A stretch of DNA of 64,000 nucleotides, from positions 1,302,001-1,366,000 of the forward strand of contig JAADJZ010000007.1 in NCBI GenBank assembly GCA_011032825.1. Direction: 5' to 3'. The DNA is from Massariosphaeria phaeospora. Lineage: Eukaryota; Ascomycota; Dothideomycetes; Pleosporales. The position numbers and the translations under genes are program-made. A model generated the notes under the pieces. That model saw only the letters and a list, made by a program, of their open reading frames with translations. It ran no database searches and was not told where the DNA came from. The number at the start of each line of letters is the position of its first letter. Within the stretch, counting starts at the first letter, position 1. Positions 1 through 64,000 of the stretch are shown here, in pieces.

Positions 1-2
1 GC

Positions 3-1802
3 CATGATGGCAAGGGCGGTATCGAGAGAAAGAGTAGGACGGTGGATACGGAGAAGGGGTTGAGCCACATGCCGCATGTCATCTTGAATCAGGCGAGGAT
101 GAACGGGCTGATGTTGGGTGCGATGGAGAAAAGTAGTGGTGGGAAGCAGGGGGTTGAGTATGGGTATGAGGTTAAGAGCGTGGAGGTGAATGAGCAGAGA
201 GCACGCGACCCGGAAGCATATTGCGTGCGGGTTGTTGCTGAGAAGGACGGGGTAGAGGAAGTGTTTCTGGCCAAATATGTTTTGGTGAGTAGACGGAAAC
301 CTCCTGGAGCTATGCTTGTATTGAGGTGTTCGGCAAACACACTAACATCCTACACAAAGGGCTGCGATGGGGCCCACAGCATCGTTCGCAAATCCTTAGG
401 CTTCCAAATGATAGGTGACACCTCCGACACCGTCTGGGGCGTCATGGACATGTACCCGCGAACAAACTTCCCCGACATCCGCCGCAAATCCACCCTACAC
501 TCCCCCTCTGGCAATCTCCTCATCATACCCCGAGAAGGCAGCTCCCTCGTCCGCTTCTACATCCAACTCCCGCCGGGCCGCCCCGCCAAAGACGTGCAAC
601 TCGCAGACCTCCAAGCCACAGCGCAGCACATCTTCCAGCCCTACACCATCGACTTCGCTGCTACACTTTGGTGGAGCGCCTACGCCATCGGCCAGCGCCT
701 CGCCTCGCACTTCCACGCCCACCACCGCGTCTTCCTCACCGGCGACGCCTGCCACACGCACTCGCCCAAAGCCGGACAGGGCATGAACGCCAGCCTGCAG
801 GACGGGTACAACATCGGCTGGAAGCTCGGACACGTGCTGCGCGGCTTTGCGCCGCCGTCGCTACTGCGCACGTATGTGCTTGAGCGCGGCAAGACCGCCG
901 CCGACCTCATTGCCTTTGACCGCGAGTTTGCGCGCTCGTTTGGCGCGAGGGGGGATTCCGAGGGTAAGTTTGCGAGGCTGTTTGTTGAGAGTGGCAGGTA
1001 TATGGCGGGGCTGACGGCGCGGTATGGCGAGTCGGAGGTTACGGATGCCGGGAGGAGTAGGCAGGGTGTGGCGGGCGGAGCGCCGGTGGGGATGCGGTTT
1101 CCGAGTGCGCAGGTGGTGCGGTTTTGTGATTGTAAGGCGGTGCAGTTGCAGGGGGTGTTGGTGAGTGATGGGCGGTGGAGAGTTGTTGTGTTTGCTGGGG
1201 ATATTGGGAATGGAGATAGTAAAAAGAAACTGGACAAGGTGAGTTCGAGCCCCCTGGTACCGTTCGAAACGCAATACTCATGGCTTTGCGTACAGCTCGC
1301 AATATTCCTCGAACCTTTAGCCCGTAGATTCACACCTCCAGCGTCTGATATCGACAGCCTCCTCGAACCCATTGCCGTTCTGAGCAGCAAGTTTCTAGAA
1401 ACAGAGCAAGAGCATGTTCCTGGCTATTTTTGGCCCGCGACGGGAAAGTGGGGAATAAGAGGTACATTCCAGTGATCATTGGTATACGTACATATGTGCT
1501 AACTGTGTGTCTCACTCAGATCTGCACAAAGTATACATCGACGACGAACACCCCAATGCCGGCCACGGCCACGCGTACGAGAAATACGGCGTAGACCCGA
1601 ACGTGGGTGCCGTGGTGGTCGTACGGCCTGATCAGTGTGAGTTCGCTCTTACCCATCCAGTCTGTGAAGACAGCGCTTTTGCTCATACGTACCAGATGTA
1701 GCGAAGGTGACATGCCTCGACGACTTTGAGGGGATTCAGAAGTTCTTCGAGGGTTTCTTGGTTGAGCAGACAGGAGTGCGTGCGGAGAGTGCTAAGCTTT
1801 GA
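3..1802 (+). CDS. FAD-dependent phenol 2-monooxygenase-type hydroxylase, 5' end outside window
   Basis: Flavoprotein aromatic hydroxylase of the phenol 2-monooxygenase group, which uses FAD and NAD(P)H to hydroxylate aromatic rings. The frame is open from base 3, so the N-terminal Rossmann part lies upstream. Exons read 3-284, 360-1238, 1296-1461, 1520-1636 and 1696-1802. Joining them gives GCDGAHS (the DG motif, from visible residue 95), WGVMDMYP, then GDACHTHSPKAGQG (second FAD-binding GD motif), and a C-terminal thioredoxin-like domain with YIDDEH and GAVVVVRPDQY. Splice joints are supported by frame continuity and by the family pattern; branch-like ACTAAC and GCTAAC lie in introns 1 and 3. 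516 residues are visible, against about 600-680 for full family members. The substrate cannot be read from sequence. No frame defects were seen. Confidence 0.9.
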
Positions 1803-2001
1803 TAAGATGATGGATGGTGTTGATTCCTGCTGGACGCATATTCTTAAACACCAGGCTGTCCTTGTGTGTAATAAAAAACCAATAACAGCGTTCTCTTCTC
1901 TTCGCACATACTCATCCATCGATCAATGAAACAAAAAAAACCCAACTGCTCCAGGCAACCCTTGAAGTGTTCGTCTGGAAGGCGGACCCTTCTCCCCATG
2001 C

Positions 2002-2007
2002 AAAAAA
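2002..2007 (-). terminator. Pol III oligo-T terminator of tRNA-Met
   Basis: Six A on the plus strand, hence T6 on the transcribed minus strand, lie 8 bases after the tRNA discriminator base. This is the usual RNA polymerase III stop. Confidence 0.75.
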
Positions 2008-2015
2008 TTAAAGCT

Positions 2016-2121
2016 TGCTCCCTGCCAGACTCGAACTGGCGACCTTCGGATTTCCCGCTACTTTGTAGCAGTCATGGTCTTGGTATGAGACCGACGTGAT
2101 AACCAACTACACCAAGGAAGC
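2016..2121 (-). tRNA. tRNA-Met (CAT), elongator type, with a 32-nt intron
   Basis: On the minus strand the 7-bp acceptor stem pairs GCTTCCT with AGGGAGC (one G-T pair). The D arm is followed by anticodon stem TCGGT and loop CTCATA, giving anticodon CAT. The T arm is GCCAG, loop TTCGAGT, CTGGC. The U31-U39 mismatch in the anticodon stem matches yeast elongator tRNA-Met. A 32-nt intron (2052-2083) sits at the canonical 37/38 position; removing it leaves 74 nt including the discriminator A. The 3' CCA is not encoded, as expected in a eukaryote. Confidence 0.93.
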
Positions 2122-2508
2122 TTTTTTGTATAATAATTTTCTCAAATTTTAAGTATATACCCACTGGCGGAAAGAGCGTGAAGGTGAGGGGTGAAAAGCG
2201 GGGCCCCGACTTCGACTGTACCTAGGTAATATAGTACGTGGGGTCATCGCGAAGCGAACACTTGGTTTTGAAGACCCCGCACCCACGTGATTGATTATGA
2301 ATTGACACCACGGTGGCAGTTTCTTAGATTGTTGAGAAGTAACGGTGTGATTCTAATTGGCACGCTCATCGTTTGCCCGCAAGTCTTTCAGTCAACCTCT
2401 CGTGTTATTATCTAGGTCCTACATACATGGCAAATAAAGAGCAGATATGTCAGACGGAGAGCTAACAGTTAAAGGGACGCACAAGACTAAGCTATCCCTT
2501 ATTATAGA
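2122..2508. other. Intergenic, no gene seen
   Basis: Mixed-composition DNA upstream of the tRNA. I see no convincing coding frame, RNA gene or repeat in it. Confidence 0.5.
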
Positions 2509-2715
2509 CTATCTATTTGGATAACACTTCGCCCCAGCCGAGCGCAGTGGCCATTTTTCACAGAATTGCTCGAAGATCCAGAAGACTTGGCCAGGTTGAC
2601 GCCATCTCTCCAAACCCAAATGGATATAGAGGATGGCACCCCGTGCATGAATTTGTGCCTGATTTAAGATAGCTTTAGGCAATGCTCTTGACAGCATAAG
2701 AAATCCTAGCAATAG
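2509..2715 (+). mobile_element. Possible decayed Tc1/mariner-like transposase fragment
   Basis: A plus-strand frame gives QMDIEDGTPCM near 2619-2650, which resembles the catalytic-Asp region of Tc1/mariner transposases (EDGAPCH or QDNAPxH), followed soon by stops. No terminal repeats or target duplication were recognised for it. It runs into the short repeat at 2734-2774, which recurs inverted at 5042-5083, so both may be ends of the same old element family. This is a weak call based on one motif. Confidence 0.25.
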
Positions 2716-2733
2716 CTAGACAGGCTACTTTTA

Positions 2734-2774
2734 TCTTTACAAAGCTCTATTGTATCTAGCATACTAGGTAATGT
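2734..2774 (+). repeat. Left arm of a 42-bp inverted repeat flanking the SET gene
   Basis: This stretch (ATCTTTACAAAGCTCTATTG...) is present as reverse complement at 5042-5083 with about two mismatches in 42. Weaker similarity continues outward: GACAGGCT at 2719-2726 and its complement at 5119-5126, then GACAGCATAAGAAATCCT against a similar stretch. The two arms enclose the SET-domain gene. Confidence 0.75.
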
Positions 2775-2992
2775 ACTATAAAAACTTATAGAGGTGTAGG
2801 AGTGTGATCAGGTTGCGCGCATTAGCTAGCGGACATGAATTCATGCACGGGAGTGATGGTTTGGGCAACGTTTGAGCCGTATTATTCACGGTTCACCCCC
2901 TGAAGCGCATTTTCGCCGATATCCATACCATCCACGCAAGGCCGCACATAACCCACGAGTCTCAAGTTCCCATTGCCTCGAAACCCCAAGGA

Positions 2993-4505
2993 TCAGTGAT
3001 CATGATCATGGTGATCGTCTCCCTCCTTCTCATCCCACGGATGCCCCTGCCCAACCCCCTCCCACGGATCCCCCTCCCAACTCATCCACGTTGCATGCGC
3101 TTTAACATCGCTCTCCAACTCACGCGTCCTCTTCGCCTCCCAGCTCTCCTTCCCCGCCAGTGTACTCCAGTCCTGCTGCGCCCTACCCGCCCAATACTTC
3201 GCCCGCTCCTCGATACCAAACGAACTCCACGTATAAGCTAGAATTTCTTCATACATTGGTCTCTCGAGAATGAGATCTTCTTCGTCGAGGAGCGAGATGA
3301 GGTCTGGAAGGAGGCCGAGCAGTTGCGGGATGTCTGAGGGCTCGCTGGGCAGTACGGCTTTGAGGTCGCGGATTTGGGTGAGGTGCGTGTCGGAGGCGTT
3401 GAGGGTGGTAGTTGGGGAGGTGCAAAGGGAGCAGGTGCAGGTGAAACCCCAGTTGGCGAGAAGGGCTTCTTGGCGGAGCGGGTGTGGATGGGTGGAAAAG
3501 CCGTCTGCGAGTGTTAGTGACGTGATTCCAAAATGGCTCTAAGATGGCAAGTCTCACAACTCATGGTGATTTCTTCTCCCTTCTTGATATCTTTCATTGC
3601 GAAGATGTCTGAACCGAGAGTGAAATCGTCGAATCGTTTATGTGCGCTAAGAGCGTTAGTATGACTGTTCTAGAGCGAGGCATGCGCTCCATGGACTTAC
3701 TTCGGGCGACACGCATGATTGATCTTCTGTCGCTGAATCAGTATACCGTCATCCGGCATTCTCTTGGAAATTGATCACTCACCGCAGCCTCGGGCACCAC
3801 TACCAAATGTGACGTTCCATCCCAAACCTTCACCCCGAACCCATTCGTCAACACGATATCCTCAATCGCCTCTTCCTTCCCTAAGCTCTTCGCGAGCCCC
3901 ATAAATGCATTCCTTGTCCTCTCAGGTAATTGCCGAACCGCGGTATCCAGTACCAACGCCCGCCTCGACCTTGACGGCGTCACCAAAACCTCTTTGGCCA
4001 CGAACAGAACCGGCGTCTTTTTGATCAGCGTATCACCCGCCTTGATCTCCATAGTCGCAAACAGTCCAGCCCCCTTACCCTCGGTCTCCTTCTCTTCATA
4101 CAATTCCCTCTCCCAAGCAATGCCGTCCTCAAACGGCCTAAATATCTCCGCCGTCAACGAGGCTGCAGTCTCTGGCGTCGTGACAAAACTGATACCCCTC
4201 GCGCTTGCGAAAACAGCATTCGTGTACGCACAGAAATCCTGATGAGTTCCGAGGCCGGATTCCGATGAGGAGGGCAGGACGACAGTTACGCATGTCGGGT
4301 TGTGCGTCCAGAAGAAGGTATCGGATGTTGCGCCATCTTGAGAGACGGGGCAGGTGGTAGATGGGGGATTGATGAAAGGGTCTTGAACTGCGGAACTGCT
4401 TCCTGTGAGGAAAAGAGCTGAGGTTAGAGAAGGGAGATGGCACGCGAGCAAAGTGCTGAGAAGAAGAGTATTACGCCGTGGGCGGCGTAGCGTTAACAGC
4501 GACAT
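2993..4505 (-). CDS. SET-domain protein with putative N-terminal signal peptide
   Basis: Predicted 451-residue SET-domain protein. Exons on the minus strand are 4505-3783, 3732-3701, 3646-3558 and 3504-2993; introns of 50, 54 and 53 bp are GT-AG, with CTAAC branch sites in the last two. Residues 1-30 look like a secretion signal: a basic RRPRR start, then a hydrophobic run ending LTSA. SET motifs are GKGAGLFA (143-150), INHACRPN (245-252), GEEITMSYG (275-283) and a CxCxxC post-SET-like cluster (304-309). SET proteins usually methylate lysine; many fungal members of this signal-bearing type have no known substrate. The tail is acidic and ends DDHHDHDH. It is flanked by the inverted repeats at 2734 and 5042. 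Confidence 0.87.
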
Positions 4506-5418
4506 AATGACGCCAGGCGGAAAGGAAGTACACTGCTGCTCGACGTGCCGTTCAAGATTTCAGACCGCCAGCCGATCAAATCGCTCTTATAACATGGAGA
4601 GTAGAGAAAGTATTTCCATCGGTACAAAAGCCACGTTTCGCGCATTGAAAGAAACACAAGACGCAGAAAAAAACACACCTTGGCTATCTGTGCACAATGC
4701 TAACATGGATTTAGAGTGATGGGAGGTCAGCGTTTGGTATTGAATTGATTAGACGCCGGGTAGCGGTTGATATGCGGAGAACCCCTGCGATTTCGCTTGA
4801 GTGTAGTATACCACCTGAAATATACATTCGCTGGTACCAGTCCAGACTCCTTCATGTCTGTCGAGTATGCGTGTACTTGAACAATGAGACAAATTGAGTT
4901 AATATGGGTATGTATCATCTGTAAAGCGGAGCGAGGCGGAAGTAGCGGAGACCATAGCCAGATAGCAGTGTCTGGCGGACGTACTCTTTGAGTTATATTA
5001 CAAGGACACCCCGTGGCCCTCTCGTCTACAAGCCTTTCTTGACATTACCTAGTTTGTTAGATACAATAGAGCTTTGTAAAGATGAAGATATAATGTCGAC
5101 CTGTTGCTGAAAACACTTAGCCTGTCAAGAGGATTGCTTATATTCTGTCTGTATTAATCGGCAATGAATTACGCCAGGCAGATAGTTGAGAGATTGAGGT
5201 GTTGTCCGCCATATCATGTCTGGTCTGTATAGCTTTATAGCTACGAGGCGGTTGACAGATCGGCATAGCGAGTTCGCGGGCGCGAGCAATACCCATCGAC
5301 AGACAAATTGACCAGTGAGCTCAGTGTGGTCTCCTGCCTTGGAATGCTCGTTTGGCGTCGAAGTGGATCGTGTTGCTTGCTCATGAGGTAGACGACGACC
5401 TTTTCACCAAGGCATGGA
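4506..5418. other. Intergenic between SET gene and thioesterase
   Basis: It contains the SET promoter side and the right arm of the inverted repeat. No convincing gene was found. Confidence 0.5.
5042..5083 (-). repeat. Right arm of the inverted repeat flanking the SET gene
   Basis: Reverse complement of 2734-2774 with about two substitutions. The match resumes at 5119-5126 (AGCCTGTC) after a gap and continues weakly to about 5145. The outer parts diverge, so this is more likely two old copies of one repeat than a hairpin made locally. Confidence 0.75.
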
Positions 5419-5990
5419 TCATAGCTTCGCCCTGTCTACCAGTATCCTCCTCAGACCCATCTTAAGACTCTCGGCCATGCCCTGCTGGCTCGGCTTCCGG
5501 GTGTCTCTGTCGACAAAGACATGGATAAACTCTCCGACAGCTCTGACCTCGTCTTGCCCTCTCTCGAACACGCCAATCTCGTACGTGACGGAGCTCTTCC
5601 CGAGCTTAACGACGCTCAATGCCAGGTCGACCACAGCAGGAAACTCAAGCGGCGCCAGGTAGTCGCAATGGGAGTGCACGACGAGGCCGATCTGGGCGGA
5701 CGTGGGGGGGTGCAAGGAGCAGTGCTGCATGAGATAGGCGTTGACGACGGAGTCGAAGCTGCTGTCGGTTAGAAAACACGCTGGCCAGCCCATATAGCAG
5801 CGCTTACAGGAAGTAGTAGATGGAGTTGTTCAGATGGTTGTACATGTCATTGTCGCTCCTAAGGGCCTGTTAGTCGCAGGGCTGGGTGGTGGTGCAGTGC
5901 AGTGCAACGGGAGACGTGCCACCTCGTGCGGTATTCGAGCTCGAACCGGTAGTCGCGGCGGCGGCGACTCTTGAGTGCGGCCAGGGGCAT
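5419..5990 (-). CDS. Hotdog-fold acyl-CoA thioesterase (4HBT/YbgC-like)
   Basis: Predicted 152-residue single-domain thioesterase. Exons are 5990-5923, 5858-5808 and 5758-5419. The joined product has SDNDMYNHLNN at 24-34, the N-terminal hotdog motif with the likely catalytic Asp, then YYFLFDSVVNAY, VVHSHCDYLAPLEFP and KLGKSSVTYEIGVFERG, typical of fungal thioesterase-superfamily proteins that hydrolyse acyl-CoA. The second intron ends in a tandem CAGCAG acceptor; I chose the distal AG because it gives FLFDS, but the proximal one adds only a Ser. The first intron starts GTGGCA, a weak donor. The start chosen has a good context (CACCATGC). It is head-to-head with the pseudouridine synthase. Confidence 0.85.
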
Positions 5991-6229
5991 GGTGCTATCT
6001 TCTCTGACTTGTGTTGATGTTGTTCCTGGCGTCCAGCGTGTCTGCAGTCGAGGCCGCAGTCGGCTGGACGGGGGCCTCGGCTCAAGCTGGGAATCTTCGC
6101 ACACCCACCGCAAGCCCAAATGCACGGAAATCCACCGCAATCGCTGCTTCCGCCACATTGGCGCCCTCCCCACGCATTCTCGCCTACCTCGCGAGCAAAG
6201 GGCGTCTTCCCACGTCTCCCAGCCCCTCC
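5991..6229. promoter_or_regulatory. Bidirectional promoter region, thioesterase / pseudouridine synthase
   Basis: Both genes start outward from here, 239 bp apart if the pseudouridine synthase uses the ATG at 6230. An in-frame upstream ATG at 6017 would shrink the gap to 26 bp. No TATA box was recognised. Confidence 0.45.
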
Positions 6230-7710
6230 ATGGCCCTCGTCCCCTCGTCGCCCGTCGACCGATACCCTCCGAAGCCGCCAGATAAATCTCCTTTTCAGGA
6301 ACCACCGCCAGTAGTCATAACGCCCTGCGACCCGTGGCCTCCGCCATACTACCTCGAAGACGGGCTGCGCAAGGTCAAGCCGTACCACTTCACGTACAAC
6401 ACATATTGCAAGGAGCGGTGGCGCGGCAGAGGAATTCTCGACATATTTGCTTCCGAGTTTCGCGACAGGCCGGCCGAGTACTATGTATGAGCGCTGCTTC
6501 AGTCTTGGTAGTCCACGATTAATTCGGCTAGGAACAAGCTATCATCGAAGGTCGCGTGGTTGTCAATGGCAAGCCCGTTCCCTCGACCGAGACCATCATC
6601 AAGAACGGCGACGTGATATCCCACACCCTCCACCGACACGAGCCTCCCAGTACCGCGAAGCCTATAGGCATAGTCCACGAAGACGAGGACATCATTGTCA
6701 TCGACAAACCAGCTGGGTTGCCCGTCCATCCTGCCGGCCGCTACAATTTCAACTCCATCATCGAGATCTTGCGAGCGGACAGAGGATATGGCTGGAATCC
6801 ACTGCCATGCAACCGGCTAGACCGCCTCACGAGCGGCATAATGTTCATTGGGAAGCATAGGCAGGCTGCCGAAGACATGAGCGCGCAGATTCGAGAGCGG
6901 ACAGTCAAGAAGGAATATATTACGAGGGTAGTTGGCGAGTTTCCAGAGGGCGAGATAGTCTGCGAAAAGCCTATCCTGCAAATCAGCCCCAAGCTGGGCC
7001 TGAACCGCGTCAGAGCAAACGGAAAGGAAGCAAAGACGGTCTTCAAGCGGCTGGCTTACTATCCGCCCAAAGATGATAGGGAAGAGCTGGCCCACCACAC
7101 CGGAGAGCGTAACGGCATGGCCTGGAAGAACCTACGAGGATACTCCATCGTGCGTTGTTTCCCGATCACGGGCCGAACCCACCAGCTCCGCGTCCATCTC
7201 CAGTTCCTCGGCCACCCAATCTCCAACGACCCTATCTACGCCAACCAACGCGTCTTCGGGCCGGAGCTAGGCCGCGGGCACTCGGAAGACGAGAATGACG
7301 AGGACATTGTAACGCGTCTCTCGCGCATGGGCAAGGAAGAGGTTGCAGATGCAGTAGCCTATCACGACGAGATGGTGGAAGCGTACAACAAGCGGAAGGC
7401 GGAGAAGATGACTGGTGAGACCTGCAGCATCTGCGACACGGCACTGTACAGCGACCCTGGTGTGCATGAGCTGGGTATATATCTGCATGCGAGGAGATAC
7501 CGCTGTGAGGCAGGGCGATGGGACTACGAGACTGGACTGCCAGACTGGGCGTTGCCGCCGCCGGGAATGGACGGGCCGACAGAATCTACACAGGAGACCG
7601 ATCCCTTGGGGGTCGATCTGAAGAAACTTGGGCTGGATGACGGTACGACCGACGGGGAAGTCCCAGCTACTAAAACAGACGAACGGGTGGAAATCAGTGC
7701 AGGGACTTGA
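6230..7710 (+). CDS. RluA-family RNA pseudouridine synthase (RIB2/PUS-like)
   Basis: It isomerises uridine to pseudouridine in RNA. Exons are 6230-6484 and 6532-7710, with a 47-bp intron; the product is 477 residues. An S4-like region (ILDIFASEF to GRVVVNGKPV) precedes the catalytic domain with IVIDKPAGLPVHP, the family signature RLDRLTSG (about 180-187, catalytic Asp 182) and FPITGRTHQLRVHLQFLGHP. The C-terminal part has CSICDTALY followed by a further Cys, possibly metal binding. The 6230 ATG has a good context and leaves room for a promoter. The frame also opens at ATG 6017, adding 71 residues rich in Ala/Ser and Arg/Lys that could be a targeting extension. The exact RNA target is not readable. 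Confidence 0.9.
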
Positions 7711-7924
7711 CTACGCGGTCAGCAGCAAATCTCTCCGCAACTATTTGCACCATGTTCAACGCTCATCTCCACTATGAGTTCCCCAATTATTTTGCTACCT
7801 CTTCATTTCGTGCTTCCGAGGCTGCTGCACCCGCCCGTACTCGGCGCTGAGTTGTGCCGAAATGGCGTCCGGGTGGCTGTATACTCTAGATTAAACAACA
7901 CATCTCGGAACCTGCGACCGGACT

Positions 7925-9038
7925 TCACAGTTTGAGTTCCACAGCTGCGCCGCCCTGTTCTCCCGACTTCAGCATAGCTTCCAACAGCTCCAGGTCCTTC
8001 AACGCCTCTTCGGGAGACTGTCTCGGGTTCATAACGCCCTTTTCCAAGCTTTCAGCCCAGGCTTTGATCTCTTGCTTGACACCATTGCCCTCGTACGGAA
8101 ACCTCTCGGCTTCCTCGGTGAAGTCTTTGGACTCGTCCTTGCCCGCTTTTAACACAGTAACCCTGTCCTTGGTAACTGTCACAGTCCCCTTCTCGCACGC
8201 GAACGCATACTCGGACCCGGTAAATGTTGTGCCAAAGGACAACGCGATGGTGCCCGAGGATCCGTTCTTCAGCTGCACCGTCGCGTTCAGCGTATCAACG
8301 GGTGGAAGATGTTCCTGCAGTTGCGCTGTAAAGGCACTAGTCTTTACAGGCCTCGCGGCCTCTCCTAACATCAACCGCGTGGCAGCAATGAAATGCACGC
8401 CACCGTCTAGCAGAAATCCACCCTGGTATTCGGGCTTCTTGCGCCACGCCGTCTCGTAGTATTTCCCTCCCGGTGCCACCATGTTGCTGACCCGTGTGCG
8501 GAAGCCGAGGACGCGCCCCAGCGAGGCAATCTGCTCGGTCGCGTAAAGGTAGGATCCGAGGAAGCGAAAGTTCTCTGCGATTGTGAAGGTCGGGCCTTTG
8601 ATGTTGGAGTGGTACCAGGACAGGAGCTCGGTGGCGGTTGCAACGTCTTTGGCGATGGGCTTCTCGGCGAGCACGTGTTTGCCTGCGGATAGCGCTTTCT
8701 TGATGTATTCGGGCTGTGCGAGGATGGGGAGACTGAGAGAAGATAGATGTGTTAGCTATACGCTGGGCAGATATATTCCTCCGTCATCATACACGGACAA
8801 CTCACGCGATGACCACGGCCTTGATATCGTCCTGCTTCAACAGCTCGTCGTAGTTCTTGCCCCCCTCTGCATCATCGCTGTACAAGTCAAGCGACTGGCC
8901 CTCCGCGAGCGTCTGCGCCGACTTCAGCGACCGCGAATACACGGCTTTGAGCTCGAGCAGCGGCGTCTCGCGGATTGCGGGGAGGTGCTCTTCCTTTGCG
9001 AAGATGCCGCTGCCGATGAGAGCGATGCCGATGGCCAT
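7925..9038 (-). CDS. Gfo/Idh/MocA-family NAD(P)-dependent oxidoreductase
   Basis: 346-residue dehydrogenase-like protein, exons 9038-8806 and 8732-7925 around a 73-bp intron. The N-terminal Rossmann fold has GIALIGSGIFA (the GxGxxA nucleotide loop). The splice joint gives VVIALPILAQPEY, then HVLAEKPIAKD with the family's EKPxA motif, then AENFRFL, and GGFLLDGGVHFIAATR in the substrate domain. Members oxidise or reduce sugars, inositols and related compounds; the substrate here is unknown. It is tail-to-tail with the pseudouridine synthase, 214 bp apart. The length is normal for the family and no defect is seen. Confidence 0.9.
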
Positions 9039-9807
9039 TTTCTCGTGCTTGTTTCCTTTTGGGGTGTGTTTGGAGGGGGACGGGAGACAGGTAAGTAGGT
9101 GGACAGGTAGTTTAGATTAAGGCGGGTCAGGTATGCAGACTACATATACATAGGTAGAATTGATAAGTAATTCATCCACGGGCAGCTTCCACCGGGTGAA
9201 AGGTCGAGTCGAGGGCGGAGGGGCGATGACGTCCGTATGAATAAACTAATTGTATTCAGAGCTTTGCGGGGTGTAACATACCCAGGGCCTCATCTAATTC
9301 ATTGCTGTCACTGTCTTTGTAGAGAAAACTATTATCCACCAAGGGCGTTCGTCGCGAAGTGACCTTTTCTGAGTATGGCCTCGTCACTATTTTCTCGAGA
9401 CCTCGTTGATTGCGTGGGGTCGTTTGACGTTTTGCTCGCGGGTGTGTGCCCCACCATGCCCCTCCTTCCCAAACGGGGAAGCCGGGTCGGCGGTGTCAAG
9501 AGAGGTTAGGCTGGAAAGGGGTAAGTTTCCACAATGAAGTTCCTGAGCAGTTTGTCGTTGCAGTGGGAAGTAGTCTGTGAAAAGATAGAATAACAAGGCG
9601 GATCCGCGAGCCATGCCTAAATTGATCTCTGAATTGGTCCAGAATGAAGTGAGCTTTTCCCAGGTTCCTTGCAAAACTCCAACGATGATGACAACCCCAG
9701 AATCCAAACTACAGCAGTTCCTTTTTGAAAAGCATGGGGAAATTCTTTGTGTTACAATCCATTCAGAGTTGCTTCCTGTCGAGTCTATACAGCTGTCGAA
9801 AACTGTC
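9039..9807. other. Intergenic between two minus-strand genes
   Basis: Holds the oxidoreductase promoter side and the 3' flank of the transporter gene. Open frames here are short and unlike known proteins, so I left them out. Confidence 0.5.
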
Positions 9808-11737
9808 TCACTTCTGGGATGTTTTCTTCTGTCTCCTCTCCGTGACAATGAACATAGCCGCAACGGCCATTCCCGCTACCCCAAGCGCGACGGCGAACCA
9901 AAGCGCATTCTTTAATCCGACCAGCCGAATTTCCTGGGCGCGGGCGCTGTTGTCGGACAACGGAAGAGGATTGCCATCTTCGGGTGTCCAACCTCTTCTC
10001 CTCGCCTCAGCCTCGATTGTGTACCGGTCGATAGTTCCGGCTATCCCTAGACCACACGCAATGCTGTAATTAACCATTGTCGAAACAAGACTAGCCGCAA
10101 TGCCCTGCTTCTCTTTTGGTAGGGCTGACGACAGTAAGATGTTGGCGGCAGGGTAGCTCAGATTCATTGCTCCGGGCATGATGATTACAGATACGAAGGT
10201 TTGCGCCCAGTATGTTTGATGTAAGGGCATCGTGGCGAGGAGGAGAGCTCCTACCATGAACAATGTCATGGATATGAAGATGATATGACTGACTCCGTAT
10301 CTTGAAATGAGCCAAACGGTTGAGAAGGCGAAGAGTACGCCGGTAAGGGCTACAGGCGAAGTTTCTGCAGATGCTAGAAGGGCAGAATGACCTCGTAGGT
10401 GTTCTAGGAAGAGGTATAGATAGTACGCCCAGATGCCATGAGAGCCCCAGCCCAAGATGATGCAGGTAAGTGCAAAGATAGCGTCCATTTGTAGACCTCG
10501 AATCGGAATAAGTGGGTAATCGGTGCCGTATAGCTCGACAAGAATGAAGGCGACCATGAACAGAAAACCAACACCAAGTAGTGTACCGATATACGGATTC
10601 GCCCATGTCACCAATGGCGCCTGGTTGAGAGCGAAGTTGATAAGGATAAGTCCCGTTACGCCGGTAATAGTCCCCCAGTAATCGAAGTATGGGCGTTGCG
10701 ATCCGGCATCCTCGGAAACGCTGGGGATGTCATCGGGTAGAATGACGAATGCCAACGCCATTACGATGAGGCAGACAATAGCTAATATCCAGAAACTCCA
10801 TGGCCACCATGCTGTATCTGCCAGGAGTGCGGCAAACACGGCTCCCACCGCGGCACCCAAGGGACCACATGCACCGAAGCATGCGAATCCAATCATGCGC
10901 TGTTGGCCTAGGGGAAGAGTCCGACCGATGAGTGCGACGGCGTTCGGGATAAGAAGCGCAGGACCTAAAGTCATCAAAACAAGTGAAGCAAGGATTCGGA
11001 TTCAACTTACCGATACCCTGGAGGGCGCGACAGATGCTGAAGAAGATGATGCCCGACGTGTAACAGAACCCCGAAATGAAAGACCATGCAGCGAACCACA
11101 TCCATCCGACGAGATAGATACGCTTGTGGCCATACATGTCCCCTAGCCGTCCTAATTATAGTGAGTAATGAAGCCTATCAATGAAGTTCGGTTATAGGAT
11201 TCAAGATATAAGTATGAAGTGGGCAGAGGGATACGTACCTGCAGGAAGAATGAAAGTACCGACGCTCATGCTGAATGAAGCCGAGAACCAACTCAGCGAT
11301 CCATAGTCCTCGATATGGAAATGCTTTGCTAGGACCATAACAGGTGCTACTGTCTGGTTCAAGGCACTTAAAGAGAGGAATTGAGCGATGCAGGTAATAA
11401 AAACGAAAGCGACCATCTGACTTCTAGTCATGACTAGCTGGTGAAGTTCCTGTTCTGTGGGTTGCGAGGTTAAACGTGTGACAAATATGTCCGACGTATT
11501 GATACTTGATACTCGATATTTCTCCTCTTGCTTCAGATCCTCGCTTGGTGAAGGACGATGATCGATGAGTCCCGAGTGTGCCATATCTGTTCCTTGGTCG
11601 AGCCGATACGCTCTAGCTTGTGCGAGCTGCGATATCGATGATGCTTCAGTAGACCAGTGAGAGGTTTCTGGACGTTTAGCTGTAGAGTTCCTCGGTGGCG
11701 GATGGAGGACTGATGAAATATCGGTCCTCGGGGTCAT
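9808..11737 (-). CDS. MFS transporter, DHA2 drug:H+ antiporter type (ATR1-like)
   Basis: 598-residue major facilitator protein of the plasma or vacuolar membrane. Exons are 11737-11239, 11151-11011 and 10964-9808; introns are 87 and 46 bp, GT-AG. A hydrophilic N-terminal tail of about 105 residues is followed by many hydrophobic segments. Motif A is GRLGDMYGHKR (167-177) at the first splice joint; GPLGAAVGAVFAALL resembles motif C of antiporters, and WPWSFWILAIVC follows. The pattern is that of DHA2-type exporters related to yeast aminotriazole resistance protein. The cargo is unknown. The ATG at 11737 was chosen because the upstream in-frame extension has only a GTG. Confidence 0.87.
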
Positions 11738-14099
11738 GTTGGTGCGAGATGGCTGCCCTCTCAGGAGAAAGGTGCGACGCCTACAATCGGCCACTGTGGC
11801 TCACCAGTGTCTGTTCAAGGGCGATGCTCTTTAAATATAGGTTAGATATGCGACGAGGTGAAAAGAGTCCAAAAGCTGCATGCGTCGCCTCTCCAATGAA
11901 CGATGCGTAGTATCTGAGGGACCAGGCGACGCCATGCATCCTGCATACATGTGATAGAATAACAGCGCGTAGCTCAAGGATCTGCCTCTAGGAAGACCTA
12001 TCAAGGAATGTGGGATAGGTGTGTTTTGGCCTGCTGTTTCACGTTTAGTTCGGCTCTCCACGGCAGGCTTGACCACTTCCTCTGACGGTAACGCCACAAG
12101 TATTGTTTGGTCCACGTTCGTACTTATACGAATGCATTCGCGTGCCATTCCGCAAGTGGTTTACAGTATTTCGTTGCACTCTTGGATCTGGTTTCGCTGT
12201 TCAGAAGTTGAACAGGTCGTCACTGGTTAGGTATGTTACTACTTAAGCACGGACATGAAGTGTGCAGTGTACATATTGATCAGGTAGCTCGGCAAAGCAG
12301 TTTTGCTAAGTGTCCACCAGGATCGAGTGTATGTGCCAAAATGGTCGAAGATAGATACCTAACTTCGTCGTATGAAGAGGGAGTTCTGCGTCTGCGTCAC
12401 CAATTACGCGGCCCGGGTCAATGTCTAAGCCTGGGAATCTCAAGGCAATGCTTCTAGGCAGCCCAAGTTACACAGCGCGGGATGTTCCGGGGAGGGTGCG
12501 ACGACACTGGATAACGGTGGATAACTGTGCTTCCCTGGTACCGGTGTTGGAGCGCCATGCGTGTGACATCTACGATGCGGTCCGTTAGACCCCTCGAGAG
12601 GCTTGTAGGTCGCTAGCAAGTACGAGCTATAGCATCCGGGCTACTACCCACGGTATGTGTAGGTACGTCCTCTGGATACTTCATAGATAGTCCAACCTCA
12701 GTACCTACAAAGTATGCCGTCAGCAAAGTCGAGCGTCCTGATTTGGATCCAACTAAGATAGACAATTCACCCGCCCAATGTGAAGGGCTGGTTAAGAGCA
12801 CCAGAATCCGGCGGTCGACATGCGCGGGTGATTTTCTAAGACTGATTGCGTTGCTCTGCTTCCGATGGTCTCGTATCTGCGGGAAACATGCAGGGCGGAA
12901 GGCTGGTCCCGAAGCCGTAAATGACACCGTTCTGGCGCGTTCAGCAACGCCGCGGGCGCCTCGTCGGGAAGTCGCTATTTCTGACCTCCGGCCATGTTTT
13001 GATGAAATAGAGAAACAGACACGAGAATCGTACAGTAAAGTCGTCTAGGTGAGGTCACAATAAAGAACGGGGCGTTGGAGAAGCGAAGCCGACGGACCTA
13101 TCGGGGTAATCGGGGGTTTGGAGCCATTGTCGGACTCACCACGTACGTCCTCTCGGCCTTTTCTACATCGCGACCCTGTTAGATTAACAACTATTAGCAC
13201 CTGCGCGAAATCCACCGCTCCGCTTTACCTCTAGCTCCGCCTATCTGCCCGCCTTCGCTTCGCCCGCGTCCGCTTCGCGTCCGCAACTCAATCCACAAAT
13301 TCGCTAGGGACACAACCAAGGATGGCAACAGCATGGCAAGAGGCTACACTCCGAGGGCATGGCTTTCCAGGAACATGAGACAAGGAGAGATGCAGCGACA
13401 CAATGACAAGAAAGTGGTGGAGCTATGATTAGTCCTTGCATCTTGCGCGGGGATAGTAACAAGGAAAAGGATTGGCCCTAAAGCTTGATAGCGCACCAAA
13501 TCAGGATTTTCAGTCGAAGAGCGGTATAGACATGGGGATTGTTGGGCTGCTATCATTGTATTCGTTTGCTGTTCAAGCGAGAGCCCCATGAGTCCACGGA
13601 GTAATAATCGGCAGAGGAGTCCTAAGCCAGCACTTGGCAGAATGTGTTGGGGTATCCTTTACGTACGAGTTACGTGCGATTTACGTCCACTCTCGAGAGA
13701 GCACCAGAGCGAAAGAACGAGTACCCTATCGTATAGTCTGGTCTTTAAGATCTCAAGGCACGCAGCGGGGGTCGTCGGGAGATGGCGCATGGTCGGTCTT
13801 TTGCCCTGGTTTTGCTTGCTTGGTCATCCTGCCGAACAAGGCGTCTGAAATACTTCAGTGAGATTTGAGCGACTCCACTTGAGAGTAGATGAGTGGACAG
13901 GTGCGCTATCACCCGACCCCCGCTGGTTATGCGCTGGGGGCCTTGATATATTACAAACCAGATTGCACCTTGAGATCTTAGAAATCAGGTTATACGGTAG
14001 CGGCATATTTACATATAAAAGCAAAGGCGCCGCTTCTACACGAAGACTACAGCAATCGTTAAAGCCTCTTCGCCTACGAAAACTCCCATCCAATCCACC
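11738..14099. other. Long intergenic region, no gene supported
   Basis: About 2.4 kb between the divergent MFS and GST genes. Open frames of 60-108 codons occur on both strands, but none has a recognisable domain, clear splice structure or sensible context. A low-complexity CGCTTCGCCC-type stretch lies near 13,240-13,290. The GST promoter is at the right end. Confidence 0.5.
14014..14020 (+). promoter_or_regulatory. TATA box of the GST gene
   Basis: TATAAAA lies 80 bp before the GST ATG in an otherwise mixed-composition promoter, a plausible distance for a fungal TATA element. Confidence 0.45.
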
Positions 14100-15064
14100 A
14101 TGGCAGAAATCAAACCCATCAAAGTTTGGCTCACGCGTGAGTGCTCACTCTGTCTGTATCATCGTTAGCTCTGACTCCCAATAGCTTCCGGTCCCAATCC
14201 CTGGAAAGTAATCCTCGTTCTTGAAGAGCTGTCCATTCCCTATGAAATGGAATCATTTCCCTTCCCGGATGTTAAGAAGGAGTCTTATTTGACCATCAAT
14301 CCGAATGGGCGAGTGCCTGCGATCAACGATCCGAATACGGGAATAACACTTTGGGAGAGCGGGGCTATTATATTGTATCTGGTGGAGCAGTACGACAAGG
14401 AAGGGAAGTTGACATATGGTAAGACAGGTACTGAGGAGCAAGATCCAGAGAGTTTGAGGAGAAAGAATGAGGAGAGGCAGTGGTTGATGTTCCAGGTGAG
14501 TGGCCAAGGGCCGTACTTTGGACAGGCAGGCTGGTAAGTGTTTCATTCCCCGCAATGCCTCAGTCTAGTGGGCTCGCCTAGAGACATAAAGCTAACTATA
14601 AACTGTAAACAGGTTCACAGTCCTCCACGCCGAAAAGATCCCTAGTGCCATTTCCCGCTACACCAATGAGGTTCGCCGCATCCTCGGCGTTCTTGACGGC
14701 CATCTTGCTAAGACCGGCACTGGCTATCTGGTTGGCGATAAGCTTACCTATGCGGATCTCGTCTTTGTGCCCTATAATGATCGCGTCGACGCACTCACTG
14801 GTATGTCAAAAGAAGAGGTCTTTGGCGGGTATGAGAACGTGGTGAAGTGGCACGAGAAGATGTTGGCGAGGGAGAGTTGGAAGAAGAGTATGGAGGTTAG
14901 GGCGCGATTGATGGATGAGCAGGGTTTGCAGTGGAATGTGAGTCTATGCCTTTGTTCAGTTTTTGGTCAAATAAGGGTCTGTGCTAATGGTATCGTGAAT
15001 CCAGGGTATGCCGAAGGGTGTAAATAACATGGAAGAGTACATGGCTCTGCTAAAGAAGGGGTAG
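14100..15064 (+). CDS. Glutathione S-transferase (URE2/theta-like)
   Basis: 256-residue cytosolic GST that conjugates glutathione to electrophiles. Exons are 14100-14136, 14185-14533, 14613-14937 and 15005-15064, with introns of 48, 79 and 67 bp. Joined exons give LTPSGPNPWKVILVLEEL, where the Ser/Asn region is the usual glutathione-activating site of fungal URE2-like GSTs; then NPNGRVPAI with the cis-Pro, and LWESGAIILYLVEQY for the rest of the thioredoxin fold. The helical C-terminal domain has GYLVGDKLTYADLVFVPYN. The small last exon ends LLKKG. A TATA box sits 80 bp upstream. It is the last intact gene before the transposon block. Confidence 0.92.
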
Positions 15065-15784
15065 AATGATGGGTGATGGAGGTAATATCGAAGCATCGAG
15101 GTCAAGGTGACGCTGAGCGGTGAAGAGGGCGGATTGCAGTCAAATTTGCGCTTTTGTAGCATAGTTTCAACAACTACGATATAAAAGCGATATGCACAGG
15201 CTCCTTTACTGATCCCACATGATGATGGTTGGGTCTGGTCTTGACCATTTCGCGCGACATCATGTTATCCCTCAGCGGCCGTGAGCTCGGCCTACGCGCG
15301 ATGGAGGGGTTCTCCAGATTCGTGATTGATTTGGTCTGCCGCTCCTGCAGCCATCGAGCGAGGTGCGCGGGCATGGACGAAGCTACGATTCCTCGGGTTG
15401 TTGGGGAATAACGAAGCCCAAATCCTCTTGACCGAAAGCTAGCGACCGATATCAGCCTGCTCCCCGCGTTCGCTCATGACACACCCACCTCGGCTACCCA
15501 GACCTGAGACCACAACCTCTAGAGAACTTTTGTCCATCATCAGCCGCGGCGGCCGGCGACCGCGACATCGAGTGAGCTGCTTCGCGTCGCAAGCGAGAGT
15601 CAGACGAGCTGGCCGTGATGCCTAGATTTCATCGCAGGGAAGTAAAGTCATAGAGGCGTGGCGCCCAATGATCCGCAGTATATATGGCGGAGCGCAGGTG
15701 AACGACGGCAGACAGGACTCGTATCCAGCAGAGGTGGAAGAGCCGGTGTCGCGCTGCAAAATTTTCTCGCGCCTCCATTACTAC
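15065..15784. other. GC-richer intergenic flank ending at the transposon block
   Basis: No gene recognised. Composition stays balanced up to the TA target site at 15785-15786, after which it falls sharply. Confidence 0.55.
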
Positions 15785-15944
15785 TAACGTGTCCGTGCGC
15801 GTGATGCACGCGGAACACCAAAATACAACAAACTCTATTGTCTTTAACACGCGACAACTCTACCAATATAGACCCAATACAAGCTGCAATTAAAAAAATT
15901 AAATTGCAAGAACTAAAAAAAGATTTTTTATATACAGAAATTGC

Positions 15945-16337
15945 TAGGCTGGTAAATAAGTAGAGGTTGAGTTAGAGTTGAGTTAGCTTACGTTAGACTC
16001 TAACTTAACTTTAGCTTTAACTTGCGCTAGTTACTAAGTAGCTTAGGTTAAAGTTAAGTTAAAGTAGTTAAAGCTTAGAGTTGTAGTTAAGTCTTACATA
16101 ATATTTACAACTTATATTAATATTAAGTTTTCTATGTATATTTATTACATTTACTTATTATAGTTTTTTAACTATTTAAGTAACTCTAACTTAACTTTTA
16201 ACCTAGAGCTTTAACTACTCTAACTTAACTCCTACCTACGCTAGGTTAACTCTAACTTAATTTTAACCTAAAGTCTATGCAACTTATAACCTAACTTATA
16301 CCTATTAATAAGTACTTTCTACCTATTCGCTAGCGTA
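15945..16337 (+). mobile_element. MITE-1, 393 bp, hAT-derived
   Basis: Begins TAGGCTGGTAAAT and ends CGCTAGCGTA. The 8-bp target duplication GAAATTGC is at 15937-15944 and 16338-16345; it splits the transposase reading of P-1. No coding capacity. Its C residues are strongly converted to T. Confidence 0.95.
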
Positions 16338-17144
16338 GAAATTGCTACTAAACATAGTATTATGCGCTTTACTTTAAGCTGAAAACACTAAAGCTTAACA
16401 CGCTCTAAAACTTTTAAGAACTTTAACTAACAAAAACTTAGTTTATAACAAAAGCAGAAGCTTGTATAGTATATTAAAGAATTATTAAAAAAACATATAC
16501 CTCTTACAAGAAAGATAATACAAAATTTTGCATTAACAATAGCCTAAGAGCTAGTTAGTAAAAGCTAGGTTACGCGCTTTATTAACTAGCACAGCATTTA
16601 TTTTATATTACAATAAATAGTTAGCATAGATAGCAATTGCTACAAAGCTAATTTAGAAAATAAATATTGCTTCTATTTTCAGCTTCTACATAGCAAGATT
16701 GATTAATATTAAATAAATTCTCGTTATACGTACAATATAGATAAAAAAAAGCTTTATAATTAGTATTGTAAGCAAATTAAAAAAAATATTTAGCTAACAA
16801 ATGTAAAAAAAGAAAAAAGTTAAAGCATTGCTTTAAAATAGAAGCTGCGCATAAATTACACTCTTAGCATGTATATGCGCTAATAAAACTGCTTTGCTTT
16901 TAAGCTTTATCTATAAAGCTACTAACAAAGGCATTTAATTAAGCTAAGTAGACAATATCTAGGCAAAAGAACACTTAGTCTTTATTACTTTATTACTTTC
17001 TAGCTAGACGAACAACGATATTAAACTTGCTTAGCTTAAGCAAGTGTTTAATCGCTATACAAAAAAAAAAACTTGATAATTTTATTAACTTCTAATTCTA
17101 GATAGCTATAGATTCTATATTACTATAGATTTTATTAACTACTA

Positions 17145-18988
17145 ACGTGTTTCATTAGTAAGTTGGCTACTTTAGTAAGTCGGCTACTAAACACCAGCGC
17201 AGCGACTGCGCGGCAACAACACGTAATGTTTCAACAACACAACGCGCAAAGTACCTATACTAAAGGCGATATATATATCGCTATCTCTAATATTCAATTT
17301 AAGCAGATTTAAAGCAAAAGGCGCGCTGCTGCAGTTTACAAAGTTCCTCGATTAACGATCTAAAACTAACGCGCTAAAAAACGCTCTTAACGCAACTGCA
17401 AGCTGAAATCAAAGCGCTTTACAAAACTAAAAGAGAAAGCAATTGTGCAGCGTATACTTAACAAATCTCTACAAAGTTTACTGCTTTCAAAAGCACACAT
17501 ACAAGATATAGCAGATAGACTACTAAAAAAGCGCGAATGCAACCCTACTAGCAAGTGCTAGGTTAATAGGTTTATTAAGCGTACTCTTAAGCTGCGAACG
17601 CGATAGAGCTGTTCGTACAATCGCCAGCAAGCTGCCTGCAAAGACCTAGCAGTTATCGAGCCTTAGTTCAGCCTAGTTCAATTGGTAAAAGCGAAGTACG
17701 GTATTCTTAATAAGAATACCTAGAACTTTGATAAATTAGGCTTTTTAATAGGCAAGATTACGTCTTAGCTCGTAGTAACAAGCTTAGATAAGCTTAAGAA
17801 AGTAAAGAAACTACAGCTTAGCAATTGCAAATAAACTACTTTGATATAAGCTGTTAACGCGACGAGAAAGCGCATTCTACTCTTTATTATCTTTGCTAGC
17901 AAAGTTCTAATCTCTACTTAGTTTAAGCTAGAAATACTACGCAACTAGGTTATTTAAGTTAGTCTAAATAGCTAGACAAGCAACGATTTTAAAGTTAACT
18001 AGCTTAAACACTTTAATACGCATGCAAAGTCTGTAAGAGCGTACAGGCTACTTATTATTAACAGCTACAAAAGCTATTGCTCGCTTGCTTTCTAGAACTA
18101 CTGCAAAGAAAACAAAATTATTGCTTTTTGCATGCTATCTTACTTATTGCACTTGCTACAGCTTTTCGACGTTGCCTGCTTCGCGCCGCTAAAGCGCTCT
18201 TATAGCAATAGTATCTTAGCTTTAGCGCGCAACTACATCTACTACATTAGCAAAGAAACTTTCTTACTAGCCTTTAAAGCTGCCTACGAGCATACATTTA
18301 CTAAAGAAAACGCTCGCGCAAGGTTTAAAAGCGCTAGATTAGTTTTATTTAACCTAGATGCAGTGTTATCGAAGCTTAATGTAAAGTTGCGTACGCTAAC
18401 TTCGCTACAGCGCAACGACGCTGCATAAAAAGCGAAAACGCTGCGCAACGCAAAAGAGCTAGAAGCTTAAACTACGCTTATTCAATAGAGAATGCAAAAG
18501 CGCTTAAGTTTCTTAGCAAGCTCTCTTAACAAGCAGGTACAACAGCTAAGTAAAGGCGCGCAGCAAATAGCGCATAATATAGTGTTGCTGCAGAAAGAAC
18601 AAGCGCGTATGCAAAGCGCAATTAAAAAGCTTACAAAGCGTAAAACCTGTAAAAGGCAATACGTACAGGTTAAAAAAACTCTAATAGTTAGTAAAGTATT
18701 TAACTTAATTGCTGCAAAGAAAGGTAGTAGTCGTAAGAATAGCGAGACGCTTGCGAAGAGAGTGCGCGCAGAGAAGCGCTGCAGCCGTTGCAGCAAAATT
18801 AAGCATAATTCTTACACTTGTAAAGTAAAAATAGAGAATGTAAATAGTAGTACTGCTTTTAAATAATATTATTCTATTGCGTATAGTATAGTAATTTGTT
18901 GTAGTGTTGTACTACGTCGCTGCGCGTGCGCGACGCTAGGGTTTAGTAGCCAACTTACTAAAGTAGCCGACTTACTAATAAAACACGT
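17145..18988 (+). mobile_element. pogo-like DNA transposon Q-1 (1,844 bp)
   Basis: Long terminal inverted repeats begin ACGTGTTTCATTAGTAAG and extend about 50 bp (the right end is its complement ending ACACGT). The TA target duplication is at 17143-17144 and 18989-18990. The empty site is readable in related P-2 and P-3. A second copy, Q-2, lies at 21601-23434 in reverse. Confidence 0.93.
17230..18866 (+). pseudogene. DDE/pogo transposase of Q-1, RIP-degraded
   Basis: The plus-strand frame reads as a pogo/Tigger-type transposase: a Psq-like N-terminus, SKAHIQDIADRLLKKRECNP and CWVNRFIKRTLKLRTR (CENP-B-type DNA-binding region), NFDKLGFLIGK (first catalytic Asp), AYRLLIINSYKSY (normally ILDGHxSH, so the second Asp is now Asn), then LLHLLQLFDVACFAPLKR. 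The C-terminus is a basic coiled stretch ending in a zinc-knuckle-like CSRCSKIKHNSYTC. Two long open stretches remain at 18132-18428 and 18492-18866. Stops elsewhere are TAG/TAA at expected Gln or Trp positions. It cannot make an active enzyme. Confidence 0.87.
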
Positions 18989-19910
18989 TATAATTAAAAC
19001 AAAATTCTTTTTGCTATTCTACTTTTTTATTTAACTTATACGCTTTAGCTACTTAATGTAGCAATGTTTAAGCTTTTATTAACAGCTTACTTAGCAAAGC
19101 TATTAAAATACTTTTATAGAAGCTAGAGCCTAGCTTTTATTACTAAAAGCAATTTTTTTCTTCTATTCTAGAATGCGTAGAAAGTTTTCTTTAAAGAATT
19201 AACTATTTTTAGCTCTTTTAGAGCTACAAGCATATTACTACTTAATTCTAAGCCTATTCTTAATAGGTTTACGTAGAATAAAGAATTAAGCAATAGCTTT
19301 TTATTAGAGCTTAGCGATTATAACTAGAGAAAAATAAATAAGCTTGTACAATTAGTAGTAAAGAATTAGAGTAGTTAAAATACACAAAAGCTTTGCCAAT
19401 TGCTTTACTACTTATTTGTTTAGAATAAGCTACTTAAGCATAAAATAGATAAAATTAAGCAAGCGCTATCTATTAAAGAGAAGCGCAAGAAAAAAAGCAA
19501 AGCTCTAGATTTTCAACAGCGCTAGGAATATCATAGTAGAGCAGTTTTTTAGTTACTAAAGAAAATAAAGAAAGCACGTATTTGTTAATCTATTAAAAAG
19601 TAAAAGAAAAAAAAGCAGCAGCTTTAAAAAGCAAAGATAGTAGAGCTAAATAAAGTAGCTAAGCTATACAAGAAGAAAATTGCAAAGAAAAAGCGTATAG
19701 CGCAGAAAGTAGCTAAGGTAAGTAGAAAGAAAGAGAAAGTAGAAAAAGCAGCAAAGCGCGCTTGCTAGAAAAAAGCTCGCGACGCTACAAAAGCTCTACA
19801 ATTTTTTTAAAAAAGTAAAAGAAAAGCTTTGTAGCTATTTTTACAGAGCAAAAAGCGTTACAAACGTAGCGTTAATACTAAAAATGCTATAGAAGCCTTA
19901 GAAAGCGTAT

Positions 19911-20381
19911 TGTAAAAGCTAAGCGAACTTGAAAAAGTCTTTTATTAAGCTTAGGTTGGTTCTTGGAGAATAAGTAAGTTCGATAGACTAAAAGAAGTTG
20001 TATAGCGTTTAATACTAAGGCAGTAGCAAGCTTCGTTCTGCAAAGAGTATAAAAGTTAAAGTAAAAGTTAACTTAGTAAATTAAAATTAAAAACAATAAG
20101 CTATAAAAGTTTATTGTTTTAACTATATACGTAGGTGTGCTTTGTATAATCTTCTTGCTCTTGCAAAGCCAACAGATTAATAAAAGCACTTTAATCTTTT
20201 GCTCTTAAAGTGCTACAAAGAGCGTAAAATTAAAAAAAGCATATAAAGAAGCTATGTCGTTGAGAGAAGTTTTTAGCTTACGTGCTAAGCTTACTTAAAG
20301 TATAATCGTACTCTATTACTTTAAATGCTAAAGTAAAAGCATTTTCTTGTTTAGCAGCTTAGTAGATTATTAATTGTAATA
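19911..20381 (-). repeat. LTR of R (3' LTR, left)
   Basis: 471 bp, the same length as 40574-41044; differences are mostly C/T and G/A. Confidence 0.92.
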
Positions 20382-21600
20382 CTATTTCTCTTTTCTTATG
20401 CTTTGTTTTTGAAGCTTTTTTTTGCTATGCTAAAAGCTTTTTCTTTTAACAGTACTACACGACGTTTTAACTTTGCAATATTTATTAACTTGTTTAAAAA
20501 CATTATGCTTGTTGCTTGCTAAAGCTATTGTTTTAAAAGCTTAGTTTGCAAAGTGCATATTTGTTTAAAACAGTGTAATAAGTGTAATTGTCAAAATTTT
20601 AAAAACTATAATATTTAGATTTTAGAAAATAAATAGGTGCTTATTCGTTAAGAGCGCAAGCGTTTTTAGGCTTAGCTAGAAGTAGTAAAGAAAAAAGTAG
20701 CAGAAGTTGAGTAAGCGCTGCGCGAAAATGCAAAGCGTGCGACGAAAGCTATCGCAGTTAAGAAAGCAAGTATCTCGTTGCTAGAGTAGCAAGAAGCAAC
20801 CGCAGGTTTTTTTAATAGTCTAGCAATGTTTTCTTTTACCTAGAGTGCGCTAGATAGCTTTAGCAACAAAGTGTAAAAAAGCAACGTTTTGTTGTACCTA
20901 GCTAGTTTTAACAATACTGTGCTAGAATCTAGTAGCAGTTTGTAAAGTTTATGTTTAGTTTCTATGTATTTTTGCTATCTAGGTAGCTTAACTATTTAAC
21001 TAGGTATTTCTTTTAGTTGTTTATAACTTAGTGTACAATAATCTTCTTAACTTTAAATTCGTTTTTTTTTTCGGTTTTATAGCGAAAGGTTCGCTAGAGT
21101 AGCGTTTGTAAGTTAGCTAGTTTTAACAAGAATATGTAGAATACTAAGTAGATCCTTACGTTTTTAAGCAAGTTTAATTTGTAATTAACTAAGCTTCGTT
21201 GTTCTAATATTAAAAATAGTTTAACTTTGACGTTGTCTAAACTCTTGCTTGGTTGTTTTGTGCGCAGATTCTTTGTAAGAAAATAAACTCTATTCCCTCT
21301 CTTTAGCTAAAGTGCTATTTTTTGTTTTTAATTAACATATAAAATGCTTTAGCGTTGTGCTATTTTAAGTTTACTTTGTAGTAACTTATGTATTTTTTTA
21401 AGCTTTTTTACTACTTTTGTAGCAGTTTTAGCTTTCGCGCTTAAAAGCGTTCTTTTAAAAAAATGTAAGTGTTTTTTGTAATTTGCGTAGTAAAGTATTT
21501 GTTTTGTAAACTTAAACAACTTGTTGTTATACGCTAACTATGCTATTAGTAAAAGCTTTACTTAATTAGTTTGTTATTCGTTGCTGTATAACGTGTTTCA

Positions 21601-23434
21601 TTAGTAAGTTAGCTACTTTAGTAAGTTAGCTACTAAACCCTAGCGTCGCGCACGCGCAGCGACGTAGTGCAATACTACAACAAATTACTATACTATACGC
21701 AATAAAATAATATTATTTAAAAGCAGTACTACTATTTACATTCTCTATTTTTACTTTATAAGTGCAGGAATTATGCTCAATCTCGCTGCAACGGCCGCAG
21801 CGCTTCTTTGCGCGCACTTTTTTCGCAGGCGTTTCGCTGTTCTCACAACTACTACTTTTCTTTGCAGCAATTAAGTTAGATACTTTACTAACTATTAGAG
21901 TTTTTTTAACTTGTACGTATTACTTTTTACGAGTTTTGCGCTTTGTAAGCTTTTTAATTGCGCTTTGCATACGCGCTTGTTTTTTTTGCAGCAACACTAT
22001 ATTATGCGCTATTTGCTACGCGCTTTTACTTAGCTGTTGTACCTGCTCGTTAAAAGAGCTCGCTAAAGAACTTAAGCGCTTTTGCATTCTCTGTTAAATA
22101 AGCGTAGTCTAAGCTTTTAGCTCTTTTGCGTTGCGCAGCGTTTTTGCTTTCTATGCAGCGTTGTTGCGCTGTAGCGAAGTTAGCGTGCGCAACTTTACAT
22201 CAAGCTTCAATAACACTGCATCTAGGTTAAATAAAACTAATCTAGCGCTTTTAAACTCTGCGCAAGTGTTTTCTTTAGTAAATGTATGCTCGTAGGCAGC
22301 TTTAAAAGCTAGTAAAAAAGTTTCTTTGCTAATGTAGTAGATGTAGTTGCGCGCTAAAGCTAAGATACTATCGCTATAAAAGCGCTTTAGCAGCGCGAAG
22401 CAGGCAACGTTAAGAAGCTGCAGCAAGTGCGATAAGTAAAATAGCATGCAAAAAGCAATAATCTTGTTCTCTTTGCAGTAGTTCTAAAAAGCTAGCGAGC
22501 AATAGCTTTTGTAGCTGTTAATAATAAGTAGCCTGTACGCTCTTACAGACTTTGCATGCGTATTAAAGTATTTAAGCTAGTTAACTCTAAAATCGTTGCT
22601 CGTCTAGCTATTTAAACTAACTTGAATAACCTAGTTGCGTAGTATTCCTAGCTCAAACTAGGTAGAGATTAAAACCTTGCTAGCGAAGATAATAAAGAGT
22701 AGAATGCGCTTTCTCGTCGCGCTAACAGCTTGTATCAAAGTAGTCTATTCGCAATTGCTAGGCTGTAGTTTCTTTGCTTTCTTAGGCTTATCTAAGCTTG
22801 TTACTACAAGCTAAAACGTAATCTTGCCTATTAAAAAGCCTAATTCATCAAAGTTCTAGGTATTCTTATTAAGAATACTGTACTTCGCTTTTACCAATTG
22901 AACTAGGCTGAACTAGAGCTCGATAACTGCTAGGTTTTTGCAAGCAGCTCGCTGGCAATTGTACAAACAGCTCTATCGCGTTTGCAGCTTAAAAGTACGC
23001 TTAATAAACCTATTAACCTAGCACTTGCTAGTAGAGTTGCATTCGCGCTTTTTTAGTAGTTTATCTGCTATATCTTGTATGTGTGCCTTTAAAAGTAGTA
23101 AACTTTGTAGAGATTCGTTGAGTATACGCTGTACAATTGCTTTCTCTTTTAGTTTTGTAAAGCGCTTTAATTTCGGCTCGCAGTCGCGTCAAGGGCGTTT
23201 CTTAGCGCGTTAGTTTTAAATTGTTAATCAAAAAACTTTGTAAACTGCAGCAGCGCGCTTTTTGCTTTAAATCTGCTTAGATTGAATATTAGAGATAGCA
23301 ATATATATATCGCCTTTAGTATAGGTACTTTGCGCGTTGTGTTGTTAAGACATTACGTGTTGTTGCTGCGCAGTTGCCGCGCTAGTGTTTAGTAGCCAAC
23401 TTACTAAGATAGCCGACTTACTAATGAAACACGT
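21601..23434 (-). mobile_element. pogo-like DNA transposon Q-2 (1,834 bp)
   Basis: Same terminal repeats as Q-1 (ACGTGTTTCATTAG...), TA duplication at 21599-21600 and 23435-23436, inserted in reverse inside retrotransposon R. Confidence 0.93.
21713..23350 (-). pseudogene. DDE/pogo transposase of Q-2, RIP-degraded
   Basis: Homologue of the Q-1 transposase. The longest surviving stretch is 22447-22151 (98 codons) with SHLLQLLNVACFALLKRF and FTKENTCAEFKSARL. The C-terminal part reads to a stop at 21713, as in Q-1. Open frames on the opposite strand here are shadows. Confidence 0.85.
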
Positions 23435-24227
23435 TATTCTTAGATATGTTTTTATAGTTTAATTTGTTTTTTCTATTTGCTTATCTGTTTGTAGATAATA
23501 CGCTGTTAATAGCTTGCGTTTTGTTTTAATTGCAGCTAACAGAGTCGTCTAATAGTTCAATGTAAAAAGCTTGTTTCTATTATTAATAATCGATTTAGGT
23601 ATTCTATAGTATTAGATAAGTTGATTTAAAAAAATAAATTCTAGTTGTTGCGCAGTGTACGTGTTCTTAAAAGGTACTATTTTTACGTACTTAGTAAATT
23701 AGTTGACTATAACTATAATAGCGTTGTAAGCTATTTTTATAGCAAAGTTCTTTAACAAAAGTAGTTCTATTACGAAATCTATAGAGATATTAGTCTAAAG
23801 CTTATTTAGTAGCTCTAGAGCCTGCATTTTTTTGTATTGTACGTAGGTACTATGTTTGTTCTTCTAGTAGTTTGCACATTTTTTAACAATTGCAGTAACT
23901 TTGTTTTTTATTCTGCTAAACTTGTAGTTTTGTTTAATAAGTTTTATTGTTCGTGTTATTCTAAAGTAACTGTAAACTAGGTTATCGTAATGTTGTTGTA
24001 TAATTGCTTTTTGCAATTTTTTTAGAACTGTAATTGTAGTTTTTAGAAGCACGTTTAGCGTTCTAGCTAGTTCTAGTAATTCGTTTTAGTTAACCTTAAG
24101 TATCGCAGTATCGATAATTTTTTTTGTTTTAGTAATATTATGTTGTTAGCTAAGAGCGTTAGCTTTGCTATTGTTTTTTTCTAGTGTATATACAATTTTG
24201 AACTTGTACTAGCTTAGCATTTCTAAC

Positions 24228-24515
24228 TAAAAGAAAATCGCCTAGAAAAGTAAGTTCTAGATAAAAAATGTAATAAATTTAATAGCGTTTATCTATAGCG
24301 CGGATAGAAGAGCTTTATATACTTTATAGTTAGTTAGCTTCTAAAGCACCTACAAAGCGCTTTTGAAAGCTATGTAGAAACTTAATACCGCAAAGCTTTC
24401 GTTAACTAGAAACTAGCGAGGCTTTTTTAGGTATCGTCGAAGCTGTTACGTATAGCGTTAATAGCTACTAAAGTTCTACGACTAAAGCTTTTTATTAAGC
24501 TTCTAGCTTATTACA
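24228..24515 (-). repeat. LTR of G1 (3' LTR, left)
   Basis: 288 bp, direct repeat of 36750-37037. The LTR terminus reads TG...TA, the expected CA probably changed by RIP. Confidence 0.92.
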
Positions 24516-25273
24516 TAAGCTTTTTTTTGTAACTTATAGTAAAAGCAGTTTTCTTTGTGTCGTTATTAGCGATATTTTTAAAAAGCTCGCTTTTGTTCTA
24601 GCGTTCTTTCTAAAAGCGTGCTGTTTTGAAAGTTTTTTAGCAATTTTCTATTAACGTTCTAGTAAGCTGCCGAAAATTCTTGCTAGGTAGATAAAGCTTT
24701 TGTGTTTTTAAGTTCTAGCGCTAGTTTTTATGTAGGCTAGTTATAGCTAGTCTATTTAACCTACGCTAGCGAATAGGTAGAGAGTACCTATTAATAGGTA
24801 TAGGTTAGGTTATAGGTCGCACAAACCTTAGGTTAAAGTTGAGTTATAGTTACTTTAGCGTAGGTAGGAGTTAGGTTAGAGTTATCAAAGCGTTAGGTTA
24901 TAGTTTAGTTAGAGTAATCGAAGCTTAGGGTTAGAGTTAAGTTAAAAGTTACATTTAGGTTATAGGGTTATGTGTTAGCTTAGAGAGTTGCTAAAGTTTA
25001 AAAAGTTATTACAGCTAGTTATCACATTTAAGAACGCGCAAATTGTATTTACGAAGTTTTGTTATTACAGCTACTATTCACGTACAAGAACACAAGTAGA
25101 GTAAAAAAAGTTGTATTACTACAGATATTAATTACAGTAGCGTAGAAGTCGAGCGCGCTTTCGTAGCAGAAGTAGCGAATTCTCTTCTCTTAAATTATTA
25201 TCCGACAGAGTTATCTTTGATCGTAAAGGCCTAGATGTAGGCCTAGATGTAGGCCTAGATAACGAGCTAGGTG

Positions 25274-25666
25274 TAGGCTAGTAAATAAGTAGAAGTTGAG
25301 TTAGAGTTGAGTTAGCTTACGTCAGACCTCAACTCAACCCTAGCCTTAACCCGCGCTAGTTACTAAGCAGCTTGGGTAGAGGTTGGGTTAGAGTGGTCAA
25401 AGCTTAGGGTTGTAGTTGGGTCTTACATAATATTTACAACCTATATTAATATTAAGTTTTCTATGTATATTTATCACATTTACTTATCACAGTTTCTTAA
25501 CTATTTAGGTAACCCTAACCTAACTCTCAACCTAGAGCTTTGACCACCCTAACCCAACCCCTACCCACGCTAGGTTAACTCTAACTTAACTTTAACTCAA
25601 GGTCTGTGCGACCCATAACCCAACCTATACCTATCGATAGGTACTCTCTACTTATTCGCCAGCGTA
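25274..25666 (+). mobile_element. MITE-2, 393 bp, inside hAT1
   Basis: Target duplication GCTAGGTG at 25266-25273 and 25667-25674. It is one of the least RIP-altered copies and still shows CCCTAA/CCTAAC-like runs (for example AACCCTAACCTAAC near 25,503), so it approximates the ancestral sequence. Confidence 0.95.
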
Positions 25667-25869
25667 GCTAGGTGTAGGCCTAGATGTTAGCCTAGGTGTT
25701 AACCTAGATAACGGGCCAAGTGTAAGCGTAGATGTAGGCCTAGAAGTAGAGTCTACATACTGCGCTTAAAAGTTAAGTAGGTTCTCAACCTCGTTACATA
25801 GTAGTTCTTTATTATCTGCCTTTGCAAACTAAAGGACGCTGTCCTGTTCTTTCTCTTAAGCAATACAGT

Positions 25870-28400
25870 TTTTTAATATTATAATCTGCCAAATTGTTTA
25901 GGCAGCAAGTTGGTGCTTTCTATCGCTAATAACATTCTTAGCAACGTTGAATTCGCGCTCGACTTCAACCTAGGCAATCTGTACTGCAAGTACATCTTTT
26001 GCAACTTGTAATAAGCGTAGATACGTTTCTTTATTTACTTGCTACTATTTAAGAATATTAAAAGAAGCACTAGCGCGTACGCAGGCAATGCTTAGATAAG
26101 CTTTCTCTTCTTAGCGAGTTAGGCTCTTTCTTTCTTCTGTTTCGTCTAGGTTAACAGATGAAAAACTGCTTAGCAGCAACTAAAGCAAAGGCTTTAGTCT
26201 TTGAAACTATTTACTACTTTGAAGTCTAGTTGTACGGAACGGAGAAATAGAAGTAAAAGCAAAGCGAGTATCGTCGTTATAGCAATCAAAGTAATCAAGA
26301 AACTCTTCGCGGTAAGTGTGCTTGTTTTGATTATTCTAGGTTTCGTTCTAAACGCGCAGTTAGCATATGACTGTAATAAGTAACTGTAATAACTATACCT
26401 CGTACGCCGTAAGCTTTTGGCTAGAGTCCAAAATAGTAGCACAATTAAATAAAAACTCTCGTTCATCGCTAGTCTTTTTATAATACTTGCTAAGTTTAGC
26501 TTTTTCTTTATCTGCAGCGGCTCGTACAACTGTAGGCTACTTAAAAGTATCTCGATTTTCTGTGTCGTCGTTAAGTTCGTCCTGCATACTATTTAAAAAG
26601 TTGAAAAAACAGTTGTACATAAGCTAGATATACTAGACTTGTAGCTTGTAGTTTTCACTTAAAAAGTTTGTTGCGTCCTTAAAGTTTTTAAGCATATTAG
26701 TAATTAACTTTAAGTAGTGCTATTTGTCTAGTGTTAATTTTAGTTGCCTAAAGTCGCAGAAGTTTACTTTTGCTGTATTCTCATTATCTAGGATACTGCT
26801 TGCACTAATTGTTATCTTAAGTGCAATCTCTTTTACTAGCTATTCGTTGATAAATTTTTAGATCTTAAGTGCGCGCTCGCACATATCGTAGGTTGAATTT
26901 TATCGTGTTTTAACGTCGCGAATAACAGATATCTGTTGTTTTAGTAGCAAGTGTAGTTGCGTAGCGATAAACCGCTTGTATCGTTAAGACGACGAATCAA
27001 TTGCTATGCAGATAGCTCAAAGCTAGGTGTGTGTTAGGCTGTAATAAAAGTATATAATAACGCACTGTATACCTTGCAAAGAGAGTTTAAAACAAAGATA
27101 TTCGCTTGCACGTCGCTTAAATAGCGTTTCTATAGTATTTCTTCTAGTTCAACGTCAGCACCTACTAATGCTGCAAGCTTAAAGTGTGAAATAATATTTT
27201 AAACAACAAGGTTAATAATGTAAGCAAGACACAGGATTGAGTTTTTTAATAAGCTCTAAAGTATGTCCTCTGCTTCTAGTTGCTGTTTAATAACACAACT
27301 AAGCGTTTTGTTTTTTTTAGCATTATCTGCAGTAATTGCTAGAAAGCGTAATTTAATGCTAGTGTTTGAGAGTACTTGCAGTATATTAGCAGCTGCAGCA
27401 GCACTAGTATGTTTTCCGCGTAGAAAAACGAAATCTAGCAACTTCTTCTAAAGCTGCTAGTTGCAGTTAACGTAGTATCCTTTAACTGCAAAGAAACTAA
27501 AATAATTAAAAGCAAACTACCTATCTATCGCAATTGAGATTTTAGTTAACTAGCTAATGTTATTAAGAAGTAATGCTTTAGCTTTTTCAAATCGTTCATA
27601 GAACATTCTCTAGAATTTGAATCAGCTAATACTTGAAATATTAGGTCGAAGAAATTAAAGAAATCGCTAGAATAAGAGCTGCTTAATTGTTTGAAAAGAC
27701 TAGTTGCTATATATAACTACTCGTACTAGTTCTCGTTTAAAGGCCTAGGTCGAATATAGTAGTACAATAGTAGTAAATTAAAGTTAACGTAGTACTAGCT
27801 GTAGACGAGGTTGAGAGTAAATAGAAGCAAGCGTTCTTTAGCAGGTCCTAGATTCGAAGTAGTTAAGTAAGTGTTTAGTTCTAATAGTTTTAACTGCTAG
27901 GTGCTAAAGAGCAAGGCCGCAATTATAGCAGAATACGTAGAGGTAGCTATTACTAGAATTAGCAGCTTTTTCAAACTATAGCTATACCTAACTAGTGCGT
28001 ACAGCAAAGTTCCATCGCGGATTTGCTGTCTCTAGGTCTAGAGCCTACTTAGTAGAACTCTACTACATTTTCTACGCAGTTACTACTGCTTCTTGTTCTG
28101 TATCATCTTTAATATGCGTAAAAGAATATTTTACTAGATGTAGTTTATTTTTTTCTTTTTTTCAAACAAATTGCTTAGCGTCGAATTTAAATAGACGAAC
28201 AAGTAGCGAAAGTTCTGCTATGTTTATAACAAAAGGTATAGTACAAGAGCGCAGGTACTGTAATAATAAACTGTAATAATTAGTGTTAGAGTAGACTAAA
28301 GATAGAGAATAGGTACATTGCCAAAGAAGAACACGCAGATTGTTAAAGAAAAACAGAACATGCTTTTTTGCCTGCGAAATATTGCTAACGTTTAAGCGCA
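25870..28400 (-). pseudogene. hAT transposase (catalytic and C-terminal parts), RIP-degraded
   Basis: Minus-strand frames show hAT landmarks. Near 28,160-28,400 is a BED-finger-like segment (WQCTY ... YLRSC). At 27441-27256 lies the RNase H-like core: GKHTSAAAAANILQVL then LAITADNAKKNKTL, whose Asp (codon 27325-27327) matches the first catalytic Asp of hAT enzymes. Near 25,880-26,000 is a C-terminal dimerisation-like block with EVEREFNVAKNVISDRKH. A 51-bp intron is likely at 26398-26348. Stops and frame breaks throughout show it is dead. Exact ends are uncertain. Confidence 0.82.
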
Positions 28401-28599
28401 AAGGCTAAGGCAGTAATGCAACTAAGATTAGAGCTAGAATTAAAGTTGCAGTAGTAGCGCCTTAATCTTACAGTTCTAATTAAGTTATACTTGCTAATCT
28501 GTTAATTGCAATGTTATGCACGTTTTAGGCTGCGTTATAGACAGTAGATACTAGCTGTGTTTATGCTAGCAACGTTTTAATTTACATAGAGAGTAGAGA

Positions 28600-29921
28600 G
28601 CCTTAGGTTTGCGCTTTCTCATAAGCGTTACTATCGTTAGAGAAACTCTTTTAATCTAAATACTCTACTAACTTAGTTTGCTTTACTACTTTAGTTTGCT
28701 CTACTACTTTATCCACTACCTTATCCTGCTCTTTATTCTTATTTTTATTTTTAACTTTTTTTTTATCTTTACTAGAGGACTCGTTTGCTTCTGCTAACGC
28801 TTTCTTCTACTAATTTTCTGTTTTATATTCGTCTTTACACTTATTGTAGAACGCATTAATTTCTAAGTTGCTACTTGCTTCTTCTTTACACTTATCAATT
28901 GTAGGCGCTAGAATATACGGGCTGTTGATATTTTCATAGGCATTGTTGCTGTTAACGCGCAGTTTAAGAGAAAGCGTAGGCTTGCGTAAGCTAGTGCAGT
29001 TAGTATAGGTATGTAATAAACTGCTGTAATAACTTACTTCTAGTTCTTAGCAGTTACTAGTGTTAGATCCTCTAGAGTCAACGTCTTCACAAACTCTTGC
29101 CAATCCATTTTAGCCTTTTCGTTTTTAAACGAATTATTCTTTAACTTAGCTAATCCGTTTAAGTAGATACGTTGCATAATTCTATTAGTAGCCTCGCTAG
29201 CGCCAAATATTCGCGACATTGGCTAATTCTTAATCTTTCTCTTGTTTTCTAGTGCTTTGGCAATTTGTTCAAGAATGTTTCTGTGCTGTCGAAAGTCAAC
29301 ATCGTGATAAATACAGGCCTACTTTTTATAGGCAAGGCTAAGTTTTGCTTGAAACTACTCAACTGCGTATTGTAAGTACAATAACGTGATAAACTAATAT
29401 AATAACTTACTGCTTTTCTGTGCGCGGTAGCGTTGCTTATCTAAAAGCTTAAGTTTAGTTGCTAACTGCTTTTTCTAGTCGTGCGCAGACAACGCAGTAA
29501 ACTTCTTTTTCGCCTTAAGCTTTTTCTTAAGCTAGTATTTTGCTTGCCAATTTTCTGCACTAGCATCTGCAATAGCCTTTCCTTTAGCACTTAAGTAAGC
29601 TGTTTGATCTCTCTAAGCAGTTGCGCAAGCAGTATTGCTTAATTAACTCTTAGACAGTAGCTTGTAATGTGTAGAGCGCTCTCTTCGTAATCCAACGCAA
29701 CTGCAATCTGCTAGTACGCTAAGGACTTCGTGCTTTTTAAACTTAAAGCCTTAAGTCTGTTAGCAAATGCTGTAATAAACTTCTGTAATAATTACATTTG
29801 TAAGCGCTTTTCACTCTGCTAGCTTAAACCTAGTTAGAACCTCAATCTCGTAAAGCGAAAGCAACTTATTATTAAGCTCGTAGTCTATCTCGTCGTTAAG
29901 CTTCTGCTTAATTGCGGCCAT
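28600..29921 (-). pseudogene. Unassigned hAT1 gene, or N-terminal part of the transposase
   Basis: Not recognised. Start chosen at ATG 29921 in context ACGATGGCC, giving MAAIKQKLNDEIDYELNNKL. Introns inferred at 29795-29750 (46 bp), 29410-29363 (48 bp) and 29037-28991 (47 bp), all GT-AG. The product is charged, with QRIYLNGLAKLKN, KMDWQEFVKTLTLEDLTLV and a Lys/Asp/Glu-rich linker (KKKVKNKNKNKEQDKVVDK). It could be a separate accessory gene or the first exons of the transposase; the distance to the BED-like segment and the linker leave both open. Broken by RIP stops. The counterpart in hAT2 is at about 54,322-55,643. Confidence 0.55.
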
Positions 29922-30216
29922 CGTATTTGTAATAAATGTAGGTGATAATGAAGCTAGTTGTAGTACGTAGGTAGGTAGAAGCAGAAAGTAAAGTAGCAAA
30001 AAGTTAGGTAGCGAATTTACAGGCTAAATTCTGTGTAGAGTAGCCTGTGCGCTGCTGCAAAGGCTGCAGCCTTAGCTAGCGCCTTGCTGCTAGCTACTCA
30101 AAACACGCACTTCTGCTGCAGCCTCTGCAGCCTTCTTACCTGCCGTAATTATTACGAATAATTATTACGACTTTCTACTCTCTACACTACACCTATTACG
30201 CATTAATTCTTCCGCG
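29922..30216. promoter_or_regulatory. Divergent promoter region between hAT gene and H3-like gene
   Basis: 295 bp between the two outward starts. It contains a palindrome-like CGTAATTATTACG motif (near 30,147-30,172) and repeated GGCTGCAGCC-type GC blocks (30,050-30,135) that stand out from the AT-rich surroundings. A regulatory role is inferred from position only. Confidence 0.4.
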
Positions 30217-30769
30217 ATAGCCCGCACCAAGCAAACTAACTGCTACTACCTTGCTACTAGCGGCAAGGTTCCGCGAAAGCCTCTCGCAGCAAAAGCAACT
30301 CGCAAATCTAGCAATCTGTACAAAAACAAGAAGAAACTAACAATAGGTAGTGTAAAGAAGTTTTACTGCTAGAAGCAAAAGAGTAAGTTATTACAGCAGT
30401 TAATTGCAGCCTTGTTTTTAACAACATGCAGCTATTGCGTTGCGCGAAATTCGACGATACTAGAAATCAACTAAGCTCCTTATGCGCAAACTGCTATTTA
30501 GTCGGCTAGTTCGCAAGATTGCGCAAGAGTTTAAGCCTAATCTACGCTTTTAAGCTAGTGCAATTAAAGCTATACAAGAAGTAACAAAGGCTTTTCTAAT
30601 CGGCATTTTCGAAGGTATAGCTTTCTACTTGTTGCTAGGTGCAAGGCTAACTTTAACAGATACCAATATTAACGCCATACACGCGAAACGAGTAACGATC
30701 AACACGAGAGACATGAATTTAGCACAAAGATACTACAAGAAGTACAAGAAGAGTTTGCAGCAAATGTAA
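30217..30769 (+). pseudogene. Histone H3-like gene carried by hAT1, RIP-inactivated
   Basis: Three exons (30217-30382, 30432-30614, 30660-30769) give a 152-codon histone H3 homologue; canonical H3 has 135-136. The tail reads ARTKQT, a short non-H3 stretch (NCYYLATS), GKVPRKPLAAKATRKS, then a basic insertion. The histone fold follows: [68 protein letters not shown] and TRDMNLAQR, then a basic extension ending LQQM. Both introns (49 and 45 bp) are GT-AG and restore the H3 frame. The start is ATA (ATG altered), and stops at 30370, 30461 and 30551 lie where Gln is expected at least twice, as RIP predicts. The loop 1 length is H3-like, not CENP-A-like. It sits inside the element and is transcribed away from the transposase. 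Confidence 0.92.
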
Positions 30770-32567
30770 GAGCTAAAGTCTAGTTACTGCTTGTTCTAGC
30801 GGTATAAGGCTATAATAATTCTGAATTTTCTAGCGATACCTAGCGTAGACGTTGCTCTGTACTTAGCTATTAAAATGCAACTAATCCTACGCTGTAATAA
30901 CAATCTGTGATAAACTTAAGCAACTTGTACTTTGCTAACGTCGAAATACAACATGTAAACTCTAAATATAACAACTCAACTATAACCTAACTATAACCTA
31001 GAGCCTGTGCGAGATAACTCAACTTTAACCTAAAATCTATGCGACTTAACTCAACTATAACCCTGTACTAGCGTTGAAAGATTGAGTATATAAGTAGAGT
31101 TGAGTTAGGGTTATAAAAAAGGCAACTTAACTTTAACTCAACCTCTACCCATTCGCCAGCCTAATTTAACCTAATATTCTAGCTTTTGGCTTTTTCTAAC
31201 TTTCTTCTAGCGCTCGCTAGTAATGCGCTCGACTAGCTATTTCTACTCGCTTTCTACGGTAACGCTTCTTAGGCGCTAATCGAATACTATCTAGCTTTTC
31301 AAAGAATTGTCTACTGCGAGTCTAAGCTTATCTATTAGAAATATTAGATTTATTTCTAGTAGAGTATTCAAAACGACATTGCCTAGAAATTTAACTTTTA
31401 GAACTATATACTTGCTATTTTTCTAGTTTAGTTTCTTGCTTAAGCGCTTATTAGAGATATGTTTTTTGTATTGCAACTACACTTTATTTTCTACTCGAAG
31501 CAGCGGCGCTTCTTTTTTATGTCAATTTGCTTATTTTTTCTACTTTTATTAGGCCTTCGCTATAGCAGCTTGCGCGAAGTTAATAACTTTTTTTATTTTT
31601 TTAGCTATTTCTACTGCGCTTTGCTAAGAGTCTAGAGTTGCCTAGTAAAGCGTATTCGCTTTTTTCTTTGCTTAGAGCTAAATTGAGTTTATCTCGTAAC
31701 TATGCTAGAGAAAGAAAAAGCTTACTTTTGTTAACACTACTTTTTGTTTTTAGATTGCAATTTGTACAATAGAGCATAGCTGCGCCTAGTTCTTCTAGTT
31801 CTAATTTACAAACAGCTTTAAAATAGTTTTAATTGTTAAATTTGCTTTTTTTGTAGCTTCGTTGGTTTCTAGGTAGAAAGCTGTAGATAGCTGCTTTACA
31901 ATTTTAAGCTCTTTGCAAAGCGTTTTCTAGAATTCACTTACAAATTGTGCTTTTTAGTTAGAAACAATAGCGTTAGAAAGCTAGTAGTAAGCTACTACTC
32001 TTTTAATAAATACTTTTGCTACAATTGCTGCGTTAATTTTCGCTATAGAGATTAAGATTATATTCTTGCTTAATTAGTTTGTAATAACTAGTAGATTTGT
32101 GCACTCTTTGCTTTTTAACAGGTTAGTAATAAAGTCTATAAAAAGTTCTTTCTAGATCCTGTCCAGAACGAAAAGCAAGCGAAAAAAACTACTTTTTATT
32201 TTCTGCTATAGTTTCGCTCGTTTACATGCATCGCAGTTAGCAATGTACTTTTAAAAGTTCAAGCTTATTTCTAGCTAGAAGAAGTTTCTTTTGAGAATAT
32301 TGTAAGTATTTTTTTTGCTAAGGTGCCTTGCGATAAGCGAGTCGTAAGCTTTAAAAATTAATCTAGTGCGCAGTTGATACGTTTTTGGCACTTATTTTCT
32401 TTTTTAATAAAAAAGCGCGTTGTTTTTAACAGCGCAATTTGCTAAAAACGCTTTTAATTAAAAGCTTAAAAAAAACTTTCTACGAGTACTTTTTTTAGTT
32501 TAGCTTTTTTTTACAGCTTCTAAGGCTTCTTAGTACAAATTGTTTTTTTAAACTCTTCTATTTTAAA

Positions 32568-32960
32568 TAGGCTGGTAAATGAGTAGAGGTTGGGTTAGAG
32601 TTGAGTTAGCTTACGTTAGACCTCAACTCAACTCTAGCCTTAACCCGCGCTAGTTACTAAGCAGCTTGAGTAGAGGTTGAGTTAGAGTAGTCAAAGCTTA
32701 GGGTTGTAGTTGGGTCTTACATAATATTTACAACCTATATTAATATTAAGTTTTCTATGTATATTTATCACATTTACTTATTACAGTTTCTTAACTATTT
32801 AGGTAACTCTAACCTAACCTCCAACCTAGAGCTTTGACCACCCTAACTCAACTCCTACCTACGCTAGGTTAACTCTAACTCAACTTTAACCCAAGGTCTG
32901 TGCGACCTATAACTCAACTTATACCTATCGATAGGTACTCCCTACCTATTCGCTAGCGTA
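32568..32960 (+). mobile_element. MITE-3, 393 bp, in G1
   Basis: Target duplication ATTTTAAA at 32560-32567 and 32961-32968. Weakly RIP-altered while the surrounding G1 sequence is strongly altered. Confidence 0.95.
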
Positions 32961-35900
32961 ATTTTAAAGTTTATTTAAAAACAGCTTTTTTGCATTATTC
33001 TTAGAATTGTTTTTTGTACTAGCATTTTTTTTTTGTCTAGCAGCATTTTGTCTAAAACTTGCAGCATTCTGCTTCTCAAAGCCTGCACTTTTAAACTAGA
33101 AAGAAATATTCTGCTTCGAAGCTTTTGCTATATTTGCTTTGTAAAAAGCATTGAGCTTACTAGCGAGTATATTTGGCGTTGAAATTAAGGTGCTATAGAG
33201 CGAGAACGCGCGGATTACGCCTAAAGTTTCTTTTATAATGTTATTCTCGTTTAACACACTAGTTAGTTTAAAAAGTTAAAATTTACAGCTTTTTAGCCGA
33301 ACATTGTTTTAATTTTAGAAGAAATTCTGCTTTTTCTGTAAAAAAGCGTTTGCTTTTTTATTAGCTGCTCTAAAGCGGTACACAAACTTTAGATTGTATT
33401 TAAAAAAAATATTCGCCTAGCGAACATATTGCTTTGTTAGTAACTTTGCTGTAGTAAAGTACAAAAAGTTTTTGTAATTAGTGTAAACTATAATCTTTAG
33501 CACTGCTTTAAGCTTTGCTTTTTATTTAGTAATGCATTTAATTACTGCTAATAATTCTTTGTTGTAAATAGTGTAGTTGAACTTTGCAAGTAACATTTTA
33601 GCAAAGTAGTAAGCTACTGCTTGCTACAAGTTGTTTTTTGCTTTTTAAAAAAGCGCTTTTTTAGTAGCTATTTCCAAAGCGTTCGCTTTAATAGCAGTTT
33701 CTAAATTGAGGTTAAAATAGGCTAATAACAGCTTAGATATAAACTTTTTTTTAAGCGTGTTAAACGCTTCTTGTTGTTTAAGCTCTTAACAGAATTCAAC
33801 GCTTTTTTTTGTTAACTCTATTAGTAGAAAAACAATTGCAAAAAAGGCGCAAATAAACTGCTAGTAAAAGTTTGCAAAACCAACGAAGCTTTGCACTTTT
33901 TTAACTAAAGCTAAAGCTTTTTATTTGAAAATCGCGCGAAATTTTTCTAGATTCATGCTAATTCTCTTGCCTACCTCGATAATAAAACTAAAGTATTTAG
34001 TTTTAGTTACTTTAAACTCGCATTTCTTAATATCGAGTTGTAACTTTGCTTTTTTTAACTTGTTAACAACTTCTTTAACACGTTGCTAGTAGTTTTTTTA
34101 AAAACTTTTAAAGTAAATAAGTACATTATCTAAGTATGCAAAAGCGTTAACGTTAATGTAATTACGCAAAGTGTAGTTAATAAACTGCTAAAACGTACTT
34201 AAGGCGTTAGCAAGGCTAAATAGGCAAACTATTTATTTGTACAATTTAAATCTTGTACAGAAAGCTGTTTTTTACTTGTTTTTTTTAGCAATTTAAACTT
34301 TGTAAAAGGCCTAAATAACGTCTAGCTTAGTAAACTATTTAGCCTAGCTAATCTAATTTAGAGTTTCGTGAATTAAAGGCAGCGAGTATTAATTCTTTTT
34401 TGTAATAGCGTTGAGCGCTCGATAGTCTACGCAAAAGCGTAGCTTTTTACTAAGTTTCTTTGCAAACAACACTAGCGCTTTAGCCTAAAAGCAACTTACT
34501 CTAATAAACTTGCGATCTAAATGCGCAGTAAGCTGCTTCTGCAAAACTAATAGTTTGTTTTTAAACATGTTATACAAAAGTTTCTATAAAATCTCTACTT
34601 TTTTATTGTTCTTTTTAATTAGTTTAATGCCGTAGTCTATTAGGCTTTAGTAAAGAGATAATTTGTTAGCCTTAGACTGCATAAACGCTGTATACTAATC
34701 TTTTATCTAGTTAAGTAGCGTTAAGCGTAGGTTAACTACTACTTTAGTCTAAAAAGCTTTCTAGATGTCCGCTATAAACGCGGCGAAAATCTTAACACTA
34801 AAGTTCTTTTTTTTAAACTACTGCATTATTATTTTGAACGCAGCTGCGAACACCTGCTAGAGCTTTTGTCTAAGCTTTTTTTCTTTCTAGCTTTGCACGC
34901 GTGTTCTAGTTGAATAGATGAAAATCGATTTTTTCGCCGAAGCTAGCGTTACCTAGCTCCTATCTATTTATAAGCGCTTTAGAATAATATTGTATTAGTT
35001 ATTCTTAGTTATAACGTACGCTTAAACTGTTTGTTCGTGCCTATTTAAGTTTATTGTAAACTAAGCGGCTTTTGTAACTTTAACAACTTGTTTGCTAATG
35101 CCTACTACAAGCTTTTCTTTTATCAAAATACGTAAAAAACAGTTTTTTTTACAAAACTTTTTGCTAACAAGACTATAGGTAGTGCACTCAAAGTCGAGCA
35201 TTGCTAAAGCAAAAATAGATTAATTAATAATTGCATGTACTATAAGTAGTTTCCTGTTTAGCTAGCGCTAGCGAAACTTTAAAAACTTATTTAATAAAAA
35301 AACTGTGTTCTTTTTTTACTACTCTTAACTGCGCTTTTGGTTAAGAGTGTTTAGTTTTCTAAGTTCTTAAACTTAAAGACTTTCTCAACCTTTGCTGTTG
35401 TCTTAACTAGTTTAAAAGTTGCTTTTTAAGTTATAGCGAGCTTTTTTGAAGCTGCGAGCTTACATTTATTAGACATGTAAGTTGCTAAACTATATTAAAA
35501 GCAAAAGTAATTCTTTTGTTGTCTTGTTATTTTTGCGTTGTTTGCTTATTTAGCTCGCTTTTTTTTTTTATTGTTAGTAGCCGCGCGGACTGCCTAGGTA
35601 GTAGCTTTAGTTGCTAGCTTCTAGTTCATAGCCTTTGTGTTGCTTATTAATTAATTCGATACTATCTACTACTAGTTGTTTGCTTTCGCGCGGTTTAGGT
35701 TTTTTTCAATCTAGGTAACTCGTTCTATTAGGTTCTAAAGTTGCTATGCTAGGAAAATAATAACGCTAACTATTTTATTTTGTAGATTAGCGCGAAGTCT
35801 TGCTTTGTACTAGTTTTTTAATGTAGCTACGTTGCTTGTTATTTTTGCGTTGTACGCAAAACGCATAAATTCTTTATTGTACTTTTAAAAAAACATTTTT

Positions 35901-36749
35901 TTCTGCCTAAGAGCAAAGAGTTAGTTAAGCGCTTTTTGCGCTCGCATGTAGTTCTAGTAGTACCTGTTAAAGTACTTTTAAAACTTCTTTGCTATTTTGT
36001 TATAGTGTTTCTAATACTAGGCGAGTTTAGTAGTAGCTACTTGCTTTATTAAGCAGTTGTAAATGTAGCTGCATAAGTTTCTAATTAAGTTTTTGTTATT
36101 AAGCATTTTGTTCTCTACCTAAACTTTAAACTGTCTATAGTCTAACTTTGTTCTATTAAACTAAGCTAGGTTAGGCATTTTGTTGCGCTTTGTAATTAGC
36201 GTAGAAACTTTTGAAATACTAAAAGAAGTTAGCGGTGTTGCTAGCGTAGCTCTTTTTTTCTTCTAGAGAATTTGAACTTAATTTTGCAGTATTTCAATAA
36301 GTGCCTAAACTCTCGCACTCTCGTTATTAACTAGCCGTTTAGAATTTAAAAGTTTTGCAAGAACTAGCTTCGTTGCTAGTAGCTAATTGTTTGTTACTTT
36401 TCTAAGTAGTTTTATTACAAGTTTTGCGACGAATATTTTCGTATATGTAGCTTCTACTGCATTGAAACAAATTTCTTAAGTTTCTACATTAAGTTTGTCG
36501 TTGTTTATTAGCTTTTGTAGAGCTTTTTTAATTGCTTTGCTGCTTTGGCTTTCGCTTTCTAGCCTGCAAGCTTCTACAACTAGCATCTAAATATACTTAT
36601 TCTAAGTACCGTCTATTGTAGCAATTTAGTTTTAAAAACTTTTTTCGCTGCGTTGTAGAGTTTCTTAGAAGTTGCTTTTAACTTTTAAAAGTATTGTACT
36701 TCTTAAAGATCTTACGATCTTTACTGCGTAGAAATTAATTAAATTTAAA

Positions 36750-37037
36750 TAAAAAAAGATCGCCTAGGAAAGCAAGTTCTAGATAAAGAATGTAATAAAT
36801 TTAATAGCGTTTATCTATAGCGCGGATAAAAGAGCTTTATATACTTTATAGTTAGTTAGCTTTTAAAGCACCTACGAAGCGCTTTTAAAAGCTATGTAAA
36901 AACTCAATACCGCAAAGCCTTCGTTAACTAGAAACTAGCGAAGCTTTTTTGAGTATCGTCGAAGCTGTTACGTACAGCGTTAATAGCTACTAAAGTTCTA
37001 CAACCAAAACTTTTCATTAAGCTTCTAGCCTATTACA
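36750..37037 (-). repeat. LTR of G1 (5' LTR, right)
   Basis: 288 bp, same length as the left LTR and both G2 LTRs. Confidence 0.92.
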
Positions 37038-40000
37038 CTAACTATCTAACTTGTTTTCGATTAAGTACTTTAGTAGTTGTAAAATTAACTAAGTTCTTGT
37101 AATTCGTAAATATTGTGAGTTTTGAGTAGCTTTCTGCGTATACTCTCTAATGCTGTAAGCATGCAACAATAGCTAGTAGCTTCTTGTCGTGCACGTTGTA
37201 TTGTTCTTTAAGTTTTAAAAACTTGCGTAAGTAATAAGCAATAAAGTGCTATTTGTTTTTGTGCAATTAACTAGCACATCTTTCTAACGCAAAATCTAAT
37301 GCGTTAGTTTTAAAGCGTAAAAGTTGTTTTGCTTAAAATATCTAAAAGTATAGTAAGCTAATGCTTGCGTTCTTAAGCTGTTAGAAAGCTTTTTTTGCTT
37401 TTTTACTTTATGCAAAAGTTGTATTCTTTCGCGTAAGCTTTGTCAAAAGTATAGCAATTTTCAAGTAATTTTTAATAAACTAGCAATTGAAGTTTAAAAA
37501 CTTTAAGAAAAGTTGTATTTCTTTAACGTTCTTAAGTTGTAGCTATTTTTTAACTACTTTAATTTTGTTTTCGCTTATGCGTACTTCGTTTGCTTCTACT
37601 ACGTATCTAAAAAATACAACTTCGCGCTTGTAAAATTCGCACTTTTTTAGTTTAAGTTAAAAGTTGAACTTGTTAAAGCACTTTAGCACTGTTTTGACAT
37701 GTTTAACATAGTTCTTTTAAGTTTTAAAATAAATAAAGATGTTGTCTAAATAGGCAACAACAAAAATATCTAAGTGTATTCTTAACACGTTGTTAATAAG
37801 TTTTTAAAAAGTTGCTAAGGCATTTGTAAGCCTAAATAGCATAATAGTATATTTATAGTATTTATATCTCGTTCAAAACGCTGTTTTTTATTTTTTACTT
37901 TTTTTAATTTTAATAAAGTAGTAACTATCTCGTAGGTTAAGCGCTGTAAAGACTTTTGCGCAAAATAATTAATTTTGTAATTCTATAATATTTAGTAGAG
38001 AGTATTAATTCTTAACTGTAATGTTGTTGAGCTTTTGATAGTTAACGCATAGCCGTAATACTTCGTTCTTTTTTAGTACAAAGATAATTGAGTATTTTGC
38101 AAGTAACTATAATAGTTCTATATAACCTTTTTTTAAGTTATCTTTAATGTAATTGCAAAGTGTGCTTAACTTTTTTTTTAATAGTTTGTAAATTAAGCTA
38201 AAAGTTAGTTGCTTTTTTTCTTGTAAGACGATTTTGTAGTTTTAAAGTTTGTATTCTAGTAATGCTTTTGCATCTACTACTTTTTAAAAGAGATATTTAA
38301 ACTCTTTGTACTTGTAGAGTATTTCTAAAAGTGCGCTAATTTCTTTTTTTACTCTAACTTGTTAATCTAAAAGCTTCGAGTTAGTATCTGTTAAGTTAGA
38401 CTTTTGTTTTTTAAAGCTATTCTTTGTTAATGCAATTACGTTAATTGTTTTTTTATTTGCTATTAAACTTTGCTAATGCGTAGGCATAGTGTTAAAAGCG
38501 CTGTTTCTACAACACTCTAGCGAAAGCGTGTTTTTCTTTTAGTCAATCTAAAAATTGTGCTTTCTTAACTAAAAAAGTTTTAAAATAATTTTGTAGATAG
38601 CTAGTTTAAAAACGTTAAAAGCTAACTTTTTTTAGTGTTATTTGATGTGCAATAGTACGTTACTTATTTTGTATGTAACTACTAGTTGTACTTGTATAAG
38701 CTATTCGTTAGCACTAGCAAGTAGATAAAGCTATTGTTTTTCTAGTAGATATAAACTAGCTACAAATACTGCTTAAGCAAAAACAAAGTTATCCTAGGCT
38801 TCTATATCGATTAAAGCTTTTATTAAGTAACCGTTAAGCTTTACTAAAAGCTTAATTTGTTTCGCTAGATTAATTACGTTAATTTGTTTAACTTTAAAGT
38901 TAAGCGTTGCTAGCTTAAAAAAGAATCTATACTAAATTCGTTAGCTTTCTTAAAAGTTTAATACTATGCGTAGTTAGAGTGTAAGCAGGTTTGCTACTAA
39001 GCCTAAGTACAGTTGCTATTTACAAGCATTTTTATTGCGAGTAGTTTTGCTAAGTTGTTTTTTCTAGAGAAGTGCGATATGTCGCGTTTGTTTTATAAGT
39101 AGTATTCGCAAGTGTTGTTTTTGCAGTCAAACTACTTTTAAAAGCAAAATTAGCTTTTTCTTTTAAAGAACTATTTTGTGCCTTGTTTGTTAAAGTAATA
39201 AGTAAAATAGTAGTTGTAAAAGCACACTGTTTATAACATCTTTACGTGCTCTAGATTCTAGTAGTCTAGGTAGTACTATAGTTTGTAGAAGTTCGCGTTG
39301 TTGCGTTTTCTTTTAAAGCATTGTCAAGATTTTTTTGCTACTTTATCGTGCTAGTGTTTCTTAGTAGCCAATTTGTTTAGATTTAAAAGTAGAATGTCGT
39401 TCTTAAAGCGTTTTGTTTTTTTGAGCTTTTAATAGATTTCTTGCTTGTTTTTCTTTGTAAGCTCTTGTTCGAGCTTGTTAAAATAATGCTATACTAGATT
39501 CTCGTAGATCGGAATTTGTAGCTGTTCGTTAGATAACTCGTATTTTTCGTTTGTTAATTCGAAGTCGTTATACATTAACTTTCTTTTAGCTAAACTTATT
39601 TCTTTAGGTAACTGTTCTTTCTAACTCTTAACATCTATAAAAGTAATTACTTTCTATTCTTTATTAATACTACTTGTAGCATTAGATAGTACGTTTAGCT
39701 ATTAAACAACTTTGTTTTTTTAATAACAGTTGCTAGAGATGTAGCCTAGTTTGCTACAATTATAGTAAGTTCTTGTTTTCTTGCTATACTTTAATTGTTT
39801 ATTAATTAGTTTGCTTTTGTTAAAGTTGTTGAGGTGTATTAGTTTGTATTTTTAAGTTAAGTTGTATACACTTGCTAAGCGCGAGTGTTGAGTTTGTACT
39901 TAACGCTAGCTAGTATTAAGTGTATAGCTTTTGCTACTCTTTAGTACGTAGAACTTTGCTTTAGCTCGCGTTTTAATTGCGAGTTTGTACAACTTATTGT

Positions 40001-40573
40001 TAAAGCGAATTAATTTTTTAATTAAGTTGTCTAAAGTATTTGTAGCTGCTCTAGAGCGTATTAGTTTTGCTTTAACGTTATTTTTTAGCCTTTGCTTGTA
40101 CATGCGCATAAGTGCTTTGTCGTTCTAGTTAGTTTAAATAGAGTACTATTAAAATAGGTTAGCGTAGTTTTTTGCTAACTTAGTTTAGCGCATTTGTTAG
40201 ATAGTTTTTTTTGTAATAGCGAGTTTGTTAGCAATTGCGTAAAATTGTTGTAGCTTGTTTTTAAATACGGCGCGATTTTTGAACATGCGTGTAATTATGT
40301 TTTCGTTGTTGTTACTATCTAGGTATTTCTTTAAATAAAGTTAAACTTATTTAAAAGCTGTTTTTTTTATGTAAAAAGCTATTAGAGATGCTTTCTTAGT
40401 GTCGTTGACATAGTTATTTTCAAATTTAAAGAAAAAGTCAAACTAGAGTAACTAGTTCTCTAGCTTTAAGCGATTTCTATAGTAGAAGTTAAGCTTCGCT
40501 ACTTTTGTACCGCTAGTGCAAGTATAAGAAAAAGTAGTTATTAAAGTATTATTTATTTTAAAAGTTTTCAATA

Positions 40574-41044
40574 TGTAAAGGCTAAGCGAACTTAGAAAAG
40601 TTTTTTATTAAGCTTAAGTTAATTCTTAGAAAATAAGTAAGTTTAATAGAATAAAAAGAGTTGTATAGCGTTTAATACTAAAGTAGTAGCAAGCTTTGTT
40701 CTACAAAGAGTATAAAAGTTAAAGTAAAAGTTAACTTAGTAGATTAAAATTAAAGACAATAAACTATAAAGGTTTATTGTTTTAACTATATACGTAGGTG
40801 TACTTTGTATAATCTCCTTGCTTTCGCAAAGCTAACAGATTAATAAAAGTACTTTAATCTCTTGCTCTCGAGGTGCTATAGAGAGCGTAAAATTAAAAAG
40901 AGCATATAAAGAAGCTATGTTGTCGAGAGAAGTTTTTAGCTTACGTGCTAAGCTTACCTAAGGTATAACCGTACTCTATTACTTTAGACGCTAAAGTAAA
41001 AGCATTTTCTTATTTAGCAGCTTAGCGAATTATTGATCGTAACA
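40574..41044 (-). repeat. LTR of R (5' LTR, right)
   Basis: 471 bp, direct repeat of 19911-20381. It is less mutated than the left copy (for example it retains GATCGTAACA at its end). Confidence 0.92.
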
Positions 41045-41251
41045 CGTATTTGCTGTTCTAGCTATTTTAACGCGTTACAGCCGCAGCGTTAAGTTTCTAA
41101 ATAAATATAAGTAGCGCAAATTAATCGCAAGTATTAATATAGTACTTTGCTAAAAATTCTTATAATAATATTAATTATAGCTAGCTCTATTGCTTTATTG
41201 CTAGTAGAACGTTTATAGTATTCCGCGTGCATTACGCGCACGAATACGTTA

Positions 41252-42289
41252 GCTCGCTTTAGAACAGCTGCAACGTAAAGAAGCAAGGCAGCGAGTTAAC
41301 TTCTTCTTTAATTTACTGCGCACGGCAATAAGATTAACGAAAAAGAGCAATAGAGAAGCTAGCAAAAATTCCGCTAGTAAAGCTTTCGAAAGAGATTTAA
41401 ACTAAGACTACTTCGCGCTGTGCAATGCAAGTAATCTTAGTTAATTCGTTGCAGCTTTAAGCGCGAGGATTCTAACAAAGTAAGTATAAAACTTTTCGTA
41501 GAAAGAGAATTAAGTAAGTATATGCACAAAAAACAACTTTGTTTCTATCGTTGCAGCATCGTTTGCCTTGTGTTACTTTTTCTTTTGCGATATTTTAGTG
41601 TCGAGGCTTAGGTTAACGGAAACTACATTTAGAAACTAAGAACTTACTACATTTAGAAACTAAGAACTTAACTTTAACTTCGAAAATCTAGCAACGCTAC
41701 ACTATTAGTAAAATTGACATTACTTTTAACCAAGGTATTCTCTCGTAATTAATATTAATTACGTTACTTTAAATCTACACTTCTAGGCTAATAGATAGCT
41801 TTAAGAAACTTAGCTATACTATGCAGAATTCTTAAGCTAAATAGCTTGTTAGGTAGCTAATGTAGAACCTGCTGCTACTTTTCGTTTTTTTTTTTTTTTT
41901 CGAATAAACATAGCTACGGCAAAAAACGCGGCCTAGTAGAATAGCAGTTTGTTTTTGTGTTATATCTGCTTTCTGCTTCTCGTATTTACGAACGTGTTTA
42001 CTATTTTTTACAAATGCTTTTCAATCGAAAATCGCAGCTAGCTGCTAGTTGTAGGCTAAATAAAGCGAACTTTAGGCAGAGAATATACTATCGAGAAGTG
42101 CAACCTATAGTTTTCGCGACGCAGCGATATTACAATTCTACGAAGAAAGCGTAGAGAAAGTAAGCAACTAATTAGCTTTACCTTAACAGATTCTAAATAT
42201 TTTCAAATTCCTTAGCTTTATGTTCTTAACAGAAGCTAAGATTAAAGCAAGTATTCAAAATGCAGCTTCTTTTCTAGTAGTAGAAATAG
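41252..42289 (+). other. Host sequence right of P-1: unrecognised RIP-altered coding remnant
   Basis: A plus-strand frame from 41253 is coherent for about 75 codons (EQLQRKEARQRVNFFFNLL ... FVAALSARILTK) and ends at a plausible donor GTAAGT near 41,482. Another open stretch, 41957-42154, reads RKSQLAASCRLNKANFRQR. I recognise neither. A 26-bp direct repeat (CTACATTTAGAAACTAAGAACTTA-type) occurs near 41,627-41,675. It may be an old retroelement or a RIP-altered host gene. Confidence 0.35.
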
Positions 42290-42312
42290 TACGCTAGCGA
42301 ATAGGTAGAGAG
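42290..42312 (-). repeat. 23-bp orphan hAT/MITE terminus next to MITE-4
   Basis: TACGCTAGCGAATAGGTAGA plus GAG is the outermost part of the hAT/MITE right terminus in reverse orientation, joined directly to the start of MITE-4. Confidence 0.8.
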
Positions 42313-42705
42313 TAAGCTAGTAAATAAGTAGAAGTTAAGTTAGAGTTAAGTTAGCTTACGTTAGACTCTAACTTAACTCTAGCTTTAACTTGCGCTAGTT
42401 ACTAAGCAGCTTAAGTTAAAGTTAAGTTAAAGTAGTTAAAGCTTAAAGTTGTAGTTAAGTTTTACATAATATTTACAACTTATATTAATATTAAGTTTTC
42501 TATGTATATTTATTACATTTACTTATTATAGTTTTTTAACTATTTAAGTAACTTTAACTTAACTTTCAACCTAGAGCTTTGACTACTCTAACTTAACTTC
42601 TACTTACGCTAGGTTAACTTTAACTTAACTTTAACCTAAAGTTTATGCAACTTATAACCTAACCTATACCTATTAATAGATACTTTCTACCTATTCGCTA
42701 GCGTA
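42313..42705 (+). mobile_element. MITE-4, 393 bp
   Basis: Full-length copy (TAAGCTAGTAAAT ... CGCTAGCGTA), strongly RIP-altered. Unlike the other copies it has no matching 8-bp duplication, and it abuts a 23-bp orphan terminus. Confidence 0.93.
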
Positions 42706-45249
42706 TTAGTAAATACTTTGCGCACTTTTAGAAACGACGTGTACTACGTTAAGAAAGTGCTTAATAAAAAGAAATTTTCGGTTAGCACCTAGAAGTACCT
42801 CGTTAAATAGAAAAAATACTTAGACAATAAAAACTCTTAGAAACCTAGACCGAATATAAGTGCAAATGCACTTAACGATTTTTAAAAAAGAAAAAATATT
42901 TGTAGCAAAAAAAATAAAAAACGCACTCTAAGCGATGTGCCTTTAGAAAGAAAATAGTTAACACGTTTTACTCTACCACTTAATGCATAGTTAGCATCAA
43001 AATCTTCAAAATTTTAAAACTTTCTAAGTTACGAACTTTTTTGAAAGAAATAAAATATTATTTCACTATTGCGAGGCATAGCGTTAGAAAAGCTACTTTG
43101 TGCTATTATAAGCTAGTGTAGCACACTTTACAGCAAAGTAAAACAAAGTAAGTTTTAAAAATATATGCATAACTATGCTACTTTCGAGCGAACTACTTTT
43201 ATACTAACTACTAGGTATTAGCTTTTGTTGCGCTAAAATAAAGTTCTAAGACGCTAACGCCGTGCTCAAAAACAATTTCAAGCAAATAAACTACTTTTGA
43301 CGCTACAATAGCCTAAAAGGCCGCAATCTAACGCTAGGAACTACTAAGCTACCTACAACTTTTTAGCTAAAGTTTATAAACTTTGCTGTAAGCAACTTAA
43401 CTCTCTTTGTAAGCACACTTTTTTGCACTTTGTTTTTTTTAACTGCACGCTTTGCAGTTGCGTTAGCAAAATTCGCAAAGAGCTAAGCGCGCTCGCGATT
43501 TCTTTTAGCTACTAAATCGATAACAACGCAAGCTTTCTTAGACTAAAATATGTTAATACGAGTTATAGTAGCCTACAATAGGCTAATATACTTTCTTACG
43601 CAAAGTATTAGCTTGCTTAACGTTCTCTTAGAGCCTTGCTTTTACTAACTAGTTAAACAACTACTTAAAGTACTTCTACTAGAAAGCAGCAGCTTTAACA
43701 GTACAAACGCAACTATTCAACTTAACTTTAGCATTAGAATCTTTATTAAAGTTAGTAAATCTATTGTGCAAATAGAAGTGCGCGCTGTAGAGAGCATATT
43801 AGCAACTAAAAACTAGATTAGCGCTTTGCTACACTCTAAGAATTTATAACACATACTTGTTAAGCGTTTTAAAAATGTTCTTGCAAGTTCTGCTTATTTT
43901 TATTATAGCAAGCTCTACTTTATCGTTAGTGTACTTTTTAAACTAGCGAATAGTTTTAGAAACTTTTTTTTTAGCTTTAAGCGCGCTAGAGAACAAAGGC
44001 TTGTAAGCAAAGTTAAAAACGACTACAAAATAACTCTTGTTGCGAACTTTTTTTAGAGCGAGCACAACTTTTTTTAAATTATTCTAAAGCTTTTCTAGTA
44101 CTTTATATAAAATTAGAATAGCTTATAACGCTCTAAACTAGTTTAGATACGTACCGAATAGCAATTTTAGTTTGTATTAAAACACTAGAAGCATTTTAGA
44201 TACTTATGCTCTTTGCTTTTGTTGTTTTTAACAATTTACTTTTAGTACAAACGCTTGTTAAAATCGTTGACAACAAGCATGCAGCATTTTACTTAGCCTA
44301 AGTAATAGTACTCTCTATTGCTTTAAAACGCAACGCAGCGCGCGCAAAAGTGCACTATAAAGTTGCTATTGTCTAGAATGTTATTACTAACTCTAGTAAT
44401 GTTTATGTTAGCTAGTAAAGAATTAAAGCAGCTAAAGAAAAGCTAACGCGAGCTAATATGCAAAAGAAAAGCTGCTAGTTACACTATTAGCTACTAAATA
44501 CTTTACAATAGCTTATTATAACCTAAATCAACTTACCTATTCTAACGTTAACTAATTTTCAAATCTAAGAATTTAGCAAAGTTAATGTAAAAATAAAAGT
44601 TAAAAAGAGCTAGTACGAGCTATAAAAGAACTATAGGCAGCACTCGCCGCTAGGCTGAAAATTCGCTAAATTCTGCTACTAGTATACTTTACCGCTAGCT
44701 TTACCAAGAAAAACTTTACTACTTTTTTACTTTAACTTTACTTGAGTTTGTACTAGTTCGAGGTATTAGTATAGAGCCTTAGGAGGTTATTCTGCTTTAC
44801 AATAGCTTATGTAAGCTTCTATTAGAAAATCTCAAACGAAGTTACTTTACGAAACGTTTGAGTTTTTAGAAAAAAAATACTATAAAGCTAAGTAGCTTTA
44901 CGTGTTTGTTTCTTTTCGATTAATAGCTACTATAGGCTATAACGAGCTAGACTAGTTCTTTGCGAAACCTTTAAAAGTACCTCGCATCGAATTGCTGCTA
45001 AGACAGCGATTTGTTTTTTTTACACGAATATACTATCTTTATTACTATACAATTAATCTATTTTAAGTGTTATTAAACCTACGATTAAAAGCAGTTTTAC
45101 AGTAGATACTTATCAAATGTAGCTACGTTAGAAAGTAGAAGCTAGCTAGCTTCAAGTAAACTAGATAGCTACAAATTAGATGCTAGCTAACGGCTTTACT
45201 AAGTTTCTTAGTAGCTAGAAGTACTCTACTTTCGTAGAGCAGCTAGGCC
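42706..45249 (+). mobile_element. Retroelement debris: chromodomain remnant and Ty1/copia-like pol end
   Basis: At 42,735-42,885 the plus frame reads YYVKKVLNKKKF, KYLVK, KKYLDNKNS and ISANALNDF with stops at expected Trp and Gln, a chromodomain as found at the end of chromoviral Ty3/gypsy integrases. At 45,170-45,249 a frame reads LANGFTKFLSS and KYSTFVEQLGLL, the pattern that ends Ty1/copia polyproteins just before the 3' LTR. The middle (about 43,000-44,700) is AT-rich, without an element I can name. Confidence 0.55.
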
Positions 45250-45647
45250 TGTTACGGTTTAGAGTTTTTTCTACTTTACGTGTAGTAGCGCTTTACCTAC
45301 GCTAAAGTGCAACTACTTATTCTGTACTAGCGCTATTTATAGCTACTTATGTATATCTACGTTCGTAGCTACACACAATACAACTTTAGTTTAATTCTTA
45401 ATTCTCTACGTACTACTTGCACTTACCGCGATAGTTATAAGCCTAGCTGCAACCTAGAATTATTCTTACTTGCTGCAATTGTTACTCTACTTAAGTTGTA
45501 CGTTGCTATACTGCGTTTACTATAGCGCACTTGTTACTGCGTTTACCTACGACGCATATTGCCTAGATCTTAGCTTAAATCTAATAACATACAACTATAG
45601 CATCTACAATAGCTACTAAGTTTAACCTCGCTGTAACGCGCGTTACA
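45250..45647 (+). repeat. Probable LTR of a Ty1/copia-like element
   Basis: Starts TGTTACGG right after the copia-like pol end, and a plausible end is CGCGTTACA at 45647. Only one copy is in the window, so the right boundary is tentative. Confidence 0.4.
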
Positions 45648-45779
45648 GTTATACTAAACACGCTTAACAACTAGTTTACCTAGCTATTTATTCGTTGAAA
45701 CGTTGCTAATTGCTATAGTTTCTAGTAGTATATTAATTTTAACGTAGCTAGAAAGCTTCTTCCTAAGCTAACGAAAGCT

Positions 45780-46284
45780 ATTAAGCTTTAACTTATCAAC
45801 TACAAAGCTAGAGCTATTAAGCACTTTAACTTTAATGCAAACAACTAAGAGTTTTACTAATAAAAATGCGATTAATAGAAGCAACGCCGCTTTAAGTACT
45901 ATACTTAGAAAAAAGCTTTGGCTAACTTAAATACAAATATTAGCAAGACAATTGCTGTACGCTACATATGCTTAATTAAGAATTACAAAACACTCTACAA
46001 CTAACTAGTTGCTTTTAAAAAGTTCTTTTGTTTAACTAACGCAACTTGCTACTGCGAGCTTGCTAACAAATACAACACACTTAAAACTACTTCAAAAGCT
46101 GCAAAAAAGTTAAACAATAGCTATCTAACTAGATATACATTACTGCTTAGAGCAAATCAATTAAGCTACTAGAAACTAACGGCAACTAACTTCAAAAGAA
46201 CTTTTTAATTGCTTGCAAAGCACTCGATTAAGAGTACGCTACATTTTGCCTGCGCGAAATTTTTAAGTATAAAGCGCAAGGCAC
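45780..46284 (+). pseudogene. Ty1/copia-like gag remnant, cut by P-2 and the window end
   Basis: The plus frame reads KNYKTLYN, LVAFKKFFCLTNATCYCEL, ANKYNTLKTTSKAAKKLN and YLTRYTLLLRANQLSY, resembling retrotransposon gag (UBN2-like) proteins. P-2 is inserted at 46285-46286 and the continuation would begin at 63,997, so the rest is outside the window. Confidence 0.5.
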
Positions 46285-46500
46285 TACCGTGTCTATGCAC
46301 TTAATGCACGAATTTAGCTAATGCACGCTAAACACTAAATACGTCAAAACTCTCTAATCTTTAACACGCAACAACTCTACTACTATAAACTCTATTTAGG
46401 CTGCAATTAATAAAATTAAATTGCAAAAGCTAAAAGAAAATTTCTTATATATAGAAATTGCTACTAGACGTAGTATCAATCGCAGTATACTATTGCGAAG

Positions 46501-46893
46501 TAAGCTAGTAAATAGGTAGAAGTTGAGTTAGAGTTAAGTTAGCTTACGTTAGACTCTAACTTAACTCTAGCTTTAACCTACGCTAGTTACTAAGCAGCTT
46601 AAGTTAAAGTTAAGTTAAAGTAGTTAAAGCTTAGAGTTGTAGTTAGGTCTTACATAATATTTACAACTTATATTAATATTAAGTTTTCTATGTATATTTA
46701 TTACATTTATTTATTACAGTTTTTTAACTATTTAGGTAACTCTAACTTAACTCTTAACCTAGAGCTTTAACTACTCTAACTTAACCTCTACCTACGCTAG
46801 GTTAACTCTAACTTAACTTTAACTTAAAGTTTGTGCAATCTATAATCTAACTTATACCTATCGATAGGTACTTTCTACCTATTCGCTAGCGTA
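46501..46893 (+). mobile_element. MITE-5, 393 bp, in P-2
   Basis: Flanked by TGCGAAG on both sides (46494-46500 and 46894-46900); only 7 bp are shared rather than 8. Full length and strongly RIP-altered. Confidence 0.92.
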
Positions 46894-48614
46894 TGCGAAG
46901 ATACTAAAGTGTTACAACGTCGCGTGCAGCTACTGTAAACAATTAACAAAAGCTTAACTTATAGCAAAAGTAAAAGCTTGTGCGATATATTAAACAACTT
47001 ACAAAAAAATATATACATTCTACAAAAGAAATAATACAAAATTTTGCATTAACAATAGCTAAAGAGCTAGTTAGCAAAAGCTAGGTTACTTGCTTTATTA
47101 AATAACATAGCATTTATTTTATATTACAATAAATAGTTAGCATAAACAGCAATTGCTACAAAGCTAATTTAGAGAATAAATATTACTTCTAATTTTATCT
47201 TCTACATAGCAAGATTGAGCAATATTAAATAAATTCTCGTTATACCTACAATATAAACGAGAAAAGCTTTTTAATTAGCATTATTAGTAGATTAAAGAGA
47301 ATATTTAGTAGACAAATGTAAAAAAAGAAAAAAGTTAAAGCATTAATTTAGAATAGAAATTGTGCATAGATTACGCTTCTAGCATGTATATACGCTAATA
47401 AATCTACTTTGCTTCTAAGCTTTATCTATAAAGCTGCTAACAAAGGCATTTAATTAAGCTAGGTAAATAATATCTAGGCAAGAGAACACTTAGTATTTAT
47501 TACTTTATTACTTTCTAGCTAGACGAACAACGATATTAAACTTGCTTAGCTTAAGCAAGTATTTAATTGCTATACAAAAAAGAAACTTAACAATTTTATT
47601 AACTTTTAATTCTACATAGCTACGAATTCTATATTACTATAGATTTTATTAACTACTGTAATTAAAACAAGATTTTTTTTGCTATTCTACTTTTTTATTT
47701 AACTTATACGCTTTAGCTACTTGATGTAGTAATATTCAAGCTTCTATCAACTACCTACTTAGTAGAACTATCAAACTACTTTTAAACAAGCTAAGGTTTT
47801 TTTTTATTACTAAAAGCAACTTTTTTCTACTATTCTAGAAAGCGTAGGAAACTTCTTTTAAGAAATCAACAATTCTTAGCTCTTTTAGAGCAACAGGCAT
47901 ATTACTTTCTAATTCTAATTCTATTCTTAATAGATTTACTAAAACTTAAGAATTAAAAGAAAACTCTATATTATTACTTAGCAATTATAATTAAAAAAAG
48001 ATAAATAAGCTTGTACGCTTTGTAGTAAGCAATTAGAGCAGTAAAAATACATAAAAGTTTCGTTAATCGCTTTACTACCTATTTGTTTAAAATAACTTAA
48101 TTAACTATAAAATAAATAGGCTTAAGCAGGCTCTATCTATTAAGAAAAAGCGTAAAAAGAAAAGCAAAGCTTTAGACTTTCAACAGCGCTAGGAGTATTA
48201 TAGTAGAGCTATTTTCTAGTTACTAAAGAAAGTAAAGAAAGCACGTGTTCGTTAGTTAATTAAAGAGTTAAAAAATTAGAAATAGCAACTTTAAAAAGCA
48301 AAGACAGCAGAGCTAAGAATAGCAGCTAAGCTGTACAAAAAGAAAATTGCAAAGAAAAAGCGTGTAGCGCAGAAAGCAGCTAAGGTAGCAAAGAAAAAAG
48401 AAATAGCAAAAAAAGCAGCAAAGCGCGCTTGCTAAAAGAAAAAGAAATAGTAGAAAAAGCAGCAAAGCGCGCTTGCTAAAAGAAAACTCGCGACGCTACA
48501 AAAGCTCTACAATTTTTATAAAAAAGTAAAAAAAAAGCTTTGTAGCTATTTTTACAAAGCAAAAAGCGTTACAAACGCAGCGTTAATACTAGAAATACTA
48601 CAAAAGCTTTAAAG

Positions 48615-48902
48615 TGTAATAAGCTAGAAGCCTAATAAAAAGCTTCGGTCGTAGAACTTTAGTAGCTGTTAACGCTGTACGTAACAGCTTCGACGATACT
48701 TAAAAAAGCCTCGCTAGTTTCTAGTTTATAAAGGCTTTGCGGTATTGAGTTTTTACATAGCTTCTAAAAGCGCTTCGTAGGTGCTTTAAAAGCTAACTAA
48801 CTATAAAGTATATAAAGCTTTTCTATCTGCGTTGTAGATAAACTCTATTAAATTTATTAAATTCTCTATCTAGAACCTGCTTTCCTAGGCAATTCTTTTT
48901 TA
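48615..48902 (+). repeat. LTR of G2 (5' LTR)
   Basis: 288 bp, TGTAATAAGCTAG start, direct repeat of 63478-63765. Confidence 0.92.
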
Positions 48903-49989
48903 TTTAAATTTAATTAATTTCTACGCAGTAAAGATCGTAAGATTTTTAAAAAGTACAATACTTTTAGAAGTTAAAAGCAACTTCTAAAAGACTCTACGAC
49001 GCAGCGAAAAAAGTTTTTAAAACTAAATTGCTATAATAAACAGCATTTAGAATAAGTATATCTAGATACTAGTTGTAAAAGCTCGCAGGCTAGAAAGCAA
49101 AAGCCAAAGTAGCAAAGCAATTAAAAAAGCTCTACAAAAGCTAATAAACAATAACAAACTTAATTTAGAAACTTAAAAGATTTGTCTTAATGTAGTAGAA
49201 GCTACATATACGAAAATATTCGTTGCAAAACTCGTAATAAAACTACTTAAAAGAGTAACAAACGATTAGCTACTAGCAGCGAAGCTAGTTCTCGCAGAAC
49301 CTTTGAATTCTAAGCAGCTAGTTAATAACGAAAGTGCAAGAGTTTAGGCACTTATCGAAATACTGCAAAATTAAGTTTAGATTTTTTAGGAAAAAAAAAG
49401 AGCTGCGCTAGCAACACCGCCAACTCTCTTTAGTATTTCAAAAGCTTTTACGCTAATTACAAAGCGCAACAAAATGCCTAACCTAGCCTAGTTCAACAAA
49501 ACAAAGTTAAACTATAGATAGTTTAAAGTCTAGGTAGAAAACAAAATGCTTAATAACAAGAATCTAATTAAGAACTTATGCGGCTATATCTACAACTGCT
49601 TAACAAAGCAAGTAGCTACTACTAAACTCGCTTAGTATTAAGAATACTATAACAAAATAGCAAAAAAGTTTTAAAAGTACTTTAACAAGCACTACTAAAA
49701 CTACATGCAAGCGCAAAAAGCGCTTAACTAACTTTTTGCTTTTAGGCAGAAGAAAATGTTTTTTTAAAAGTACAATAAAAAATTTATGCGTCTTGCGTAC
49801 GATGCAAAAATAACAAGCAACGTAGCTACATTAAAGAACTAGTACAAAGCAAAGCTTTGCGCTAATCTACAAAACAAAATAGTTAGCGTTATTATTTCTC
49901 TAGCATAGCAACTTTAGAACTTAATAAAACAAGTTACCTAGATTAAAGAAAACCTAAACTGCGCGAAAGCAAACAACTAGTAGCAAATA

Positions 49990-50382
49990 TAAGCTAGTAA
50001 ATAGGTAGAGGTTGAGTTAGAGTTGAGTTAGCTTACGTTAAACTCTAACTTAACTTTAGCTTTAACTTACGCTAGTTACTAAGCAGCTTAAGTTAAAGTT
50101 AAGTTAAAGTAATTAAAGCTTAAAGTTGTAGTTGAGTTTTACATAATATTTACAATTTATATTAATATTAAGTTTTTTATGTATATTTATTACATTTACT
50201 TATTACAGTTTTTTAACTATTTAAGTAACTTTAACTTAACTTTTAACTTAGAGCTTTAACTACTCTAACTTAACTTCTACCTACGCTAGGTTAATTCTAA
50301 CTTAATTTTAACCTAAAGTCTGTGCGACCTATAACTCAACTTATACCTATTAATAAGTACTCTCTACTTATTCGCTAGCGTA
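49990..50382 (+). mobile_element. MITE-6, 393 bp, in G2
   Basis: Target duplication AGCAAATA at 49982-49989 and 50383-50390. Confidence 0.95.
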
Positions 50383-50462
50383 AGCAAATAGTACTAAATT
50401 AATTAATAAGCGACACGAAAGCTATAGACTAGAAGCTAACAACTAAAGCTACTACCTAGGCA

Positions 50463-50855
50463 TACGCTAGCGAATAAGTAGAAAGTATCTATTAATAGGT
50501 ATAAGTTGAGTTATAAGTTGCATAAATTTTAAGTTAAAATTAAGTTAGAGTTAACCTAGCGTAGGTAGAAGTTAAGTTAGAGTAGTTAAAGCTCTAAGTT
50601 AAAAGTTAAGTTAGAGTTACCTAAATAGTTAAAAAACTATAATAAATAAATGTAATAAATATATATAGAAAATTTAATTTTAATATAAGTTGTAAATATT
50701 ATGTAAGACTTAACTACAACTTTAAGCTTTAACTACTTTAACTTAACTTCAACTTAAGCTGCTTAGTAACTAGCGCAAGTTAAAGCTAAAATTAAGTTAG
50801 AGTCTAACGTAAGCTAACTTAACTTTAACTTAACTTCTACTTATTTACTAGCTTA
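50463..50855 (-). mobile_element. MITE-7, 393 bp, in G2, reverse
   Basis: Target duplication CCTAGGCA at 50455-50462 and 50856-50863. Opposite orientation to MITE-6, only 80 bp away. Confidence 0.95.
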
Positions 50856-51591
50856 CCTAGGCAGTTCGCGCGGCTACTAATAATTACGCTAGCAAATAAG
50901 TAGAGAGTACTTATTAATAAGTATAGGTTAAGTTATAAGTTGCACAAACCTTAGGTTAAAGTTAAGTTATAGTTACTCTAGCGTAGGTAGAAGTTAAGTT
51001 AGAGTTATTAAAGCGTTAAGTTATAGTTTAGTTAAAGTAATTAAAGCTTAGAGTTAGAGTTAAGTTAAAAGTTATATTTAAGTTATAAAGTTATGTGTTA
51101 GCTTAAAGAGTTGCTAAAGTTTAAAAAGTTATTACAGCTAGTTATTACATTTAAGAACGCGCAAATTGTATTTACGAAGTTTTGTTATTACAGCTACTAT
51201 TTACGTACAAAGACACAAGTAGAGTAAAAAAAGTTGTATTACTACAGATATCAATTACAGTAGCGTAAAAGTTAAGCGCGCTTTTGTAGCAAAAGTAGCA
51301 AATTCTCTTTTTCTAAATTATTATTTAACAGAGTTATTCTTGATTGTAAAGGCTTAAAGGTAGGCCTAGATGTAAGCCTAGATAACAAGCTAAGTATAAG
51401 CTTAAGTATTAGCCTAAGTGTTAACCTAGATAACGAGCTAAGTGTAAGCGTAGATGTAGGCCTAAGAGTAAAGTTTACATACTACGCTTAAAGGTTAAGT
51501 AAGTTCTTAACTTTGTTACATAGTAGTTTCTTATTATCTGCTTTTGTAGACTAAAGAACGCTGTTCTATCCTTTCTTTTAAGCAATACAGT

Positions 51592-54122
51592 TTTTTAATA
51601 TTATAATCTACTAAATTGTTTAAGCAGCAAGTTGGTGCTTTTTATTGCTAATAACATTTTTAGCAACGTTAAATTTGCGCTTGACTCTAACCTAGGCAAT
51701 TTGTACTGCAAGTACATCTTTTGCAACTTGTAATAAGCGTAGATACGTTTTTTTATTTACTTGCTACTATTTAAGAATATTAAAAGAAGTACTAGCGCGT
51801 ACGTAAGCAATGCTTAGATAAGCTTTCTTTTCTTAGCGAGTTAAGCTTTTTCTTTTTTTTATTTTGTTTAGGTTAATAGATGAAAAACTGCTTGGCAGCA
51901 ACTAAAGCAAAAGCTTTAGTTTCTAAAACTATTTACTACTCTAAAGTTTAGTTGTATAAAACAAAGAAATAAAAGTAAAAGCAAAGCGAGTATCGTTGTT
52001 ATAGCAATTAAAGTAATTAAAAAACTCTTTGCAGTAAGTGTGCTTGTTTTGATTATTTTAAGTTTTGTTTTAAACGCGTAGTTAGCATATAACTATAATA
52101 AGTAACTGTAATAACTATACCTCGTACGCCGTAAGCTTTTAGCTAGAGTCTAAAATAGTAGCACAATTAAATAAAAACTTTTGTTTATTGCTAGTCTTTT
52201 TATAATACTTGCTAAGTTTAGCTTTTTTTTTATCTACAGCAGCTCGTACAACTGTAGGCTACTTAAAAGTATTTTAATTTTTTATATTGTCGTCAAGTTT
52301 GTTTTGCATACTATTTAAAAAGTTAAAAAAATAGTTGTACATAAGCTAGATATACTAGACTTGTAGCTTATAGTTTTTACTTAAAAAGTTTGTTGCGTTT
52401 TTAAAGTTTTTAAGCATATTAGTAATTAACTTTAAGTAGTGCTATTTGTCTAGTGTTAATTTTAGTTGCTTAAAGTCGCAGAAGTTTACTTTTGCTATAT
52501 TTTTATTATTTAGAATACTGCTTGCACTAATTGTTATCTTAAGTGCAATCTCTTTTACTAGCTATTTGTTAATAAATTTTTAGATTTTAAGTGCGCGCTT
52601 GCACATATTGTAAGTTAAATTCTATTATGTTTTAACGTCGCAGATAATAGATATCTGTTGTTTTAGTAGTAAGTGTAGTTGCGTAGCAATAAACTGCTTG
52701 TATTGTTAAAACAACAAATTAATTGCTATGCAGATAGCTCAAAGCTAGGTGTGTATTAGGCTATAATAAAAGTATGTAATAACGCACTATATACTTTGCA
52801 AAAAAAGTTTAAAACAAAAATATTTGCTTGCACGTTGCTTAAATAGCGTCTTTGTAATATTTTTTTTAGTTTAACGTTAGCACTTACTAATGCTGCAAGC
52901 TTAAAGTGTAAAATAATATTTTAAACAACAAAGTTAATAATATAAGCAAGACACAAAATTAAGTTTTTTAATAAGCTTTAAAGTATGTTCTTTGCTTTTA
53001 GTTGCTGTTTAATAACACAACTAAGCGTTTTGTTTTTTTTAGCATTATTCGCAGTAATTGCTAAAAAGCGTAATTTAATGCTAGTGTTTAAGAGTACTTG
53101 CAGTATATTAGCAGCTGCAGCAGCACTAGTATGTCTTTCGCGTAGAAAAACAAAATTTAGCAACTTCTTTTAAAGCTGCTAGTTGTAGTTAACGTAGTAT
53201 TCTTTAACTACAAGAAAACTAAAATAATTAGAAGCAAACTACTTATTTATCGCAATTAAGATCTTAGTTAACTAGCTAATGTTATTAAAAAGTAATGCTT
53301 TAGCTTTTTCAAATCGTTTATAGAACATTCTTTAAAATTTGAATTAGCTAATACTTAAAATATTAGGTTAAAGAAATTAAAAAAATTGCTAAAATAAAAG
53401 CTGCTTAATTGTTTAAAAAAACTAGTTGCTATATATAACTACTTGTACTAGTTCCTATTTAAAGGCCTAAGTTAAATATAGTAGTACAATAGTAGTAAAT
53501 TAAAGTTAACGTAGTGCTAGCTGTAGACGAGGTTAAGAGTAAACAAAAGTAAGCGTTCTTTAGTAAGTCTTAGATTTAAAGTAGTTAAGTAAGTGTTTAG
53601 TTTTAATAGTTTTAACTGCTAGGTGCTAAAGAGCAAAGCTGCAATTATAGCAGAATACGTAGAAGTAGCTATTACTAGAATTAGCAGCTTTTTCAAACTG
53701 TAGCTATACTTAACTAGTGCGTACAGCAGAGTTTTATCGCGAATTTGCTATTTCTAGGTTTAGAGCCTACTTAGTAGAACTCTACTACATTTTCTACGCA
53801 GTTACTACTACTTTTTGTTCTGTATTATTTTTAATATGCGTAAAAAAGTATTTTACTAGATGTAGTTTATTCTTTTCTCTCTTTTAAACAAATTGCTTAG
53901 CGTTGAATTTAAATAAACGAACAAGTAGCAAAAGTTTTGCTATATTTATAACAAAAGGTATAGTACAAAAGCGCAGGTACTGTAATAATAAACTGTAATA
54001 ATTAGTGTTAAAGTAGACTAAAAATAGAAAACAAGTACATTGCTAAAAAAAAACACGCAAATTGTTAAAAGAAAACAGAACATGCTTTTTTGCTTGCAAA
54101 ATATTGCTAACGTCCAAGCGCA
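51592..54122 (-). pseudogene. hAT transposase of hAT2, RIP-degraded
   Basis: Collinear with the hAT1 transposase. The stretch 53163-52978 retains HTSAAAAANILQVL, but the catalytic block reads LAITANNAKKNKTL: the Asp of hAT1 is Asn (codon 53047-53049), a G-to-A change that fits RIP. Many stops. Confidence 0.8.
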
Positions 54123-54321
54123 AAGGCTAAGGCAGTAATGCAACTAAAATTAAGGCTAAAATTAAAGCTGCAGTAGTAGCGCTTTAATTTTACAATTCTA
54201 ATTAAGTTATACTTGCTAATTTGTTAATCGCAATGTTATGCACGTTTTAGGCTGCGTTATAGATAGTAGATACTAGCTGTATTTATGCTAGCAACGTTTT
54301 AATTTACATAAAAAAGTAAAG

Positions 54322-55643
54322 AGCCTTAGGTTTACGCTTTTTCATAAGCGTTACTATCGTTAGAAAAACTTTTTTAATCTAAATACTTTACTAACTTAGT
54401 TTGCTCTACTACTTTAGTCTGCTCTACTACTTTATCCACTACTTTATCCTACTTTTTATTTTTATCTTTATTTTTAACTTTTTTTTAATTTTTACTAGAG
54501 AACTCGTTTGCTTCTGCTAACGCTTTCTTTTACTAATTTTTTATTTTATATTCGTCTTTACACTTATTATAAAACGCATTAATTTTTAAGTTGCTACTTG
54601 CTTTTTCTTTATACTTATTAATTATAGGCACTAGAATATACAAGCTGTTGATATTTTTATAAGCATCGTTGCTGTTAACGCGTAGTTCAAAAAAAAGCGT
54701 AGGCTTGCGTAGGCTAGTGCAGTTAGTATAGGTATATAATAAACTACTATAATAACTTACTTTTAGTTTTTAGCAGTTACTAGTGTTAGATTCTCTAGAG
54801 TTAACGTTTTTACAAACTTTTGCTAATTCATTTTAGCTTTCTCGTTTTTAAACGAATTATTTTTTAACTTAGCTAATCTATCTAAGTAGATACGTTGCAT
54901 AATTCTATTAGTAGCCTCGCTAGCGCCAAATATTCGCGACATTAGCTAATTCTTAATCTTTTTTTTGTTTTCTAGTGCTTTGGCAATTTGTTCAAGAATG
55001 TTTCTGTGCTGTTAAAAGTTAATATTGTAATAAATACAAGCCTACTTTTTATAGGCAAAGCTAAGTTTTACTTGAAACTACTTAACTACGTATTGTAAGT
55101 ACAATAACGTAATAAACTAATGTAATAACTTACTGCTTTTTTATGCGCGGTAGCGTTGCTTATTTAGAAGCTTAAGTTTAGTTGCTAACTGCTTTTTCTA
55201 GTCGTGCGTAGACAACGTAGTAAACTTTTTCTTCGCCTTAAGCTTTTTTTTAAGCTAGTATTTTGCTTGCTAATTTTTTGCACTAGCATTTGCAATAGCT
55301 TTTCTTTTAGCACTTAAGTAAGCTGTTTAATCTCTCTAAGCAGTTGCGCAGGCAGTATTGCTTAATTAACTTTTAAACAGTAGCTTGTAATGTGTAGAGC
55401 GCTTTTTTCGTAATTTAACGCAACTGCAATTTGCTAGTACGCTAAGAACTTTGTGCTTTTTAAACTTAAAGCTCTAAGTTTGTTAGTAAATGCTGTAATA
55501 AACTTTTATAATAATTGCATTTGTAAGCGCTTTCTACTTTGCTAGCTTAAACCTAGTTAAAACTTTAATCTCGTAAAGTAGAAGCAACTTATTATTAAGC
55601 TTGTAGTTTATCTTGTTGTTAAGCTTTTGCTTAATTGCGGCTA
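54322..55643 (-). pseudogene. hAT2 copy of the unassigned hAT gene
   Basis: Collinear with 28,600-29,921 of hAT1, with more RIP stops. The start region at about 55,643 has ATT-like change of the ATG context. Function unknown. Confidence 0.5.
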
Positions 55644-55939
55644 TTGTATTTGTAATAAATGTAGGTAATAATAAAGCTAGTTGTAGTACGTAGGTAGGTA
55701 GAGGTAGAAAGTAGAGTAGTAGAAAGTTAAGTAGCGAATTTACAAGCTAGATTCTGTGTAGAGTAGCTTGTGCGCTGCTGCAAAAGCTACAGCTTTAGCT
55801 AGCGCTTTGCTGCTAGCTACTTAAAACACGCACCTTTGCTGCAGCTTTTGCAGCTTCTTTACCTACCGTAATTATTACAAATAATTATTACGACTTTCTA
55901 CTTTCTATACTACACTTACTACGCATTAATTTTTCTACG

Positions 55940-56492
55940 ATAGCTCGCACTAAGCAAACTAACTACTACTACTTTGCTACTAGCAGCAAGGTTTTGCGAA
56001 AGCTTTTCGCAGCAAAAGTAGCTCGCAAATCTAGCAATTTGTACAAGAATAAAAAGAAACTAACAATAAGTAGTATAAAGAAGCTTTATTACTAAAAGCA
56101 AAAAAGTAAGTTATTATAGCAGTTAATTGCAGCTTTGTTTTTAACAACATGCAGCTATTGCGTTGCGCGAAATTTAACAATACTAAAAATCAACTAAGCT
56201 TTTTATGCGCAAACTGCTATTTAGTCGGCTAGTTTGCAAAATTGCGCAAAAGTTTAAGCCTAATCTACGCTTTTAAGCTAGTGCAATTAAGGCTATACAA
56301 AAAGTAACAAAGGCTTTTTTAATTAGCATTTTTAAAGGTATAGCTTTCTACTTGTTGCTAAGTGCAAAGCTAACTTTAATAGATACTAATATTAACGCTA
56401 TACACGCGAAACGAGTAACAATTAACACAAGAAACATAAATCTAGCACAAAGATACTACAAGAAGTATAAAGAGAGTTTGTAGCAAACGTAA
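55940..56492 (+). pseudogene. Histone H3-like gene of hAT2, RIP-inactivated
   Basis: Collinear with the hAT1 H3-like gene, same exon structure (about 55940-56105, 56155-56337, 56383-56492), same start-codon loss (ATA) and same stop position. It retains ARTKQT, ARKS (KATRKS in hAT1), [19 protein letters not shown] and [14 protein letters not shown]. It carries more stops and missense changes than copy 1. The unusual tail stretch after ARTKQT is also present, so it was ancestral to both copies. The neighbouring gene is divergent, as in hAT1. Confidence 0.88.
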
Positions 56493-57054
56493 AAGCTAAA
56501 GTTTAGTTGCTACTTGTTCTAGCGGTATAAAGCTATAATAATTCTAAATTTTTTAGCAATACCTAGCGTAGACGTTGCTTTGTACTTAGCTATTAAAATG
56601 CAACTAATTCTACGCTGTAATAACAATTTGTAATAAACTTAAGCAACTTGTACTTTGCTAACGTCGAAATACAATATGTAAACTCTAAATATAACAACTT
56701 AACTATAACTTAACTATAACCTAGAGCTTGTGCGAGATAACTTAACTTTAACCTAAAGTTTATGCAACTTAACTCAACTATAACTTTGTACTAGCGTTAA
56801 AAAATTAAGTATATAAGTAGAGTTGAGTTAGAGTTATAAAAAAAGCAACTTAACTTTAACTCAACCTCTACTCATTCGCTAGCCTATAACTAAGAATAAC
56901 AAATACGATATTATTCTAAAGCGCTTATAGATAAACAGAAGCTAGGTAACGCTAGCTTCGGCAAAGAAATTAATTTTCATCTATTCAACTAAAACACGCG
57001 TGCGAAGCTAGAAAAAAAAAAGCTTAAACAAAAGCTTTAGCAAGTGTTCGCAGC

Positions 57055-57447
57055 TAGGCTAGTAAATAGGTAGAAGTTAAGTTAGAGTTAAGTTAGCTTA
57101 CGTTAGACTTTAACTTAACTCTAGCTTTAACTTGCGCTAGTTACTAAGCAGCTTAAGTTAAAGTTAAGTTAAAGTAGTTAAAGCTTAAAGTTGTAGTTAA
57201 GTCTTACATAATATTTACAACTTATATTAAAATTAAGTTTTTTATGTATATTTATTACATTTATTTATTATAGTTTTTTAACTATTTAGGTAACTCTAAC
57301 TTAACTTTTAACTTAGAGCTTTGACTACTCTAACTTAACTTCTACCTACGCTAGATTAACTCTAACTTAACTTTAACTTAAAGTTTATGCGACTTATAAC
57401 TTAACCTATACCTATTAATAAGTACTTTCTACCTATTCGCTAGCGTA
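57055..57447 (+). mobile_element. MITE-8, 393 bp, in G2
   Basis: Target duplication TTCGCAGC at 57047-57054 and 57448-57455. Confidence 0.95.
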
Positions 57448-59919
57448 TTCGCAGCTGCGTTCGAAACAATAATATAGTAGTATAAGAAAAAAAACTTTAG
57501 CGTTAAGATTTTCGCTGCGTCTATAGCGAACATCTAGAAAGCTTTTTAAACTAAAGTAGTAGTTAACCTACGCCTAACGCTGCTTAACTAGATAAAAAAT
57601 TAGTATACAGCGTTTATATAGTCTAAGGCTAACAAATTATTCTCTTACTAAATCATAATAAACTACGGCATTAAACTAATTAAAAAGAATAAAAAAAAAG
57701 TAGAAGTTTTATAAAAACCTTTGTATAACATGTTTAAAAACAAACTGTTAGTTTTGCAAAAGCAGCTTACCGCGCATTTAAATCGCGAGTTTATTAAAGT
57801 AAGTTGCTTTTAGGCTAGAGCGCTAGTGTTGTTTGCAAAAAAACTTAGTAGAGAGCTACGCTTTTGCGTGAACTATTAGGCGCTCAACGCTATTACGAAA
57901 AAGAATTAATACTCGCTGCTCTTAATTTACAAAACTCTAAATTAGATTAGCTAAACTAAATAGTTTACTAAGCTAGATGTTATTTAGGCCTTTTACAAAG
58001 TCTAGATTGCTAAAGAAAACAAGTAGAAAATAGCTTTCTATACAAGATTTAGATTGTACGAATAGATAGTTTGCTTATTTAGCTTTGCTAACGCTTTAAG
58101 TACGTTCTAGCAATTTATTAACTATACTTTGCGTAATTACATTAACGTTAACGCTTTTGTATACTTAGATAATGTACTTATCTACTCTAAAAGTTCTTAA
58201 AAAAAACTACTAGCAACGTGTTAAAAAAGTTGTTAACAAGTTAAAAAAAGCAGAGTTACAACTTAATATCAAGAAATGCAAGTTTGAAGTAACTAAAACT
58301 AAATACTTTAGTTTTATTATCGAGGTAGGCAAAGGATTTAGCATAGATCTAGAAAAAGTTCGCGCAACTTTTAAATAAAAAGCTTTAGCTTTAGTTAAAA
58401 AAGTGCGAAACTTTGTTAGTTTTGCAAACTTTTACTAGCAGTTTATTTGCGCTTTTTTTGCAATTGTTTCTCTACTAATAGAGTTAATAAAAAAAAGCGT
58501 TAAATTTCGTTAAGAGCTTAAACAACAAAAAGCGTTTGACACGCTTAAAAAAAAATTTATATCTAAGCCGTTATTAGCTTATTTTAACTTTAATTTAGAA
58601 ACTGCTATCGAAGCGAACGCTTTAGAGATAGCTACTAAAAGAGCGCTTTTTTAAAAAGCAAAAAACAACTTGTAGCAAGCAGTAGCTTACTACTTTGCTA
58701 AAATGTTACTTGCAAAATCCAACTACACTATTTACAACAAGAAATTATTAGTAGTAATTAAATGCATTACTAAATAAAAAGCAAAGCTTAAAGTATACTA
58801 AAGATTATAGTTTACACTAATTACAAGAACTTTCTATACTTTACTATAGCAAAGTTACTAACAAAGCAACATGTTCGCTAGGCAAATATTTTTTTAAAAT
58901 ACAACCTAGAGTTTGTGTACTACTTTAGAGTAGCTAATAAAAAAGCAAACGCTTTTTTACAAAAAAAGCAGAATTTCTTTTAAAACTAAAACGATGTTTA
59001 GCTGAAAAGCTGTAAATTCTAACTTTTTAAACTAATTAGTGTGTTAAACGAGAATAACATTATAAAAAAAACTTTAAGCGTAATTCGCGCGTTCTCGCTT
59101 TACGGCACTTTAGTTCTAACGCTAAATATACTCGCTAGTAAGCTTAATGCTTTCTACAAAGTAGATATAGCAGAAGCTTTAAAGTAAAAAGTTTTTTTTT
59201 AGATTAAAAAAGTAGGCTTTAAAAAGCAAAATGCTGCGAGCTCTAAACAGAATGCTGCTAAACAGAAAAAAAATGCTAGCACAAAGAACAATTCTAAGAA
59301 TAATGCAAAAAAGCTGTTCTTAGATAAACTTTAGAATAGAGAAGTTTAAAAAAACAATTTGTACTAGAAAGCCTTAGAAGCCGTAAAAAAAAGCTAAACT
59401 AAAAAAAGTACTTGTAAGAAGTTTTTTTTAAGTTTCTAATTAAAAGCGTCTTTAGCAAACTACGCTGTCCAAAACAACGCGCTTTTTTATTAAAAAAAGA
59501 AATAAGTGCTGAAAACGTATTAACTGCGCACTAAATTAATTTCTAAAGCCTACGACTTGCTTATCGCAAGGCACTTTAGCAAAAAGAACACTTATAATAT
59601 TCTCAAGAGAAATTTCTTCTAGCTAGAGATAAGCTTGGATATTTGATAGTACATTGCTAACTGCGATGCATGTAAACGAGCAAAACTATAGTAGAAAATA
59701 AAAAGTAGTTTTCTTCGCTTACTTTTCGTTCTAGATAGAATTTAGAAAGAACTTTTTATAGACTTTATTACTAACCTACTAAAAAGCAAGAAGTACACGA
59801 ATTTGCTAGTAATTACAAATCGTAAACTAGCTTAGTAAAAATATAATCTTAATCTCTATAGCGAAAATTAACGCTGTTTTCGTAGCGAAAGTATTTACTA
59901 AAAAAGTAGTAGCCTACTA

Positions 59920-62016
59920 CCGTGTCCGTGCGCGTAATGCGCTAGTTCGCGTAATACGCTACTTTTATCAAAAACAACAAAAGTTTAACACGCGATAATT
60001 CTACTAATATAGCTCTAATAGACAACGCACTTATAGAAATAGAATTCTTAGAACCTAGCAAAGATTTTTTATATAAAAAGATTGCTGCTAAGCATAGTAT
60101 TGTACGATCTACGTTAACTTAAAAGCATTAAGAAATAACGCGCGCTTTAGAAGCGAAGAACTTTGAATAGCAAAAACTTAGCCTACAACAAAAGCAGAAG
60201 CTTATACAATATATTAAAGAACTTACAAAGAAATACTTGCTACCTACAAGAAAAATAATACAGAATTTCGCTTCTACAATAGCTAAGAAGCTAGTTAGCG
60301 AAAGCTAGGTTACTTGCTTTATTAACTAACAAAGCAATTACTTTATTTTACAATAGACAGCTAGGATAGACAGCAATCGCTACAAAGCTAACTTAGAGAA
60401 TAAATATTGCTTCTATTTTCATCTACTACATAGCAAGCTTGAGCAATATTAGATAAATTCTCGTTATATCTACAATATAAATAAAAAAAGCTTTCTAATT
60501 AGTATTGTTAGTAGATTAAAAAGAATATTTAGCAGGCAAATGTAAGAGAATAAAAAGGTTAGAGCATTACTCTAGAATAGTAATTGCGCATAAATTACGC
60601 TTCTAGCATGTATATGCGCTAATAGATTTGCTCTACTTTCAAGCTTTATCTATAAAGCTACTAACAAAAGTATTCAATTAAGCTAAGTAGACGATATCTA
60701 GGCAGAAAAACACTTAGTTTTTATTACCTTATTACTTTCTAGCTAGACGAACAACGATATTGGACTTGCCTAGCTTAAGCAAGTGTTTAATCGCTATACA
60801 AAGCAGAAAACTCGATAATTCTATCAACTTTTAATTCTAGATAGCTACGGATCTTATATTACTATAGATTTTATTAACTACTATAACTAGAACAAGATTT
60901 TCTTTGCTATTCTACTTTCTTATTCGACTTATACGCTTTAGCTACTCGATGTAGCAATGTTTAAGCTTCTATCAACTGCTTACTTAGTAGAACTATCAAA
61001 CTACTTTCAAACAAGCTAAGGTTTTTTTTCTATTACTAAAGGCAACTTCTTTCTACTATTCTAGAAAGCGTAGGAAACTTTCTTTAAAGAACTAATAATT
61101 CTTAGCTCTTTTAGAGCAACAGGCATATTACTTTCTAATTCTAATTCTCAATAGATTTACCAAAGCTTAAGAATTAAGAGAAAACTTTTTATTATTACTT
61201 AGCGATTATAATTGAAGAAAGATAGATAGGCTTGTACGCTTTGTAGTAAGTAATTAAAGTAGTAAAAATACACAAAAGCTTCGTCAATCGCTCTACTACT
61301 TATTTGTTCAAAATAACCTACTTAAGCATAAAATAAATAGGCTTAAGTAGGCTCTATCTATTAAGAAAAAGCGTAAGAAAAAAAGCAAAGCTCTAGACTT
61401 TCAACAGCGCTAGGAGTATTATAGTAGAGCTATTTTCTAGTTACCAAGAAAAGTAAAGAAAGCACGTGTTCGTTAGTTAATTAAAGAGTAGGAAAATTAG
61501 AAGTAGCAACTTTAAAAAGCAAAGATAGCAAAGCTAAAGAAAGCAGCTAAGCTATACAAGGAAAAAATTGCAAAGAAAAAGCGTGTAGCGCGAAAAGCAG
61601 CTAAGATGCAAAGAAAAAGAATAAAGCAGAAAAAGCAGCAAAGCGAGCTCGCTAGAAAGAAGCTTGCGACGCTACAAAAGCTCTACAATCTTTATAGAAA
61701 AGTAAAAGAAAAGCTGCGCAGCTATTTTTACAAAGCAAAAAGCGTTACAAACGTAGCGTTAATGCTAGAAATACTACAAAGGCCTTAGAAAGCGTATTTG
61801 CTGCTTAAGCTATTCTAACGCGTTGCAGCTGCAGCGTTAAGCTTCTAGATAAATACAAGTAGTACAAATTAATCGCAAGTATCAATATAATACTCTACTT
61901 AAATATCTCGTAATAATATTAATTGTAGGTAGCTCTATAGCTTTATTTATGCTTAAGCTGTTTTTGATAAAAGTAGCGCATTACGCGAACTAGCGCATTA
62001 CGCGCACGAACACGGT
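59920..62016 (+). mobile_element. pogo-like DNA transposon P-3 (2,097 bp), uninterrupted
   Basis: About 60-bp terminal inverted repeats (CCGTGTCCGTGCGCGTAATG at left; CCGTGTTCGTGCGCGTAATG from the right), TA duplication at 59918-59919 and 62017-62018. The empty site is visible in G1 at about 31,979-32,000 on the other strand. It lies within the integrase region of G2. Confidence 0.94.
60000..61788 (+). pseudogene. DDE/pogo transposase of P-3, RIP-degraded
   Basis: The plus-strand frame gives KDFLYKKIAAKHSIVRSTLT (Psq-type helix-turn-helix), TRKIIQNFASTIAKKL, YNIDKK (first catalytic Asp block, normally NMDEKGF), LLILDSYGSY (second Asp block, ILDGHGSH), LLDVAMFKLLSTAY, and a Lys/Arg-rich coiled tail, open at 61606-61788, ending LEILQRP. 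Stops cluster at expected Trp and Gln codons. It is the best template in the window for reading P-1 and P-2. Confidence 0.85.
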
Positions 62017-62256
62017 ACTAGCTTTCTAACGCTATTGTTTTTAACTAAAAAGCACAATTCGTAGGCAACTTTTAGAAAACACTTTGCGCAGAGCTAGAAA
62101 TAACAAAACAGCTTTCGACAGCTTTCTACCTAAAAACTAACGAAGCTACAAAGAAAGCAAATTTGACAATTAAAACTATCTTAAAGCCGTTTGTAAACTA
62201 AAACTAAAAAAACTAAGCGCAGCTATGTTCTATTGTACAAATCGCAATCTAAAAAC

Positions 62257-62649
62257 TACGCTAGCGAATAGGTAGAAAGTACCTATTAATAGGTATAAGT
62301 TAAGTTATAAGTCGCACAAACTTTAAGTTAAAATTAAGTTAGAGTTAACCTAGCGTAGGTAGGAGTTAAGTTAGAGTAGTTAAAGCTCTAGGTTAAGAGT
62401 TAAGTTAGAGTTACCTAAATAGTTAAAAAACTATAATAAATAAATGTAATAAATATACATAGAAAACTTAATTTCAATATAAGTTGTAAATATTATATAA
62501 GACTTAACTACAACTTTAAGCTTTAACTACTTTAACTCAATTTCAACCTAAGCTACTTAGTAACTAGCGCGAGTTAAAGCTAGAGTTGAGTTAAAGTCTA
62601 ACGTAAGCTAACTCAACTCTAACTCAACTTCTATCTATTTACTAGCCTA
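62257..62649 (-). mobile_element. MITE-9, 393 bp, in G2, reverse
   Basis: Target duplication CTAAAAAC at 62249-62256 and CTAAAGAC at 62650-62657 (one G/A difference, as RIP would make). Confidence 0.94.
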
Positions 62650-63477
62650 CTAAAGACGAGAAGTAGTATTAACAAAAGTAAGCTTTTTCTTTCTGCAGCA
62701 TAGCTACGAGATAGACCTAATTTAGCTCTAAGCAAAGAAAAAAGCGGACACGCTTTACTAAGCAACTCTAGACTCTAAGCAAAGCGCAGCAGAAATAGCT
62801 AAAAAGATAAAAAAAGTTATCGACTTTGCGCAAGCTGCTATAGCAAAGGCTTAACAAGAGCAAGAAAAACAAGCAAATTGATATAAAAAAAAAGCGCCTT
62901 TGCTTTAGGTAAAGAACAAAGTCTAGTTGTAGTATAGCAAACACATCTCTAATAAGCGCCTAAGTAAAAAACTTAACTAGAAAAATAGTAAGTATATAGT
63001 TTTAGAAGTTAAATCTTTACGCAATGTCGTTTTGAATACTTTACTAGAGATAAATTCAACATTTCTAATAAATAAGCTTAGACTCGCGGTAGACTATTTT
63101 TTGAAAAGCTAGATAGTATTTAATTAGCGCCTAAGAAGCGTTACCGTAGAAAGCGAGCAAGAATAGCTAGTTAAGCGCATTACTAGCGAGCGCTAGAAAA
63201 AAGTTAAAAAAAGCTAGAAGCTAGAATATTAGGTTAAATAAACTAGCTATAACTAGCCTACATAGAAACTAGCGCTAGAAATCGAAAACACAAAAGCTTT
63301 ATTTACCTAGCAAGAATTTTCGGCAGCTTACTAGAACGCTAATAGAAAATTGCTAAAAAACTTTTAAAACAGCACGCTTTTAGAAAGAACGCTAGAACAA
63401 AAGCGAGCTCTCTAAAAATATCGCTAATAACGACACAAAAAAAACTACTTTTACTACAAGTTACAAAAAAAAGCTTA

Positions 63478-63765
63478 TGTAATAGGCTAGAAGCCTAATA
63501 AAAAGCTTTAGTCGTAGAACTTTGGTAGCTGTTAACGCTGTACGTAACAGCTTCGACGATACCTAAAAAAGCTTCGCTAGTTTCTAGTTAATAAAGGCTT
63601 TGCGGTATTAGGTTTCTACATAGCTTTTAAAAGCGCTTCGTAGGTACTTTAGAAGCTAACTAACTATAAAGTATATAAAGCTTTTCTATTCGCGCTGTAG
63701 ATAAACTCTATCGAATTTATTACATTCTCTATCTAGAACTTGCTTTCCTAGGCGATTTTCTTTTA
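63478..63765 (+). repeat. LTR of G2 (3' LTR)
   Basis: 288 bp, TGTAATAGGCTAG start, followed directly by the target duplication TAAAG. Confidence 0.92.
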
Positions 63766-64000
63766 TAAAGAGCGTATTTGCTGCTCTAGCTATTTTAACG
63801 CGTAGCAGCTGCAACGTTAAGCTTCTAGATAAATATAAGTAGCACAAGTTAATTGCAAGTATTAATATAGTACTCTACTAGAATATCTTGTAATAATATT
63901 AATTGTAGGTAGCTTTATAGCTTTATTTCTAATAGAGCGTTTATAGTGTTCGACGTGCATTAGCTAAATCCGTGCATTAAGTGCACGGACACGGTACTTA

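Follow-up and report, generated by a model that had tools for sequence, protein, structure and literature searches.

The hAT element and its genes

The 64,000-nucleotide stretch of DNA analysed here (the window; C49:1302001-1366000 in the 42.08-Mb, 51-contig genome of Massariosphaeria phaeospora, a member of the Pleosporales in the Dothideomycetes) carries a hAT element with genes for a transposase, an acidic central protein and a divergent histone H3 (H3L) (Table 1). GC content drops near window position 16000, from about 50% to about 31%, and stays low up to the window end, which marks the edge of an AT-rich block; the genes before this drop look ordinary. The element ends in imperfect inverted repeats of about 21 bp, its breakpoints at 24762 and 31163 are common to sister copies, and the 8-bp sequence ATTTAACC flanks it on the left and right as a perfect target duplication, as the initial annotation had described. 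Copy L018, without the inner 0.4-kb insert of the window copy, measures 6001 bp. Target duplications were judged at both ends in 16 of the 22 copies compared at length, leaving aside L013, L014, L016, L019, L025 and L028, whose left end is not recognisable. The 8-bp duplication is perfect in seven (the window copy, L010, L015, L018, L021, L022 and L023) and differs only by C/T or G/A in five (L011, L012, L017, L026 and L027); comparison of the ends gave no duplication in L009, L020 and L024, and no clear one in the second copy in the window.

Table 1. Coordinates of the element, its genes and related features (window positions unless a contig or L018 is named)
Feature	Position	Strand	Details
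hAT element	24762..31163		6402 bp; breakpoints common to sister copies, inverted ends, target duplication
Left 8-bp target duplication	24754..24761		ATTTAACC
Right 8-bp target duplication	31164..31171		ATTTAACC
Left terminal inverted repeat	24762..24782	+	matches the right one at 18/21 bases
Right terminal inverted repeat	31143..31163	-
hAT transposase gene	25128..28221	-	exons 27073-28221, 26399-27022, 25128-26347; RIP-broken, last exon also split by inner insert
Central gene, acidic protein	28603..29921	-	exons 29796-29921, 29411-29750, 29038-29362, 28603-28990; RIP-broken in window
Divergent intergenic region between central gene and H3L starts	29922..30216		295 bp, two motif pairs; window coordinates by offset from L018
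H3L exon 1	30217..30382	+	start codon gone by RIP-type change
H3L exon 2	30432..30614	+	histone-fold match
H3L exon 3	30660..30769	+
TTATYAC-N6-TTATYAC pairs	25006-25025, 30149-30168	+
TTATYAC-N6-TTATYAC pairs	26373-26392, 28260-28279, 29013-29032, 29772-29791, 29929-29948, 30894-30913	-
MITE-like insert in transposase exon	25274..25665		about 392 bp; one end resembles first 154 bp of hAT (83%)
Second MITE-like copy	32568-32959		one end resembles first 154 bp of hAT (82-83% for the two)
Second hAT copy	50885..56886		H3L at 55940-56492
L018 element	L018 2447-8447 = C23:1144888-1150888		three genes open, RIP-free
Intact host H3	C23:2041763
CenH3-like gene	C31:113193-113591

All three genes are open in L018, with GT-AG introns and one stop each, at the terminus. 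The L018 transposase (863 aa) matches the hAT dimerisation region PF05699 (4e-16) and Hermes (3.9e-14), and the window frame was matched as hAT with its stops included. The central protein of L018 (392 aa) has a net charge of -48 in its last 129 residues, and searches returned no Pfam match over the cut-off (E up to 1) and no PDB match. Homologues were found in Pyrenophora seminiperda (44% identity over 93%) and Bipolaris sorokiniana (35% over 97%); of 7998 candidates scored, no others reached E <= 0.001. The central gene and H3L of L018 diverge from a 295-bp region between them.

Inside the element, the initial annotation had placed a three-exon H3 homologue, and the exons, GT-AG introns (49 and 45 bp in the window copy) and quoted protein motifs are all present at 30217-30769. 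The profile search that it had proposed as a check matched Pfam Histone (PF00125) with the 152-aa L018 product (3.1e-36) and with GenBank protein P0123 (1.9e-17), which agrees at both ends with the window H3L and with none of the three other copies tested. P0124, a GenBank protein from the contig of P0123, corresponds to copy L010, and the spliced product of GenBank model P0002 (M. phaeospora) is the same as that of L018 H3L. H3L keeps the H3-type tail motifs ARTKQT and GGVKKP and retains K4, K14, K27, K36, K56 and K79; with this tail and the histone fold, it belongs to the histone H3 family. It fails as a canonical H3, since ARKS around K9 is absent and tail length is altered: NRHHPA stands in place of ARKS, the stretch from K4 to K14 is free of other lysines, insertions relative to host H3 add two residues in the K9 region and eight after position 29, and the C-terminus is altered and longer. 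An unmasked protein search with H3L was swamped by canonical and fused H3s (best 120 listed of 8000 scored). The masked search yielded six proteins at E <= 0.001 from seven candidates; four are from M. phaeospora, and P0125 and P0127 (Willaertia magna) were not accepted as H3L. At L018 position 7582 (window 30298), L018 has A, giving threonine before RKS, and 21 of 24 other copies have G, giving alanine as in canonical H3; as the window copy is absent from those 21, it and L018 may be closest kin.

H3L occurs at 40 or more genomic places (43 matches less three fragments of listed copies), the counts being lower bounds as at most 40 candidates were scored per search. A central-gene match lies within 5 kb in 33 of the 40, and in 25 a transposase match lies within 8 kb as well, on the opposite strand. 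The linkage is less than complete in the other direction, with H3L out of reach of 13 of the 44 transposase pieces and 6 of the 40 central pieces. Two pairs of places with equal scores (C28/C50:1646911 and C18/C14:738023) may be duplicated stretches. This recurrence, mostly beside the other hAT genes, rules out an ordinary H3 gene hit by a separate insertion, which the initial annotation had named as a refutation; the cargo is common to other hAT copies.

RIP, paired motifs and MITE-like inserts

Comparison of the window copy with L018 revealed 686 differences in 6001 bases, every one of which (686/686) is C>T or G>A, in agreement with the earlier proposal that start loss and stops reflect RIP of a once intact gene. 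In 21 copies compared with L018, 17,463 of 17,690 differences are of this type, and the rate of C>T change per available site, as a sum for these 21 copies, is 8.9 where A follows, compared with 4.7 to 5.4 where the next base is C, G or T. The window copy is thus a RIP-mutated repeat, and across the 21 copies the transitions favour CpA. The second window copy is full-length and more heavily RIPped, with 1099 of its 1110 differences from L018 being C>T or G>A. These data show that the family amplified in M. phaeospora and that RIP hit every copy examined except L018. The latter sits in DNA with a normal base composition (46 and 48% GC in the flanks, 47.5% in the element), and the window copy is AT-rich with its surroundings (32, 36 and 32% GC). 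Either a recent transposition or asexual descent could account for the escape of L018. Alongside it exist many RIPped copies at 77-90% identity to the L018 transposase part. Setting RIP-type changes aside, H3L in 24 other copies has 13 nonsynonymous changes, 5 synonymous changes and 1 stop (expected 13.6, 4.8 and 0.6), and the non-RIP changes in the transposase and central genes look neutral too. Such neutral-looking changes, as in dead copies, mean that this within-genome test lends selection no support.

Scanning L018 for TTAT[CT]AC revealed 21 half-sites, 18 of which make nine pairs, each at a spacing of 13 bp (TTATCAC-N6-TTATCAC). All nine pairs lie in non-coding DNA including introns, with none in exons: they occupy both transposase introns, two of the three central-gene introns, the regions upstream of all three genes and both outer parts. 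The three single half-sites lie in a central-gene exon, a central-gene intron and H3L intron 1; the scan found none in H3L intron 2. Extending the motif to TTAT[CT]ACA leaves 16 sites, every one outside coding sequence, where 0.2 would be expected in that non-coding DNA. The window copy still fits eight of the nine pairs. Genome-wide there are 309 pairs versus four for the reversed pattern. Of 100 listed pairs, 67 have an element piece within 7 kb, 17 fall in scored MITEs and 16 are elsewhere. For the MITE-like element splitting the window transposase, 40 of 380 candidates were scored, giving at least 41 full-length matches genome-wide. Since the window MITE retains a pair together with one hAT-like end, the pair is likely a binding site for the transposase or an accessory protein.

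Divergence of H3L from the host histones

H3L and host H3 are identical at 96 of 136 residues. Nei-Gojobori comparison gave pN 0.20 and pS 0.68, corresponding to dN 0.24 and dS 1.81, a single pairwise and rough estimate as dS is near saturation and host H3 is codon-biased. When drift of host H3 was simulated without selection, 999 of 1000 runs still had at least 70% identity after 0.1 changes per site; at 0.24 this fell to 16 of 1000, and at 0.5 and at 0.9 no run of 1000 kept it. This loss of identity indicates that the H3L frame was probably kept by selection during much of its history, and because that history passed in a mobile element, the likeliest selective agent would be the element's own success. 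The introns of host H3 fall in codons R8 and Q120, those of H3L in codons matching T45 and D106, so H3L is neither a genomic copy of this host H3 nor an intronless retrocopy; the two GT-AG introns rule out the latter for the M. phaeospora element, and dS together with the intron positions disfavours recent capture from the host's own H3. Two histories would fit: a processed or foreign sequence was captured and later gained introns, or the source was a lineage whose introns differ. With dN well below dS and the L018 frame open, H3L would have entered the element long ago and been kept as a protein gene during its spread. The recent amplification, these data suggest, should not be read as recent capture of H3.

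That H3L is instead a captured centromeric H3 (CenH3) is hardly credible. Its divergence and its long branch (0.48) in the tree would suit such an origin, but H3L scores 69% over 140 against host H3 and 57% over 92 against host CenH3, retains the ARTKQT tail and is placed by the tree among canonical H3, a placement that is not firm as no branch has full support. On closeness to H3, ARTKQT and tree position, we rejected the CenH3 identity.

Candidate roles and comparison with known systems

For identity, structure, RIP and long-standing membership alike, we consider it very probable that the window element belongs to a hAT family of autonomous type with three genes, that RIP has killed this copy, and that the divergent H3 has long been one of the family's genes. 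We lean towards H3L serving this element in some way. Constraint on the protein, the lost K9 and the motif pairs lend indirect support to the candidate roles in silencing or chromatin that the initial annotation had suggested. In fungi, silent repeats are marked by methylation at K9, a residue that is read within its ARKS context. In the likeliest route, H3L would be expressed from the region that it shares with the acidic gene, would pair with host H4 and enter nucleosomes, possibly with the acidic central protein as its partner, and nucleosomes holding H3L would favour the element. The likeliest advantage would be that, as the H3L tail has no K9 to methylate, fresh copies resist silencing. 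We consider this specific K9 mechanism unlikely, and the animal-like tail described for the Pyrenophora tritici-repentis element in excerpts of PMC3538342 may mean that K9 is present there, which would speak against it.

Alternatively, H3 may have been captured by chance through passive transduplication and be useless to the element, which is how excerpts of PMC6710886 interpret the Mycosphaerellaceae elements. The neutral look of the non-RIP changes among M. phaeospora copies agrees with this explanation, which we regard as possible though doubtful: H3L is open in L018 with dN 0.24 against dS 1.81, unselected drift would have ruined the histone fold, and the three-gene content recurs in P. 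tritici-repentis as described in the excerpted PMC3538342. If H3L does have a function, it might act in transposition itself and have no part in silencing, for example through the transposase, excision or the chromatin of the target. Its place in one unit with the transposase and the third gene would accord with such a role, as would the paired motif kept in MITEs together with the element's end, which suggests a binding site for transposition; H3L intron 2, however, has no half-site and intron 1 only one, and we judge a transposition role to be rather unlikely. Less probable still would be a histone that works through dosage or as a decoy, poisoning host H3 chromatin or diluting it, with K9 irrelevant. 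The altered C-terminal helix and the tail insertions on a preserved fold could produce such a protein, but a poison would hurt the host bearing the element. Our preferred reading of H3L is a standing gene of the element, to which the open L018 copy, near-saturated dS with a preserved histone fold, private introns and gene content shared across genera point. Whether a transposon gains by supplying its own nucleosome part thereby becomes a testable question. A broader conjecture, which we think improbable, is that Pleosporalean hATs keep under selection a K9-less H3, an acidic partner and paired motifs as a variant-nucleosome system against heterochromatin silencing, and that the published H3 captures in several genera trace to one old family of H3-bearing elements.

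The initial annotation knew of no description of histone cargo in a hAT, and here the literature had preceded it: such cargo was published in 2013 (PMC3538342) and 2019 (PMC6710886), and an H3-bearing RIPped repeat is reported in PMC3017866. These three were the only papers on H3 in fungal transposons or repeats that the open-access literature gave, and open-access PMC literature yielded no relevant report on M. phaeospora transposons. The comparisons below follow excerpts of the papers cited. Short motifs repeated in the non-coding DNA of a transposon with extra genes are also seen in Arabidopsis VANDAL/VANC (PMC10398659), purely as an analogy, since VANDAL is a different kind of transposon for which the excerpts mention no histone, and anti-silencing is shown there, whereas the likeness in M. 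phaeospora is one of motif layout only.

Among fungi, repeat R25 of Stagonospora nodorum (Hane and Oliver 2010, PMC3017866) is likewise a RIPped, H3-bearing repeat with weak similarity to DNA transposons, but it measures 3320 bp, has 23 copies and was classed as an endogenous gene region, and the excerpts describe no element structure for it; perhaps it is another H3L-hAT. Dhillon et al. 2019 (PMC6710886) described hAT-borne H3-like genes in six Mycosphaerellaceae, with 784 RIPped H3-like segments in P. fijiensis and similar ones in five more species. The element of Pseudocercospora, Cercospora and Sphaerulina resembles ours in its H3-like segments, 8-bp duplication and destruction by RIP, but is 9.5 kb long with one or two H3 segments, interpreted as an intronless copy of a captured transcript, in contrast to the single H3L with two introns in M. 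phaeospora. The P. tritici-repentis event was taken there as recent and independent, with no similarity noted between the two elements. The M. phaeospora data call into question the reading of H3 cargo as a recent intronless retrocopy. Intron 2 of H3L, at 45 bp, is in frame, and the 16-residue insertion reported for the second P. fijiensis H3 segment might be an intron of this sort left unspliced.

The closest description is that by Manning et al. 2013 (PMC3538342) of a 5.6-kb hAT in P. tritici-repentis, against 6.0 kb in M. phaeospora. Between the inverted ends that description places a hAT transposase, a central ORF and a divergent H3 whose tail has insertions; it also reports ESTs and 26 copies of H3L, and likens the H3 tail to animal H3 tails. 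There the copies are near-identical, most frames are open and a 2.3-kb recombinant exists, whereas the M. phaeospora copies are RIPped except L018. Set beside these systems, what our data suggest as new is H3L as a standing gene of the element, with two private introns, a K9-less tail, the 295-bp divergent layout and nine motif pairs. Manning et al. raised the question of whether, and why, selection acts on the genes that such elements capture, and the status of H3L as a standing gene and not a recent accident appears to bear on that question. The gene content shared with P. tritici-repentis, the central-protein homologues in two more species of Pleosporales and the near-saturated dS together suggest one old H3L-hAT family, at least in Pleosporales.
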